From: Myxococcales bacterium
GTDB lineage: Bacteria > Myxococcota_A > Bradymonadia > Bradymonadales > Bradymonadaceae
Length of the DNA stretch: 43,783 nt
Direction of reading: 5' to 3'
Assembly: GCA_007119175.1 (NCBI GenBank)
Contig: SKQC01000186.1
Location: 1-43,783, forward strand
The notes under the pieces were generated by a model. That model was not told where the DNA came from. It ran no database searches and worked only from the letters and a program-made list of their open reading frames with translations. Made by a program: the position numbers and the translations under genes. This document shows positions 1 through 43,783 of the stretch, piece by piece; within the stretch, counting starts at the first letter, position 1; the number at the start of each line of letters is the position of its first letter.

Positions 1-141
1 GATGAAGAGGTCAACGGGGTGCGCTCTGATGAATACGACAAACTTATCGAGGAAAAGCAGGCCCTCGAGGAGACCCTTGCCGAGATTATTCTCGAGCGCG
101 ATCGCCTCGAAGACCAGTTGAGTCAGGCCGAAGAGGCTTAA
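1..141 (+). CDS. C-terminal fragment of a coiled-coil protein
   Basis: The window opens inside a reading frame that runs from base 1 to a TAA at 139-141. The 46 visible residues are rich in Glu, Leu, Asp and Arg with heptad-like spacing, for example EEKQALEETLAEI and LERDRLEDQLSQAEEA, which is typical of a coiled coil. No catalytic motif is visible, so the function cannot be named. Its stop codon overlaps the stop codon of the minus-strand gene that follows (TTAA at 138-141), so the two genes converge with no space between them. That the frame is real rests on its composition and on the stop-to-stop arrangement. Confidence 0.6.
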   Translation, partial: DEEVNGVRSDEYDKLIEEKQALEETLAEIILERDRLEDQLSQAEEA

Positions 142-857
142 TCGACGATCCACCGAGTGACCACCGGTCGGTGGTCGGAGACATCAGTCAAAGAGGGGAT
201 ATCGACCTCGTCGAGGTCAGCGCCGCGGCCGAGGACGTAATCGATGCGTTGCTGCGGCTCGTCGGCGGGAAATGTAGGGCGCTGCTTTTCTGCATCGGCG
301 TCGCTCCAATGGGATAAAAGGCCAGCGAGCCACGCCTCGTCGGCACTGGCGTTCAGGTCGCCCAATAGGAATTGAGCAGGGGCGTCCTGGATGTTGTCAT
401 CCAGCCATTGATTCAAGAACTCGCCCTGGGCCGGTCGGTCCGAGGCCAGGTGGGAGAGGTGGGTGGAGATAACCTCTACAGTTGCGGGAGAAGCTTCGAT
501 ACTACATCGCAGCAGCGCTCGCGGTTCGTCCTCTCGCCGGGGAAGCGCGACGATCTCGCGATCGGTGATTGGCCATCGCGACAAAAGAGCGTGGCCGTAA
601 TACGCCCGGCGCTGATCGTCTCCGGTGCGCTCGATGGTAGGCACGTGGACAAAATAAGGCAGATCGAGATAAGCGGCTAACTCCGAGGTGGAATCGCCGT
701 CCGGTCCCATCACCCAGTGCTTTCCGATTTCTTGAACGGCTACAATATCGGGCGAATATACAGCGAGTAGGGCCTCGGCGATCGACGGCAGGCCTTTTTG
801 GATTCCCAGGCGGATATTAAACGTCGCCACGTTGAGTTCGCGCTCGTCATTGCTCAT
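138..857 (-). CDS. Endonuclease/exonuclease/phosphatase (EEP) family hydrolase
   Basis: A 239-residue protein with the motif series of the EEP (DNase I-like) metal-dependent phosphodiesterase fold: ATFNIR near the N terminus, VQEI with the metal-binding Glu, YGHALLSRWPI, STHLSH, LLGDLNA, RIDYVLGRG and the terminal SDHRPVV. The Asp-Asn pair of GDLNA and the Asp-His pair of SDHRP are the expected catalytic residues. There is no signal peptide, so it is probably cytoplasmic. The substrate (DNA, phospholipid or nucleotide) cannot be told from sequence. The ATG at 857 is preferred because GGAG lies six bases upstream; a TTG at 869 is the other option. It is divergent from the aminotransferase gene. 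Confidence 0.88.
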   Translation of the reverse strand: MSNDERELNVATFNIRLGIQKGLPSIAEALLAVYSPDIVAVQEIGKHWVMGPDGDSTSELAAYLDLPYFVHVPTIERTGDDQRRAYYGHALLSRWPITDREIVALPRREDEPRALLRCSIEASPATVEVISTHLSHLASDRPAQGEFLNQWLDDNIQDAPAQFLLGDLNASADEAWLAGLLSHWSDADAEKQRPTFPADEPQQRIDYVLGRGADLDEVDIPSLTDVSDHRPVVTRWIVD

Positions 858-886
858 AAGGGGCTCCAATCACAGAGAGGAAATGA

Positions 887-915
887 TTGTACTCCCGGTC
901 GGGAAGACATAGACT
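887..915 (+). promoter_or_regulatory. Candidate promoter for the aminotransferase gene
   Basis: TTGTAC (887-892), a 17-base spacer and TAGACT (910-915) lie about 57 bases before the aminotransferase ATG, in the gap between two divergent genes. Spacing is ideal but the -35 hexamer matches the sigma-70 consensus at only three positions. Confidence 0.35.
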
Positions 916-971
916 TCCGCCGATCGGTGGTCGCCGACAGTTTCGCGACACAATCAAGCAGGAGTATCAAT

Positions 972-2255
972 ATGGAAGAACTCGGGGAGTTGCAAAGCGA
1001 CGGTGCCTTTCGGACCGTTCCCAAGACCGGCGTGATCTTCGTGATGAGTGAGGCGGAGCGAAATGGCTTTACTCGTGGCAATTCGCAGTGGACAAATCTC
1101 GGTCAGGGCCAGCCGGAGACCGGCCATCTGGTCGATGCCCCGCCGCGAATCGAGTCGATCGATATTCTCGAAGAAGATCACGAATACGCGCCGGTAACGG
1201 GACTAGTGGACCTCAGAGAGGCGGTGGCCGACCATTATAATCGCCGCTACCGCCGGGGAATGCCGACAAAATACAGTGCCGAAAATGTGGCCATCAGCGG
1301 CGGCGGACGAATTGCGCTCTCTCGACTGGCCGCGGCATTGGGACCGATCAATCTGGGGCATTTTCTCCCCGATTATACGGCTTACGAGGAATTGCTCGAT
1401 CTCTTCCGACTCTTTAATCCGATTCCGATTCTCCTCGATCCGCAGCGCCATTATTCGTTTACAGCGCCTGAGCTGGAGAGCGAGATAAAAGGGCGGGGTC
1501 TGTCGGCGATTTTATTGTCCAATCCCTGCAACCCGACCGGGAAATTCGTCGGCGGCAGCGAGCTTGCGCAGTGGATCGATCGCGCTCGTCGCCTCGATTG
1601 CTCGATGATTTTCGACGAATTCTACAGCCATTATGTGTGGGATGGACCGAATGACGCGATGACGGCGGCTCGCTTCGTCGAGGACGTGGACCGAGATCCG
1701 GTGGTGATCGTCAACGGATTGACGAAAAGCTGGCGATATCCGGGCTGGAGAGTCTCCTGGACGTTGGGACCCAAAGAGGTCATTGATCGACTCTCGAGCG
1801 CCGGCAGTTTTCTCGACGGAGGAGCGTCGCGACCGCTGCAGCGCGCCGCCGTGCCGCTGCTCGACGACGAGGTGACCAACGGTGAGGTGGCGGCCATTAG
1901 CAATCGATTCGACGCGAAGCGCCAGATGATGATCAATCGACTCCGCGAGATGGGCATCATCGTCGACTTTGAGCCTCAGGGGACTTTTTATATCTGGGGA
2001 GATCTCTCGGAGTTGCCGGAATCGCTGCGAAGCGGAATGTCGTTTTTCCGCGCCGCCTTAAAACGGCAGGTCATCTGTGTTCCCGGCGAATTTTTCGACG
2101 TCAATCCCGGCCAGCGTCGTGCCGCGCGCTATAGTCGCTTTCGAGAATATGTGCGATTTAGCTTCGGTCCCGCCCAAAAAGAGTTGGAAACCGGACTCGG
2201 AAGGCTAGAGGCGATGATTCAGGAGGCGCGGACGTCGGCGGAGCCGGTCGCCTGA
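972..2255 (+). CDS. Pyridoxal-phosphate aminotransferase, class I/II
   Basis: A 427-residue fold-type I PLP enzyme. Visible landmarks are VAISGGGRIALSRL at the start of the large domain, LLSNPCNPTGKFV (the Asn-Pro-x-Gly segment that contacts PLP and substrate), MIFDEFYSHYVW (Asp and Tyr that bind the pyridine ring) and NGLTKSWRYPGWRVSW, whose Lys should form the Schiff base and whose following Arg should bind the cofactor phosphate. The C-terminal domain has GTFYIWGDLSEL and a final RFSFGP. The amino-acid substrate cannot be assigned. The start is set at ATG 972 because GGAG sits seven bases upstream; the frame stays open further upstream but would then run into the divergent gene. Its 3' end overlaps the converging kinase gene by 37 bases. 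Confidence 0.87.
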   Translation: MEELGELQSDGAFRTVPKTGVIFVMSEAERNGFTRGNSQWTNLGQGQPETGHLVDAPPRIESIDILEEDHEYAPVTGLVDLREAVADHYNRRYRRGMPTKYSAENVAISGGGRIALSRLAAALGPINLGHFLPDYTAYEELLDLFRLFNPIPILLDPQRHYSFTAPELESEIKGRGLSAILLSNPCNPTGKFVGGSELAQWIDRARRLDCSMIFDEFYSHYVWDGPNDAMTAARFVEDVDRDPVVIVNGLTKSWRYPGWRVSWTLGPKEVIDRLSSAGSFLDGGASRPLQRAAVPLLDDEVTNGEVAAISNRFDAKRQMMINRLREMGIIVDFEPQGTFYIWGDLSELPESLRSGMSFFRAALKRQVICVPGEFFDVNPGQRRAARYSRFREYVRFSFGPAQKELETGLGRLEAMIQEARTSAEPVA

Positions 2256-3841
2256 TCTCTATTCTGTGAGAACTCGTCAGGCGAGTCTGTGAGGGGCAAT
2301 TCAATATAAAATGTCGTTCCCTCTCCCGGGGTGGATTCCACCCGAATTTCTCCGCGATGCTGCTCGATAATCTGCTGGGTCATCGGCAGCCCCAGGCCGG
2401 TACCACTGGCTTTAGTGGTAAAAAATGGCTCAAAAAGACGGTCTCGGGTTTCCTCATCGATCCCCGCTCCCTGGTCGCGGACCGTCACCAGGGCCCGATC
2501 GGATTTGCATCCGACGATGATTTCGACGCGGTCTCCCGGGGAGCTAGCCTCGATGGAGTTTTTAAGAATATTGAGCAACGCCTGGCGCAGTTGATGGGCG
2601 TCGCCGAGGATGTCGATGGACTCGGCTTGCAGCGTTAGCTCTACGTCAATCTCGTCCTGATTCCACTCCCAGATATGAAAATCGATCAGGTTTTGAACGA
2701 TATCGTCGAGTTGCTCCGGATTTAGATCCGGCGACGGGAGGCGTGCATAGACCAGATATTCCTCGGTGATATCGCGGAGGTGATCGACCTCGGCGATGAT
2801 CGTCTCCAATTGAGGCATGACCTCGGGATCGTCGGGATCGATGCCGCGATCGTGGAGGGAGTCCATGAGCATCTCCGTATTGAGGTTGATACTCGATAGC
2901 GGATTTCGAAGCTCGTGGGTGATCAGGCTCGTCATGCGACCGATGGTGGCCAGTCGCTCTGATTTCAATAGCGCTGCATGCTGGCGATGCAGCCTGGCAT
3001 CGCGTTCAGCGAGGCGCTCGGCCATGGCGTTGAACTCGCGAGTCAACAAGGTCAGCTCGTCGTCTCCCGTCAGGCCGCCTCTCGGTGTGGGAAGGGGGCT
3101 GTAGTCGCCCTCGCCGATGCGCTTTGCAGCTTTGGTCAACTCCGTGAGCGGACGCAGGGTGACCAATAGGGCGTACATCAGACCCAGGGCGATGAGCAGG
3201 GCGACAACGCTCAACAATCCCAGACCATAGACGCTGGTTCTCTCCGTTTCGTCGGCCCGCACCAGTGCCTGGTCGGTGGCGGCCTGCAGCTCAGTTCGAA
3301 TCGCCGCGAGTCGGGTGTCGAGATTCCTCGCCTCCTCTCTTAGTTCTTCTTGCATCTGTCCCACGGCATCTTCGTCGAGCGGTTCGGCACCGTTATCACT
3401 CAGCACCAGATGGGCGAACTCCACGGTTTGTGCCGAAAAATCGGCTCCTCGCGACTCCAATTCCACGATCTCGTGGTGGATGTCGGCGAAAGCTCGGGCC
3501 TCTGATGATGGCACGTCGTCGAGCTCCCTCAGGTCTGCCGTAGCCGCTGCCTCGGCGAGCCGGTCGCCGAGATTGTCGGGCATCGTATTGAGTAGCCGAG
3601 TCAACTGAAGGGTACGGCGCAGAACCGGTGTATCCGTCTCGTTGAGCACGATATGAAAGCTCTTTAAGTCATTTTCGATATCGCTTAACTGCAGGGTCAA
3701 CGGCACAATCCGATGATTCAACGCGCGCAGTTGGCCGTGCAGCATCTGGGTTCGGTAGACCCCGAACATCAGCACCATCGAAAAGATCAGAGTCACGCCG
3801 GCGAAGGCGACAAAGACTTTTGTGGCAATTCCAAGGCGCAT
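2219..3841 (-). CDS. Membrane-bound sensor histidine kinase (HAMP-HisKA-HATPase)
   Basis: A 540-residue two-component sensor. A first membrane helix at about residues 8-28 and a second at about 205-229 enclose a mostly helical periplasmic domain. A HAMP linker (about 230-285) follows, containing RIGEGDYSPL. The dimerisation and phosphoacceptor segment holds SLITHELRNPLSSI, with His309 as the likely phosphorylation site. The ATPase domain has the N box LLNILKNSIEAS, the G1 box VRDQGAGID, the F box FEPFFTTK and the G2 box GTGLGLPMTQQII. No response regulator gene is adjacent, so the kinase is an orphan within this window. The stimulus is unknown. The gene converges on and overlaps the aminotransferase gene; the start ATG at 3841 has no clear ribosome-binding site. 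Confidence 0.92.
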   Translation of the reverse strand: MRLGIATKVFVAFAGVTLIFSMVLMFGVYRTQMLHGQLRALNHRIVPLTLQLSDIENDLKSFHIVLNETDTPVLRRTLQLTRLLNTMPDNLGDRLAEAAATADLRELDDVPSSEARAFADIHHEIVELESRGADFSAQTVEFAHLVLSDNGAEPLDEDAVGQMQEELREEARNLDTRLAAIRTELQAATDQALVRADETERTSVYGLGLLSVVALLIALGLMYALLVTLRPLTELTKAAKRIGEGDYSPLPTPRGGLTGDDELTLLTREFNAMAERLAERDARLHRQHAALLKSERLATIGRMTSLITHELRNPLSSINLNTEMLMDSLHDRGIDPDDPEVMPQLETIIAEVDHLRDITEEYLVYARLPSPDLNPEQLDDIVQNLIDFHIWEWNQDEIDVELTLQAESIDILGDAHQLRQALLNILKNSIEASSPGDRVEIIVGCKSDRALVTVRDQGAGIDEETRDRLFEPFFTTKASGTGLGLPMTQQIIEQHRGEIRVESTPGEGTTFYIELPLTDSPDEFSQNRDQATGSADVRAS

Positions 3842-4347
3842 ATGGCGAGTCGTTGCTGGCAGTAGAGGCTAGGAAGCCGGGAGATCGTATTTAGGGTGAC
3901 CGAACGCCACCATCGTACGTTTCCAATACGGGCACTGTCGACTCAAACCGTTTCAGGCTTAAGTGATCTTCTGTTCAATGCCTGTTTGGTGGCGTGGTTG
4001 ACGGTAAAAAAGCGGCCGTGATACCAAAGGCCCGAGCTGGCGAACCGATGTTAATCCGGGTTAAATGGCATGAAATTTAACTGAAACGGGCGTTCAAAGA
4101 CTGAATGCCCATCCTTTCGACCTTTCTTGCCTTGAGCTGGCACTGGCTGCATTATCATCCCGATCAGGTCGAAGCCCCGGGCGATTATTTCGTCGGTACC
4201 GCATTTAGGCGGCGGCGAGGCGTCAAACGGGGGCTTTTGCTACTACCGAGGTGGGCGATCGTCGGTGGCTTCGTGTATGATGTGGACCGCGCAATTACAC
4301 CCCGCCGTTACGGCGGCGGATAAGAGACGACGAAGAACGGAGAAGTG
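3842..4347. other. Intergenic region between divergent kinase and PEGA genes
   Basis: A gap of about 500 bases that should carry the promoters of both flanking genes. On the plus strand TTGACG (3998-4003) is followed 17 bases later by a poor -10 (ATACCA), and a lone TATGAT lies at 4276-4281. A perfect 7+1+7 palindrome, CCGCCGTTACGGCGG, occupies 4302-4316, about 30 bases before the PEGA gene, and could be an operator or a leader hairpin. A 72-codon frame at 4105-4323 has no ribosome-binding site and no recognisable content. No RNA gene is seen. Confidence 0.4.
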
Positions 4348-5982
4348 ATGGACTTGATGCGACGCAAAGACGGGAGACGCCGCAGTTTTGCTGCGCTCGC
4401 TTGTTTGCTCGGTATCCTCTGCGTCGCCGCCCCCGGCTGGGCAGATGAGACGCCGGACGGCGACGATACTCGGACTCAGGAGGTCGATGAGGCCGACGGA
4501 ACTGACGAAGCCGTCGATGATGCTGACGAAGATGGTGTCGGCGAAGAGGAGGTGGCCGAAGAGGAGGTGGCTGAAGAAGAGGGTGACGAAGATGAACCAG
4601 AGGCCAGCGGGCCCGACCCACGGCTCTTCGTCCTTCCCGCCGACAGTCTCCAGGGAGAGATCACGACCATTGTCACGGAGCGAATCAACCAATCGATTCG
4701 CGAGCGGCTCGAGTCGCTGGGCAGAATTGAGCTATTGCCCACCTTTGAAGCCCTCCAGGGGGAAGCGGGAAGCGATGCGGCTCATACGGTCATCTCGCGC
4801 GCCGAACGCGACTACACCTCGGCAATCGGTCTGGTGAACGCCCATCAATACGAGGAGGCCGCAGAGATACTGCAGCGCGCGGTCACCGCCCTGCGAGAGA
4901 ATGTCGCCGATTTGCATAATTTCGGAATTCTTACGGATGCCATGCTAAATCTGGCGATTGCCTATGCCGAGACGGGATATGACCTCGACGCCCGGGATAA
5001 TATTCGCCAATACGCTCAACTCGTTCCCGACGAGTCTCCGGAACTGGAGGACTACCCCGAGGTTCAATCGCTATATGATGCCGAGGTGGAGCGAATTCAA
5101 AATGCCGGAACGGGAACTCTCAATATCACCGCCAATCGCGAAGGTGCGCAGGTCTATTTCAATGGTGAGATTCAAGGCGAAACTCCACTGACGCTCGAAG
5201 ATGTCTCGTTTGGCGAGCATTTTATGGTGGTCCGCCATGGCGACTGGCTCTGGTCTGATACGGTTCGCGTTGCCGGCCGCGATAGAGAGGAAGATATAGA
5301 GGTCGAACTCCGCGATGTTGAGGATATCGAAGAGGGCGAAGAGGAGCTTCCCTCGTTTTACGTCGACCTGCGAGCCACTATCCAGACCGGACAGTTTGGT
5401 CGAGACTTGCAGCCGTATTTCGAAGAATTAGCCAGTCAGACCGGCGCCGATTTTATCGCCTGGGTCCTGGTATTGCAGGAGGAGCGCGATTATGCCGTCA
5501 CTCCTTTTATCTATCGGGTCGATGACGGAATGGTGATTCAGGGCGACAAGGTTCTCTTTAACCAGGAGCTGTCGAATCTGCGCTCCCGGGCCAACGATTT
5601 GTCCGATACGGTGGCGGTTTCCGTCATCCACATGCCGGAGACACAGGCTGTCGAGGACGTCGACCTGGTTCCTGAGGAGGAGGAGGAACCGGAGCCCGTC
5701 GCCGAGGAGCCGGTGGCGGCAGATGAGAAAGACGATGAATCAGTGGCGATGGCCGACGACGGCGAGACTCTCGACGAGGTTCCCGTTCCGGGACATACCG
5801 CCGCTGAAGGTGGGATTGACGACTCGTCGGTCGACGAGTTGCCCGATGAGGGCAGCAGCACGAAGAAGTATTTGGGTTGGGGCGGTGCCGCCGCAGCGGC
5901 GACTGGCATCGTTGCCGGGACGGTCTTCCTGTTAGTGCGCGGCGGTAGTCCGGCCGCTCTGGAAGCGGAGGTGGAATGGTGA
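4348..5982 (+). CDS. Exported TPR-like/PEGA-domain protein with acidic linkers and C-terminal membrane helix
   Basis: A 544-residue protein. It has a Sec signal peptide (RRKDGRRRSFAAL, a hydrophobic core, then cleavage near PGWADE) and an acidic Glu/Asp stretch at about residues 30-90. A helical region at about 140-240 resembles tetratricopeptide-type helices (YTSAIGLVNAHQYEEAAEI, LNLAIAYAETGYDLDARD). A PEGA domain at about 252-297 contains GTLNITANREGAQVYFNG and GETPLTLEDVSFGEH. A second acidic stretch precedes a C-terminal hydrophobic helix (AAAAATGIVAGTVFLLVRG). PEGA domains are usually extracytoplasmic and thought to bind surface structures or stiffen the protein. GGAG lies five bases before the ATG. 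The 3' end overlaps the kelch gene by seven bases, so the two are probably co-translated. The exact role is unknown. Confidence 0.82.
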   Translation: MDLMRRKDGRRRSFAALACLLGILCVAAPGWADETPDGDDTRTQEVDEADGTDEAVDDADEDGVGEEEVAEEEVAEEEGDEDEPEASGPDPRLFVLPADSLQGEITTIVTERINQSIRERLESLGRIELLPTFEALQGEAGSDAAHTVISRAERDYTSAIGLVNAHQYEEAAEILQRAVTALRENVADLHNFGILTDAMLNLAIAYAETGYDLDARDNIRQYAQLVPDESPELEDYPEVQSLYDAEVERIQNAGTGTLNITANREGAQVYFNGEIQGETPLTLEDVSFGEHFMVVRHGDWLWSDTVRVAGRDREEDIEVELRDVEDIEEGEEELPSFYVDLRATIQTGQFGRDLQPYFEELASQTGADFIAWVLVLQEERDYAVTPFIYRVDDGMVIQGDKVLFNQELSNLRSRANDLSDTVAVSVIHMPETQAVEDVDLVPEEEEEPEPVAEEPVAADEKDDESVAMADDGETLDEVPVPGHTAAEGGIDDSSVDELPDEGSSTKKYLGWGGAAAAATGIVAGTVFLLVRGGSPAALEAEVEW

Positions 5983-7637
5983 ATTTGACGAAGAATAAAT
6001 TGGTGACGGCCGCCATGGCCGTCGTAGTATCAGTGGCGTTTGGCGCCGGCTGTGGAGATAGCGGCTCGAATTCTATCTCGGTCAGTCTCTACGGTTGGCT
6101 CAGCTCGGGCGGCGGAGGCGATTTTATCGACGATATCGCCCAGTTTCAGGGGGCGCAGCAGGTCCGGGTTGCCGTGACGCAGCCGGGTTCTCGCAGCGTC
6201 ATCGACGAGACGACGGTATCCATCAACGATCGCAGTGCAAACCTGCCCGAGTTGGAAGGGGGCGAAGGTCTGCGGATGGATTTCGAATTGCTCGACGGTG
6301 CTACAATTATTGCTTCCGGTGCCACTCCCACCTTCGACGGCGAAGAGGGCGGCGATCACCACGGATTTCGAACCATGATCTCTTATGTCGATGAATTCGC
6401 TCCGGTGGGGGCGAGGTTTCACGACGCAGAAGGCAGCGAATACTATAGCCAGTCCAGCTTTGATGGCCGGCAATTTTCCGACGGCCATCAGCTCGGGCGC
6501 GTCGGTCATACCGTCCATCCCACTGACTCTGGAAAGGTGCTCATAGTCGGTGGAGCGCAGCTTACCGCAGATCACGATCCGGCGACTGTACCGAGTTTGA
6601 ATGCCACATTGGATGATATTCAGATCTTTGATCCGGGCTCCGGTCATTTCACGGAACTCGGCGGCGATTCGGCGGCCATCGATGCCGGCGCCGTCGGCCA
6701 AGATCGCCTCCAGCAGTCGCGAGCCTTTCATACGGTGACGCCCCTGGGAGACGATCAGTTTCTGGTCGTCGGCGGTTTTGACGTGGTCGGCGAGGCCACG
6801 CGCCCGCAGGGGCTCGTGGAGGTGATTGACCTCAATGCCGAGCCTGGTAGCCGCGTTCAGTCGCTCGCCGGTGCGGAATTACAGACCAGTCGAGGTCTCC
6901 ATACGGCGACTCTGCGCGAGAGCGATGGACACGTCGTGATCGCCGGTGGGCTCGGGGCAAGTGACGACGATGTTGTCAATACCGTGGAAGTCATCGACCC
7001 GCAGGCCGCCTCGATCGAAACCATTCAGATGAGCGCCGGCCGTGTCGGTCACGCCGCCGTGTTGCTGGAGGATGACGAGACAGTCTGGCTCGTCGGTGGC
7101 CAAAATAATAGCGGCGTTCTCGACTCCACGGAGACCGTCACGCCGGGAGCCACCTCACCGAGCCTGGACTTAAATCAGCCCCGCTACGGGGCAGCGGCGA
7201 TTCACCTTGGAAGCGACCATAGTAATCGAGTCCTCATTCTCGGCGGATTTACCAGTGGCGGAGTCACCGGTAGCTACGAAGTTGGCAATCCACTGCAGAC
7301 GCAGAGCCTATTTGGCGAAGGCGGCTGGCAGATCGGCGAGGCGCGCGGCGCGGCAGCGGCCTATATCTTGCCACAATCGCGCGAGCTGCTTGTGATCGGC
7401 GGATATGACCAGGACCGAAACCCATTGCGATCAGCGGAGCGACTGAGCATCGACCTCAATAATATCTCCCAGGCACTTCAGCCCACGGAGACCACGCCGG
7501 GGACGATGTACCAGGAGCGAGCCAACTTTGCGTCGAGTCTGGTGAGTAATGGCCGCGTCATTCTCGTCGGCGGAAGCGATGGGACGGGGGACCACGACAA
7601 TGCCGAGTACTACACGCCTCACGACCCGGTGCGTTGA
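5976..7637 (+). CDS. Kelch-repeat lipoprotein, probable seven-bladed propeller
   Basis: A 553-residue protein starting with a lipoprotein-type signal: a hydrophobic run ending VSVAFGAGC, with Cys26 as the likely lipidated residue (position -3 is Gly, which is non-standard). The body holds seven kelch-like units ending in a Gly-Gly pair: VLIVGGAQ, FLVVGGFD, HVVIAGGLG, VWLVGGQN, VLILGGFT, LLVIGGYD and VILVGGSDG. Most are preceded by an R-x-x-H or R-x-x-A segment 15-20 residues earlier. Seven units would fit a seven-bladed beta-propeller, a common binding platform. The ATG at 5976 lies inside the end of the PEGA gene, with GGAGG just upstream; a GTG at 5979 is an alternative. It likely works on the cell surface with the PEGA protein, but its ligand is unknown. 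Confidence 0.83.
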   Translation: MVNLTKNKLVTAAMAVVVSVAFGAGCGDSGSNSISVSLYGWLSSGGGGDFIDDIAQFQGAQQVRVAVTQPGSRSVIDETTVSINDRSANLPELEGGEGLRMDFELLDGATIIASGATPTFDGEEGGDHHGFRTMISYVDEFAPVGARFHDAEGSEYYSQSSFDGRQFSDGHQLGRVGHTVHPTDSGKVLIVGGAQLTADHDPATVPSLNATLDDIQIFDPGSGHFTELGGDSAAIDAGAVGQDRLQQSRAFHTVTPLGDDQFLVVGGFDVVGEATRPQGLVEVIDLNAEPGSRVQSLAGAELQTSRGLHTATLRESDGHVVIAGGLGASDDDVVNTVEVIDPQAASIETIQMSAGRVGHAAVLLEDDETVWLVGGQNNSGVLDSTETVTPGATSPSLDLNQPRYGAAAIHLGSDHSNRVLILGGFTSGGVTGSYEVGNPLQTQSLFGEGGWQIGEARGAAAAYILPQSRELLVIGGYDQDRNPLRSAERLSIDLNNISQALQPTETTPGTMYQERANFASSLVSNGRVILVGGSDGTGDHDNAEYYTPHDPVR

Positions 7638-7784
7638 TACCAGCACGAGTTTATCCGGAAATTCGCGTATTCGTGGACGTGTTTGCCGTATAGTGATAGT
7701 TGACGCAGGGCGACGGGCTTGATAGCTCGGGATGGCTTTTGCGAGCGACGAAATTGACACAGCCCACCGACAAAGGGAATCCCA

Positions 7785-8015
7785 ATGGCTGAAGAAGAGA
7801 CACCTCAAGAAGAAGGCGCCGAAACCGAAGAAGAACAAGAAGGTGCCGAAGAAGAAGAAGAAAAAAAGCAATATAGCGGCGAAAAGATTATGTGCTTCGT
7901 GTCCAAGCAGATGGTTCCCATCGAGGAGACCATTGAACTTGAAGTTCAGGAGCACAAAAAGGTTCGCGTGCTACCAAAATACGTTAAATACGATCAGGAG
8001 CAGGCCGAGGCCTGA
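7785..8015 (+). CDS. Small acidic protein of unknown function
   Basis: A 76-residue protein in two parts. Residues 1-27 are almost only Glu, Gln, Ala, Gly and Thr and probably disordered. Residues 28-76 are more ordered and include KIMCFVSKQMVPIEETIEL and KKVRVLPKYVKY, with a single Cys. The C-terminal part looks like a conserved compact domain, but I do not recognise a named family. The ribosome-binding site is GGGA in AAAGGGAATCCCA just before the ATG. The gene stands alone, followed by a clear terminator, and lies directly before the dcw cluster. Reality is supported by the strong composition, good translation start and terminator; function cannot be given. Confidence 0.72.
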   Translation: MAEEETPQEEGAETEEEQEGAEEEEEKKQYSGEKIMCFVSKQMVPIEETIELEVQEHKKVRVLPKYVKYDQEQAEA

Positions 8016-8040
8016 TTTCTGGATTCAATTTTGATGTGCT

Positions 8041-8070
8041 AACCCGGTCCCTTATGGGCCGGGTTTTTTT
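8041..8070 (+). terminator. Intrinsic terminator after the small acidic gene
   Basis: AACCCGG-T-CCC pairs with GGG-CCGGGTT around a TTAT loop, giving ten pairs with one bulged T, followed by a run of seven T. It separates the small acidic gene from the dcw cluster. Confidence 0.85.
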
Positions 8071-8081
8071 GATCCACTCTG

Positions 8082-8168
8082 TCCCACACTTTATCCCACC
8101 GGCTACACATTCCCCTCGGATCCCACTTCTCCCACCTCTTCCCACCCTGGTATACCACTTCGTCCCAC
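8082..8168 (-). promoter_or_regulatory. Array of TCCCAC hexamers (GTGGGA on the minus strand)
   Basis: TCCCAC begins at 8082, 8094, 8121, 8130, 8140 and 8163, with a near copy (TCCCCT) at 8111. The middle four are 9-10 bases apart, one helical turn. Read on the minus strand each is TGGGA, the same core as the MraZ repeat, and the pair at 8130/8140 has the N5 spacing of that box. It may be a second, reverse-oriented MraZ binding region or the target of another protein; this is inference. Confidence 0.4.
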
Positions 8169-8206
8169 GACGAGGATATCGGGTTGTGAAAAACTGATCT
8201 AAGTCC

Positions 8207-8235
8207 TTGAAATTGAGAGAGAAAAAGGGGGTAAT
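8207..8235 (+). promoter_or_regulatory. Candidate upstream mraZ promoter overlapping the MraZ box
   Basis: TTGAAA (8207-8212), a 17-base spacer and GGTAAT (8230-8235). The -35 matches at five of six positions and the -10 at four. Its start point would fall near 8242, inside the MraZ repeats, so MraZ binding there would be expected to block it. Confidence 0.4.
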
Positions 8236-8257
8236 TTTGGGTGGTTTTGGGCGGTTT
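8228..8257 (+). promoter_or_regulatory. MraZ box: three tandem 10-base TGGG-type repeats
   Basis: Three consecutive decamers, GGGGTAATTT, TGGGTGGTTT and TGGGCGGTTT, lie upstream of mraZ. The published E. coli MraZ site is a set of three TGGGN direct repeats with five-base spacers, a ten-base period; this block has that period and core. A degenerate fourth core (TGGAT) starts at 8257. The likely role is autoregulation of mraZ and the dcw cluster. Confidence 0.75.
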
Positions 8258-8300
8258 GGATCACCAGATCGCCCAGTATTCATGCGCTGAAAATAGTTTC

Positions 8301-8329
8301 TTGACGGGATCCGCCACCCCCCTTATAGT
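8301..8329 (+). promoter_or_regulatory. Strong candidate sigma-70 promoter of mraZ / dcw cluster
   Basis: TTGACG (8301-8306), an exact 17-base spacer and TATAGT (8324-8329). Five of six bases match in each hexamer. Transcription would start near 8336, leaving a leader of about 130 bases before mraZ. Confidence 0.7.
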
Positions 8330-8466
8330 GGCCGCAGTGGGATAGATTCCCATCAGGTGGCACGGGGCGGCAAATTTTGTTGCCCATTCGAGCCAAGGAC
8401 GGCTCGATTTCGTCAGAATGAACGCCAGGGAAGGCCTGTGGTCGGTGCACTTAGAGGTTTGATGAG

Positions 8467-8925
8467 ATGTTTCGCGGTCAGTACGAGCACACGATGGACG
8501 GCAAGGGGCGCATCAGCGTTCCCGCGCGGTTTCGGGACGTGCTGGCGGAACTCGACATCACCGGTGAGAACGCCGACCGCATCATTTTGACGCGTACCTT
8601 CGAGCAATGCCTGGTGGTCTATCCCATGGATCGATGGCTGAATTTTGAAGAAAAGATCCGATCGCTACCTCAGTTCAATCCTCATGTTCAACGCTTAAAG
8701 AGGGTGTACGTGGCGGGCGCCGTAGAGGCATCTATCGACAGCCATGGACGGTTGTTGGTGCCTCAGGCAATGCGAGATTACGCGCAGCTCGATCGCAATT
8801 GTGTCTGGGTCGGCCAGTTGGAGACCCTCGAGCTGTGGTCGAATCAGAACTGGCAGGGAGCAATGGATCAGGCCCTGGGCGATCCGAAAGAGCTATCGGA
8901 AGCCATGGCAGAACTCGGGCTATAA
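8467..8925 (+). CDS. mraZ: Transcriptional regulator MraZ
   Basis: A 152-residue protein, the normal length for MraZ, with two AbrB-like swapped-hairpin halves. The first half opens MFRGQYEHTMDGKGRISVP and the second has VEASIDSHGRLLVPQAMRDYA; each carries the (D/S)xxGR signature. MraZ is a ring-forming DNA-binding protein that acts on the promoter region of the division and cell-wall cluster. AGAGG lies nine bases before the ATG. It is the first gene of the cluster, as in most bacteria, and is preceded by matching TGGG repeats, so self-regulation is likely. Confidence 0.97.
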   Translation: MFRGQYEHTMDGKGRISVPARFRDVLAELDITGENADRIILTRTFEQCLVVYPMDRWLNFEEKIRSLPQFNPHVQRLKRVYVAGAVEASIDSHGRLLVPQAMRDYAQLDRNCVWVGQLETLELWSNQNWQGAMDQALGDPKELSEAMAELGL

Positions 8926-8984
8926 AGGTTAGAGCTCACGGACGAGCGCGTCGCCAGAGTGCCATAGGCGGCAAAGACTCAAGG

Positions 8985-9173
8985 ATGAGTCACCAGGAAG
9001 AAGTTTCACGGATGAATCGCGACGTCGTCGAAGTTATGTGCGGCGCCGAGCCCAGGGATTGGGCGTCTTCCCGGTTTAAAGGCACCAATGGTAACGCAAC
9101 TGACGACGCTGCGCTCGACGTATCTTGCTCGCGATGCGCATTTGAGACCGCAAGAGAGGTCCCGGTTGCCTGA
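8985..9173 (+). CDS. Possible 62-residue protein between mraZ and rsmH
   Basis: An ATG at 8985 opens a 62-codon frame starting MSHQEEVSRMNRDVVEVM and ending FETAREVPVA. It contains three Cys residues, two in the CSRC motif, and ends at TGA 9171-9173, overlapping the proposed TTG start of rsmH at 9166. The upstream bases AAGGATG hold only a poorly spaced ribosome-binding site. It does not match any family I know. It could be a real small protein, a leader peptide that couples translation to rsmH, or chance. The unusually long mraZ-rsmH gap of about 240 bases is the main reason to list it. Confidence 0.3.
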   Translation: MSHQEEVSRMNRDVVEVMCGAEPRDWASSRFKGTNGNATDDAALDVSCSRCAFETAREVPVA

Positions 9174-10173
9174 GAATAATCACGCCACCCCATATCACGC
9201 CCCGGTCTTAGTGGAGGAAGTGCTGCACTGGCTCGATGTCGGTGAGGGAAAGCGCTTTGTCGACGGAACCGCCGGTGGGGGTGGGCATACCGAGGCGATA
9301 CTGGAGTCCAGTGCGCCGGACGGTCAGGTCCTGGCCCTTGACCGCGATCCGCGGGCGGTGGAAGAGACGAAAAATCGACTTGGTGACGCCGGCGGCCGCC
9401 TGAGCGTGGTGGCGGCAAATTACGGTGAGACCTACCAGGTATTGAAAGAACTGAATTGGCCGCCAGTCGACGGCTGGCTTATCGACGCCGGCGTCAGCTC
9501 TCATCAATTCGATGAACCCCAACGTGGATTTAGTTTTCGCGCTGCGGGGCCGCTCGATATGCGCATGGGGCCGGAAGTTCAGACGGTGGCGGAATTTCTG
9601 GACGAAACCGATATCGACAACCTCGCCCGCGTATTGCGCGAATACGGCGAGGTGAGACGCAGTTGGCCGCTTGCACGGGCCATCGTGGAAGCTCGTCGCG
9701 CCGGGGAGCTGGAGACGACCACGGACCTTGCCGAATTAGTCGAGTCGCGTCGCCCCAGGCACCGCGGTCGTGGTTCATCGTCGATTCACCCGGCGACGCT
9801 GGTCTTTCAGGCCCTTCGTATCGCTGTAAACCGGGAGCTCGAATTTTTAGAGGCCGCCGTCGATGCCATTCCCGACGTCGTCGCCCCCGGAGGTCGGGCC
9901 GTTTTTATCAGCTTTCATTCGCTCGAGGATCGCATCGTCAAACACGGATTTCGCCGACTTGCCGATCCCTGCGTTTGCCCTCCCGATTTACCCCGCTGTG
10001 GTTGTGGGGAGGTGCCCGTCGGCGAGGTGCTGACGAAAAAGCCGGTGCAGGCCTCCGACAAAGAGCGACAGGAAAATCCGCGAGCACGAAGTGCAAAGCT
10101 GCGGGCTTTCGCCGCCTTCGAAAAAGCGCCGGACGAATCGTCGGCATCGAGTCGTCACCGTAGAACCCAATGA
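9166..10173 (+). CDS. rsmH: 16S rRNA (cytosine-1402-N4)-methyltransferase RsmH (MraW)
   Basis: A 335-residue S-adenosylmethionine enzyme that methylates N4 of C1402 in the 30S decoding centre. It shows HAPVLVEEVLHWL at the N terminus, the SAM loop FVDGTAGGGGHTEAIL, LALDRDP, DGWLIDAGVSSHQFD, RGFSFRAAGPLDMRM and, near the end, VFISFHSLEDRIVKHGF. Three Cys-rich pieces (CVCPP, RCGCGE) sit where many homologues have them. The start is set at TTG 9166 because AAGAGAGG lies six bases upstream and the length then fits the family; an ATG at 9088 would add 26 unusual residues. It is the second recognised gene of the cluster and is followed 25 bases later by ftsL. Confidence 0.95.
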   Translation: MPENNHATPYHAPVLVEEVLHWLDVGEGKRFVDGTAGGGGHTEAILESSAPDGQVLALDRDPRAVEETKNRLGDAGGRLSVVAANYGETYQVLKELNWPPVDGWLIDAGVSSHQFDEPQRGFSFRAAGPLDMRMGPEVQTVAEFLDETDIDNLARVLREYGEVRRSWPLARAIVEARRAGELETTTDLAELVESRRPRHRGRGSSSIHPATLVFQALRIAVNRELEFLEAAVDAIPDVVAPGGRAVFISFHSLEDRIVKHGFRRLADPCVCPPDLPRCGCGEVPVGEVLTKKPVQASDKERQENPRARSAKLRAFAAFEKAPDESSASSRHRRTQ

Positions 10174-10198
10174 ATTCTTTACCGAGTCAAGGCTGGCC

Positions 10199-10573
10199 AT
10201 GAAAGAGTGGATGACCGATCTGTTGAGCAATACGGTGATCGTAGCCAAGGTATTGATCGTGGTGGCTATTCCCACGGCACTGCTCCTATTTCACGTCTGG
10301 AACCAATATCGGATCACCGAAGCAGGGTACAGAATTGCGGAAGTGACCACGGAGCATCGGGCCTTGCTGGAGGAGAATAAAAAGCTGACGGTCGAGGCTC
10401 GGGTTCAGGGGCGAAGCGATCGAGTCTCGAAACTTGCCCGAAAGCAATTCGGACTTCAGGAAGCCCACCCCGACCAAATCATCACCGTCGATCCCGAGGG
10501 GGACCAAAAAGTAGAAGAACATGCCCGGCTCGACGGCCTCGGCGAGTCATCTCATCCTTCGGATTTACCCTGA
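10199..10573 (+). CDS. ftsL: Cell division protein FtsL
   Basis: A 124-residue bitopic membrane protein. A short cytoplasmic tail (MKEWMTDLLSN) is followed by one helix (IVAKVLIVVAIPTALLLFHV) and a periplasmic coiled coil (YRIAEVTTEHRALLEENKKL). Sequence conservation in FtsL is low; the call rests on topology, size and position between rsmH and ftsI. The segment RSDRVSKLARKQFGLQEAHP is the usual FtsL end motif. FtsL bridges FtsQ/FtsB and FtsI/FtsW in the divisome. AAGG lies six bases before the ATG. The acidic tail after residue 100 (DPEGDQKVEEHARL) is longer than in enterobacteria. Confidence 0.85.
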   Translation: MKEWMTDLLSNTVIVAKVLIVVAIPTALLLFHVWNQYRITEAGYRIAEVTTEHRALLEENKKLTVEARVQGRSDRVSKLARKQFGLQEAHPDQIITVDPEGDQKVEEHARLDGLGESSHPSDLP

Positions 10574-10600
10574 CCGGCGCGCCAGGAGAGGAAGTTGTCC

Positions 10601-12682
10601 ATGCAGCACGTCGGCGATGAAAGGGCGCGATACTGGCTCAAAATACGCATTGGCCTGGTGGCGACGGTCTTCGCCTGCGGCTTTGTCGCCATTGTCGGGC
10701 GCGTCTATTATTTACAGACCGTCGAAGCCGAAGCCCTTCAAGAACGGGCAGCCGTCGAATGGGATCGCCAGGTGACCCGTCAGGCCCGCCGTGGCGATAT
10801 TCGCGATCGCAACGGCGTTGAGCTGGCGGTCTCCGTCGAAGTTCCCAGCATCTATATTCGCCCGCAAATGGTCGGCGACACAGAAGAGTTGATTTCGCCG
10901 CTGGCCAGCGCGCTCGATGTCTCCGAGGACTGGGTGCGAGGCCGGCTGGACACCGACCAACCCTTTGTATGGCTCGACCGACAGGCCCACCCTGACACGG
11001 CGAAGGCCGTCGAGCAGTTGGGGGTTTCCGGGTTGAAGACCACGACCGAATACAAGCGCTATTATCCGATGCGAGAGGTCGCCGGCCAATTGCTCGGATT
11101 CGTCGGCATCGATGGTGAGGGACTGGAGGGACTTGAGCGTCAATTCGACGGTGAACTCGCCGGTGGGACCTATGATATGAGCGTGACCCGCGACGCTCTG
11201 GGGCGGCCGATGTTGCTGTCAAATACCCCCGAGTTCGGAAAATTTGAGGGACATAGCCTGCATCTGACGGTGGACGAAAAAGTCCAGCGAGCCGCCGAAT
11301 CGGCTCTGGCCGAGCAGGTCGAGGAATACGACGCCAAAGGAGGCTACGCGATCGCAATGGACGTCGAATCCGGCGATGTTCTCGCAATGGCGCGCGCACC
11401 GTCCTTCGATCCCAACAGGATAGGCGATCATAGCAGCGCCGACTGGCGGCTCGGACCGGTGACCGATACCTTTGAGCCCGGCTCGGTCTTTAAGCCATTT
11501 TTGCTCGCTGCGGCCCTGCAGGAGCAGGCGACGACGCTCGATACTGTCTACGATATGGAGGGCAGTCGGATGCAAATCGGCGGATATTCGATCCGTGATA
11601 TTATCCGTCGCGACGAGATGACGTCCGCCGAGGTCATCCAGAATTCAAGCAATGTCGGCTCCTATAAAATGGCCCGCGATCTGGGACGCGACAGCTACTA
11701 CGACTATATCCGTGCCTTCGGCTTCGGCACTCCCACCGGCATCGGGCTGCGCGGTGAGCGAAGTGGTGTGGTCTGGCCACCCGATCAGTGGGCGGAGATC
11801 ACCTTTGCAAATGTCGCTTTCGGGCAGGGAATATCAGTGACGCCGCTGCAGTTGGTCACCGCAGTGGCGGCACTGGCCAATGGCGGAAGACTACTGGAGC
11901 CCAGAATCGTAAACGAGATGCGAAATCGCGACGGAGATGTGGTGTGGGACAAAGAACCCACCATGGTCCGCCAGGTCCTCTCCCCGGAGGTCGCCGAGCA
12001 GGTCGCGTGGGCGATGAGTCTGGTGACCCTCGACGAGGGGACCGGGACGGCCGGCGCTCTTGAACACTTTACAGTGGCCGCAAAGACGGGCACCGCCCAG
12101 CAGGTCGATCCGGAAACGCGCACCTATAGCTCAGAGAAATGGATTTCTGGATTCGTCGGTTTCGCACCGGCAGAGGAGCCGGAGATCGCAATCGCCGTAT
12201 TCGTCGATGAACCTCAGGAGATGCGTTATGGCGGCACCGTTGCCGGCCCGGCCTTTGCCGAGATTGCCTCAGAGGCGCTGGCCCAGCGGGGCACCTTACC
12301 CGTCCCCGCCGATCAGCGGTTTCAACTGGGCGATGATCCCCCGGAAGTCGCGGACAGTCCCGACCAGTGGTCGGCGCCGGCCTCGGAGCGGACCGTTATG
12401 CTTCCCACCCAGCGCGTCCTCGATCACGTCCCCGCCGACTCCGGCGATGATTCCGTGGTCCCCAACTTTTCAAACCTCACATTGCGACAGGCCCTTGAGC
12501 AGGCTCATAAAGTCGGACTCGTCCCCCGTGTCTCCGGTTCAGGTCGGGTTACAGCCCAACAACCGGAGGCAGGCGTACCGGTTGAAGAAGTGGCCGAATT
12601 GCGCCTGACGCTCTCCCCTCAACTCGATACTCATTGGATCGCCGACGAGCTTTCGCGCCGGTCGATCGACGAGGAGAATTAA
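10601..12682 (+). CDS. ftsI: Septal transpeptidase FtsI (PBP3 type) with C-terminal PASTA domain
   Basis: A 693-residue class B penicillin-binding protein that cross-links septal peptidoglycan. One N-terminal membrane anchor (IGLVATVFACGFVAIVG) precedes the pedestal domain with RRGDIRDRNGVELA. The transpeptidase domain carries all three active-site motifs: EPGSVFKPF with Ser295 as nucleophile and Lys298, SSN at 349-351, and KTGTAQ starting at Lys495. After the enzyme domain a PASTA domain (about 620-675) reads VVPNFSNLTLRQALEQA, GLVPRVSGSG and PEAGVPVEE. PASTA modules bind peptidoglycan or help activate the enzyme in Gram-positive PBP2x; they are absent from enterobacterial FtsI. AGGAGAGG lies nine bases before the ATG. 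It ends four bases before murE. Confidence 0.96.
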   Translation: MQHVGDERARYWLKIRIGLVATVFACGFVAIVGRVYYLQTVEAEALQERAAVEWDRQVTRQARRGDIRDRNGVELAVSVEVPSIYIRPQMVGDTEELISPLASALDVSEDWVRGRLDTDQPFVWLDRQAHPDTAKAVEQLGVSGLKTTTEYKRYYPMREVAGQLLGFVGIDGEGLEGLERQFDGELAGGTYDMSVTRDALGRPMLLSNTPEFGKFEGHSLHLTVDEKVQRAAESALAEQVEEYDAKGGYAIAMDVESGDVLAMARAPSFDPNRIGDHSSADWRLGPVTDTFEPGSVFKPFLLAAALQEQATTLDTVYDMEGSRMQIGGYSIRDIIRRDEMTSAEVIQNSSNVGSYKMARDLGRDSYYDYIRAFGFGTPTGIGLRGERSGVVWPPDQWAEITFANVAFGQGISVTPLQLVTAVAALANGGRLLEPRIVNEMRNRDGDVVWDKEPTMVRQVLSPEVAEQVAWAMSLVTLDEGTGTAGALEHFTVAAKTGTAQQVDPETRTYSSEKWISGFVGFAPAEEPEIAIAVFVDEPQEMRYGGTVAGPAFAEIASEALAQRGTLPVPADQRFQLGDDPPEVADSPDQWSAPASERTVMLPTQRVLDHVPADSGDDSVVPNFSNLTLRQALEQAHKVGLVPRVSGSGRVTAQQPEAGVPVEEVAELRLTLSPQLDTHWIADELSRRSIDEEN

Positions 12683-12686
12683 AGCG

Positions 12687-14225
12687 GTGATCACTCTCGG
12701 CGACATTGTCACCGGAGTCGAGGGCGTAGAACTGCGCTGTGGCGACGCAGATATTGAGGTCGAATCAATCCATCACGACTCACGCCAGGTGGGGCCAAAT
12801 ACACTATTTGTGGCTTTGCGCGGCGAGCAATTCGATGGACATCAATTCGTCGACGCTGCGGTGCAGGCCGGGGCCTGTGCAGTCCTGGTGGAAAGTGACT
12901 TTCAATATGATGCAGATGTGCCGGTCTTGCAGGCCTCTGATACGCGGCGGATCCTCGGCCTCGTTGCGGCGATATTTTTCGGACATCCCTCACGGGAATT
13001 AACGGTGGTCGGTATCACGGGCACCAACGGCAAGACATCGAGTTCCTACCTTCTGGAGGCGGTCTTAAAGGCCGCCGATTTTCGCTCGGGCGTGATTGGG
13101 ACAATTGAATATCGCTGGGAGGATCGACAAATCGCGGCCTCGAATACGACGCCCGACGGTCTGACTCTGCAGCGAATATTTCGATCGATGGTCGACGACG
13201 GAGTGGAGGTCGTCGTCGTCGAAGTCTCGAGCCACGGACTGGCCAATGGCCGAGTCGAAGGTACGCATTTCGATCTGGCACTATTTACCAATCTGAGCCG
13301 AGATCACGTCGATTTTCACGGCTCGATGGACGAGTATCGCCGCGCCAAGTGGCGACTCTTCGACGAATTTCTTCCGGCATCGCAAACCAGCGACGGGCAA
13401 TCTCCCACGGCGGTGATCAACGTCGACGGCGACGAGGGGCGAAAGCTTGCCCGTCATCTTCGCGAGCGCGACCAGGTGTCGACGATTACCTGCGCCGTCG
13501 ACTCACCGGAATTCGAGGGGAGCAGCGGCCATTTCGGGGTGGCGAATCTGGAGTTGAGCCTGGACGGACTGACTATGGACGTCTGTGAGAAAAACGGCGA
13601 TGTCTACACTATTTTTGCGCCCCTTCCGGGCCGATTCAATGTCCAGAATACCCTGGGTATTATCGCTTCCGCGCGGACACTCGGCATTCCAGCACGGAAT
13701 GTGGCGCGGGGACTTGCCGAGTCCGATGGGATTCCCGGGCGTATGCAGCGCGTTGAGGTCGAGTTCGATGCGCCGGCAGTGTTCGTCGATTACGCCCACA
13801 CTCCCGATGCACTCCAACAGGCGTTGACGACGCTTCGACCGCTGGCGAAGGGAAGGTTGTGGGTGGTTTTCGGGTGTGGCGGAGATCGCGACCGGACAAA
13901 GCGGGCTCCCATGGGCGGGGTCGCCGCTGACTACGCCGACTGTGTCCTGGTGACCTCCGATAATCCGAGGAATGAAGATCCGGAGCAAATCATCGATGAG
14001 ATTTATCAGGGGATCGGCCATCACGGCGATGGGGACTCCTCGATCCGGCGCCAGGTAGATCGCCGGGCGGCGATCTTCGATGCGATTTTGCGTGCAGCAC
14101 CAGAAGATGTGATATTGATCGCAGGCAAAGGCCACGAGACATATCAAGAGCGCAACGGTACTCGACGCGACTTCGACGATCGCGAAGTGGCCGCGCGGGC
14201 ACTTCGACGGCGAGGAGAGCAGTAG
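12687..14225 (+). CDS. murE: UDP-MurNAc-tripeptide synthetase MurE (meso-diaminopimelate type)
   Basis: A 512-residue Mur ligase that adds the third stem-peptide residue to UDP-MurNAc-L-Ala-D-Glu using ATP. It has the substrate loop SIHHDSRQVGPNTLFVALRG, the P-loop GITGTNGKTSSSYLLEA, NTTPDGLTLQRIF, EVSSHGLANGRV and DYAHTPDALQQAL. The C-terminal domain contains DNPRNEDP; the DNPR motif selects meso-diaminopimelate over lysine, so the organism should have Gram-negative-type peptidoglycan. The start is GTG at 12687, with GAGGAGAA upstream. Its stop codon shares one base with the murF start, so the two are translationally coupled. Confidence 0.97.
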   Translation: MITLGDIVTGVEGVELRCGDADIEVESIHHDSRQVGPNTLFVALRGEQFDGHQFVDAAVQAGACAVLVESDFQYDADVPVLQASDTRRILGLVAAIFFGHPSRELTVVGITGTNGKTSSSYLLEAVLKAADFRSGVIGTIEYRWEDRQIAASNTTPDGLTLQRIFRSMVDDGVEVVVVEVSSHGLANGRVEGTHFDLALFTNLSRDHVDFHGSMDEYRRAKWRLFDEFLPASQTSDGQSPTAVINVDGDEGRKLARHLRERDQVSTITCAVDSPEFEGSSGHFGVANLELSLDGLTMDVCEKNGDVYTIFAPLPGRFNVQNTLGIIASARTLGIPARNVARGLAESDGIPGRMQRVEVEFDAPAVFVDYAHTPDALQQALTTLRPLAKGRLWVVFGCGGDRDRTKRAPMGGVAADYADCVLVTSDNPRNEDPEQIIDEIYQGIGHHGDGDSSIRRQVDRRAAIFDAILRAAPEDVILIAGKGHETYQERNGTRRDFDDREVAARALRRRGEQ

Positions 14226-15640
14226 TGCGACGCCTACGAATTCAACAATGGTCGCTGGGACGTGTGGTACGGGCGATGGAGGGGCGGTTGCTCAGCCCCA
14301 CAGTGGAGTCTGGAATGCCGCGCGGGGTGAGTACGGATACTCGAAAGCTAGGCGAAGGCGATCTGTTCTTTGCGCTGCGCGGCGAGAATTTCGACGGTCA
14401 CGAATTTGTCGATGCTGCCGTGGAACGAGGCGCCTGTGCGGTGGTCGTCGAGGATCGATCGGCGCTTGGCTCGTCGAAGGCAACGGCGATTGTCGTCGAT
14501 GATTGCTACCGGGCATTGAGCCGGCTGGGTCATGCCGTGTATCGCGCCGCCCGTCAGGACGGCACCGAGGCCATCGCGCTCACCGGCTCCAACGGAAAGA
14601 CGACTACAAAGGAAATTCTCTCCGCATTGTGGAGTGGACGGGGAACAGTGTGGGCGACACAGGGAAATCTCAACAATCATATCGGCGTGCCCCTTACACT
14701 GTGTGCAATTCCCGCTGAATGCGACCGCCTGATCGTCGAACTCGGCGCCAATCATCGCGGTGAGATCGAGAATTTGATCGGGCTGGTCCCCGCCGAGCAG
14801 CGGATCGTTACCTCGATTGGCCGCGCTCATCTGGAGGGATTCGGCTCCATGGCCGGTGTCCGAAAGGCCAAAGGTGAAATTTTCACCGGCAGCAGTCGTG
14901 CCACGACGGCCATTGTGCCCCTCGACGAAGTCGACGCCCTGATTCCCCGCGATTTTCCGGGAAATGTCATCACCTTCGGCGACGACAACGAGGCCGATAT
15001 TCAGATCCTCTCTACATTTCCCGCCGACGGCGACGAATGGTCGGTCGGAATGGGCGTGCGCCTGGACGTAGCCGGACAAAGAGTGGTGTTGGCTCTGCCC
15101 CTGGTGGGAGCGCATAATGCCACCAACCTGGCGGCGGCAGTGGCCACATTCGTCGGCGGAAGTAAGCCCGTCGATGCCGACGGATTTAATGATTTACTGG
15201 CCACCCTCGACCTGCCGGGAGGGCGATTTCGCGTTCTCCAGATCGGTGGACTGCGAGTGATGGACGATGCCTACAATGCCAACCCATCGAGTATGCGCGC
15301 CTCATTTCGGGCCTTTGAGCAATGGGCCGATGGCGATGATGGGAAATCCCTTGCAATTATCGGCGATATGCACGAGTTGGGCGAGGTCGCCGATCGCGAA
15401 CACCGAGAGTTGGCAAGTTGGCTTGCCCAGCAGACTGGACTTTCGGCGCTGGCTTTCGTCGGTGAATATGCTTCATTGATGTCCCGGGCAGCCGAAGGTG
15501 GTGGCGTCTCGGAGGTCGTCGCCTTTGAAGATCACGATTCGGTCGCTCAGTGGCTACGCGAGCATGAACGAGCGCAGGTCTTCTTAAAGGGAAGCCGCGC
15601 CAATCGCCTCGAGAAAATCATCGAGAAACTAAAGTCTTAA
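14225..15640 (+). CDS. murF: UDP-MurNAc-pentapeptide synthetase MurF (D-Ala-D-Ala adding)
   Basis: A 471-residue Mur ligase that joins D-Ala-D-Ala, made by the downstream Ddl, to the UDP-MurNAc-tripeptide. Motifs are STDTRKLGEGDLFFALRGEN in the N-terminal domain, the P-loop ALTGSNGKTTTKEIL, TQGNLNNHIGVPLTL, ELGANHRGEI (typical of MurF), LVGAHNATNLAAAV, and VMDDAYNANPSSMRASF with the MurF-specific Asn-Pro-x-Ser. The start is GTG 14225, overlapping the murE stop by one base, with CGAGGAG just upstream. Confidence 0.97.
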   Translation: MRRLRIQQWSLGRVVRAMEGRLLSPTVESGMPRGVSTDTRKLGEGDLFFALRGENFDGHEFVDAAVERGACAVVVEDRSALGSSKATAIVVDDCYRALSRLGHAVYRAARQDGTEAIALTGSNGKTTTKEILSALWSGRGTVWATQGNLNNHIGVPLTLCAIPAECDRLIVELGANHRGEIENLIGLVPAEQRIVTSIGRAHLEGFGSMAGVRKAKGEIFTGSSRATTAIVPLDEVDALIPRDFPGNVITFGDDNEADIQILSTFPADGDEWSVGMGVRLDVAGQRVVLALPLVGAHNATNLAAAVATFVGGSKPVDADGFNDLLATLDLPGGRFRVLQIGGLRVMDDAYNANPSSMRASFRAFEQWADGDDGKSLAIIGDMHELGEVADREHRELASWLAQQTGLSALAFVGEYASLMSRAAEGGGVSEVVAFEDHDSVAQWLREHERAQVFLKGSRANRLEKIIEKLKS

Positions 15641-15689
15641 ATCGCCGCCGCCCTGCAGGCGCGGTCGATATCCTGAGAGAAGGCAGTCG

Positions 15690-16829
<1,140 letters not shown>

Positions 16830-16901
16830 ATTTCCTCGCGTCGGTATTTCCGGCGATATCCCACGGACGGGATAGTGAGGTCGAACGGCCAAGGAGGGCC
16901 G

Positions 16902-18164
16902 ATGAGTAGTGACATCCTTTCTAATCTATCCCGACAATCGCGGCGCGAGCCCCAACCCGTCGTCGACGGCGATGGTCCCCAATGGGACCTGGGCCTGCTC
17001 GTCGCTGTCTTTATGTTGCTGGGCTTCGGCGTCGTAATGCTCTACTCGGCGAGTAGCGTGATGGCCGAGATGCGCATGGGTGACCACTATCGATTATTAG
17101 CCGGGCAGACCGAAAATATCATTATCGGCACCTTTGCCTGTCTGGTCGCTCTGCAGATCGACTATCGGTGGTATCGGCGGCTCGTCTATCCAATTCTCGG
17201 GACGACGACCCTGGTTTTGGTCCTCGTTGCGATCCCCGAAATCGGCACCATGGAACACGGCGCCCGTCGCTGGTTGTCACTGGGGCCGGTCGGCTTTCAG
17301 CCGGCAGAGCTGGCGAAACTAACGGCGGTCATCTTTCTGGCGTACTCCATCAGCAAGAAGGGAAAGCGGATGGGCAGTTTTACCATCGGTTTTCTACCTC
17401 ATCTTTTCATCATCGGCGCTCTGGTCGCGTTGTTGATGCTGCAGCCCGATTTTGGAACGGCAGTCATGTTGATCAGCCTGATGATGATCCTCCTCTTCGT
17501 CAGCGGAGCAAAACTGTCCTATCTATTTTTGGTCAGTGCCGCCGGATCGGTGGTGGCCTATTTCGCGGTTAGCGGCAGTGAGTACCGAATGCAGCGCATT
17601 CTTGCGTTTCTCGATCCCTGGAGTCACCGCCAGGATATCGGCTATCAGATCAGCGAATCTCTCATCGCCATCGGATCGGCCGGGCTCGGCGGACGGGGGC
17701 TGGGTGAGGGGGCCGGAAAGCTGGGCTATGTTCCGGAGCTGTGGAATGATTTTATCGGCACGATTATCGCCGAGGAGCTGGGCATCGCCGGCATTATCGC
17801 CGTCGTCGCTCTATTCGCCTTTGTGTTGTGGCGCGGCTATCGGATCGCCTTTCGTTCCATCGATGCCTTCGGGATGTACCTGGCCTTCGGGATCACCTCG
17901 CTGATCGCCTTGCAGGCTATGGCCAACCTCTTCGTTGTGACGGGGATGTTGCCCACCAAAGGGCTGACCTTGCCCTTCGTATCCTTTGGAGGTACGTCCA
18001 TCATCGTCGGACTCTTCTCCATCGGTATTCTGCTCAATATCTCGCGCAACGAACCGGATTGGTGGGAAAAACGCCGAGAGGAGCGCGAGGCGGTGCGTGA
18101 AAAACAGCGCTGGGAGAAGAAACGACAAAAGATCCTAAAGCGCCGCGATGATCTGTCTGCCTGA
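16902..18164 (+). CDS. ftsW: Lipid II polymerase / division SEDS protein FtsW
   Basis: A 420-residue SEDS-family protein with about ten membrane helices. FtsW is the septal glycosyltransferase that works with FtsI. Visible motifs are VVMLYSASSVMAEM in helix 1, GARRWLSLGPVGFQPAELAK (the SEDS substrate loop), MLQPDFGTAVML, GLGEGAGKLGYVPELWNDFI with the catalytic-loop Asp, IAEELGIAGII and LPFVSFGGTSII near the end. The tail is a charged coil (REEREAVREKQRWEKKRQK), probably cytoplasmic. The start is ATG 16902 because AAGGAGG lies four bases upstream. The next gene, murG, begins 13 bases after the stop. Confidence 0.96.
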   Translation: MSSDILSNLSRQSRREPQPVVDGDGPQWDLGLLVAVFMLLGFGVVMLYSASSVMAEMRMGDHYRLLAGQTENIIIGTFACLVALQIDYRWYRRLVYPILGTTTLVLVLVAIPEIGTMEHGARRWLSLGPVGFQPAELAKLTAVIFLAYSISKKGKRMGSFTIGFLPHLFIIGALVALLMLQPDFGTAVMLISLMMILLFVSGAKLSYLFLVSAAGSVVAYFAVSGSEYRMQRILAFLDPWSHRQDIGYQISESLIAIGSAGLGGRGLGEGAGKLGYVPELWNDFIGTIIAEELGIAGIIAVVALFAFVLWRGYRIAFRSIDAFGMYLAFGITSLIALQAMANLFVVTGMLPTKGLTLPFVSFGGTSIIVGLFSIGILLNISRNEPDWWEKRREEREAVREKQRWEKKRQKILKRRDDLSA

Positions 18165-18177
18165 GAGGCGAACGAAG

Positions 18178-19290
18178 ATGTCTGCATCAAAGTCGAGACC
18201 GCACCTTGTTCTGGCCGGTGGAAAAACGGGAGGTCATCTCTTTCCCGGCGTCGCTGTAGCCGATGAATTTACGCGGCTTCGCCCCGATGCCAGAGTCACT
18301 TTCGTGGGTACCGAGGAGGGAATTGAGGCGCGGGTAATTCCCGATTCCCCCTATGAATTGGAGCTGGTCGACGTCAGCCCCTTAAAGGGCGGAAGTCTGA
18401 TAAATCGCGCCAGCAGTCTTGCGAGTCTACCCGGCAGCGGCCTGAAGGCCCGGCGGCTACTGCGTCGACTGGAGCCGGATATCGTGGTCAGCCTGGGCGG
18501 ATACGCCGCCGGACCGGTCACATTGGTGGCTGCGCTGGCAAAGATTCCCACGGCTTTAATGGAACAAAACTCCTATCCCGGTCTGACCAATCGCCTGCTC
18601 AGTCGCTTCGTCGATCACGCCTTTTTGACCTTTGATGAGACCGCCGACCATCTGGGCGACGTCCCCACCTCGACGCCGGGGAATCCGGTGCGACGCTCCC
18701 TGTTGGAAATGGCCGATTCCTTTCAATACGAAGCTCCTGAGGCCGGTGCTCCGTTTCATATTTTGATCATCGGTGGAAGCGGAGGAGCCGGCAGCTTCAA
18801 TCGTCATATTCCATCCTGGCTGTCGTCGATGGGCGAGCTCGCCGCGCGGCTGCATGTGCGCCACCAGGCGGGCAACGGCCGCGCCGACGAGGTGCTCCCG
18901 GGATATGCTGACTTTTCCGGTCAGGCCGACGTCATCGAATTTATCGACGACATGGCCGCGGCGTATCGCTGGTGCGATCTATTGATCTGTCGGGCCGGGG
19001 CGTCGACGATTGCCGAGGTCCTCAACCTCGGCATTCCCGCCATCTACGTTCCCTTCCCGCACGCCGCCGACGACCACCAGCGAACGAATGCTCGCTCCGT
19101 TGTCGAGGCTGGCGCCGGTGTCATGATCGACGATTCCGAATTGGATTCCGACCGCTCCCGAAACCTCCTTACCGGCTTTATGAACAACCCGGTGGCGCTG
19201 GAGAATCTGGCTTCCCGCGCCAGAGAATTGGGCAGACCCGAGGCGGGCATCGAGATTGCCGAATCGCTTCTGGAACTCTGCGGCGCCTGA
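18178..19290 (+). CDS. murG: UDP-GlcNAc:lipid I transferase MurG
   Basis: A 370-residue GT28 glycosyltransferase of the inner membrane face that converts lipid I to lipid II. It shows the first Gly-rich loop LAGGKTGGHLFPGVAVADEF, VSLGGYAAGPVTLVAALAKI, LMEQNSYPGLTNRLLSRF, GNPVRRSL, the second Gly-rich loop IIGGSGGAGSFN, and the UDP-GlcNAc site CRAGASTIAEVLNLGIPAIY followed by VPFPHAADDHQRTNA. Start ATG 18178 has GAGAGG nine bases upstream. The usual next gene, murC, is absent; instead about 430 non-coding bases follow. Confidence 0.97.
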   Translation: MSASKSRPHLVLAGGKTGGHLFPGVAVADEFTRLRPDARVTFVGTEEGIEARVIPDSPYELELVDVSPLKGGSLINRASSLASLPGSGLKARRLLRRLEPDIVVSLGGYAAGPVTLVAALAKIPTALMEQNSYPGLTNRLLSRFVDHAFLTFDETADHLGDVPTSTPGNPVRRSLLEMADSFQYEAPEAGAPFHILIIGGSGGAGSFNRHIPSWLSSMGELAARLHVRHQAGNGRADEVLPGYADFSGQADVIEFIDDMAAAYRWCDLLICRAGASTIAEVLNLGIPAIYVPFPHAADDHQRTNARSVVEAGAGVMIDDSELDSDRSRNLLTGFMNNPVALENLASRARELGRPEAGIEIAESLLELCGA

Positions 19291-19326
19291 ATTCAATAGG
19301 CCCGCGCTATTTTCGCAAAATTCGCA

Positions 19327-19436
19327 GTAGCAGGTCAGTCCCCGGGGCCTGCGGCCAGCCTGGCCGCAACCCAAACACTTATACAATTCTTTGTAAGCGT
19401 TCAGCCCCCCGGGGTCCGCGGCCAGCCTGGCCGCAT
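19327..19436 (+). repeat. Two diverged copies of a GC-rich palindromic unit
   Basis: The stretch from 19327 is repeated from 19393, 66-67 bases further on. Both share CCCCGGGG and a perfect 17-base palindrome, GCGGCCAGCCTGGCCGC (19351-19367 and 19418-19434). The second copy is the left part of the miniature element at 19393-19505. The first lies outside it and begins with GTAGCAGGTCAG, a decayed form of the element end, so it is probably an older broken copy. Confidence 0.7.
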
Positions 19437-19513
19437 CTCGGGCCGTCAGCCCGCCCCTTTCAGGGCGCTTTGGCGCATGACTTCGTCACCCCACTGAACG
19501 CTTACAATTCTTT
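19385..19513. repeat. Target-site duplication AATTCTTT flanking the miniature element
   Basis: Identical octamers at 19385-19392 and 19506-19513 touch the outer ends of the inverted repeats with no gap. The lack of any mismatch suggests a fairly recent insertion. Confidence 0.78.
19393..19505. mobile_element. 113-bp IS66-like miniature element (MITE) with 8-bp target duplication
   Basis: Perfect 12-base terminal inverted repeats, GTAAGCGTTCAG at 19393-19404 and CTGAACGCTTAC at 19494-19505, bound a non-coding GC-rich core. The element is flanked directly on both sides by the same eight bases, AATTCTTT (19385-19392 and 19506-19513), the signature of a transposition event. Ends beginning GTAA with an 8-bp duplication are features of the IS66 family, so the element was probably mobilised by an IS66-type transposase encoded elsewhere. 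No transposase frame is present. It sits in the murG-murB gap, where murC is normally found. Confidence 0.82.
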
Positions 19514-19669
19514 ATCCTTTACTTTAGCGATCTACAGATAACGCATAGTTCAAGTTTTTCTTGACCATCAATATTGCACTTTAGGGGTGCGGTGATCTCC
19601 TATCAATTGGTTTAATGGAGGCGCGTAAGTTGTTGACAATAAACAGAGTATAGTGTGAAAAGATGGTCC

Positions 19670-19697
19670 TTGCAGGGCCACCGTCATGATGTATTCT
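19670..19697 (+). promoter_or_regulatory. murB: Candidate promoter before murB
   Basis: TTGCAG (19670-19675), a 16-base spacer and TATTCT (19692-19697) lie just before murB. A nearby TTGACA (19633-19638) and TATAGT (19649-19654) are only ten bases apart, too close to act as one promoter. The region is AT-rich relative to its surroundings, and a restart of transcription after the inserted element is plausible. Confidence 0.3.
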
Positions 19698-19719
19698 GAA
19701 GTTGTGATCCGGAGATATG

Positions 19720-20757
19720 ATGCCAGTTTCATGGAGCGAAAGACGAGTCGATTGGACGTCATCGTCGAATCTAGATGAACGTCTCAACCGCTGGAGCGAA
19801 TGCGCCTCTGAACAGAGTCAATTGCTTCGAGACGAGTCACTGACTCGCCGTTCATCACTTCGAATCGGCGGGTCGGCGAAATACTGGATTGAAGTTGGTG
19901 CGATCGACGATCTTAGCTCGCTTCTGGCCTGTCTTTCGGACTCCGATTTTGTCTGTGTCGGACTGGGAAGTAATTCGTTATTTCCCGACGATGGAATCGA
20001 CGTTCCCGTGATTCGACTGGTCGGCGAACTCGCCGAGTGGAATGTGAGATCCGACTGTGACGGTGATGCGGCGAAAGTCGAGGTGATGGCTGGTGTGATC
20101 AACGCCCATTTAGTTCGCGGGCTACTGGCCGATGGATGGGTTGGCGCGGAGTTTTTGACGCTGATCCCGGGAACTTTCGGTGGTGCTGTGGCGCTCAATG
20201 CGGGCACCAGAGAAAAAGAATTAAAGGCAGTCCTCGAAAGCGTCTGGATTGCCGCACGCGACGACGAGCAATGCTGCTGGCATCTGGAACATCGCAGCGT
20301 TCGCGATCTGGAGATGAGTTATCGCCACACCAGAATAGGCGACACGACAGTGGTCGTCGCCGGACGCCTGGCCGTCGAACAGGGCGACGTAGAGGCCGCC
20401 CAAAAGCGGGTGATGGCCGACAAGGAGCGACGCAACCGCACTCAGCCCTATAGATTGGCCAGTGTGGGCAGCACATTTGCCAATCCGGACGGCGACTATG
20501 CCGGTCGCCTCATAGAAGAGGCGGGCCTCAAGGGTGAGGCCATCGGCGGTGCAAAGATTAGTTCGTTGCACGCGAATTTTTTCATCAACGACGACGATGC
20601 CAGTGCCGAGGACTTTTTGAAGTTGATGGCTCTGGCGCGACACCGAGTGCGACATAAATTCGATATAGAGTTGAGACCAGAAGTTAAATTCGTCGGTTTT
20701 GACGGCCGAGCAAGGATGCTCGAGCTGGAACGAGAGCTGGAAGACAGGGATGTTTGA
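19720..20757 (+). CDS. murB: UDP-N-acetylenolpyruvoylglucosamine reductase MurB
   Basis: A 345-residue FAD- and NADPH-dependent enzyme that makes UDP-MurNAc. The FAD domain has SSLRIGGSAKYWIEVG, VGLGSNSLFPDDGIDVPVIR and LIPGTFGGAVALNAG. The substrate domain has YRHTRIGDTTVVVAG, then VGSTFANPDGDYAGRLIEEA with the catalytic Ser, GLKGEAIGGAKISSLHANFF and RHKFDIELRPEVKFVG with the final Glu. This arrangement fits type II MurB, which lacks the extra loop of the E. coli enzyme. The ATG at 19720 has GGAG five bases upstream; an ATG three bases earlier is in frame. The last eight bases overlap the ddl start. Confidence 0.95.
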   Translation: MPVSWSERRVDWTSSSNLDERLNRWSECASEQSQLLRDESLTRRSSLRIGGSAKYWIEVGAIDDLSSLLACLSDSDFVCVGLGSNSLFPDDGIDVPVIRLVGELAEWNVRSDCDGDAAKVEVMAGVINAHLVRGLLADGWVGAEFLTLIPGTFGGAVALNAGTREKELKAVLESVWIAARDDEQCCWHLEHRSVRDLEMSYRHTRIGDTTVVVAGRLAVEQGDVEAAQKRVMADKERRNRTQPYRLASVGSTFANPDGDYAGRLIEEAGLKGEAIGGAKISSLHANFFINDDDASAEDFLKLMALARHRVRHKFDIELRPEVKFVGFDGRARMLELERELEDRDV

Positions 20758-21721
20758 AGAAGTCGAAATGACGCGCTTTCGGGGACAGTCGGTGGGTATT
20801 GCCACCGGTGGGTCGTCCCATGAGCGCGAGATCAGTCTCCAGACAGGGCGGGCCTTCGAGCAGGCGTTGGCCTCGCTCGACTACGATGTGACCGTCTATG
20901 ATGTGGCGAGCGACCTCGGTCAGATCGTCGGCGATCGACCGGCGGCGATGCTTTTGGGAATCCATGGTGGGCTGGGCGAATCGGGTGCACTTCAGGGGTT
21001 TTTGGAGAGCCTCGCGATTCCCTATACCGGCAGTGGCGTGCTCGCCTCGGCGCTGGCGATGGACAAACGGCGTGCGCGGATCGTCTGTGACGCCGCCGGA
21101 ATTCCCGTGGCCCGCGGTTTCGGGCTTCGTCAGGCGGAGCTTTCGAGGCGACCCGAAATAATCGATCGCGCAGCCGACGAGGTCGGCTTTCCCGTGGTGG
21201 CCAAGCTCAACGACAGCGGCAGTAGCTTCGGAGTTTATATCTGCCGCAACCGGAAGAGCCTGGACGACGCGCTTGGCAGGCTGCAAGACGATGTCGGTCA
21301 GGCCACCTCCTCGGGCGTTCTCATCGAAGAATTTATCGAAGGGCCGGAATATACGGTGGGGTTTTTCGATGATCGCTGTCTGGGCGTGGTGCGGATTCGA
21401 CCGGGCGAGGGGTTTTACGATTTCGAGGCAAAATACGAGAGCAGTGATACCGAATACGATATCGTCACCGATCTGGCGATCACCGAGCCCCTCGAGCAAT
21501 GGTCGCGCGCGGCGTTTGGCGAGCTCGGCTGCCGAGGTGTGGCGCGAGTCGACTTTAAAGGTGAACCCGGCTCAGATGACCCGGTGGTGATGCTGGAGGC
21601 CAATACGATTCCCGGCATGACGGCGACAAGCCTGGTGCCCAAGATGGCCGCCCACAAAGGAGTCGAGTTTGCGGATTTCGTAGAGGCCATGCTGGCGACG
21701 GCCCGGCTCGACGATGGATAG
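20750..21721 (+). CDS. ddl: D-alanine--D-alanine ligase
   Basis: A 323-residue ATP-grasp enzyme that makes the D-Ala-D-Ala dipeptide used by MurF. Motifs are GIATGGSSHEREISLQTG at the N terminus, LLGIHGGLGESGALQGFLE, IPYTGSGVLASALAMDK, VVAKLNDSGSSFGVYI (ATP-binding Lys), VLIEEFIEGPEYTVGFF and MLEANTIPGMTATSLVPKMA, which supplies Mg ligands. The ATG at 20750 sits inside the end of murB, with GGAAG six bases upstream; an ATG at 20768 (MTRFRGQ) is also possible and would suit the family length. Overlap with murB points to coupled translation. Confidence 0.95.
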   Translation: MFEEVEMTRFRGQSVGIATGGSSHEREISLQTGRAFEQALASLDYDVTVYDVASDLGQIVGDRPAAMLLGIHGGLGESGALQGFLESLAIPYTGSGVLASALAMDKRRARIVCDAAGIPVARGFGLRQAELSRRPEIIDRAADEVGFPVVAKLNDSGSSFGVYICRNRKSLDDALGRLQDDVGQATSSGVLIEEFIEGPEYTVGFFDDRCLGVVRIRPGEGFYDFEAKYESSDTEYDIVTDLAITEPLEQWSRAAFGELGCRGVARVDFKGEPGSDDPVVMLEANTIPGMTATSLVPKMAAHKGVEFADFVEAMLATARLDDG

Positions 21722-21802
21722 CAAGGCAATGGATCGCAGTAGCAGTTGATATGCCCAAGATCTCTCGCAAGGACGCGAGAGCAGACGTTTCAGGGATGAG
21801 AA

Positions 21803-22687
21803 GTGTTTCGAAACCGACGACAAAACCGGCGAAAGAAAAGCCCCGAGGAGCGCCGCCTTGCGCGACGCAAAAAGCTCCGCGAATGGGGGCGACGACTGGC
21901 CGTTGGTTTCGGTCTGGTCGCCATTGCCGCCGGCCTTCCTTTTGCGATTTTTCAGGGGTATGCCTACCTGATGGAGAGCGATTATTTCTCGCTCGCCTAT
22001 GTCGATGTGGAGGGGCTGTATTACGTCGAGGAGGATGTGCTTTTAGAGGCTGCCGAGGAGCTTGGCGGAGAGCATATACTCGACGTTCAATCCGAGCATC
22101 TGCAGGTGACGCTTAAGCAGCTTCCCTTTGTGGCCGATGCCCACGTGGAACGGCGCTTTCCTGACCGACTCCACATCGTCATTGAGGAATACGAGCCCAT
22201 GGCCATTGTCGTCGACGAGCGCTTCTGGCTGGTCGATGTCAACGGCGATATCTTCCTGGAGCTCGATACTGCCAGCTCCGATGTCGATCTGTGGCAATTG
22301 CCGCTAATCACCGGGTTGAGCCGCGCCGATCTGGAAACGGAGCGTGGCCAGGAGCGCCTCGAGATGGGGCTTCAGGCCTATTACCACTATCGGTGGGCCG
22401 ATCTTCACGAGGTGCAATCGGTCAGCGAGATCCACGTCGACGAATCGCTCGGCGTGACATTGATCATCGGCGAGACTGGCACCGAGGTGCGGCTGGGCAG
22501 TGGACGATGGGAGGAGCGAATGGAGCGACTACAGGTGGTCCAGTCCTCGCTGATTCAGCGGGGATTAGATGCCGCCTATGTGCTCATCGATCACGAAAAT
22601 GAACTCAATCGCGTGGCGGTCGGGCAAAGAACTGAGCCAGGGACTGGCGAGGTTTTAGAGGGGGCTGAGGAATCAGTACAGCAATAA
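21803..22687 (+). CDS. ftsQ: Cell division protein FtsQ
   Basis: A 294-residue bitopic membrane protein. A strongly basic cytoplasmic tail (RNRRQNRRKKSPEERRLARR) precedes one membrane helix at about residues 32-50. The POTRA domain follows, starting FSLAYVDVEGLYYVEEDVLL, with LKQLPFVADAHVERRFPDRL, the usual FtsQ segment for an interrupted basic strand. The beta domain includes FWLVDVNGDIFLEL. FtsQ recruits FtsL/FtsB and tempers the septal synthase. The start is GTG 21803, with AGGG about seven bases upstream. It lies between ddl and ftsA as expected; the Glu/Gln-rich C-terminal tail is probably disordered. Confidence 0.93.
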   Translation: MFRNRRQNRRKKSPEERRLARRKKLREWGRRLAVGFGLVAIAAGLPFAIFQGYAYLMESDYFSLAYVDVEGLYYVEEDVLLEAAEELGGEHILDVQSEHLQVTLKQLPFVADAHVERRFPDRLHIVIEEYEPMAIVVDERFWLVDVNGDIFLELDTASSDVDLWQLPLITGLSRADLETERGQERLEMGLQAYYHYRWADLHEVQSVSEIHVDESLGVTLIIGETGTEVRLGSGRWEERMERLQVVQSSLIQRGLDAAYVLIDHENELNRVAVGQRTEPGTGEVLEGAEESVQQ

Positions 22688-22834
22688 GTAGGGCGATGAT
22701 GTGGTGGAGTCGATAATCTAAATTGTGATGAGTGGACGCAGCGCCTATCTGGCATCAGACCTGACGACTCAAGTGGTGTAGGGCGTCGATGGAGTTTCCG
22801 AAGAAAGCTGCGAATACCAAGGATGGTAAATACG

Positions 22835-24064
22835 ATGCGACGTAATAACGAAATTATAGCCGGACTCGATATCGGGACAACGAAGATCGCCTGTATCATC
22901 GGCGAAGTCTCCAATGATGGAATCGATATCATTGGTATTGGATCTCATCCATCGCGAGGGCTGCGAAAGGGAGTGGTGATCAATATCGATGCTACAATCA
23001 ACTCCATTCAAAAGGCCGTCGAAGAAGCGGAGCTGATGGCGGGATGTGAGGTCAACACGGTATACGCCGGAATCGCCGGCGGACATATCCAGGGATTTAA
23101 CTCTCACGGCATCGTCGCCGTAAATAAGGAAAAAGAAGTCCGCACCGGCGATCTGGCGCGCGTTGTCGATGCGGCGCGGGCGGTGGCGATCCCGATGGAC
23201 CGGCAGGTTCTGCATGTGATTCCACAGGAATATATCATCGACGAGCAGGACGGTATTAAAGAGCCGCTCGGGATGACCGGTGTGCGGCTGGAGGCGAAGG
23301 TTCACGTGGTCACTGCCGCGGTAACCAGCGTGGAAAATATCGTCAAATGCGCCAAATCCTGCGACCTGGAGGTCGCCGATATCGTGCTGGAGCAATTGGC
23401 CAGCAGCGAGGCGGTATTAGAGGCCGACGAAAAGGAATTGGGGGTCGCCGTCGTCGATATCGGCGGTGGAACTACAGATATCGCCATCTACAACCAGGGA
23501 AGCCTGGTCCACACGGCGGTCTTGTCGCTGGGCGGCAATCATCTGACTAACGATATCGCCGTCGGACTGCGCACGCCGATGGCCGAGGCGGAGCGAATTA
23601 AACAGCGCTTCGGGTGCGCGCTGACTGAGCGGGTCAATCCGGAGGAAACCATCGAGGTTCCCTCGGTGGGCGGTCGTCCGCCGCGGATTTTGAGTCGCGA
23701 GATCCTGAGCGAGATTGTTGAACCCCGGGTGGAGGAGATCTTTGCCTATGTGGCCCGCGAGATTAAGGACTCCGGTTGTGAGGAGTTGATCGCCGGCGGC
23801 GTGGTCGTTACCGGTGGAACGACGATTCTGGACAATATGCCGGAGCTCGCCGAGCAGGTGCTCGGGGTTCCCGTACGTCGGGGGATGCCCCGCGATGTGG
23901 GTGGGCTGGTCGACGTGGTGCGAAACCCGAAGTTCGCCACCGGTGTTGGACTCGTCGAATACGGAGCGTCGACCGACGAACGGGCGATCTTCGAGCACGA
24001 TCGTGAGGGCATGTACGGCCGTCTGATGGGCCGGATGAAGCAGTGGGTGACGGCGATGTTCTGA
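22835..24064 (+). CDS. ftsA: Cell division protein FtsA
   Basis: A 409-residue actin-family ATPase that tethers FtsZ to the membrane. It has the phosphate-1 loop IIAGLDIGTTKIACIIG, the FtsA-specific SHTS-type region SHPSRGLRKGVVINIDAT, VVDIGGGTTDIAIY (phosphate 2), GGNHLTNDIAVGLRT and GGVVVTGGTTILDNMPELAE (adenosine site). The C terminus RLMGRMKQWVTAMF is an amphipathic helix that would insert in the inner membrane. Start ATG 22835 is preferred because AAGG lies at a workable distance; an ATG at 22823 is in frame but too close to that site. A gap of 147 bases follows ftsQ and one of 231 bases precedes ftsZ, so internal promoters are possible. Confidence 0.96.
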   Translation: MRRNNEIIAGLDIGTTKIACIIGEVSNDGIDIIGIGSHPSRGLRKGVVINIDATINSIQKAVEEAELMAGCEVNTVYAGIAGGHIQGFNSHGIVAVNKEKEVRTGDLARVVDAARAVAIPMDRQVLHVIPQEYIIDEQDGIKEPLGMTGVRLEAKVHVVTAAVTSVENIVKCAKSCDLEVADIVLEQLASSEAVLEADEKELGVAVVDIGGGTTDIAIYNQGSLVHTAVLSLGGNHLTNDIAVGLRTPMAEAERIKQRFGCALTERVNPEETIEVPSVGGRPPRILSREILSEIVEPRVEEIFAYVAREIKDSGCEELIAGGVVVTGGTTILDNMPELAEQVLGVPVRRGMPRDVGGLVDVVRNPKFATGVGLVEYGASTDERAIFEHDREGMYGRLMGRMKQWVTAMF

Positions 24065-24295
24065 TTGCCGCCACGGCGCGTAATCGCTTTGCGTGAGGCT
24101 TGATGCGCAACGATGCGAGTGGTACCGTCGAGCGGCTAGAATCGCCAAGTTTATAGTGGAAATGTATCGGACGATGGATCGATTTGACCTTGCTGCTTGC
24201 GAGCGTGGCAGAGATGAATCTATCATCCGGAATCGCCGGGTCGACGGCCCGGTGACCGACGACAGTTGTGACTCCGTAGTACAGGGTGAAACGGT

Positions 24296-25594
24296 ATGCT
24301 CGAGTTCGATGATGCCGAAGTTCCTCAGGCAGCCAATATCAAAGTAATTGGCGTCGGTGGGGGTGGTGGAAACGCCATCAACACGATGATCACCGAGGGA
24401 ATCGCCAGTGTGGAATTTATCGCCGCCAATACGGATCTGCAGGCGTTGGAGACAAATCTTGCGCCGCTCAAGATTCAGATCGGCGGTGCCCTGACCGACG
24501 GGCTGGGGGCGGGAGCCAATCCCGAAATTGGCCGTAATTCCGCGCTCGAAGACCAGACTCGGATTGCCGAGGCCCTGGCCGGTGCGGATATGGTCTTTGT
24601 CACCGCCGGTATGGGTGGTGGCACGGGAACCGGAGCCGCACCTATTATTGCCGGGGTCGCCCGCGAGCAGGGCGCGCTGACCGTCGGCGTGGTCACTAAG
24701 CCCTTTCAGTTTGAGGGACGACGCCGTCGCCGCCAGGCCGACGAGGGGATCGAGAATCTGGCGACCGCCGTCGATACCCTGATCACCATTCCCAACCAGC
24801 GACTGCTGGCCATTGCCGGCGACCAGACAACGATCTTGGACGCCTTTAAAAAGGCCGACGAGGTATTGCTTCACGCCGTGCAGGGTATCTCCGATCTGAT
24901 CACCGTGCGGGGGCTGGTCAACGTCGATTTTGCCGACGTGCGAACCATCATGAGCGACCGGGGCATGGCGCTGATGGGTACAGGAAGTGCCTCCGGGCCG
25001 AGCCGGGCGATGGAGGCGGCGGAGATGGCCATTTCCTCGCCGCTTCTGGAAGATGTCTCTATCGAGGGAGCCACCGGTATTTTGATCAACGTCACCGGCG
25101 GTGTTGATATGACGCTCAACGAGATCAATGAGGCCATGAGCCTCATCGAGGGCGCCTCCCATGAGGACGCCAATATTATCTTCGGCAATGTTATCGAAGA
25201 AGATATGCGCGATGAGCTAATGGTGACCGTCATCGCCACCGGATTTGACCGACCGCTGGCGCGACAGGGGGCGAGCTACAGCGAGATGACTCGCTCGTCG
25301 CGAAAAAAAGAGACCGCGTCGCGGAAGCGAGAAGATACGCCAGCCCGGGAGCCAACGCCGGAAAAAGAGTCCGGGTTTCAGCGCAAGAAATCGGCGCCGG
25401 CGGCTCAGCCAGTAGCACGTTACGAGCAGGGCGAAGCCCCGAAGTCGGAATCCTCGAAGGACCGGCGGGCGTCGTTTATCCGCTCGAAGCCCGATGAGAG
25501 CCAGCCCAGCAGCGGTGGCTTGAGCCCCGACGAAGAGGAAGAGATCGACGTGCCAACCTTTTTGCGAAATCCGAAGCGGCGCAACGATTCGTGA
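24296..25594 (+). CDS. ftsZ: Cell division GTPase FtsZ
   Basis: A 432-residue tubulin homologue forming the Z ring. Visible are [26 protein letters not shown], the tubulin signature GGGTGTG at about residues 107-113, and [15 protein letters not shown] with the catalytic T7-loop residues. A flexible, charged linker from about residue 325 leads to the conserved tail [13 protein letters not shown], which binds FtsA. The linker is rich in Lys, Glu, Pro and Ser. The ATG at 24296 follows AGGGTGAAACGGT. The leader has TATAGT at 24152-24157 without a good -35. A strong terminator after the gene ends the cluster. Confidence 0.97.
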
Positions 25595-25616
25595 TGATCG
25601 CGGCTATGCTTTAGTC

Positions 25617-25654
25617 GAAACCCGCTCACCGACGTGAGCGGGTTTCTGTTTTTA
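25617..25654 (+). terminator. Intrinsic terminator after ftsZ, end of dcw cluster
   Basis: A perfect 13-pair stem, GAAACCCGCTCAC with GTGAGCGGGTTTC, closes a CGAC loop and is followed by TGTTTTTA. It marks the end of the division and cell-wall transcription unit. Confidence 0.92.
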
Positions 25655-25693
25655 CTCAACGGCCAATAATCCGGGATAAGGAGCAACGAATCG

Positions 25694-26467
25694 ATGGATC
25701 GCCGAGTACTGAATCAAACCTCCGTGATTCTCGTGGAGCCGCAGGACGATATCAATATCGGCACCGCCGTTCGCGCCGGGCGGAATTTCGGGATTGAGTC
25801 GGTTCGCCTGGTTCGTCCTGCTGAGGCCGATCCGAAAAAGATTCTGATCAGCGCCCCGCGAAGCGAAGAACAGATCGAGCGCATCGAGCGCTTTGAGGAG
25901 CTCGACAAGGCTCTCGGCGATTGTGTGCTGACGCTGGGGATGACGGCTCGGCAAAGATCGGCGAGCTGGCGAGTGCTCGAGCCACGGCAGGCCGCCCGAG
26001 AGGTCGTCGAGGCTTCCCGCCGAGGTCGAATTGGGCTTTTATTTGGTCGTGAGGACAGTGGCCTGCCCAATGAGGTTATCGATCGATGCCACGCAGTGGT
26101 CACGATCCCCACGGACCCCGATTATAGTTCGCTAAACCTCGGTCAGGCGGTCACCGTTTTAGGCTGGGAGATCTTTCGGGCGGCCCAGAATATTGATACC
26201 AGCGGCGTGGCTTTAAAAGACGTCCGTCCCCACAGTGAGTTCGAAGCGGCCCCGATGGCCGGTCTGGAGCGAATGTTCGACCAGGCCGAGGAGGCGCTGG
26301 ATGCGATAGGGTTTTTTAAGGCCGATACCAACGAACATATTATGCGAAGTGTTCGCGGCGTCTTTCTTCGCGCCGATCTCGATAGCCGAGAGCTGGCGAT
26401 CTGGCACGGCATTTTCAAGGAGGTCGTGGCCTATCTGGAGCGGGCCGGTGTACTCAATCGTCGATAA
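25694..26467 (+). CDS. trmJ: SpoU/TrmH-family RNA 2'-O-methyltransferase, TrmJ-like
   Basis: A 257-residue knotted (SPOUT) methyltransferase. Motif 1 is VILVEPQDDINIGTAVRAGR with the catalytic-type Asn and Arg, motif 2 is RIGLLFGREDSGLPNEVID, and motif 3 is VTIPTDPDYSSLNLGQAVTV, which forms the SAM-binding knot. The N-terminal position of the catalytic domain and the C-terminal extension fit TrmJ, which methylates position 32 of tRNA in E. coli; the exact target here is not proven. AAGGAG lies ten bases before the ATG. The gene starts a new unit after the ftsZ terminator, and its last 14 bases overlap the converging lipoprotein gene. Confidence 0.86.
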   Translation: MDRRVLNQTSVILVEPQDDINIGTAVRAGRNFGIESVRLVRPAEADPKKILISAPRSEEQIERIERFEELDKALGDCVLTLGMTARQRSASWRVLEPRQAAREVVEASRRGRIGLLFGREDSGLPNEVIDRCHAVVTIPTDPDYSSLNLGQAVTVLGWEIFRAAQNIDTSGVALKDVRPHSEFEAAPMAGLERMFDQAEEALDAIGFFKADTNEHIMRSVRGVFLRADLDSRELAIWHGIFKEVVAYLERAGVLNRR

Positions 26468-26816
26468 AGCAGTAGCTTTTTCCAACCTCCGAGTCGTCGA
26501 TGCATCGGTGGTCGCGCCGACAGTCGTCGTCGGTCTCGCAACTGCGCATGCAAAACGCCTCGTGGCGCGCATATTCCACACAGACCGCTTCCGATGGACA
26601 ATCGGCGGGGCGGCAATCGGTGACCGTACAAAAACCGTCCACCACGGAGCGGTCGCAACTGGCGCCCGACGGGCAGTCATCGCGGTGTTCACAGGCGTCA
26701 CCGATCTGCGAGGAACATCCCATCGCCAGGGTCAATGCCAGGGCGATCGCCATCAGCCAGGCGCACAGCGGAAGCGGGGAACGGAAGAGTTGAAGCGCTG
26801 TCGGTTGTTGTCGCAC
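26454..26816 (-). CDS. Small Cys-rich lipoprotein
   Basis: A 120-residue protein with a hydrophobic signal (CAWLMAIALALTLAMGCSS), Cys34 being the likely lipidated residue. The mature part has ten further Cys in the pattern C-x-x-x-D-D-C-x(5)-C, as in GDACEHRDDCPSGASC and CMRSCETDDDCRRDHRC. Such repeats are common in secreted and surface proteins of Myxococcota and relatives and probably form disulfide-bonded modules; no function can be given. The start is uncertain: GTG 26816 gives a sensible signal peptide, while a start at 26897 would add 27 residues and overlap the divergent gene. Its 3' end overlaps the TrmJ gene. Confidence 0.68.
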   Translation of the reverse strand: MRQQPTALQLFRSPLPLCAWLMAIALALTLAMGCSSQIGDACEHRDDCPSGASCDRSVVDGFCTVTDCRPADCPSEAVCVEYARHEAFCMRSCETDDDCRRDHRCIDDSEVGKSYCFIDD

Positions 26817-26932
26817 AGAGTCAGCGTCTCCACGGTTGAGGAAAATCGAGTCTGCAGGAGGCTCCAGCGATTGGAGCTCCGGCGCCGGAGGGCGCATTGC
26901 GGGTTGTACCGTCGGTCTCGGGTGATGACAAG

Positions 26933-28378
26933 ATGAAGATCAACGATACCTCCAGACAGGGCAGTGATTTTTGGATCGGTGCACTGGTCTCGTTCGCCGT
27001 ACACCTGGTGGTAATCGTATTTCTGGTGCTGGGATTCCAAATTAATGATGAGGAGGAGGCCGAAGAAGACGAGGAGTCGATGGAAGTCGTCCTGGAAGAC
27101 GAGGCGCTATTCGATGACTCGGAGCCCGATTCGCTCTTCGACGATCTTAGGGAAGCTCCCGTAGAAGAAGAGGCACCCATCGACGAGGAAGCACTGGCCG
27201 TCGATTCACCGCCAGACGAGATGGAAGAACAAATAGAGGAGGCCGAAGAAGAAGACGAACAGAAAGATGAACAGGAGTTCCCCGACGACACGACCCTCGA
27301 TCGCTATGCCGTCGATCAGGAAACCGACGATGAGGAACCCGATGAGGCCGATCATCTCTCCGACGAGGCCCATCGAACCGAAGAAGAGACGATTGCCGAG
27401 GTGACCACGCTCGACGAGGTGGAGCCGCCAGAGGATCCGGAGGCCGAAGAGCAGGAGGCCGATACGGAGTTGGAAATGGCGATGCAGATTCCGGACGAGG
27501 AGATCGAGGAGCCCGATATCGTCGATCCCGACGATTTTTCCGAGGAGGAAATCGAGGAAGAATTCGACGAGGAAATCGAAGAAGAGGAGTTCGAAGACGA
27601 AGTTCTCGACGACGAGGAGGAGCCAGAAACCGAAGAGCAAGACTCGGCGGAGGAACGCGAGGAAATTGCCGAGGCCGTCCCGGAGAGCGAGTACCGCGAT
27701 CCACAGGAGATGTTTATGGATCCCGATCGGGACCAGGAGACCCCGGAGTTCGATGAACAAGTCGATCGAGAGTCGCTATTTGGCCGAGACTCCTCGCGGG
27801 CTGACCAGGTCTTTGACGAGCAGAGTACCCAGGAGGCCAGAGAGCGAACCCGTCAGGGGCGACAGGGACGCCAATTATTGTCGAATTGGCGTGAAAACGA
27901 AGAGGCCATGCGCGCTGCTCTCGAAAATTACCTGCCCCACGTACAGCCCGGAAATCACACCTCGGTAAATGCCCGGGCATCCGCCCATGCGACGTATATC
28001 GCCCGAATTCATCGCTCCATTCATCCCAAGTGGGCGGGCAGCTTCATCCCGCGAATGTCTCGTAATTTCTCACGTCGCGATCCGATCAACGATCCGAATC
28101 TGGTGACCGTGATCGAGTTGGTCATCGACGCCGACAGTGGAGAGGTCGTCGAGACTGGGCCGGTCCGTCCCTCGGGACACGAGATATTTGATGCCGAGGC
28201 GACCACGATTGCTCGAGCCGTCGGTGATCAGCCCAATCCCCCGGACTCCATCGTCAGTCCTGACGGAAACGTTTATATTCACTGGACCTTCTGGCGCGAC
28301 CAGCGCCGATGTGGAACCTTTGGGGCCCGAATTCTGCGCCTCGAGGACGGCAGCGATCGCCGTCCCGTCGGCCAGTGA
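26933..28378 (+). CDS. TonB-like energy-transducing protein with a long acidic linker
   Basis: A 481-residue protein. One N-terminal membrane helix (FWIGALVSFAVHLVVIVFLV, about residues 13-35) has the His typical of TonB anchors. About 220 residues follow that are mostly Glu and Asp, for example EEEIEEEFDEEIEEEEFEDE. The C-terminal domain (about 345-470) looks like TonB_C: HATYIARIHRSIHPKWAGSF, LVTVIELVIDADSGEVVETG, and VYIHWTFWRDQRRCGTFGAR at the end. Classic TonB has a Pro-rich rigid linker; here charge repulsion may do that job. ExbB/ExbD and receptor genes are not in the window. ATG 26933 has only a weak ribosome-binding site; a TTG at 26897 with GGAGGG upstream is an alternative. Confidence 0.75.
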   Translation: MKINDTSRQGSDFWIGALVSFAVHLVVIVFLVLGFQINDEEEAEEDEESMEVVLEDEALFDDSEPDSLFDDLREAPVEEEAPIDEEALAVDSPPDEMEEQIEEAEEEDEQKDEQEFPDDTTLDRYAVDQETDDEEPDEADHLSDEAHRTEEETIAEVTTLDEVEPPEDPEAEEQEADTELEMAMQIPDEEIEEPDIVDPDDFSEEEIEEEFDEEIEEEEFEDEVLDDEEEPETEEQDSAEEREEIAEAVPESEYRDPQEMFMDPDRDQETPEFDEQVDRESLFGRDSSRADQVFDEQSTQEARERTRQGRQGRQLLSNWRENEEAMRAALENYLPHVQPGNHTSVNARASAHATYIARIHRSIHPKWAGSFIPRMSRNFSRRDPINDPNLVTVIELVIDADSGEVVETGPVRPSGHEIFDAEATTIARAVGDQPNPPDSIVSPDGNVYIHWTFWRDQRRCGTFGARILRLEDGSDRRPVGQ

Positions 28379-28490
28379 AGGGCGCTGGCTCACGTTGATA
28401 ACTGGCACTCACCTATCTATATCGCTACGCTGGGTTGCGTATTGTCGGCAGGCGATGAGTTGGCTCTGGTGGTCAAGTGAGGAGAAGAAA

Positions 28491-29354
28491 ATGGGTATCT
28501 GTGGTGGGCGACATAGCTATTGGCTGGCATGGGTCGTCGCCCTGGTTGTCCTCGGCGTCGCCATCGGATGCGGTGGTGGCGACGATGTCGATGATAATGG
28601 TGAGACGAATCAGAACGTCTCGACTAATCAAGACACCGAGCCAAACCAGAATAACGATAATTCTCAGACACCCGGCAATGGCGACAATACCAATCAGAAC
28701 GACCAGAATAACGGAGACGCCGATGCCGGCGTCAACGATGCTGGAGACGCTGACAGCGGGGACGCAGACAATCAGTCGACTCTCTGCGACGATCACCAGT
28801 GCGGCAGCGAGGAGCTCTGTGACCCCGACACCGGTGATTGCGTGGAATGTCTGGAGGATATGGACTGCGACGAAGAATTGGTCTGCAGCGAAGAAACTCA
28901 GGAATGCGAAGAGCCGGATGAGGGGTGCATCACCAATGAGGACTGTCCGGACGAGGAAACCTGTCAATTCGGAGAGTGCGCACCGGAGCCGGTGGAGTGC
29001 GAGGATGACTCCGATTGTGAAGAAGGCGAGGTCTGTCACGAGCAATTCGAGGATTGCCGCCCGGAGCCGGAATGCACTGTCGACGGTGATTGCCCGGGAA
29101 CTGAAATCTGCCAACTACAACAATGTGTTTCCGGCCCCTCTTGCTCGGGGCACGACGACTGTGGCGACGACCAGATCTGTCGATTCGGCGACTGTGAACC
29201 GCGTCCCGAAGGCTGGTGTCTCGACGACGATGAGTGCGACGAGGGCGAAATCTGTCAGGACTTCTCCGGCAATTGTGTCGATGAGCCAGAATGTACCCAC
29301 AACGACGATTGTGACGAGGGGCAGCAATGCGTCTTCGGAAGCTGTGGCTCCTAA
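28491..29354 (+). CDS. Cys-rich repeat lipoprotein
   Basis: A 287-residue lipoprotein: a hydrophobic signal ends VLGVAIGC with Cys27 as the lipid site, and GGGDD follows. Residues of about 30-100 are a low-complexity Asn/Gln/Asp/Thr linker. From about 100 to the end lie some seven or eight repeats of the type C-x-x-D-x-D-C-x(5)-C-x(4-6)-C, such as CITNEDCPDEETCQFGEC and CLDDDECDEGEICQDFSGNC. They resemble the Cys-rich modules common in myxobacterial surface proteins, probably rigid and disulfide-bonded. GGAG lies seven bases before the ATG. Ligand and function are unknown. It shares the repeat type with the smaller lipoprotein at 26454-26816. Confidence 0.82.
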   Translation: MGICGGRHSYWLAWVVALVVLGVAIGCGGGDDVDDNGETNQNVSTNQDTEPNQNNDNSQTPGNGDNTNQNDQNNGDADAGVNDAGDADSGDADNQSTLCDDHQCGSEELCDPDTGDCVECLEDMDCDEELVCSEETQECEEPDEGCITNEDCPDEETCQFGECAPEPVECEDDSDCEEGEVCHEQFEDCRPEPECTVDGDCPGTEICQLQQCVSGPSCSGHDDCGDDQICRFGDCEPRPEGWCLDDDECDEGEICQDFSGNCVDEPECTHNDDCDEGQQCVFGSCGS

Positions 29355-29437
29355 AGGCCCGGCCCGTTGTGCCTCGTTGGGGATGGTCCGTGATTTTAGA
29401 CCTCTTCGCAGTGGCCTGAACGACCCCTTCCACAGCC

Positions 29438-29466
29438 TTGACTTTGGGGATGGGCAGCGTTAGGTT
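29438..29466 (+). promoter_or_regulatory. rpsO: Candidate promoter of rpsO
   Basis: TTGACT (29438-29443), an exact 17-base spacer and TAGGTT (29461-29466). Five of six -35 bases and the three most conserved -10 bases match. Transcription would start near 29473, about 100 bases before rpsO. Confidence 0.5.
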
Positions 29467-29482
29467 CCCGCCTCGTACGCGG

Positions 29483-29523
29483 CCTCGGAGCGACTCTCCA
29501 TGGGTGAGTTTCCGGGGTTTTTT
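29483..29523 (+). terminator. Terminator-like hairpin in the rpsO leader (possible attenuator)
   Basis: CCTCGGA (29483-29489) pairs with TCCGGGG (29511-29517), with ACTC/GAGT pairing inside, followed by six T. It could end the upstream lipoprotein transcript. If the promoter at 29438-29466 is used, the hairpin lies in the rpsO leader and could attenuate the gene. Confidence 0.5.
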
Positions 29524-29575
29524 ACGTACTGGAGCAGTGTTATCTACATTTTTTTTTAAGCTAAAGGGAAATCCC

Positions 29576-29845
29576 ATGGCTTTGCATCCAGATCGAAAAG
29601 CGGAAATCATCGACAAATTTCAACGTTCGGCCGGAGACACGGGAAGCCCCGAAGTTCAGGTGGCTCTTCTGACGGAGCGGATCAACGAGCTCCAGGGTCA
29701 CTTTGCCGAACACAAGCAGGATCACCAGTCGCGGCGTGGGCTATTAAAGCTCGTCGGCCAGCGACGAAGCCTGCTGACCTATCTCAAAAAGAAGGATATC
29801 GAGCGCTATCGAGAACTTATCGGTGAGCTCGGTTTGAGAAAGTAG
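29576..29845 (+). CDS. rpsO: 30S ribosomal protein S15
   Basis: An 89-residue protein, the standard length of S15, which binds 16S rRNA in the platform of the small subunit. Family residues include [60 protein letters not shown] and [20 protein letters not shown]. The ribosome-binding site is within AAAGGGAAATCCC just before the ATG. It is followed by pnp, the conserved rpsO-pnp order of many bacteria. A poly-T tract at 29550-29557 and a terminator-like hairpin lie in its leader. Confidence 0.97.
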
Positions 29846-29967
29846 GGAAGGTTCTGGTGTCTCCTATTGTTGGGAGGCACATAGGATCTGGGGGGAGATA
29901 AATCCGCAGTGGAATCCTGAAGCGACAAGTTGCGCGTCTGTGATACGGAAGTTGGAAAGTAGGTCAG

Positions 29968-30022
29968 GTAGCCTGTAATCGACAGCATCAGCCGAGCGCT
30001 GATGACGTGGATTACATGCTAC
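29968..30022 (+). promoter_or_regulatory. pnp: Long hairpin in the rpsO-pnp spacer, candidate RNase III site
   Basis: GTAGC (29968-29972) pairs with GCTAC (30018-30022), TGTAATC (29974-29980) with GATTACA (30010-30016) and CATCAGC (29986-29992) with GCTGATG (29998-30004). There is one single mismatch, one five-base internal loop and a five-base loop: 19 pairs in all. There is no T-run, so it is not a terminator. In E. coli, PNPase represses itself through RNase III cleavage of a long stem in the pnp leader; this stem is in the same place. A smaller stem (GTGTCTCC / GGAGGCAC) lies near 29860-29880. Confidence 0.65.
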
Positions 30023-30228
30023 GCGATCACTTCTCCCGTACCGGGACCCTCAACTTCACCCATTTCGGGGATCTGTCGATTTGTATCGGTGGTGGCCGGC
30101 GGCGCGATGCCGCAATTTAGCCACCTGATCGATTCGACATCAGGGGATCCACATCAATTAATCGGACTGAACCGGTGTGCCCACATAAAGGGCAGGCTGA
30201 CTGCAGTCGAATAAAAGGAAACGAACCT

Positions 30229-32331
30229 ATGGCAATTTTGCGAGAAGGCGCCAAATTCGGCGACAAAGAACTTATTTTAGAGACGGGGCGAATGGCCCGT
30301 CAGGCAAATGGATCGGTGGTGGTCCAATTCGGCGATTGCATGGTGCTCTGCACCGCGACCGCCGGGGGACTTCGCCCGGATCTTCCGTTCTTTCCACTGA
30401 TCTGCGATTACGTGGAAAATTTCTGGGCCGCCGGGGCGATTCCCGGTGGTTATTTCAAACGAGAGGGCCGGCCTGGCGAAAAAGCCACCAAGACCTGCCG
30501 TCTGATGGACCGTCCGGCGCGACCGCTATTTCCCGACGGCTATATGAATAACACCCAGTTGATCGCGTGGGTCATCTCCGCCGATCGAGTCTACGACACT
30601 GATATTTTATCCGTCACCGGTGCCTCGGCGGCGCTGATGATAAGCGATATCCCCTGGAACGGGCCCATCGCCGGTGTGCGCGTCGGCCGAATTGACGGTG
30701 ATTTCGTCGCCCATCCAAGCTTTGAGCAGCGCGAAGAGTCGGACCTCGATCTGGTCATGGCTGTTCGCGACGAGTCCATCGTGATGGTGGAGGGCAAAGC
30801 CGACCAGGTACCGGAAGGGGAGTTGGTCGAAGCTCTGGAATTCGGACGGGAGTCCGTCCAAGACGTCCTCCAACTCCAGCATAAGCTGGCCGAGGAAGTG
30901 GGCAAAGAGACGATGGATTATCCGACGCCGGAACGCGACGAAGACCTGTTCGGTGCCGTCGAAAGTGCGGTGGAAGACAAGCTTCAGTCGGCGATTCAGA
31001 TCCCCGGAAAATTCGAACGGCGAAACGCCCTCGATTCTCTGCGTGACGAAGCGGTCGCCGCTCTCAGCGAGACTTATCCGGAGCGCAAAGACGAACTCAA
31101 AGATGCATTCGGTGAACTCAAAAAGAAGGCATCGCGCAAGCTGACCGTCGACACCGGTATTCGCATCGATGGCCGAAAGCCGGCCGAAGTTCGCGACGTC
31201 ACCTGTGAGGTTGGACTGGTGCCGAAAGGACACGGCTCAGCGCTGTTTACCCGTGGCGAAACCCAGACTCTGGTGACCACTACGCTGGGAACGGAGCGCG
31301 ACGCCAAACGCATGGACACTCTCGAGGGAGATTACTCCAAATCGTTTATGCTCCACTACAACTTCCCGCCGTTTTGTGTCGGTGAGGCGAAGCCGTTGCG
31401 CGGAACCTCTCGCCGGGAGACCGGACACGGAATGCTTGCCGAGCGGGCGCTCAAACCCTCGCTTCCCGATCAGAATGAGGAGTTTCCATATACCATTCGC
31501 GTGGTCAGCGATGTTCTGGAGTCCAACGGCTCCAGCTCGATGGCCAGCGTCTGCGGCGGTAGCCTGGCGATGATGGACGCCGGCGTGCCCATCGGCTTTC
31601 CGACCACCGGAATTGCCATGGGGCTCATCAAGGAAGGCGACGATGTCGTCATCCTCACGGATATCCTCGGCGACGAGGATCATATGGGCGATATGGACTT
31701 TAAGGTCTGCGGTACCGAAAAGGGTATTACGGCCTTTCAGTTGGACACCAAAATTGAAGGTGTCTCCAAAGAATTGATGTCGGAGGCCCTCGAACAGGCC
31801 CGTCAGGGACGGCTTGAGATTCTGGAATCGATGAACGAAGCGCTGGCAGCCCCCCGAAAGGATCTGTCGCCGAACGCGCCGCGGATCATCTCCATCCAGA
31901 TTCCAACCTCTGAAATTGGAACCATTATCGGTTCCGGCGGCAAGACCATTCGCGCCATTCAGGAGACCACGGGAACCACGGTCAACGTCGATGACGACGG
32001 CACGGTTCTCATCGCCTCTGCTGGAGCCGAAGGTGCCGAGCAGGCCATCGAGATCATCGAAGGCCTTACCGAAAAGCCGGAAGAGGGAACGATTTACCTC
32101 GGCACGGTCAAGACGGTCGTCGACTTCGGTGCCTTTATCGAGATTCTTCCGGAGACCGATGGTCTATGCCATATCTCAGAGCTGACTGAGGGACGTGTCG
32201 ACAAAGTCGAGGACGTCCTCAAAGAAGGCGATGAATGTCTGGTGAAGGTGCTCAACGTCGATAACCGGTCGGGCAAGATCAAGCTCAGCCGGCGCGCCGC
32301 TCTCGCCGAGCGCGGAGAGGATGCCGAATAA
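30229..32331 (+). CDS. pnp: Polyribonucleotide nucleotidyltransferase (PNPase)
   Basis: A 700-residue phosphorolytic 3'-to-5' exoribonuclease of the RNA degradosome. Domains in order: first RNase PH-like domain (LETGRMARQANGSVVVQFGD; FFPLICDYVENFWAAGAIPG), a helical linker, and a second RNase PH-like domain with RIDGRKPAEVRDVTCEVGLV, GSALFTRGETQTLVTTTLG and FKVCGTEKGITAFQLDTKIE, whose Asp residues bind the metal. A KH domain (IPTSEIGTIIGSGGKTIRAI) and an S1 domain (GTVKTVVDFGAFIEILPETD) follow. Length is normal. AAAAGGAA lies eight bases before the ATG. The 383-base leader after rpsO contains a long stem that may mediate autoregulation. Confidence 0.97.
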   Translation: MAILREGAKFGDKELILETGRMARQANGSVVVQFGDCMVLCTATAGGLRPDLPFFPLICDYVENFWAAGAIPGGYFKREGRPGEKATKTCRLMDRPARPLFPDGYMNNTQLIAWVISADRVYDTDILSVTGASAALMISDIPWNGPIAGVRVGRIDGDFVAHPSFEQREESDLDLVMAVRDESIVMVEGKADQVPEGELVEALEFGRESVQDVLQLQHKLAEEVGKETMDYPTPERDEDLFGAVESAVEDKLQSAIQIPGKFERRNALDSLRDEAVAALSETYPERKDELKDAFGELKKKASRKLTVDTGIRIDGRKPAEVRDVTCEVGLVPKGHGSALFTRGETQTLVTTTLGTERDAKRMDTLEGDYSKSFMLHYNFPPFCVGEAKPLRGTSRRETGHGMLAERALKPSLPDQNEEFPYTIRVVSDVLESNGSSSMASVCGGSLAMMDAGVPIGFPTTGIAMGLIKEGDDVVILTDILGDEDHMGDMDFKVCGTEKGITAFQLDTKIEGVSKELMSEALEQARQGRLEILESMNEALAAPRKDLSPNAPRIISIQIPTSEIGTIIGSGGKTIRAIQETTGTTVNVDDDGTVLIASAGAEGAEQAIEIIEGLTEKPEEGTIYLGTVKTVVDFGAFIEILPETDGLCHISELTEGRVDKVEDVLKEGDECLVKVLNVDNRSGKIKLSRRAALAERGEDAE

Positions 32332-32391
32332 GGCACCTTGATGAGAGCGTAATGATGGTCTGTAGCTGATTTTAAGGCACGGACCGTCAAT

Positions 32392-32427
32392 TCCCCGGAG
32401 GCATTATTGTCTCCGGGGATTTTTTTA
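32392..32427 (+). terminator. Intrinsic terminator after pnp
   Basis: TCCCCGGAG pairs with CTCCGGGGA, extended inside by a G-T and a C-G pair, around an ATTATT loop, followed by seven T. Confidence 0.92.
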
Positions 32428-32524
32428 TCCTGATTGTTGCACAACGGTCCTTTTGCTACTGTTCGCTACGATCGATATGAGTTGGTCGGCAATAAAGACC
32501 GGTGCGACGATGAGGGAGAAAACC

Positions 32525-33481
32525 ATGCGAGTTTTGATTTCCACGATAGCGGCCGTTCTGGCTGTGAGCATCTTGTGTTTTGCCTCCACGGCCAGCGCCG
32601 ATATCGGCAGTACGCTGGGCGAAATCGAATGGGGAGACAGCCCGGACGAGGTGGTCCAGAAGCTGCGGACCGCCAAATTGCAGGCCCTTCGCGAGGATTC
32701 ACGGCTGAGAAACGACCGGCCGGCCATGCAGCGTGCCCGCCAGGATGTACTCGATCAGGTGCGTCGCATTGAAGATTCGCATACTGAATTGCGAGGCGAC
32801 GAGACCGACTACGACGTCAGCGTGGTGGGAACGGAATTTACCAAAAATAATAATGAGGCCATGATTCGGGTGCGCGACAACACGGCGCAGCGCTTTTATT
32901 TCTTTATCGACAATCATTTCTACAAATTGGTCATCGCCTACTATCAAGAACAGGTGGAAAATGTCGGGTTTTCGGCGTTTATCGAACGGGTGCGCCAGCA
33001 GTACGGCGAGCCGGCGACGACCGAATATGGCACGGTGCGCGGCGAGGAGGGCCTCGTCGAGGCCATCTGGCAGGACAGCGAGAGTAAATTGCGGGTCAAT
33101 GACCGCCGCGGCTTTTTTGGCACCTATACGATGACGTTTAGTGACCGGGAGTTTATCGAGCGGTGGGATGAGCGGGGACGCAAATTTGGAGGGCGGGGCG
33201 AGGAAGAGCAAGACCACGTCGTCTCCGATCGAGTCCGTTCACTGACCCAGCCGTCGGCCACTCAGCGTCGAAGTCCGGTGGAAGATATGGTCGGTGAGGT
33301 AGAGATCGACCTTGGCAGTGACGAGGAGGAAGAGGAAGAGGAAAAGGAAGAAACAACGGCCTCTTCGCCGGCGGCATCCGAGCCGTCGAGCGCCCCCTCA
33401 GAGCCCCGTGAACAACCCTCCTCACGTCCCCAGCCGGCCGCCGATGACGACGATGACGACGACGATCTCGTTATCTACTAA
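32525..33481 (+). CDS. Exported protein of unknown function with acidic tail
   Basis: A 318-residue protein with a Sec signal peptide (MRVLISTIAAVLAVSILCFA, cleavage near STASA-D). The mature N-terminal half begins GSTLGEIEWGDSPDEVV and includes FYFFIDNHFYKLVIAYYQEQ, a pattern like small periplasmic domains that start with WG-x-S, but I cannot name the family. The C-terminal third is disordered: a Glu run (EEEEEEEKEE), a Ser/Pro/Ala stretch and eight Asp just before the final LVIY. GGGAG lies about six bases before the ATG. It stands alone after the pnp terminator and converges on the PDZ-thioredoxin gene. Confidence 0.75.
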   Translation: MRVLISTIAAVLAVSILCFASTASADIGSTLGEIEWGDSPDEVVQKLRTAKLQALREDSRLRNDRPAMQRARQDVLDQVRRIEDSHTELRGDETDYDVSVVGTEFTKNNNEAMIRVRDNTAQRFYFFIDNHFYKLVIAYYQEQVENVGFSAFIERVRQQYGEPATTEYGTVRGEEGLVEAIWQDSESKLRVNDRRGFFGTYTMTFSDREFIERWDERGRKFGGRGEEEQDHVVSDRVRSLTQPSATQRRSPVEDMVGEVEIDLGSDEEEEEEEKEETTASSPAASEPSSAPSEPREQPSSRPQPAADDDDDDDDLVIY

Positions 33482-33596
33482 ATACTAAACGGCCCGAAAT
33501 TTAACTGAAATATACGCCTCGGCGGATCCGAGATTCATTTACATTTCTTCCCGTTTAGGCGTGAAGGCATTTCTCAAGCTTTCTTCCCGGTGAGAA

Positions 33597-34409
33597 TTAC
33601 TCGTCGGTCAGATCGGCGATAATGCCGTCCACTTCGCTGAGGCGGGTCGTTACAGCCTCAATTCGGCCATCGGTGCCGACCACTGCCACAAAGGGGTAGG
33701 ATTGGACGAGAAACGCGTGGTGTGCGCGCCGATCGCCATCGATTCCCACCTTTTGAGGTTTGGGAGTATCCTCCAGATGTTGTCGCACTGTCGATGCGTC
33801 CTCGGCGGTGATCGATATAACGTCGAAGGACTCCGGTGAATCCGCGAGTGCGTCTTCCAATCTCTTTGAGACATGCTCGCAGACCGCACACCAGGTCGCC
33901 CAGAATTCTACAACCAGCGGTGATTCAGACTCCCGCCGAAGTGGCTGCGCCTCGCCGTCCGGATCTTTGAGCGTTAGCGAGGGCGCCGGATAGCCGACAA
34001 GATGCAACTGCAGTACCTCCGAGGGGGGGAGGACTTCGTCGACAGCGAGTTGAAATCGGTGTGTATCGTCGCCGCGGGCCACAACGATATCGGTGCGGTC
34101 CCCCGGGGAGGAGTGGGATAAGATCTCTTCAAACTCTGCTGAGGTCGACGGACGCTTTCCATCGAATTCGCGGATCTGGTCGCCGTCTCTCAGGCCGGCT
34201 CGGTGCGCCGGAGAGCGCCGTAATACGGTCTCCACGGTGAGCCGGGCGCTATCGTCGCTGTGATTGTCAAAGACAAGGCCCACCCAGCCCGACGACGCCC
34301 TATCGGACGGGCCGGATTCGTCTGCCGCGACCTCCGGGAGAATTAGCAATCCAGCAGTCATGGCGGTAAAAGTGACAATGAATGCGATCGAAGATGGTCG
34401 AAGGCGCAT
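33597..34409 (-). CDS. Exported PDZ-thioredoxin fusion protein (TlpA-like)
   Basis: A 270-residue protein with a signal peptide or membrane anchor (IAFIVTFTAMTAGLLILP). A PDZ domain at about 40-125 includes GWVGLVFDNHSDD, VLRRSPAHRAGLRDGDQI and SPGDRTDIVVARGDD. A thioredoxin-like domain at about 140-265 has FWATWCAVCEHVSKRLE with Cys174 and Cys177 and the cis-Pro segment QSYPFVAVVG. It would act in the periplasm as a thiol reductase or oxidase, with the PDZ part choosing the client. The CAVC active site differs from the common CPPC of TlpA. The gene is alone; partner CcdA/DsbD genes are not in the window. Confidence 0.85.
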   Translation of the reverse strand: MRLRPSSIAFIVTFTAMTAGLLILPEVAADESGPSDRASSGWVGLVFDNHSDDSARLTVETVLRRSPAHRAGLRDGDQIREFDGKRPSTSAEFEEILSHSSPGDRTDIVVARGDDTHRFQLAVDEVLPPSEVLQLHLVGYPAPSLTLKDPDGEAQPLRRESESPLVVEFWATWCAVCEHVSKRLEDALADSPESFDVISITAEDASTVRQHLEDTPKPQKVGIDGDRRAHHAFLVQSYPFVAVVGTDGRIEAVTTRLSEVDGIIADLTDE

Positions 34410-34819
34410 AGCTTAGCCCATTTAAACGGAATGGTTCGCCCCCCTTTGTGGCGGTGCAGGCGATGGGTGTGTCGGACACTGCAAAATGTAATTTCGTCGG
34501 TGACCTTCTTCCAGCTATTGGCCAATTTATAAGGGGGAAATAATTTGATTGATGCCGAGGTTACGGCGTCTAAACGAGCTCTTCGAAACACCTTTTTGTC
34601 GACAATGAAGGCAATAATGGGCTTGACGATCGAAAAACAGTGTATAGGTTGGCTGCGCTCCCGAGATGGCGTGATTGAGCCATCCGATCGTGGTGGCAAC
34701 TCTGTGTCCGATGGACACAGTCGTCAGATAACGATGCGGGAGCCGTGGTTGTTTTCTAGCCCATGGTTGTAGATGGTCCGTCACCAGTCGACGGGCCGGA
34801 TAGATAGGAGGTATGCGTC
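34410..34819. other. Intergenic region between PDZ-thioredoxin and zinc-ribbon genes
   Basis: About 410 bases between divergent genes. TTGACG (34623-34628) with TAGGTT (34645-34650), 16 bases apart, is a weak plus-strand promoter candidate. An 8-pair hairpin, CTGTGTCC-GAT-GGACACAG, lies at 34702-34720 without a T-run and could be an operator. A 75-codon frame at 34545-34772 begins with TTG after AAGGGGG but has no recognisable domain, so it is not called as a gene. Confidence 0.35.
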
Positions 34820-35110
34820 ATGCCCATTTATGAGTATCGATGTGCCGAATGCGGGCATACGTTCGAGGAGATTCAACGATTCTCCGATCCCGACCCGGAG
34901 GCCTGTCCGGCCTGCGATGCCGGTGACGTCGGACGTCTCGTATCGCGATCGAATTTTCAGCTAAAAGGCGGGGGCTGGTATGCCGACGACTACGAATCGT
35001 CGTCGTCATCGTCGTCATCGTCGACGCCATCGACCACAGAGGATACGGCCACTGAATCATCGGCCGGCGACTCCGGCACAGATGGCGGCGAACAGGCGGC
35101 CGCGGAGTAG
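34820..35110 (+). CDS. FmdB-type zinc-ribbon protein with Ser-rich tail
   Basis: A 96-residue protein. The N-terminal 45 residues are a zinc ribbon: MPIYEYRCAECGHTFEEIQR and CPACDAG, with two CxxC pairs for one zinc. The linker LVSRSNFQLKGGGWYADDY is typical of the CxxC_CxxC_SSSS (FmdB-like) family, as is the following run of nine Ser. The tail is Ser, Thr, Glu and Gly, probably disordered. The family was first linked to formamidase regulation, but its general role is unclear. AGGAGG lies eight bases before the ATG. It lies about 180 bases before dnaK, possibly in the same unit. Confidence 0.93.
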   Translation: MPIYEYRCAECGHTFEEIQRFSDPDPEACPACDAGDVGRLVSRSNFQLKGGGWYADDYESSSSSSSSSTPSTTEDTATESSAGDSGTDGGEQAAAE

Positions 35111-35294
35111 TTTTTTCCGGCGGACCAAAAATCCGCACTTGCCGGCACGCTGACCGTGCCTAAGATTCGCTCAGAACAGAAGCCGAGGTCTCGGCGCCGT
35201 CCACAGCCGCGACGGGCAGTAATGCCGGGCGCTGACGGGCGGTGATGGGACCGGACACAGTACAGATGTAACTTGAGTAAGGAGAAGGGGTATA

Positions 35295-37217
35295 ATGGGT
35301 AAGATGATTGGAATCGATCTGGGAACCACCAATTCTGTCGTGGCCGTGATGGAGGGCAATGAGCCTAAAGTCATTCCGAATCAGGAAGGGGCGCGCACCA
35401 CGCCATCGGTGATCGCCTTCGATGATAAAGGGGATGTGCTTGTTGGACGGGTGGCCAAAAATCAGGCCATCACCAATCCGGAAAACACTGTCTTTTCCGT
35501 CAAGCGCTTTATGGGGCAGACCTATGCCGAGTTGGAGGGCGAGCAAAAGCGTGTGCCCTACAACGTGGTCAAAGCCGACAATGGCGATGCCCATATTGAA
35601 ATTCGCGACGAACAGCTGAGTCCCCCTGAGCTGTCGTCGAAGATCTTGATGAAGCTCAAGCAAGCTGCCGAGAGTTATCTGGGCGAAGAGGTCAGCGAGG
35701 CGGTCATCACCGTGCCTGCCTATTTCAACGACTCTCAGCGGCAAGCCACAAAGGATGCCGGCCGCATCGCCGGACTCGACGTCAAACGAATCGTCAACGA
35801 ACCGACCGCTGCTGCTCTGGCCTACGGGCTAGACAAAGAACAAGAGGAGCTGGTGGCGGTGTATGACTTCGGCGGTGGAACCTTCGATATCTCGATTCTC
35901 GAGGTCGGAGAAAACGTCATCGAGGTCAAGAGCACCAACGGCGATACCCATCTGGGCGGCGATGATGTCGACCAGGTGATCATTGACTGGTTGACCGACG
36001 AATTCAAAAAAGACCAGGGCATCGACGTCTCTGATGACAAGATGGTCATTCAGCGACTCAAAGAAGCTGCTGAAAAGGCCAAAATCGACCTGTCCAGTGT
36101 ATTGGAAACGGAGATCAATCTTCCGTTTTTGACCGCCGACGACAGTGGGCCGAAACACCTCAACCAGAAGTTGAGCCGGGCGAAGTTGGAGTCCATGATC
36201 GAACCGATCATCGAGCGGACTCTCAAGCCCTGTCGGCAGGCGCTAGAAGATATCGACGCCGACTCCTCGACGATCGATGAGGTCATTTTGGTCGGTGGGT
36301 CGACGCGCATTCCCCTGGTGCAGTCGAAAGTGACCGAATTTTTCGGCCAGGAGCCCCACAAGGGCGTCAATCCCGACGAGGTGGTCGCCCGGGGCGCAGC
36401 TGTCCAGGCCGGCGTATTGTCCGGCGACGTCGGCGATGTGCTCCTGCTCGATGTCACGCCGCTGTCACTGGGAATCGAAACCCAGGGCGGAGTGATGACC
36501 TCGCTGATCCCGCGCAATACGACCATTCCCACCAAAAAGAGCGAGATCTTCAGTACGGCCACTGACAACCAGACCTCGGTCACCGTCCACGTCCTTCAGG
36601 GCGAGCGACCAATGGCCGGGGACAACCGAACGCTGGGCAAGTTCAACCTCGACGGCATTCCCCCTGCACCGCGTGGGGTTCCCCAGATCGAGGTAACCTT
36701 CGATATCGACGCCAATGGCATCGTCCATGTCTCCGCCAAAGACAAGGCCACCGGAAAGGAGCAAAAAATCCGCATCGAATCCTCCGGCGGTCTCGAGGAC
36801 ACGGAAGTCGAAGACCTGGTCAAAGAAGCAGAAAAGCACCGCGAGGAAGACAAGCGAAAGCGCGAGCAGGCCGAATTGCGTAATAAAGCTGAGGCCCTGG
36901 TACACTCCGCCGAGCAGTCGCTGGAGGAAGCCGGTGAACATCTTCCCGAGGAGCAGACCGAGGAATTGACCACCAAAATCGATACTCTGCGCACAGCGGT
37001 CGAGGAATACGACTACGACACCATGGAGTCGATCGTCTCCGAGCTCGAGGAGATGATGCACAAGGCTGCTGAGCAGATGTACGACACAGCTGGCGGCCCT
37101 CAGCCCGGTGCACAGCCGGGTGCTCAGGCTGCTGCCGGTGGCGGTGCCGACACCGATTCCGATGATGACGACGATGACGATGACGTCATCGATGCCGAGT
37201 TTGAGGAAGCCAACTAA
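35295..37217 (+). CDS. dnaK: Chaperone protein DnaK (Hsp70)
   Basis: A 640-residue Hsp70. The ATPase domain shows [76 protein letters not shown] and [20 protein letters not shown]. The linker [19 protein letters not shown] joins the substrate domain. The helical lid ends with a Gly/Ala/Gln stretch, then eight Asp and [10 protein letters not shown], close to the normal Hsp70 end but with an unusually long Asp run. AAGGAG is upstream. No CIRCE element (TTAGCACTC and its inverted copy) is seen in the 184-base leader, and grpE and dnaJ are not adjacent, so heat regulation cannot be assigned. Confidence 0.98.
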
Positions 37218-37250
37218 GGCTGAGCTGGCGATAAAACGCACCGGATATTG

Positions 37251-37282
37251 GCCGGCGGGTAATTCCCGCCGGCTTTTGTTTT
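37251..37282 (+). terminator. Intrinsic terminator after dnaK
   Basis: GCCGGCGGG pairs perfectly with CCCGCCGGC around a TAATT loop, followed by TTTTGTTTT. Confidence 0.92.
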
Positions 37283-37355
37283 ATCCGTCGAATCGCTATG
37301 ATCTCCGGCGCACAATGGACTCGTGGCGCCCTGTGCAAAATAAGGAAGGCAGGAC

Positions 37356-38201
37356 ATGGCACGTAAAAACAAAACCGGTGCAGGCGGTGGACTGAATACC
37401 AGACAGTCCGCCGATGGCAGCTTTGAGATCGTGCTCGACGAAAAGCCGGATTCGACCAAATCGGTGGAGTCCGTCTCATCAACGAGCCGATCCCGTCGCT
37501 GGATCGCCGTCGTCGCGATCTGTGGGCTGGCAATTGCCGGTGGCACCTGGGTATTTGCGTTCGCCGGCGACGACAGCGATGCTCAAGAGTCTGTCGAGGA
37601 ATCGGACCCCTTTGCCGACGAACCGGGCTTTGAGCCCTATACCGGCGGTAGCGTGCCCATTGAGGAGGACACTGACAAACCAGACGAATCGGCCGGAGCG
37701 CGCGCGCAGATCGCAGCGGAAGAAGAACAGGAACAGGAGTCGCTCGGCGATGACGAGTCGGAGGCCGACCAGAAGCTCGAGGGACCAGTTAGGGGATTGC
37801 GGCAACCCGGGACGCTGGCTGGAAGAGAAATAGACGGCAAAGAGGTCGTAGAAGATACCCGCGGTGAGCCGATGTCGAGACAAGAAGCCGAGCGGCGTCT
37901 GGAGGGCGAGCTCGATTCGATCGAAAATGCCGATACAGAGGCCCAGCGACGACTTCGCCGCCGAGATATCCGGATGAACTCGCGAGTTATCCAATCCAAC
38001 TCCTCAGATGGCATTCGCGTCTCACCGGGAATCGAGGTCAGCGAAGATATCCAGAAGCGCCTCCATGACCAATTCAGCGGCCGACACGCCCGCGCTATGG
38101 AAGAGGGCGTGGATCGCGACGAGTATCGCGGCGCTGAGGAAGACGATTGGTATGACGAAGAAGACGACTGGTATGACGACGAATATGAGGACGGCGAATA
38201 A
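37356..38201 (+). CDS. Membrane-anchored acidic protein of unknown function
   Basis: A 281-residue protein with a cytoplasmic basic and Ser-rich head (residues 1-46), one membrane helix (WIAVVAICGLAIAGGTWVFA, about 48-68) and a long acidic, probably disordered outer part. Near the end, residues of about 190-215 are Arg-rich (RRLRRRDIRMNSR) and form a short helix-prone region. The very end carries two copies of a DDWYD-type motif, then EYEDGE. I do not recognise a family. AAGGAAGG lies just before the ATG. It is a single gene between the dnaK terminator and the tRNA-Gly gene. Confidence 0.72.
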   Translation: MARKNKTGAGGGLNTRQSADGSFEIVLDEKPDSTKSVESVSSTSRSRRWIAVVAICGLAIAGGTWVFAFAGDDSDAQESVEESDPFADEPGFEPYTGGSVPIEEDTDKPDESAGARAQIAAEEEQEQESLGDDESEADQKLEGPVRGLRQPGTLAGREIDGKEVVEDTRGEPMSRQEAERRLEGELDSIENADTEAQRRLRRRDIRMNSRVIQSNSSDGIRVSPGIEVSEDIQKRLHDQFSGRHARAMEEGVDRDEYRGAEEDDWYDEEDDWYDDEYEDGE

Positions 38202-38301
38202 CATCGGCTCGGTTTTCGAAAACCGCGAGTGAATGGGTTGACAGAGGTCGACTCCGTTTCCTATAAAGCCTGCCTCGTCACTTCTGGTGATGACCACATA
38301 C

Positions 38302-38373
38302 GCGGGAGTAACTCAGTGGTAGAGTGCGACCTTGCCATGGTCGAAGTCGGGGGTTCGAATCCCCTCTCCCGCT
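38302..38373 (+). tRNA. tRNA-Gly (anticodon GCC)
   Basis: The acceptor stem is GCGGGAG with CTCCCGC and discriminator T. The D arm includes AACTCAGTGGTAGAGT. The anticodon stem is CGACC with GGTCG around the loop TTGCCAT, giving anticodon GCC. The T arm is GGGGG-TTCGAAT-CCCCT, with one G-T pair. It is 72 bases long, and CCA is not encoded. It should read GGC and GGU codons. Confidence 0.96.
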
Positions 38374-38378
38374 TACCA

Positions 38379-38406
38379 CGAAGGCCCCGAGCAATCGGGG
38401 CTTTCG
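38379..38406 (+). terminator. Hairpin directly after tRNA-Gly, probable terminator
   Basis: CGAAGGCCCCGA pairs with TCGGGGCTTTCG around a GCAA loop: twelve pairs, one of them G-T. The T-run after it is weak (ACGTTTCTT), so it may also act as a processing or 3'-trimming stem. Confidence 0.65.
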
Positions 38407-38428
38407 ACGTTTCTTGTGCCCGGCAACG

Positions 38429-38504
38429 TCCCACATTTTGGCTCTCAATCATCTGAGTCCCACATAGGTCCCACGTCGCTGGCGGCGCCTGGCAGGCGTC
38501 CCAC
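38429..38504 (+). repeat. Four GTCCCAC repeats downstream of tRNA-Gly
   Basis: TCCCAC begins at 38429, 38458, 38469 and 38499, each preceded by G. The spacings are 29, 11 and 30 bases, near whole numbers of helical turns. The same hexamer is clustered upstream of mraZ. Short direct repeats beside a tRNA 3' end can be integrase arm sites, but no integrase gene is present, so this remains open. Confidence 0.45.
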
Positions 38505-38667
38505 TGACTCGTGTCTCCTCGTCAGAGGGATGAGGGATGCCGGCATAGTGATGGGGCAGAAGGAGGACAGCGGGAAAAGGATTTTATTTTCGGGAAGAGT
38601 GGACGGGCCTTATTCGTTGGGTTCGACGGGTCGTTCAATCGACGAGCTCAACGTGGAGATAAAAGAA

Positions 38668-38850
38668 ATGAGCAAGTGGGACGGAACGCTAAAATTTTTA
38701 CCTTCGAAGACGTGTCCTGAATGCAAGAGCGCATTTCGATGGAGTAAAAAGTGGGCTCGATGCTGGCATAGAATAGTGTATTGCAGCCCCGAATGTCGCC
38801 AGTCTGCCCGGGACAAATGTCGCAATAAAGACCGCGGAGTGGCCGAGTAA
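38668..38850 (+). CDS. DUF2256 zinc-finger-like small protein
   Basis: A 60-residue protein with the full DUF2256 signature: LPSKTCPECKSAFRWSKKWA with a CxxC pair, then RCWHRIVYCSPECRQSA with the second Cys pair and the Trp-rich linker. Only this domain is present, which is normal for the family. The Cys arrangement suggests a small zinc site; the function of DUF2256 is not known. GGAG lies nine bases before the ATG. The frame is open further upstream, but that part covers the repeat region and the tRNA and is not coding. A bidirectional terminator follows. Confidence 0.88.
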   Translation: MSKWDGTLKFLPSKTCPECKSAFRWSKKWARCWHRIVYCSPECRQSARDKCRNKDRGVAE

Positions 38851-38873
38851 AGCGCCAGGTGACGGCATCAATA

Positions 38874-38914
38874 AAAAAAGCCCGGACCGATATTGAGTCG
38901 GTCCGGGCTTTTTT
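38874..38914. terminator. Bidirectional terminator between converging genes
   Basis: A perfect 17-pair inverted repeat, AAAAAAGCCCGGACCGA and TCGGTCCGGGCTTTTTT, closes a TATTGAG loop. The A-run and T-run let it stop transcripts of the DUF2256 gene on the plus strand and of the PpiD-like gene on the minus strand. Confidence 0.96.
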
Positions 38915-38931
38915 GTCTGCGGCTCGTGATG

Positions 38932-40743
38932 TCAGTCGGATTCGGGCTCGTCGTCAACATCGTCAATATCGGAGGGAGCACCCTCCATAAAGTCCATATC
39001 GCCGACGATATCGTCGGGAACCGCTTCGCCCGGGGACTCCAGCATCTGTCGTAAGATTTCGGCGGCTCGGCTGTTATTTTCATAGAGGCGAATTCTGCCC
39101 TCATCCATTCCCTGTTGGAGAACAGCGTCGATATAATGGCCGACATCCTCGGTAGGACGGGTGAAAAAGAGTCGCCAGGCGCCGAGTAGCTCGTTGATCT
39201 TTTCAGATCGAGCCTCCAGTTCGAGTTCAGCGCGTTCGGCGCTGTCGATTTCCTGGGGAGCGTCCTCTCGTTCCTTAAGGCGGATCACGGCCAACGAGTC
39301 GTCGAGGTCGACAATATCTTCAAAGAGCGGGGCATCTTCGCTCAGATTGAAAGCTGCAATCGCCAGATCGCGGTGCTGTCCAAGACCGGGGATATCATCC
39401 CAAGATCGGCCGAAATCAAATCCCTCCGGGAATCCGGGCGGAGTTTGTTCTCCCTCCAGGTTGAAAAATCCTGTGGTCTCCACGGACAGGGCAGCCCAGA
39501 ATTCGGCTTCGTCTTCTCGCTCATCTTCGCGAGCCTCTTCCTGCAAAGCCTGGAGAGCATCATCGAGGGAGAGACCGGAGGCGACGCGATCGTGAAATGC
39601 CTGTGCCAGTTCAGCACCGCGCACCTCAACGATATCGCGGCGCAACAGCGTCCGCGCAATTTCGTCTTGTACTTCGTCGAGGTCGGCGACTTCTTCGTCG
39701 CGGCGGTCCTCGACTTTGACGAGCACGAAGGCGTGATCGCTTTCTACCTCGTGGACCTCGCCGATATCGGCGTCCTCGATAGCAGCAGCGATGTCCTGGT
39801 CGATATTGTCGATTGTATTCCAGTCCATCAATCCGCCTTCATCGCGGTAGAAGTCCTGGGACAATTCGCGGGCCACGTCGCCGAATTCCTCTCCTTCGTC
39901 GAGGATACGCCGACGGGCCTCTTCGTATTGGTCAAGCGCTTCCTGGGCTTCTTCGGCGGCGTCATCGCCGGGCTTGAAGATACGCAGGTTGCGCAATTTG
40001 ATCTCTTCGGGCTCCTCGTAATCGGCCCGGTGCTCGTCGAAATACTCTTCGATGCGCTCTCGGCTGTCGCCGTCGGTCAGAAACTCGTCGACATCGTCAT
40101 CGCTGAGGCCGACCACATCGACGAGAAGATCTTCGTCAAATTCCACATACTCCAGGTCGACGCGCGTATTGCGCAATCGGTTTAACTCCTCGATCTCGTC
40201 CGGCGTGACATGGGCCTGCATATCGAGAAGCACCATATATTTTCGAGCCAGCAACTCCTGGCGCTTAAAATCCTCATAACTGGGAATGGGAACGCGAAGC
40301 CCGTGCTGGACGTAACGCTCATAAAAGGGGCCATCAAATTGACCGGTCCGCCCGTAAGTGCTCAGAAACTCGACGTTTCGATTCGGGTCGGTGATATAGT
40401 CGGCAAATTCCTCATCGCTGACCCGGAGTCCAGCCTCGCGCGCTCGCTCGGCAAGAAGATAGGTGGTGATGACCACCTGCAGGGCCTGGGCCTGCTGGCC
40501 GAAGAACTCGTCGTCCCGGGTGGTACCAGTGCGCTGACCACCGAAGTACCGGTAGTAGATGGCGTTGACATCCTCTGTATAGATGCTGTTGCCGTCGACA
40601 TTGGCCATCAGCACCCGCTGTCCGTCGCCGGCGCGGCAGCCGTCGGCGGGCACGCCAAAGAAGACGGCAAAAAAGACAATCAGCACGCCAACGAGGATAT
40701 AAGAGAGGCCGCTTTGTGTACCGCGGCGAATTCGTTCCAGCAT
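38932..40743 (-). CDS. PpiD-like membrane-anchored periplasmic chaperone/isomerase
   Basis: A 603-residue protein. An N-terminal membrane anchor (YILVGVLIVFFAVFFGVP) is followed by a SurA/PpiD-type helical domain (VLMANVDGNSIYTEDVNAIY and LQVVITTYLLAERAREAGLR). A parvulin-like domain near residues 270-365 includes EFGDVARELSQDFYRDEGGL and DHAFVLVKVEDRRDEEVADL. The second half is acidic and helical, with a disordered Asp/Glu tail. PpiD helps outer-membrane and periplasmic proteins fold at the inner-membrane exit. The ATG at 40743 has AGGAG nine bases upstream; a TTG at 40764 is less likely. The parvulin core is divergent, so isomerase activity may be weak or lost. Confidence 0.85.
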   Translation of the reverse strand: MLERIRRGTQSGLSYILVGVLIVFFAVFFGVPADGCRAGDGQRVLMANVDGNSIYTEDVNAIYYRYFGGQRTGTTRDDEFFGQQAQALQVVITTYLLAERAREAGLRVSDEEFADYITDPNRNVEFLSTYGRTGQFDGPFYERYVQHGLRVPIPSYEDFKRQELLARKYMVLLDMQAHVTPDEIEELNRLRNTRVDLEYVEFDEDLLVDVVGLSDDDVDEFLTDGDSRERIEEYFDEHRADYEEPEEIKLRNLRIFKPGDDAAEEAQEALDQYEEARRRILDEGEEFGDVARELSQDFYRDEGGLMDWNTIDNIDQDIAAAIEDADIGEVHEVESDHAFVLVKVEDRRDEEVADLDEVQDEIARTLLRRDIVEVRGAELAQAFHDRVASGLSLDDALQALQEEAREDEREDEAEFWAALSVETTGFFNLEGEQTPPGFPEGFDFGRSWDDIPGLGQHRDLAIAAFNLSEDAPLFEDIVDLDDSLAVIRLKEREDAPQEIDSAERAELELEARSEKINELLGAWRLFFTRPTEDVGHYIDAVLQQGMDEGRIRLYENNSRAAEILRQMLESPGEAVPDDIVGDMDFMEGAPSDIDDVDDEPESD

Positions 40744-42155
<1,412 letters not shown>

Positions 42156-42197
42156 ACCTTTTCGGGCTGCTCGATCACTCGGAGCTGGGAGACGGTC

Positions 42198-43034
42198 ATG
42201 CTGGCCTGGTTGAAGCATCATCGGCGGAAGGTGACCACTTTTGTGGTGGTCGCTGTTCCGCTGTGGTTGATCGTGTCGTCTGCCGGTGCCGAGATCGGAG
42301 CATCGTCGTCGATGCCCACCCAATGGGCGGGCGGGGTGGTCGGTGGAGCTCAATTCGTGGTCAGCTCGACGATCGGCACGGTCGGTGGATTTTGGACCCG
42401 CCTTGTCGGCGGCGGCGATGTGGCCGAGGAAAACGAGGAATTACACCGTGAGGTGGCTCGTCTTCGAGAGGAAAATACGCGCCTTATCGGCGTCTTACAG
42501 GAAAATGCCCGCCTCCGCGAGATGGTCGAGTTTCAGACCGCACGCCCCGATTTCGAATTGGCGCCGGCTCGGGTGATCTCCCGGGATGTGTCGCCTTATT
42601 TTCGGGTCGTGAAAGTGCGTATCGAATCTGATCACGATCTGGCTCCCAGGATGCCTGTCGTGGCGCCAGACGGAGTCGTCGGCCAGATTCATAAAGTATA
42701 TGGGCGTTATGCCGATGTCGTATTGGTGGCCGATCCGCGAAGCCGGATCGACGCGATTAGTCAGCGAAACCGGGCCCTCGGCGTAGTTCAGGGGCTGGGA
42801 ACGGAGGCCGATTACCGGGCCAGTGTGGCATATCTGACCGACCGCGACGAAATACAACTGGGAGACCGGATGGTAACCAGCGGCATGGGAGAGATTTTCC
42901 CGCGTGAATTGGAGATCGGCACGGTGGTCGAGATCGACGATTCGATGACCGGTCTATTTCAGGAGGTGGTCGTGGAACCCTCCGTTGATTTCTCGCGACT
43001 CGAAGAGGTCTTTGTGATCACCGACGTCGACTGA
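42198..43034 (+). CDS. mreC: Rod-shape determining protein MreC
   Basis: A 278-residue bitopic membrane protein. A basic start (LKHHRRKVTTF) and one membrane helix (VVVAVPLWLIVSSAG) are followed by a coiled coil (EENEELHREVARLREENTRL) and the beta-rich periplasmic domain. Family motifs include ARVISRDVSPYFRVVKV, MPVVAPDGVVGQIHKVYGRY, DPRSRIDAISQRN and GDRMVTSGMGEIFPRELEIG. MreC links MreB to PBP2/RodA in the elongasome. A GGGAG site lies about seven bases before the ATG. The mreD start is only ten bases past its stop. Confidence 0.96.
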   Translation: MLAWLKHHRRKVTTFVVVAVPLWLIVSSAGAEIGASSSMPTQWAGGVVGGAQFVVSSTIGTVGGFWTRLVGGGDVAEENEELHREVARLREENTRLIGVLQENARLREMVEFQTARPDFELAPARVISRDVSPYFRVVKVRIESDHDLAPRMPVVAPDGVVGQIHKVYGRYADVVLVADPRSRIDAISQRNRALGVVQGLGTEADYRASVAYLTDRDEIQLGDRMVTSGMGEIFPRELEIGTVVEIDDSMTGLFQEVVVEPSVDFSRLEEVFVITDVD

Positions 43035-43044
43035 GGGCAAAACG

Positions 43045-43560
43045 ATGCCGGGTGTGGTCTTATTTTTTGTGGCCCTGATGGTGATGGTCGTCGAGAGCGT
43101 TGCCCTCGGGGCATTTTCGATCCAGATGTGGGCGTTGCAGACCCCGCTGATGATCGCCATTTATCTGGGACTGGAACGCGAATTCGTCTCTGGTGGGCTG
43201 ATTCTTGTGGCCCTGATGCTCCCCGTGGAGTGGCTGGTTGGCGGGGTCTACGGCCTCTACAGCATTGCGCTGGCGGTCATCTACTTGAGTATGCGGCCGC
43301 TGCGCCCCAACTTGCAGACAGATTGGGGATTGGTCCGCGGCGCCGTGGCCGCCGCGGCCGCGGTGTTGCACGGAGCCGTGATGCTCGTGGCCCTTTTTCT
43401 GATCGGCGAAGGAGGCACATCGCTGTCGGCGACAGTGGCCGTGCAGATGTGGTGGGCTGTGCCCGTGGTCGCTATCGGCACCGTCGGATTGGGGAAAGCA
43501 TTTGCCAGACTCGATGGGATGATGGATCCTCGAAAGAGCCGATCAGATCTTGAATTCTGA
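43045..43560 (+). CDS. mreD: Rod-shape determining protein MreD
   Basis: A 171-residue inner-membrane protein with about five hydrophobic helices (VVLFFVALMVMVVESVALGA; LMIAIYLGLEREFVSGGLIL; LVGGVYGLYSIALAVIYLSM; AAVLHGAVMLVALFLI). MreD proteins are poorly conserved; the call rests on size, hydrophobicity and its place between mreC and mrdA. The start ATG follows GAGGGCAAAACG. Confidence 0.9.
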   Translation: MPGVVLFFVALMVMVVESVALGAFSIQMWALQTPLMIAIYLGLEREFVSGGLILVALMLPVEWLVGGVYGLYSIALAVIYLSMRPLRPNLQTDWGLVRGAVAAAAAVLHGAVMLVALFLIGEGGTSLSATVAVQMWWAVPVVAIGTVGLGKAFARLDGMMDPRKSRSDLEF

Positions 43561-43602
43561 CGGTTCGGTTGGGGGCAGGTGGCGGCCACTGAGAGTAGCG
43601 AG

Positions 43603-43783
43603 ATGGCAGTACGGGAGATATCCAGCGGAGGGAAGAGGGAACTCGATGACTACACCGGACGATACGTCTGGTGTCTGCTCCTGTGTGTTATTGCCTTCTC
43701 CGCGCTCGCGCTACAGTTGTGGAAACTCCAGATCGTCGACGGTGACGAGTATTTCCGCGCCAGTACGGAAAATATCATTCGCC
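43603..43783 (+). CDS. mrdA: N-terminal fragment of penicillin-binding protein 2 (MrdA)
   Basis: An ATG at 43603 opens a frame that runs off the window end: 60 residues are visible. A short basic head (SGGKRELDDYTGRY) is followed by one membrane helix (VWCLLLCVIAFSALALQLW) and KLQIVDGDEYFRASTENIIR, which matches the start of class B penicillin-binding proteins of the PBP2 type (KLQIVxGxxYxxxSxxNxIR). As the fourth gene of the mre order it is expected to be the elongation transpeptidase. Only the anchor is visible, so no active-site check is possible. The ribosome-binding site is weak (GAGAG). Confidence 0.85.
   Translation, partial: MAVREISSGGKRELDDYTGRYVWCLLLCVIAFSALALQLWKLQIVDGDEYFRASTENIIR

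Follow-up and report, generated by a model that had tools for sequence, protein, structure and literature searches.

The gap between murG and murB in the stretch of DNA analyzed here (the window, 43,783 nucleotides from a Myxococcales bacterium) holds a short sequence bounded by inverted repeats, which raises the questions of what this element is, what could have moved it there and whether it affects the genes downstream. The gap measures 426 bp, from the murG stop at 19290 to the murB start at 19717. Direct reading of the window gives the order ...TATACAATTCTTT / GTAAGCGTTCAG...CTGAACGCTTAC / AATTCTTTATCC..., with the following features.

18148..19290, + strand: murG, whose orthologues adjoin murB in relatives
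19340..19368, + strand: solitary left-hairpin module, 93% to 19407-19435, without a recognisable 12-bp end
19385..19392, no strand: left target-site duplication AATTCTTT, by direct reading, with a 7/8 near-match once in the empty gaps of G001 and G003
19393..19404, + strand: left terminal inverted repeat GTAAGCGTTCAG, the same as IS66 element ends in G011 and G023
19407..19453, + strand: double-hairpin core CCCCGGGGTCC + GCGGCCAGCCTGGCCGC + ATCT + CGGGCCGTCAGCCCG, from repeat search, folding and genome counts
19478..19505, - strand: right end GTAAGCGTTCAGTGGGGTGACGAAGTCA, its outer 16 nt the same as the G011 IS66 end
19494-19505: right terminal inverted repeat CTGAACGCTTAC, by direct reading and repeat search
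19506..19513, no strand: right target-site duplication AATTCTTT, by direct reading
19670..19697, + strand: putative promoter-like TTGCAG-N16-TATTCT, conserved in relatives' alignments
19717..20757, + strand: murB, by gene call

The original prediction placed perfect 12-bp inverted repeats, touched on both sides by identical octamers, in the murG-murB gap, and all three statements are borne out. Direct reading and a repeat search agree that the 12-bp arms are fully complementary (100%; the inverted pair reaches 14 bp if chance flank letters are counted) and that AATTCTTT flanks them on both sides as 8-bp direct repeats. The 113 bp attributed to a non-coding core is the right figure, but for the entire element with its ends (19393-19505); the sequence between the ends is 89 bp. 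The element is short and non-coding, with no gene of its own.

BLAST against the window's own genome (a draft of 5.37 Mb in 494 contigs, 86% complete) returned 61 matches to the element, of which about 40 span the greater part of it at 82-98% identity. The exact 12-bp GTAAGCGTTCAG occurs at 78 places and the right end with at most three mismatches at 87, the reversed control of each giving 0. The genome-wide search for further copies that had been proposed as a check thus found them, with about 40 good copies and 87 recognisable right ends. A chance origin of the repeats and ends is excluded, because the element is multicopy, exact ends number 78 versus 0, and 8-bp duplications recur at independent sites. 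Of the 39 near-full copies that were aligned, three equal the family consensus and about a dozen differ from it by no more than 3%; the identity of the window copy is 97.3%, and an older, diverged layer lies at 80-91%. Since three copies match the consensus exactly and others fall within 0-3%, the family appears to have spread recently. In 57 genomes of the class, the window's species alone has the exact right end; diverged versions of the element are present in three congeners. Plasmid BLAST gave only weak GC-rich matches to the element, and neither GTDB contigs nor viral contigs, scanned for the exact patterns in collections from which close records of this genome may be missing, gave a match. 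In a rough open-frame test, 60% of 30 insertion sites lay over a frame of at least 150 codons, versus 86% of nearby random points, a difference given little weight as evidence of intergenic preference because at this GC content chance alone makes stop-to-stop frames long. At locus L053 (1492-1701; G004:C294), two 93-bp MITEs stand in direct tandem, with GACGAATA between and after them and GACCAATA before, which points to an existing duplication as the site of insertion or of recombination.

Of 55 end pairings, a set in which expanded copies contribute some nested alternatives, 35 have flanking octamers that agree at 7-8 of 8 positions, 26 of these perfectly; mismatched or shuffled flank pairs reach 7-8/8 in 0.35% of cases. 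The octamers differ between copies and are identical within each (TCTCAAAT, TGGACCGA, ATATAGCT, GTCAAGAT, TCTCGATA, AACTCAAT, CTTCTTTT and others). Internally expanded copies carry a single outer duplication, such as TTTTTATA on either side of a copy of 167 bp and ACGGCAAA on either side of one of 236 bp; thus, either the whole expanded unit moved or the expansion came after insertion.

Relatives provide the corresponding empty site, for which a comparison with close relatives had been suggested. In congeners, murG and murB are about 220-290 bp apart, with no copy of the element between them; it is missing from G001, G002, G003 and one more MAG, L218 (L219 and L220 are the same genomes as G002 and G003). 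The octamer is kept once, at 7/8, in the gaps of G001 (TATTCTTT) and G003 (AATTCTTA): at the place of ACAATTCTTT[element]AATTCTTTATCC in the window, G001 reads GCTATTCTTTAAG and G003 GGCAATTCTTAATG. The octamer alignment is weaker in the G002 and L218 gaps. Status as a MITE is supported by the many copies, the precise 8-bp duplications and the empty sites in relatives.

No IS66 transposase (PF03050, PF20042 or a G011-like protein) was found in the window's genome, an 86%-complete draft, and no pair 1-3 kb apart, the mark of an IS66 element, was seen among the 78 exact ends. The exact ends checked by sequence belong to MITE copies or fragments, with the exceptions of C411 (at a contig end) and C407 (partial family likeness). 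Because the draft is incomplete and divided into 494 contigs, a multicopy 1.5-kb insertion sequence could have been lost in assembly. The IS66 link of the element rests on relatives. Of 58 related genomes, 25 have PF03050, and for several of the elements the ends could be read. The closed genome G011, from the same family, has four copies of a single-ORF IS66 element: L102 (2197-3755) has the target-site duplication ttttgggt, the right end GTAAGCGTTCAGTGGG and a left end with two mismatches; GTAAGCGTTCAG stands unaltered at the left end of L103 and of L105 and at both ends of L104. The 8-bp flanks of L104 (ccccgcat/gctagaat) and L105 (aactctaa/aacgcgca) do not match, which suggests recombination between IS66 copies or decay. 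In G023, from the same order, the element L107 has GTAAGCGTTCAG at one end and the duplication ctctaatc; in G049, from the same class, L089 has GTAAGCGTTCAC, an 11/12 match to GTAAGCGTTCAG, and the duplication ctgggtgc. The IS66 proteins of these relatives are encoded by one ORF (467-494 aa, with PF03050, DUF6444 and an IS66 zinc-finger domain), an arrangement that matches descriptions of the single-ORF ISBst12 group.

The literature agrees with these ends: published IS66 ends begin GTAAGCG (GTAAGCGTCCGG...) (PMC12888890), IS66 elements make 8-bp repeats (PMC3281130), and ISDge4 of the ISBst12 group has GTRACT ends and an 8-bp repeat (PMC12898284). Together with the same ends and 8-bp duplications in relatives, this indicates a MITE that uses IS66-type ends. 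On sequence comparison, the assignment of these ends to IS66 appears strong, since same-ended single-ORF IS66 elements with 8-bp duplications occur in the same family and order. Thus, the IS66 attribution in the original prediction stands as far as ends and duplications are concerned, but the 86%-complete draft itself yielded no transposase, which is part of what the prediction had named as refuting it. The murG-murB element encodes no TnpC/PF03050 transposase and has no gene inside, and so is an IS66-related MITE and not an IS66 insertion sequence. Over 16 nt the right end of the MITE equals the G011 IS66 end; further in than the outer 12-16 bp, no evident sequence common to the MITE and the IS66 elements was found, so origin of the MITE by internal deletion of those IS66 elements has no support.

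The best explanation, to which we give a probability of about 0.88, is a non-autonomous MITE moved in trans by a single-ORF (ISBst12-type) IS66-family transposase. Such a transposase would recognise the GTAAGCGTTCAG ends and make an 8-bp staggered cut at the target, and insertion would duplicate AATTCTTT on both sides. Its source would be absent from, or unassembled in, this genome. The murG-murB MITE belongs to a familiar kind of element, of which it is a clean case; the family itself is new.

The less ordinary part of the element is its core, a double hairpin that is often amplified in tandem. Its two hairpins are GCGGCCAGCCTGGCCGC and CGGGCCGTCAGCCCG, and the + strand of the element folds strongly (-59.3 kcal/mol, z -5.2), as it should because inverted repeats must fold. 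The left hairpin with its CCCCGGGG prefix occurs at 188 places in the genome and the doublet at 135, both more than the intact MITEs. Most sampled hairpin places are decayed or internally expanded MITEs with tandem units of 36-80 bp, and some are arrays without recognisable ends. In G003 and G004, some copies of the doublet GGAGC-GCGGCCAGCCTGGCCGC-NNNN-CGGRCTGGCAGYCCG-CGCTCC are enclosed by GTAAGCG ends and others lack them. The original description of a textbook element thus fits the ends but not the core with its hairpin module. A search with the 47-bp hairpin module of the sister species gave no plasmid match by BLAST, and a literature search for the hairpin sequence returned nothing relevant.

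The strong fold might be taken to indicate a functional spacer element (a regulatory RNA, terminator or attenuator) conserved between murG and murB. The same gap in relatives lacks it, dozens of copies lie elsewhere with new duplications, the element has no Rfam match, a promoter and terminator scan found no terminator-like site formed by it, and the fold itself is expected from inverted repeats; this explanation is highly improbable. As an origin of the 113 bp, a conserved functional element is refuted by the empty gaps of relatives and the dispersed copies. A MITE of another transposase family, with GTAAG-like ends by coincidence, would account for the lack of a detected IS66 gene in this genome, and 8-bp duplications are made by several IS families besides IS66. 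However, the full 12-bp end, extending to 16 bp on one side, is that of IS66 elements in the same family and order that also make 8-bp duplications, and a coincidental likeness is improbable.

The double hairpin, its tandem arrays and the G003/G004 copies without IS66 ends recall an extragenic palindrome of the REP/REPIN kind, elements associated with RAYT (Y1) transposases, which would then have moved it. In the window copy, however, the DDE-type ends are complete and there is a target duplication, and to our knowledge REP elements make none, so that movement of the element by a RAYT has a negligible probability. A REP-like origin of the core alone is possible. A tentative and rather unlikely version is that an independently spreading REP-like double hairpin (GGAGC-hairpin-hairpin-GCTCC in the sister species) became enclosed by IS66 ends and amplifies in tandem inside them, with a spread route of its own in addition to the IS66 transposase.

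A further question is whether the IS66-linked MITE affects murB. The original prediction held that it interrupts an essential-gene cluster and may alter transcription of murB, ddl, ftsQ, ftsA and ftsZ. Interruption is an overstatement, as relatives have a spacer of 220-290 bp and a promoter-like site lies downstream of the insertion. Gap alignments show that this TTGCAG-N16-TATTCT, about 20 bp ahead of the murB start, is kept in relatives; it is absent from the list of a stricter sigma-70 promoter scan. An effect on transcription is not supported by the sequence, because the conserved promoter-like site lies between the element and murB and no terminator-like site was found. The element is most likely a tolerated insertion in the spacer, upstream of a separate putative murB promoter, and is probably harmless where it sits. 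The murG-murB spacer thus tolerates insertions, and the element leaves our view of the division and cell-wall gene cluster as it was.

Compared with the ISBst12 group of the IS66 family (for example, ISDge4, PMC12898284), the MITE is alike in its GTAA-type ends and 8-bp target duplication but lacks a transposase gene and shares only the outer 12-16 bp. It resembles other bacterial MITEs (MITEPsy1, 100 bp, PMC3189936; MITEAba12, PMC6382973) in its length of about 100 bp, inverted ends, duplications, multiple copies and absence of an ORF, whereas its ends and transposase family are different; MITEPsy1 has been tied to IS5 (with a question mark) and MITEPsy2 to Tn3 (PMC3189936). IS66 has 0 occurrences in a 2024 review of prokaryotic MITEs (PMC10969869). 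The BrickBuilt MITE of Porphyromonas gingivalis contains internal tandem repeats (PMC4596501) and is a precedent for a minisatellite inside a bacterial MITE, although here the repeat is a GC hairpin of 36-80 bp, expansion is limited to some of the copies and the ends are different. With REP/REPIN elements the family shares a GC-rich hairpin doublet in many copies; the DDE-type ends of the window copy and its 8-bp duplication set it apart from them. The relatives of the window's MurG that carry names are Myxococcales MAGs, with isolate names of the CSSed type; such names are tied to studies of Siberian soda-lake sediment. The element represents a probably recently active IS66-linked MITE family of 40-90 copies, with clean insertion footprints, in an uncultured and apparently soda-lake myxococcal lineage. 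For the ISBst12 group, which has been little studied, the family supplies ends and target sites that can be put to use.

At L068, L124, L127, L128, L133, L137 and L140 of G003/G004, the GGAGC...GCTCC doublet stands without IS66 ends or obvious target duplication. Tandem arrays of GC hairpins with units of about 38-80 bp occur at L120 (18-257; G000:C144), L170 and L173 (read on the minus strand) and L209. Several such arrays lie at contig ends, and GC-hairpin repeats probably break the assembly. In the window, the solitary hairpin at 19340-19368 sits 16 bp upstream of the left duplication and is probably a decayed remnant of an older copy.
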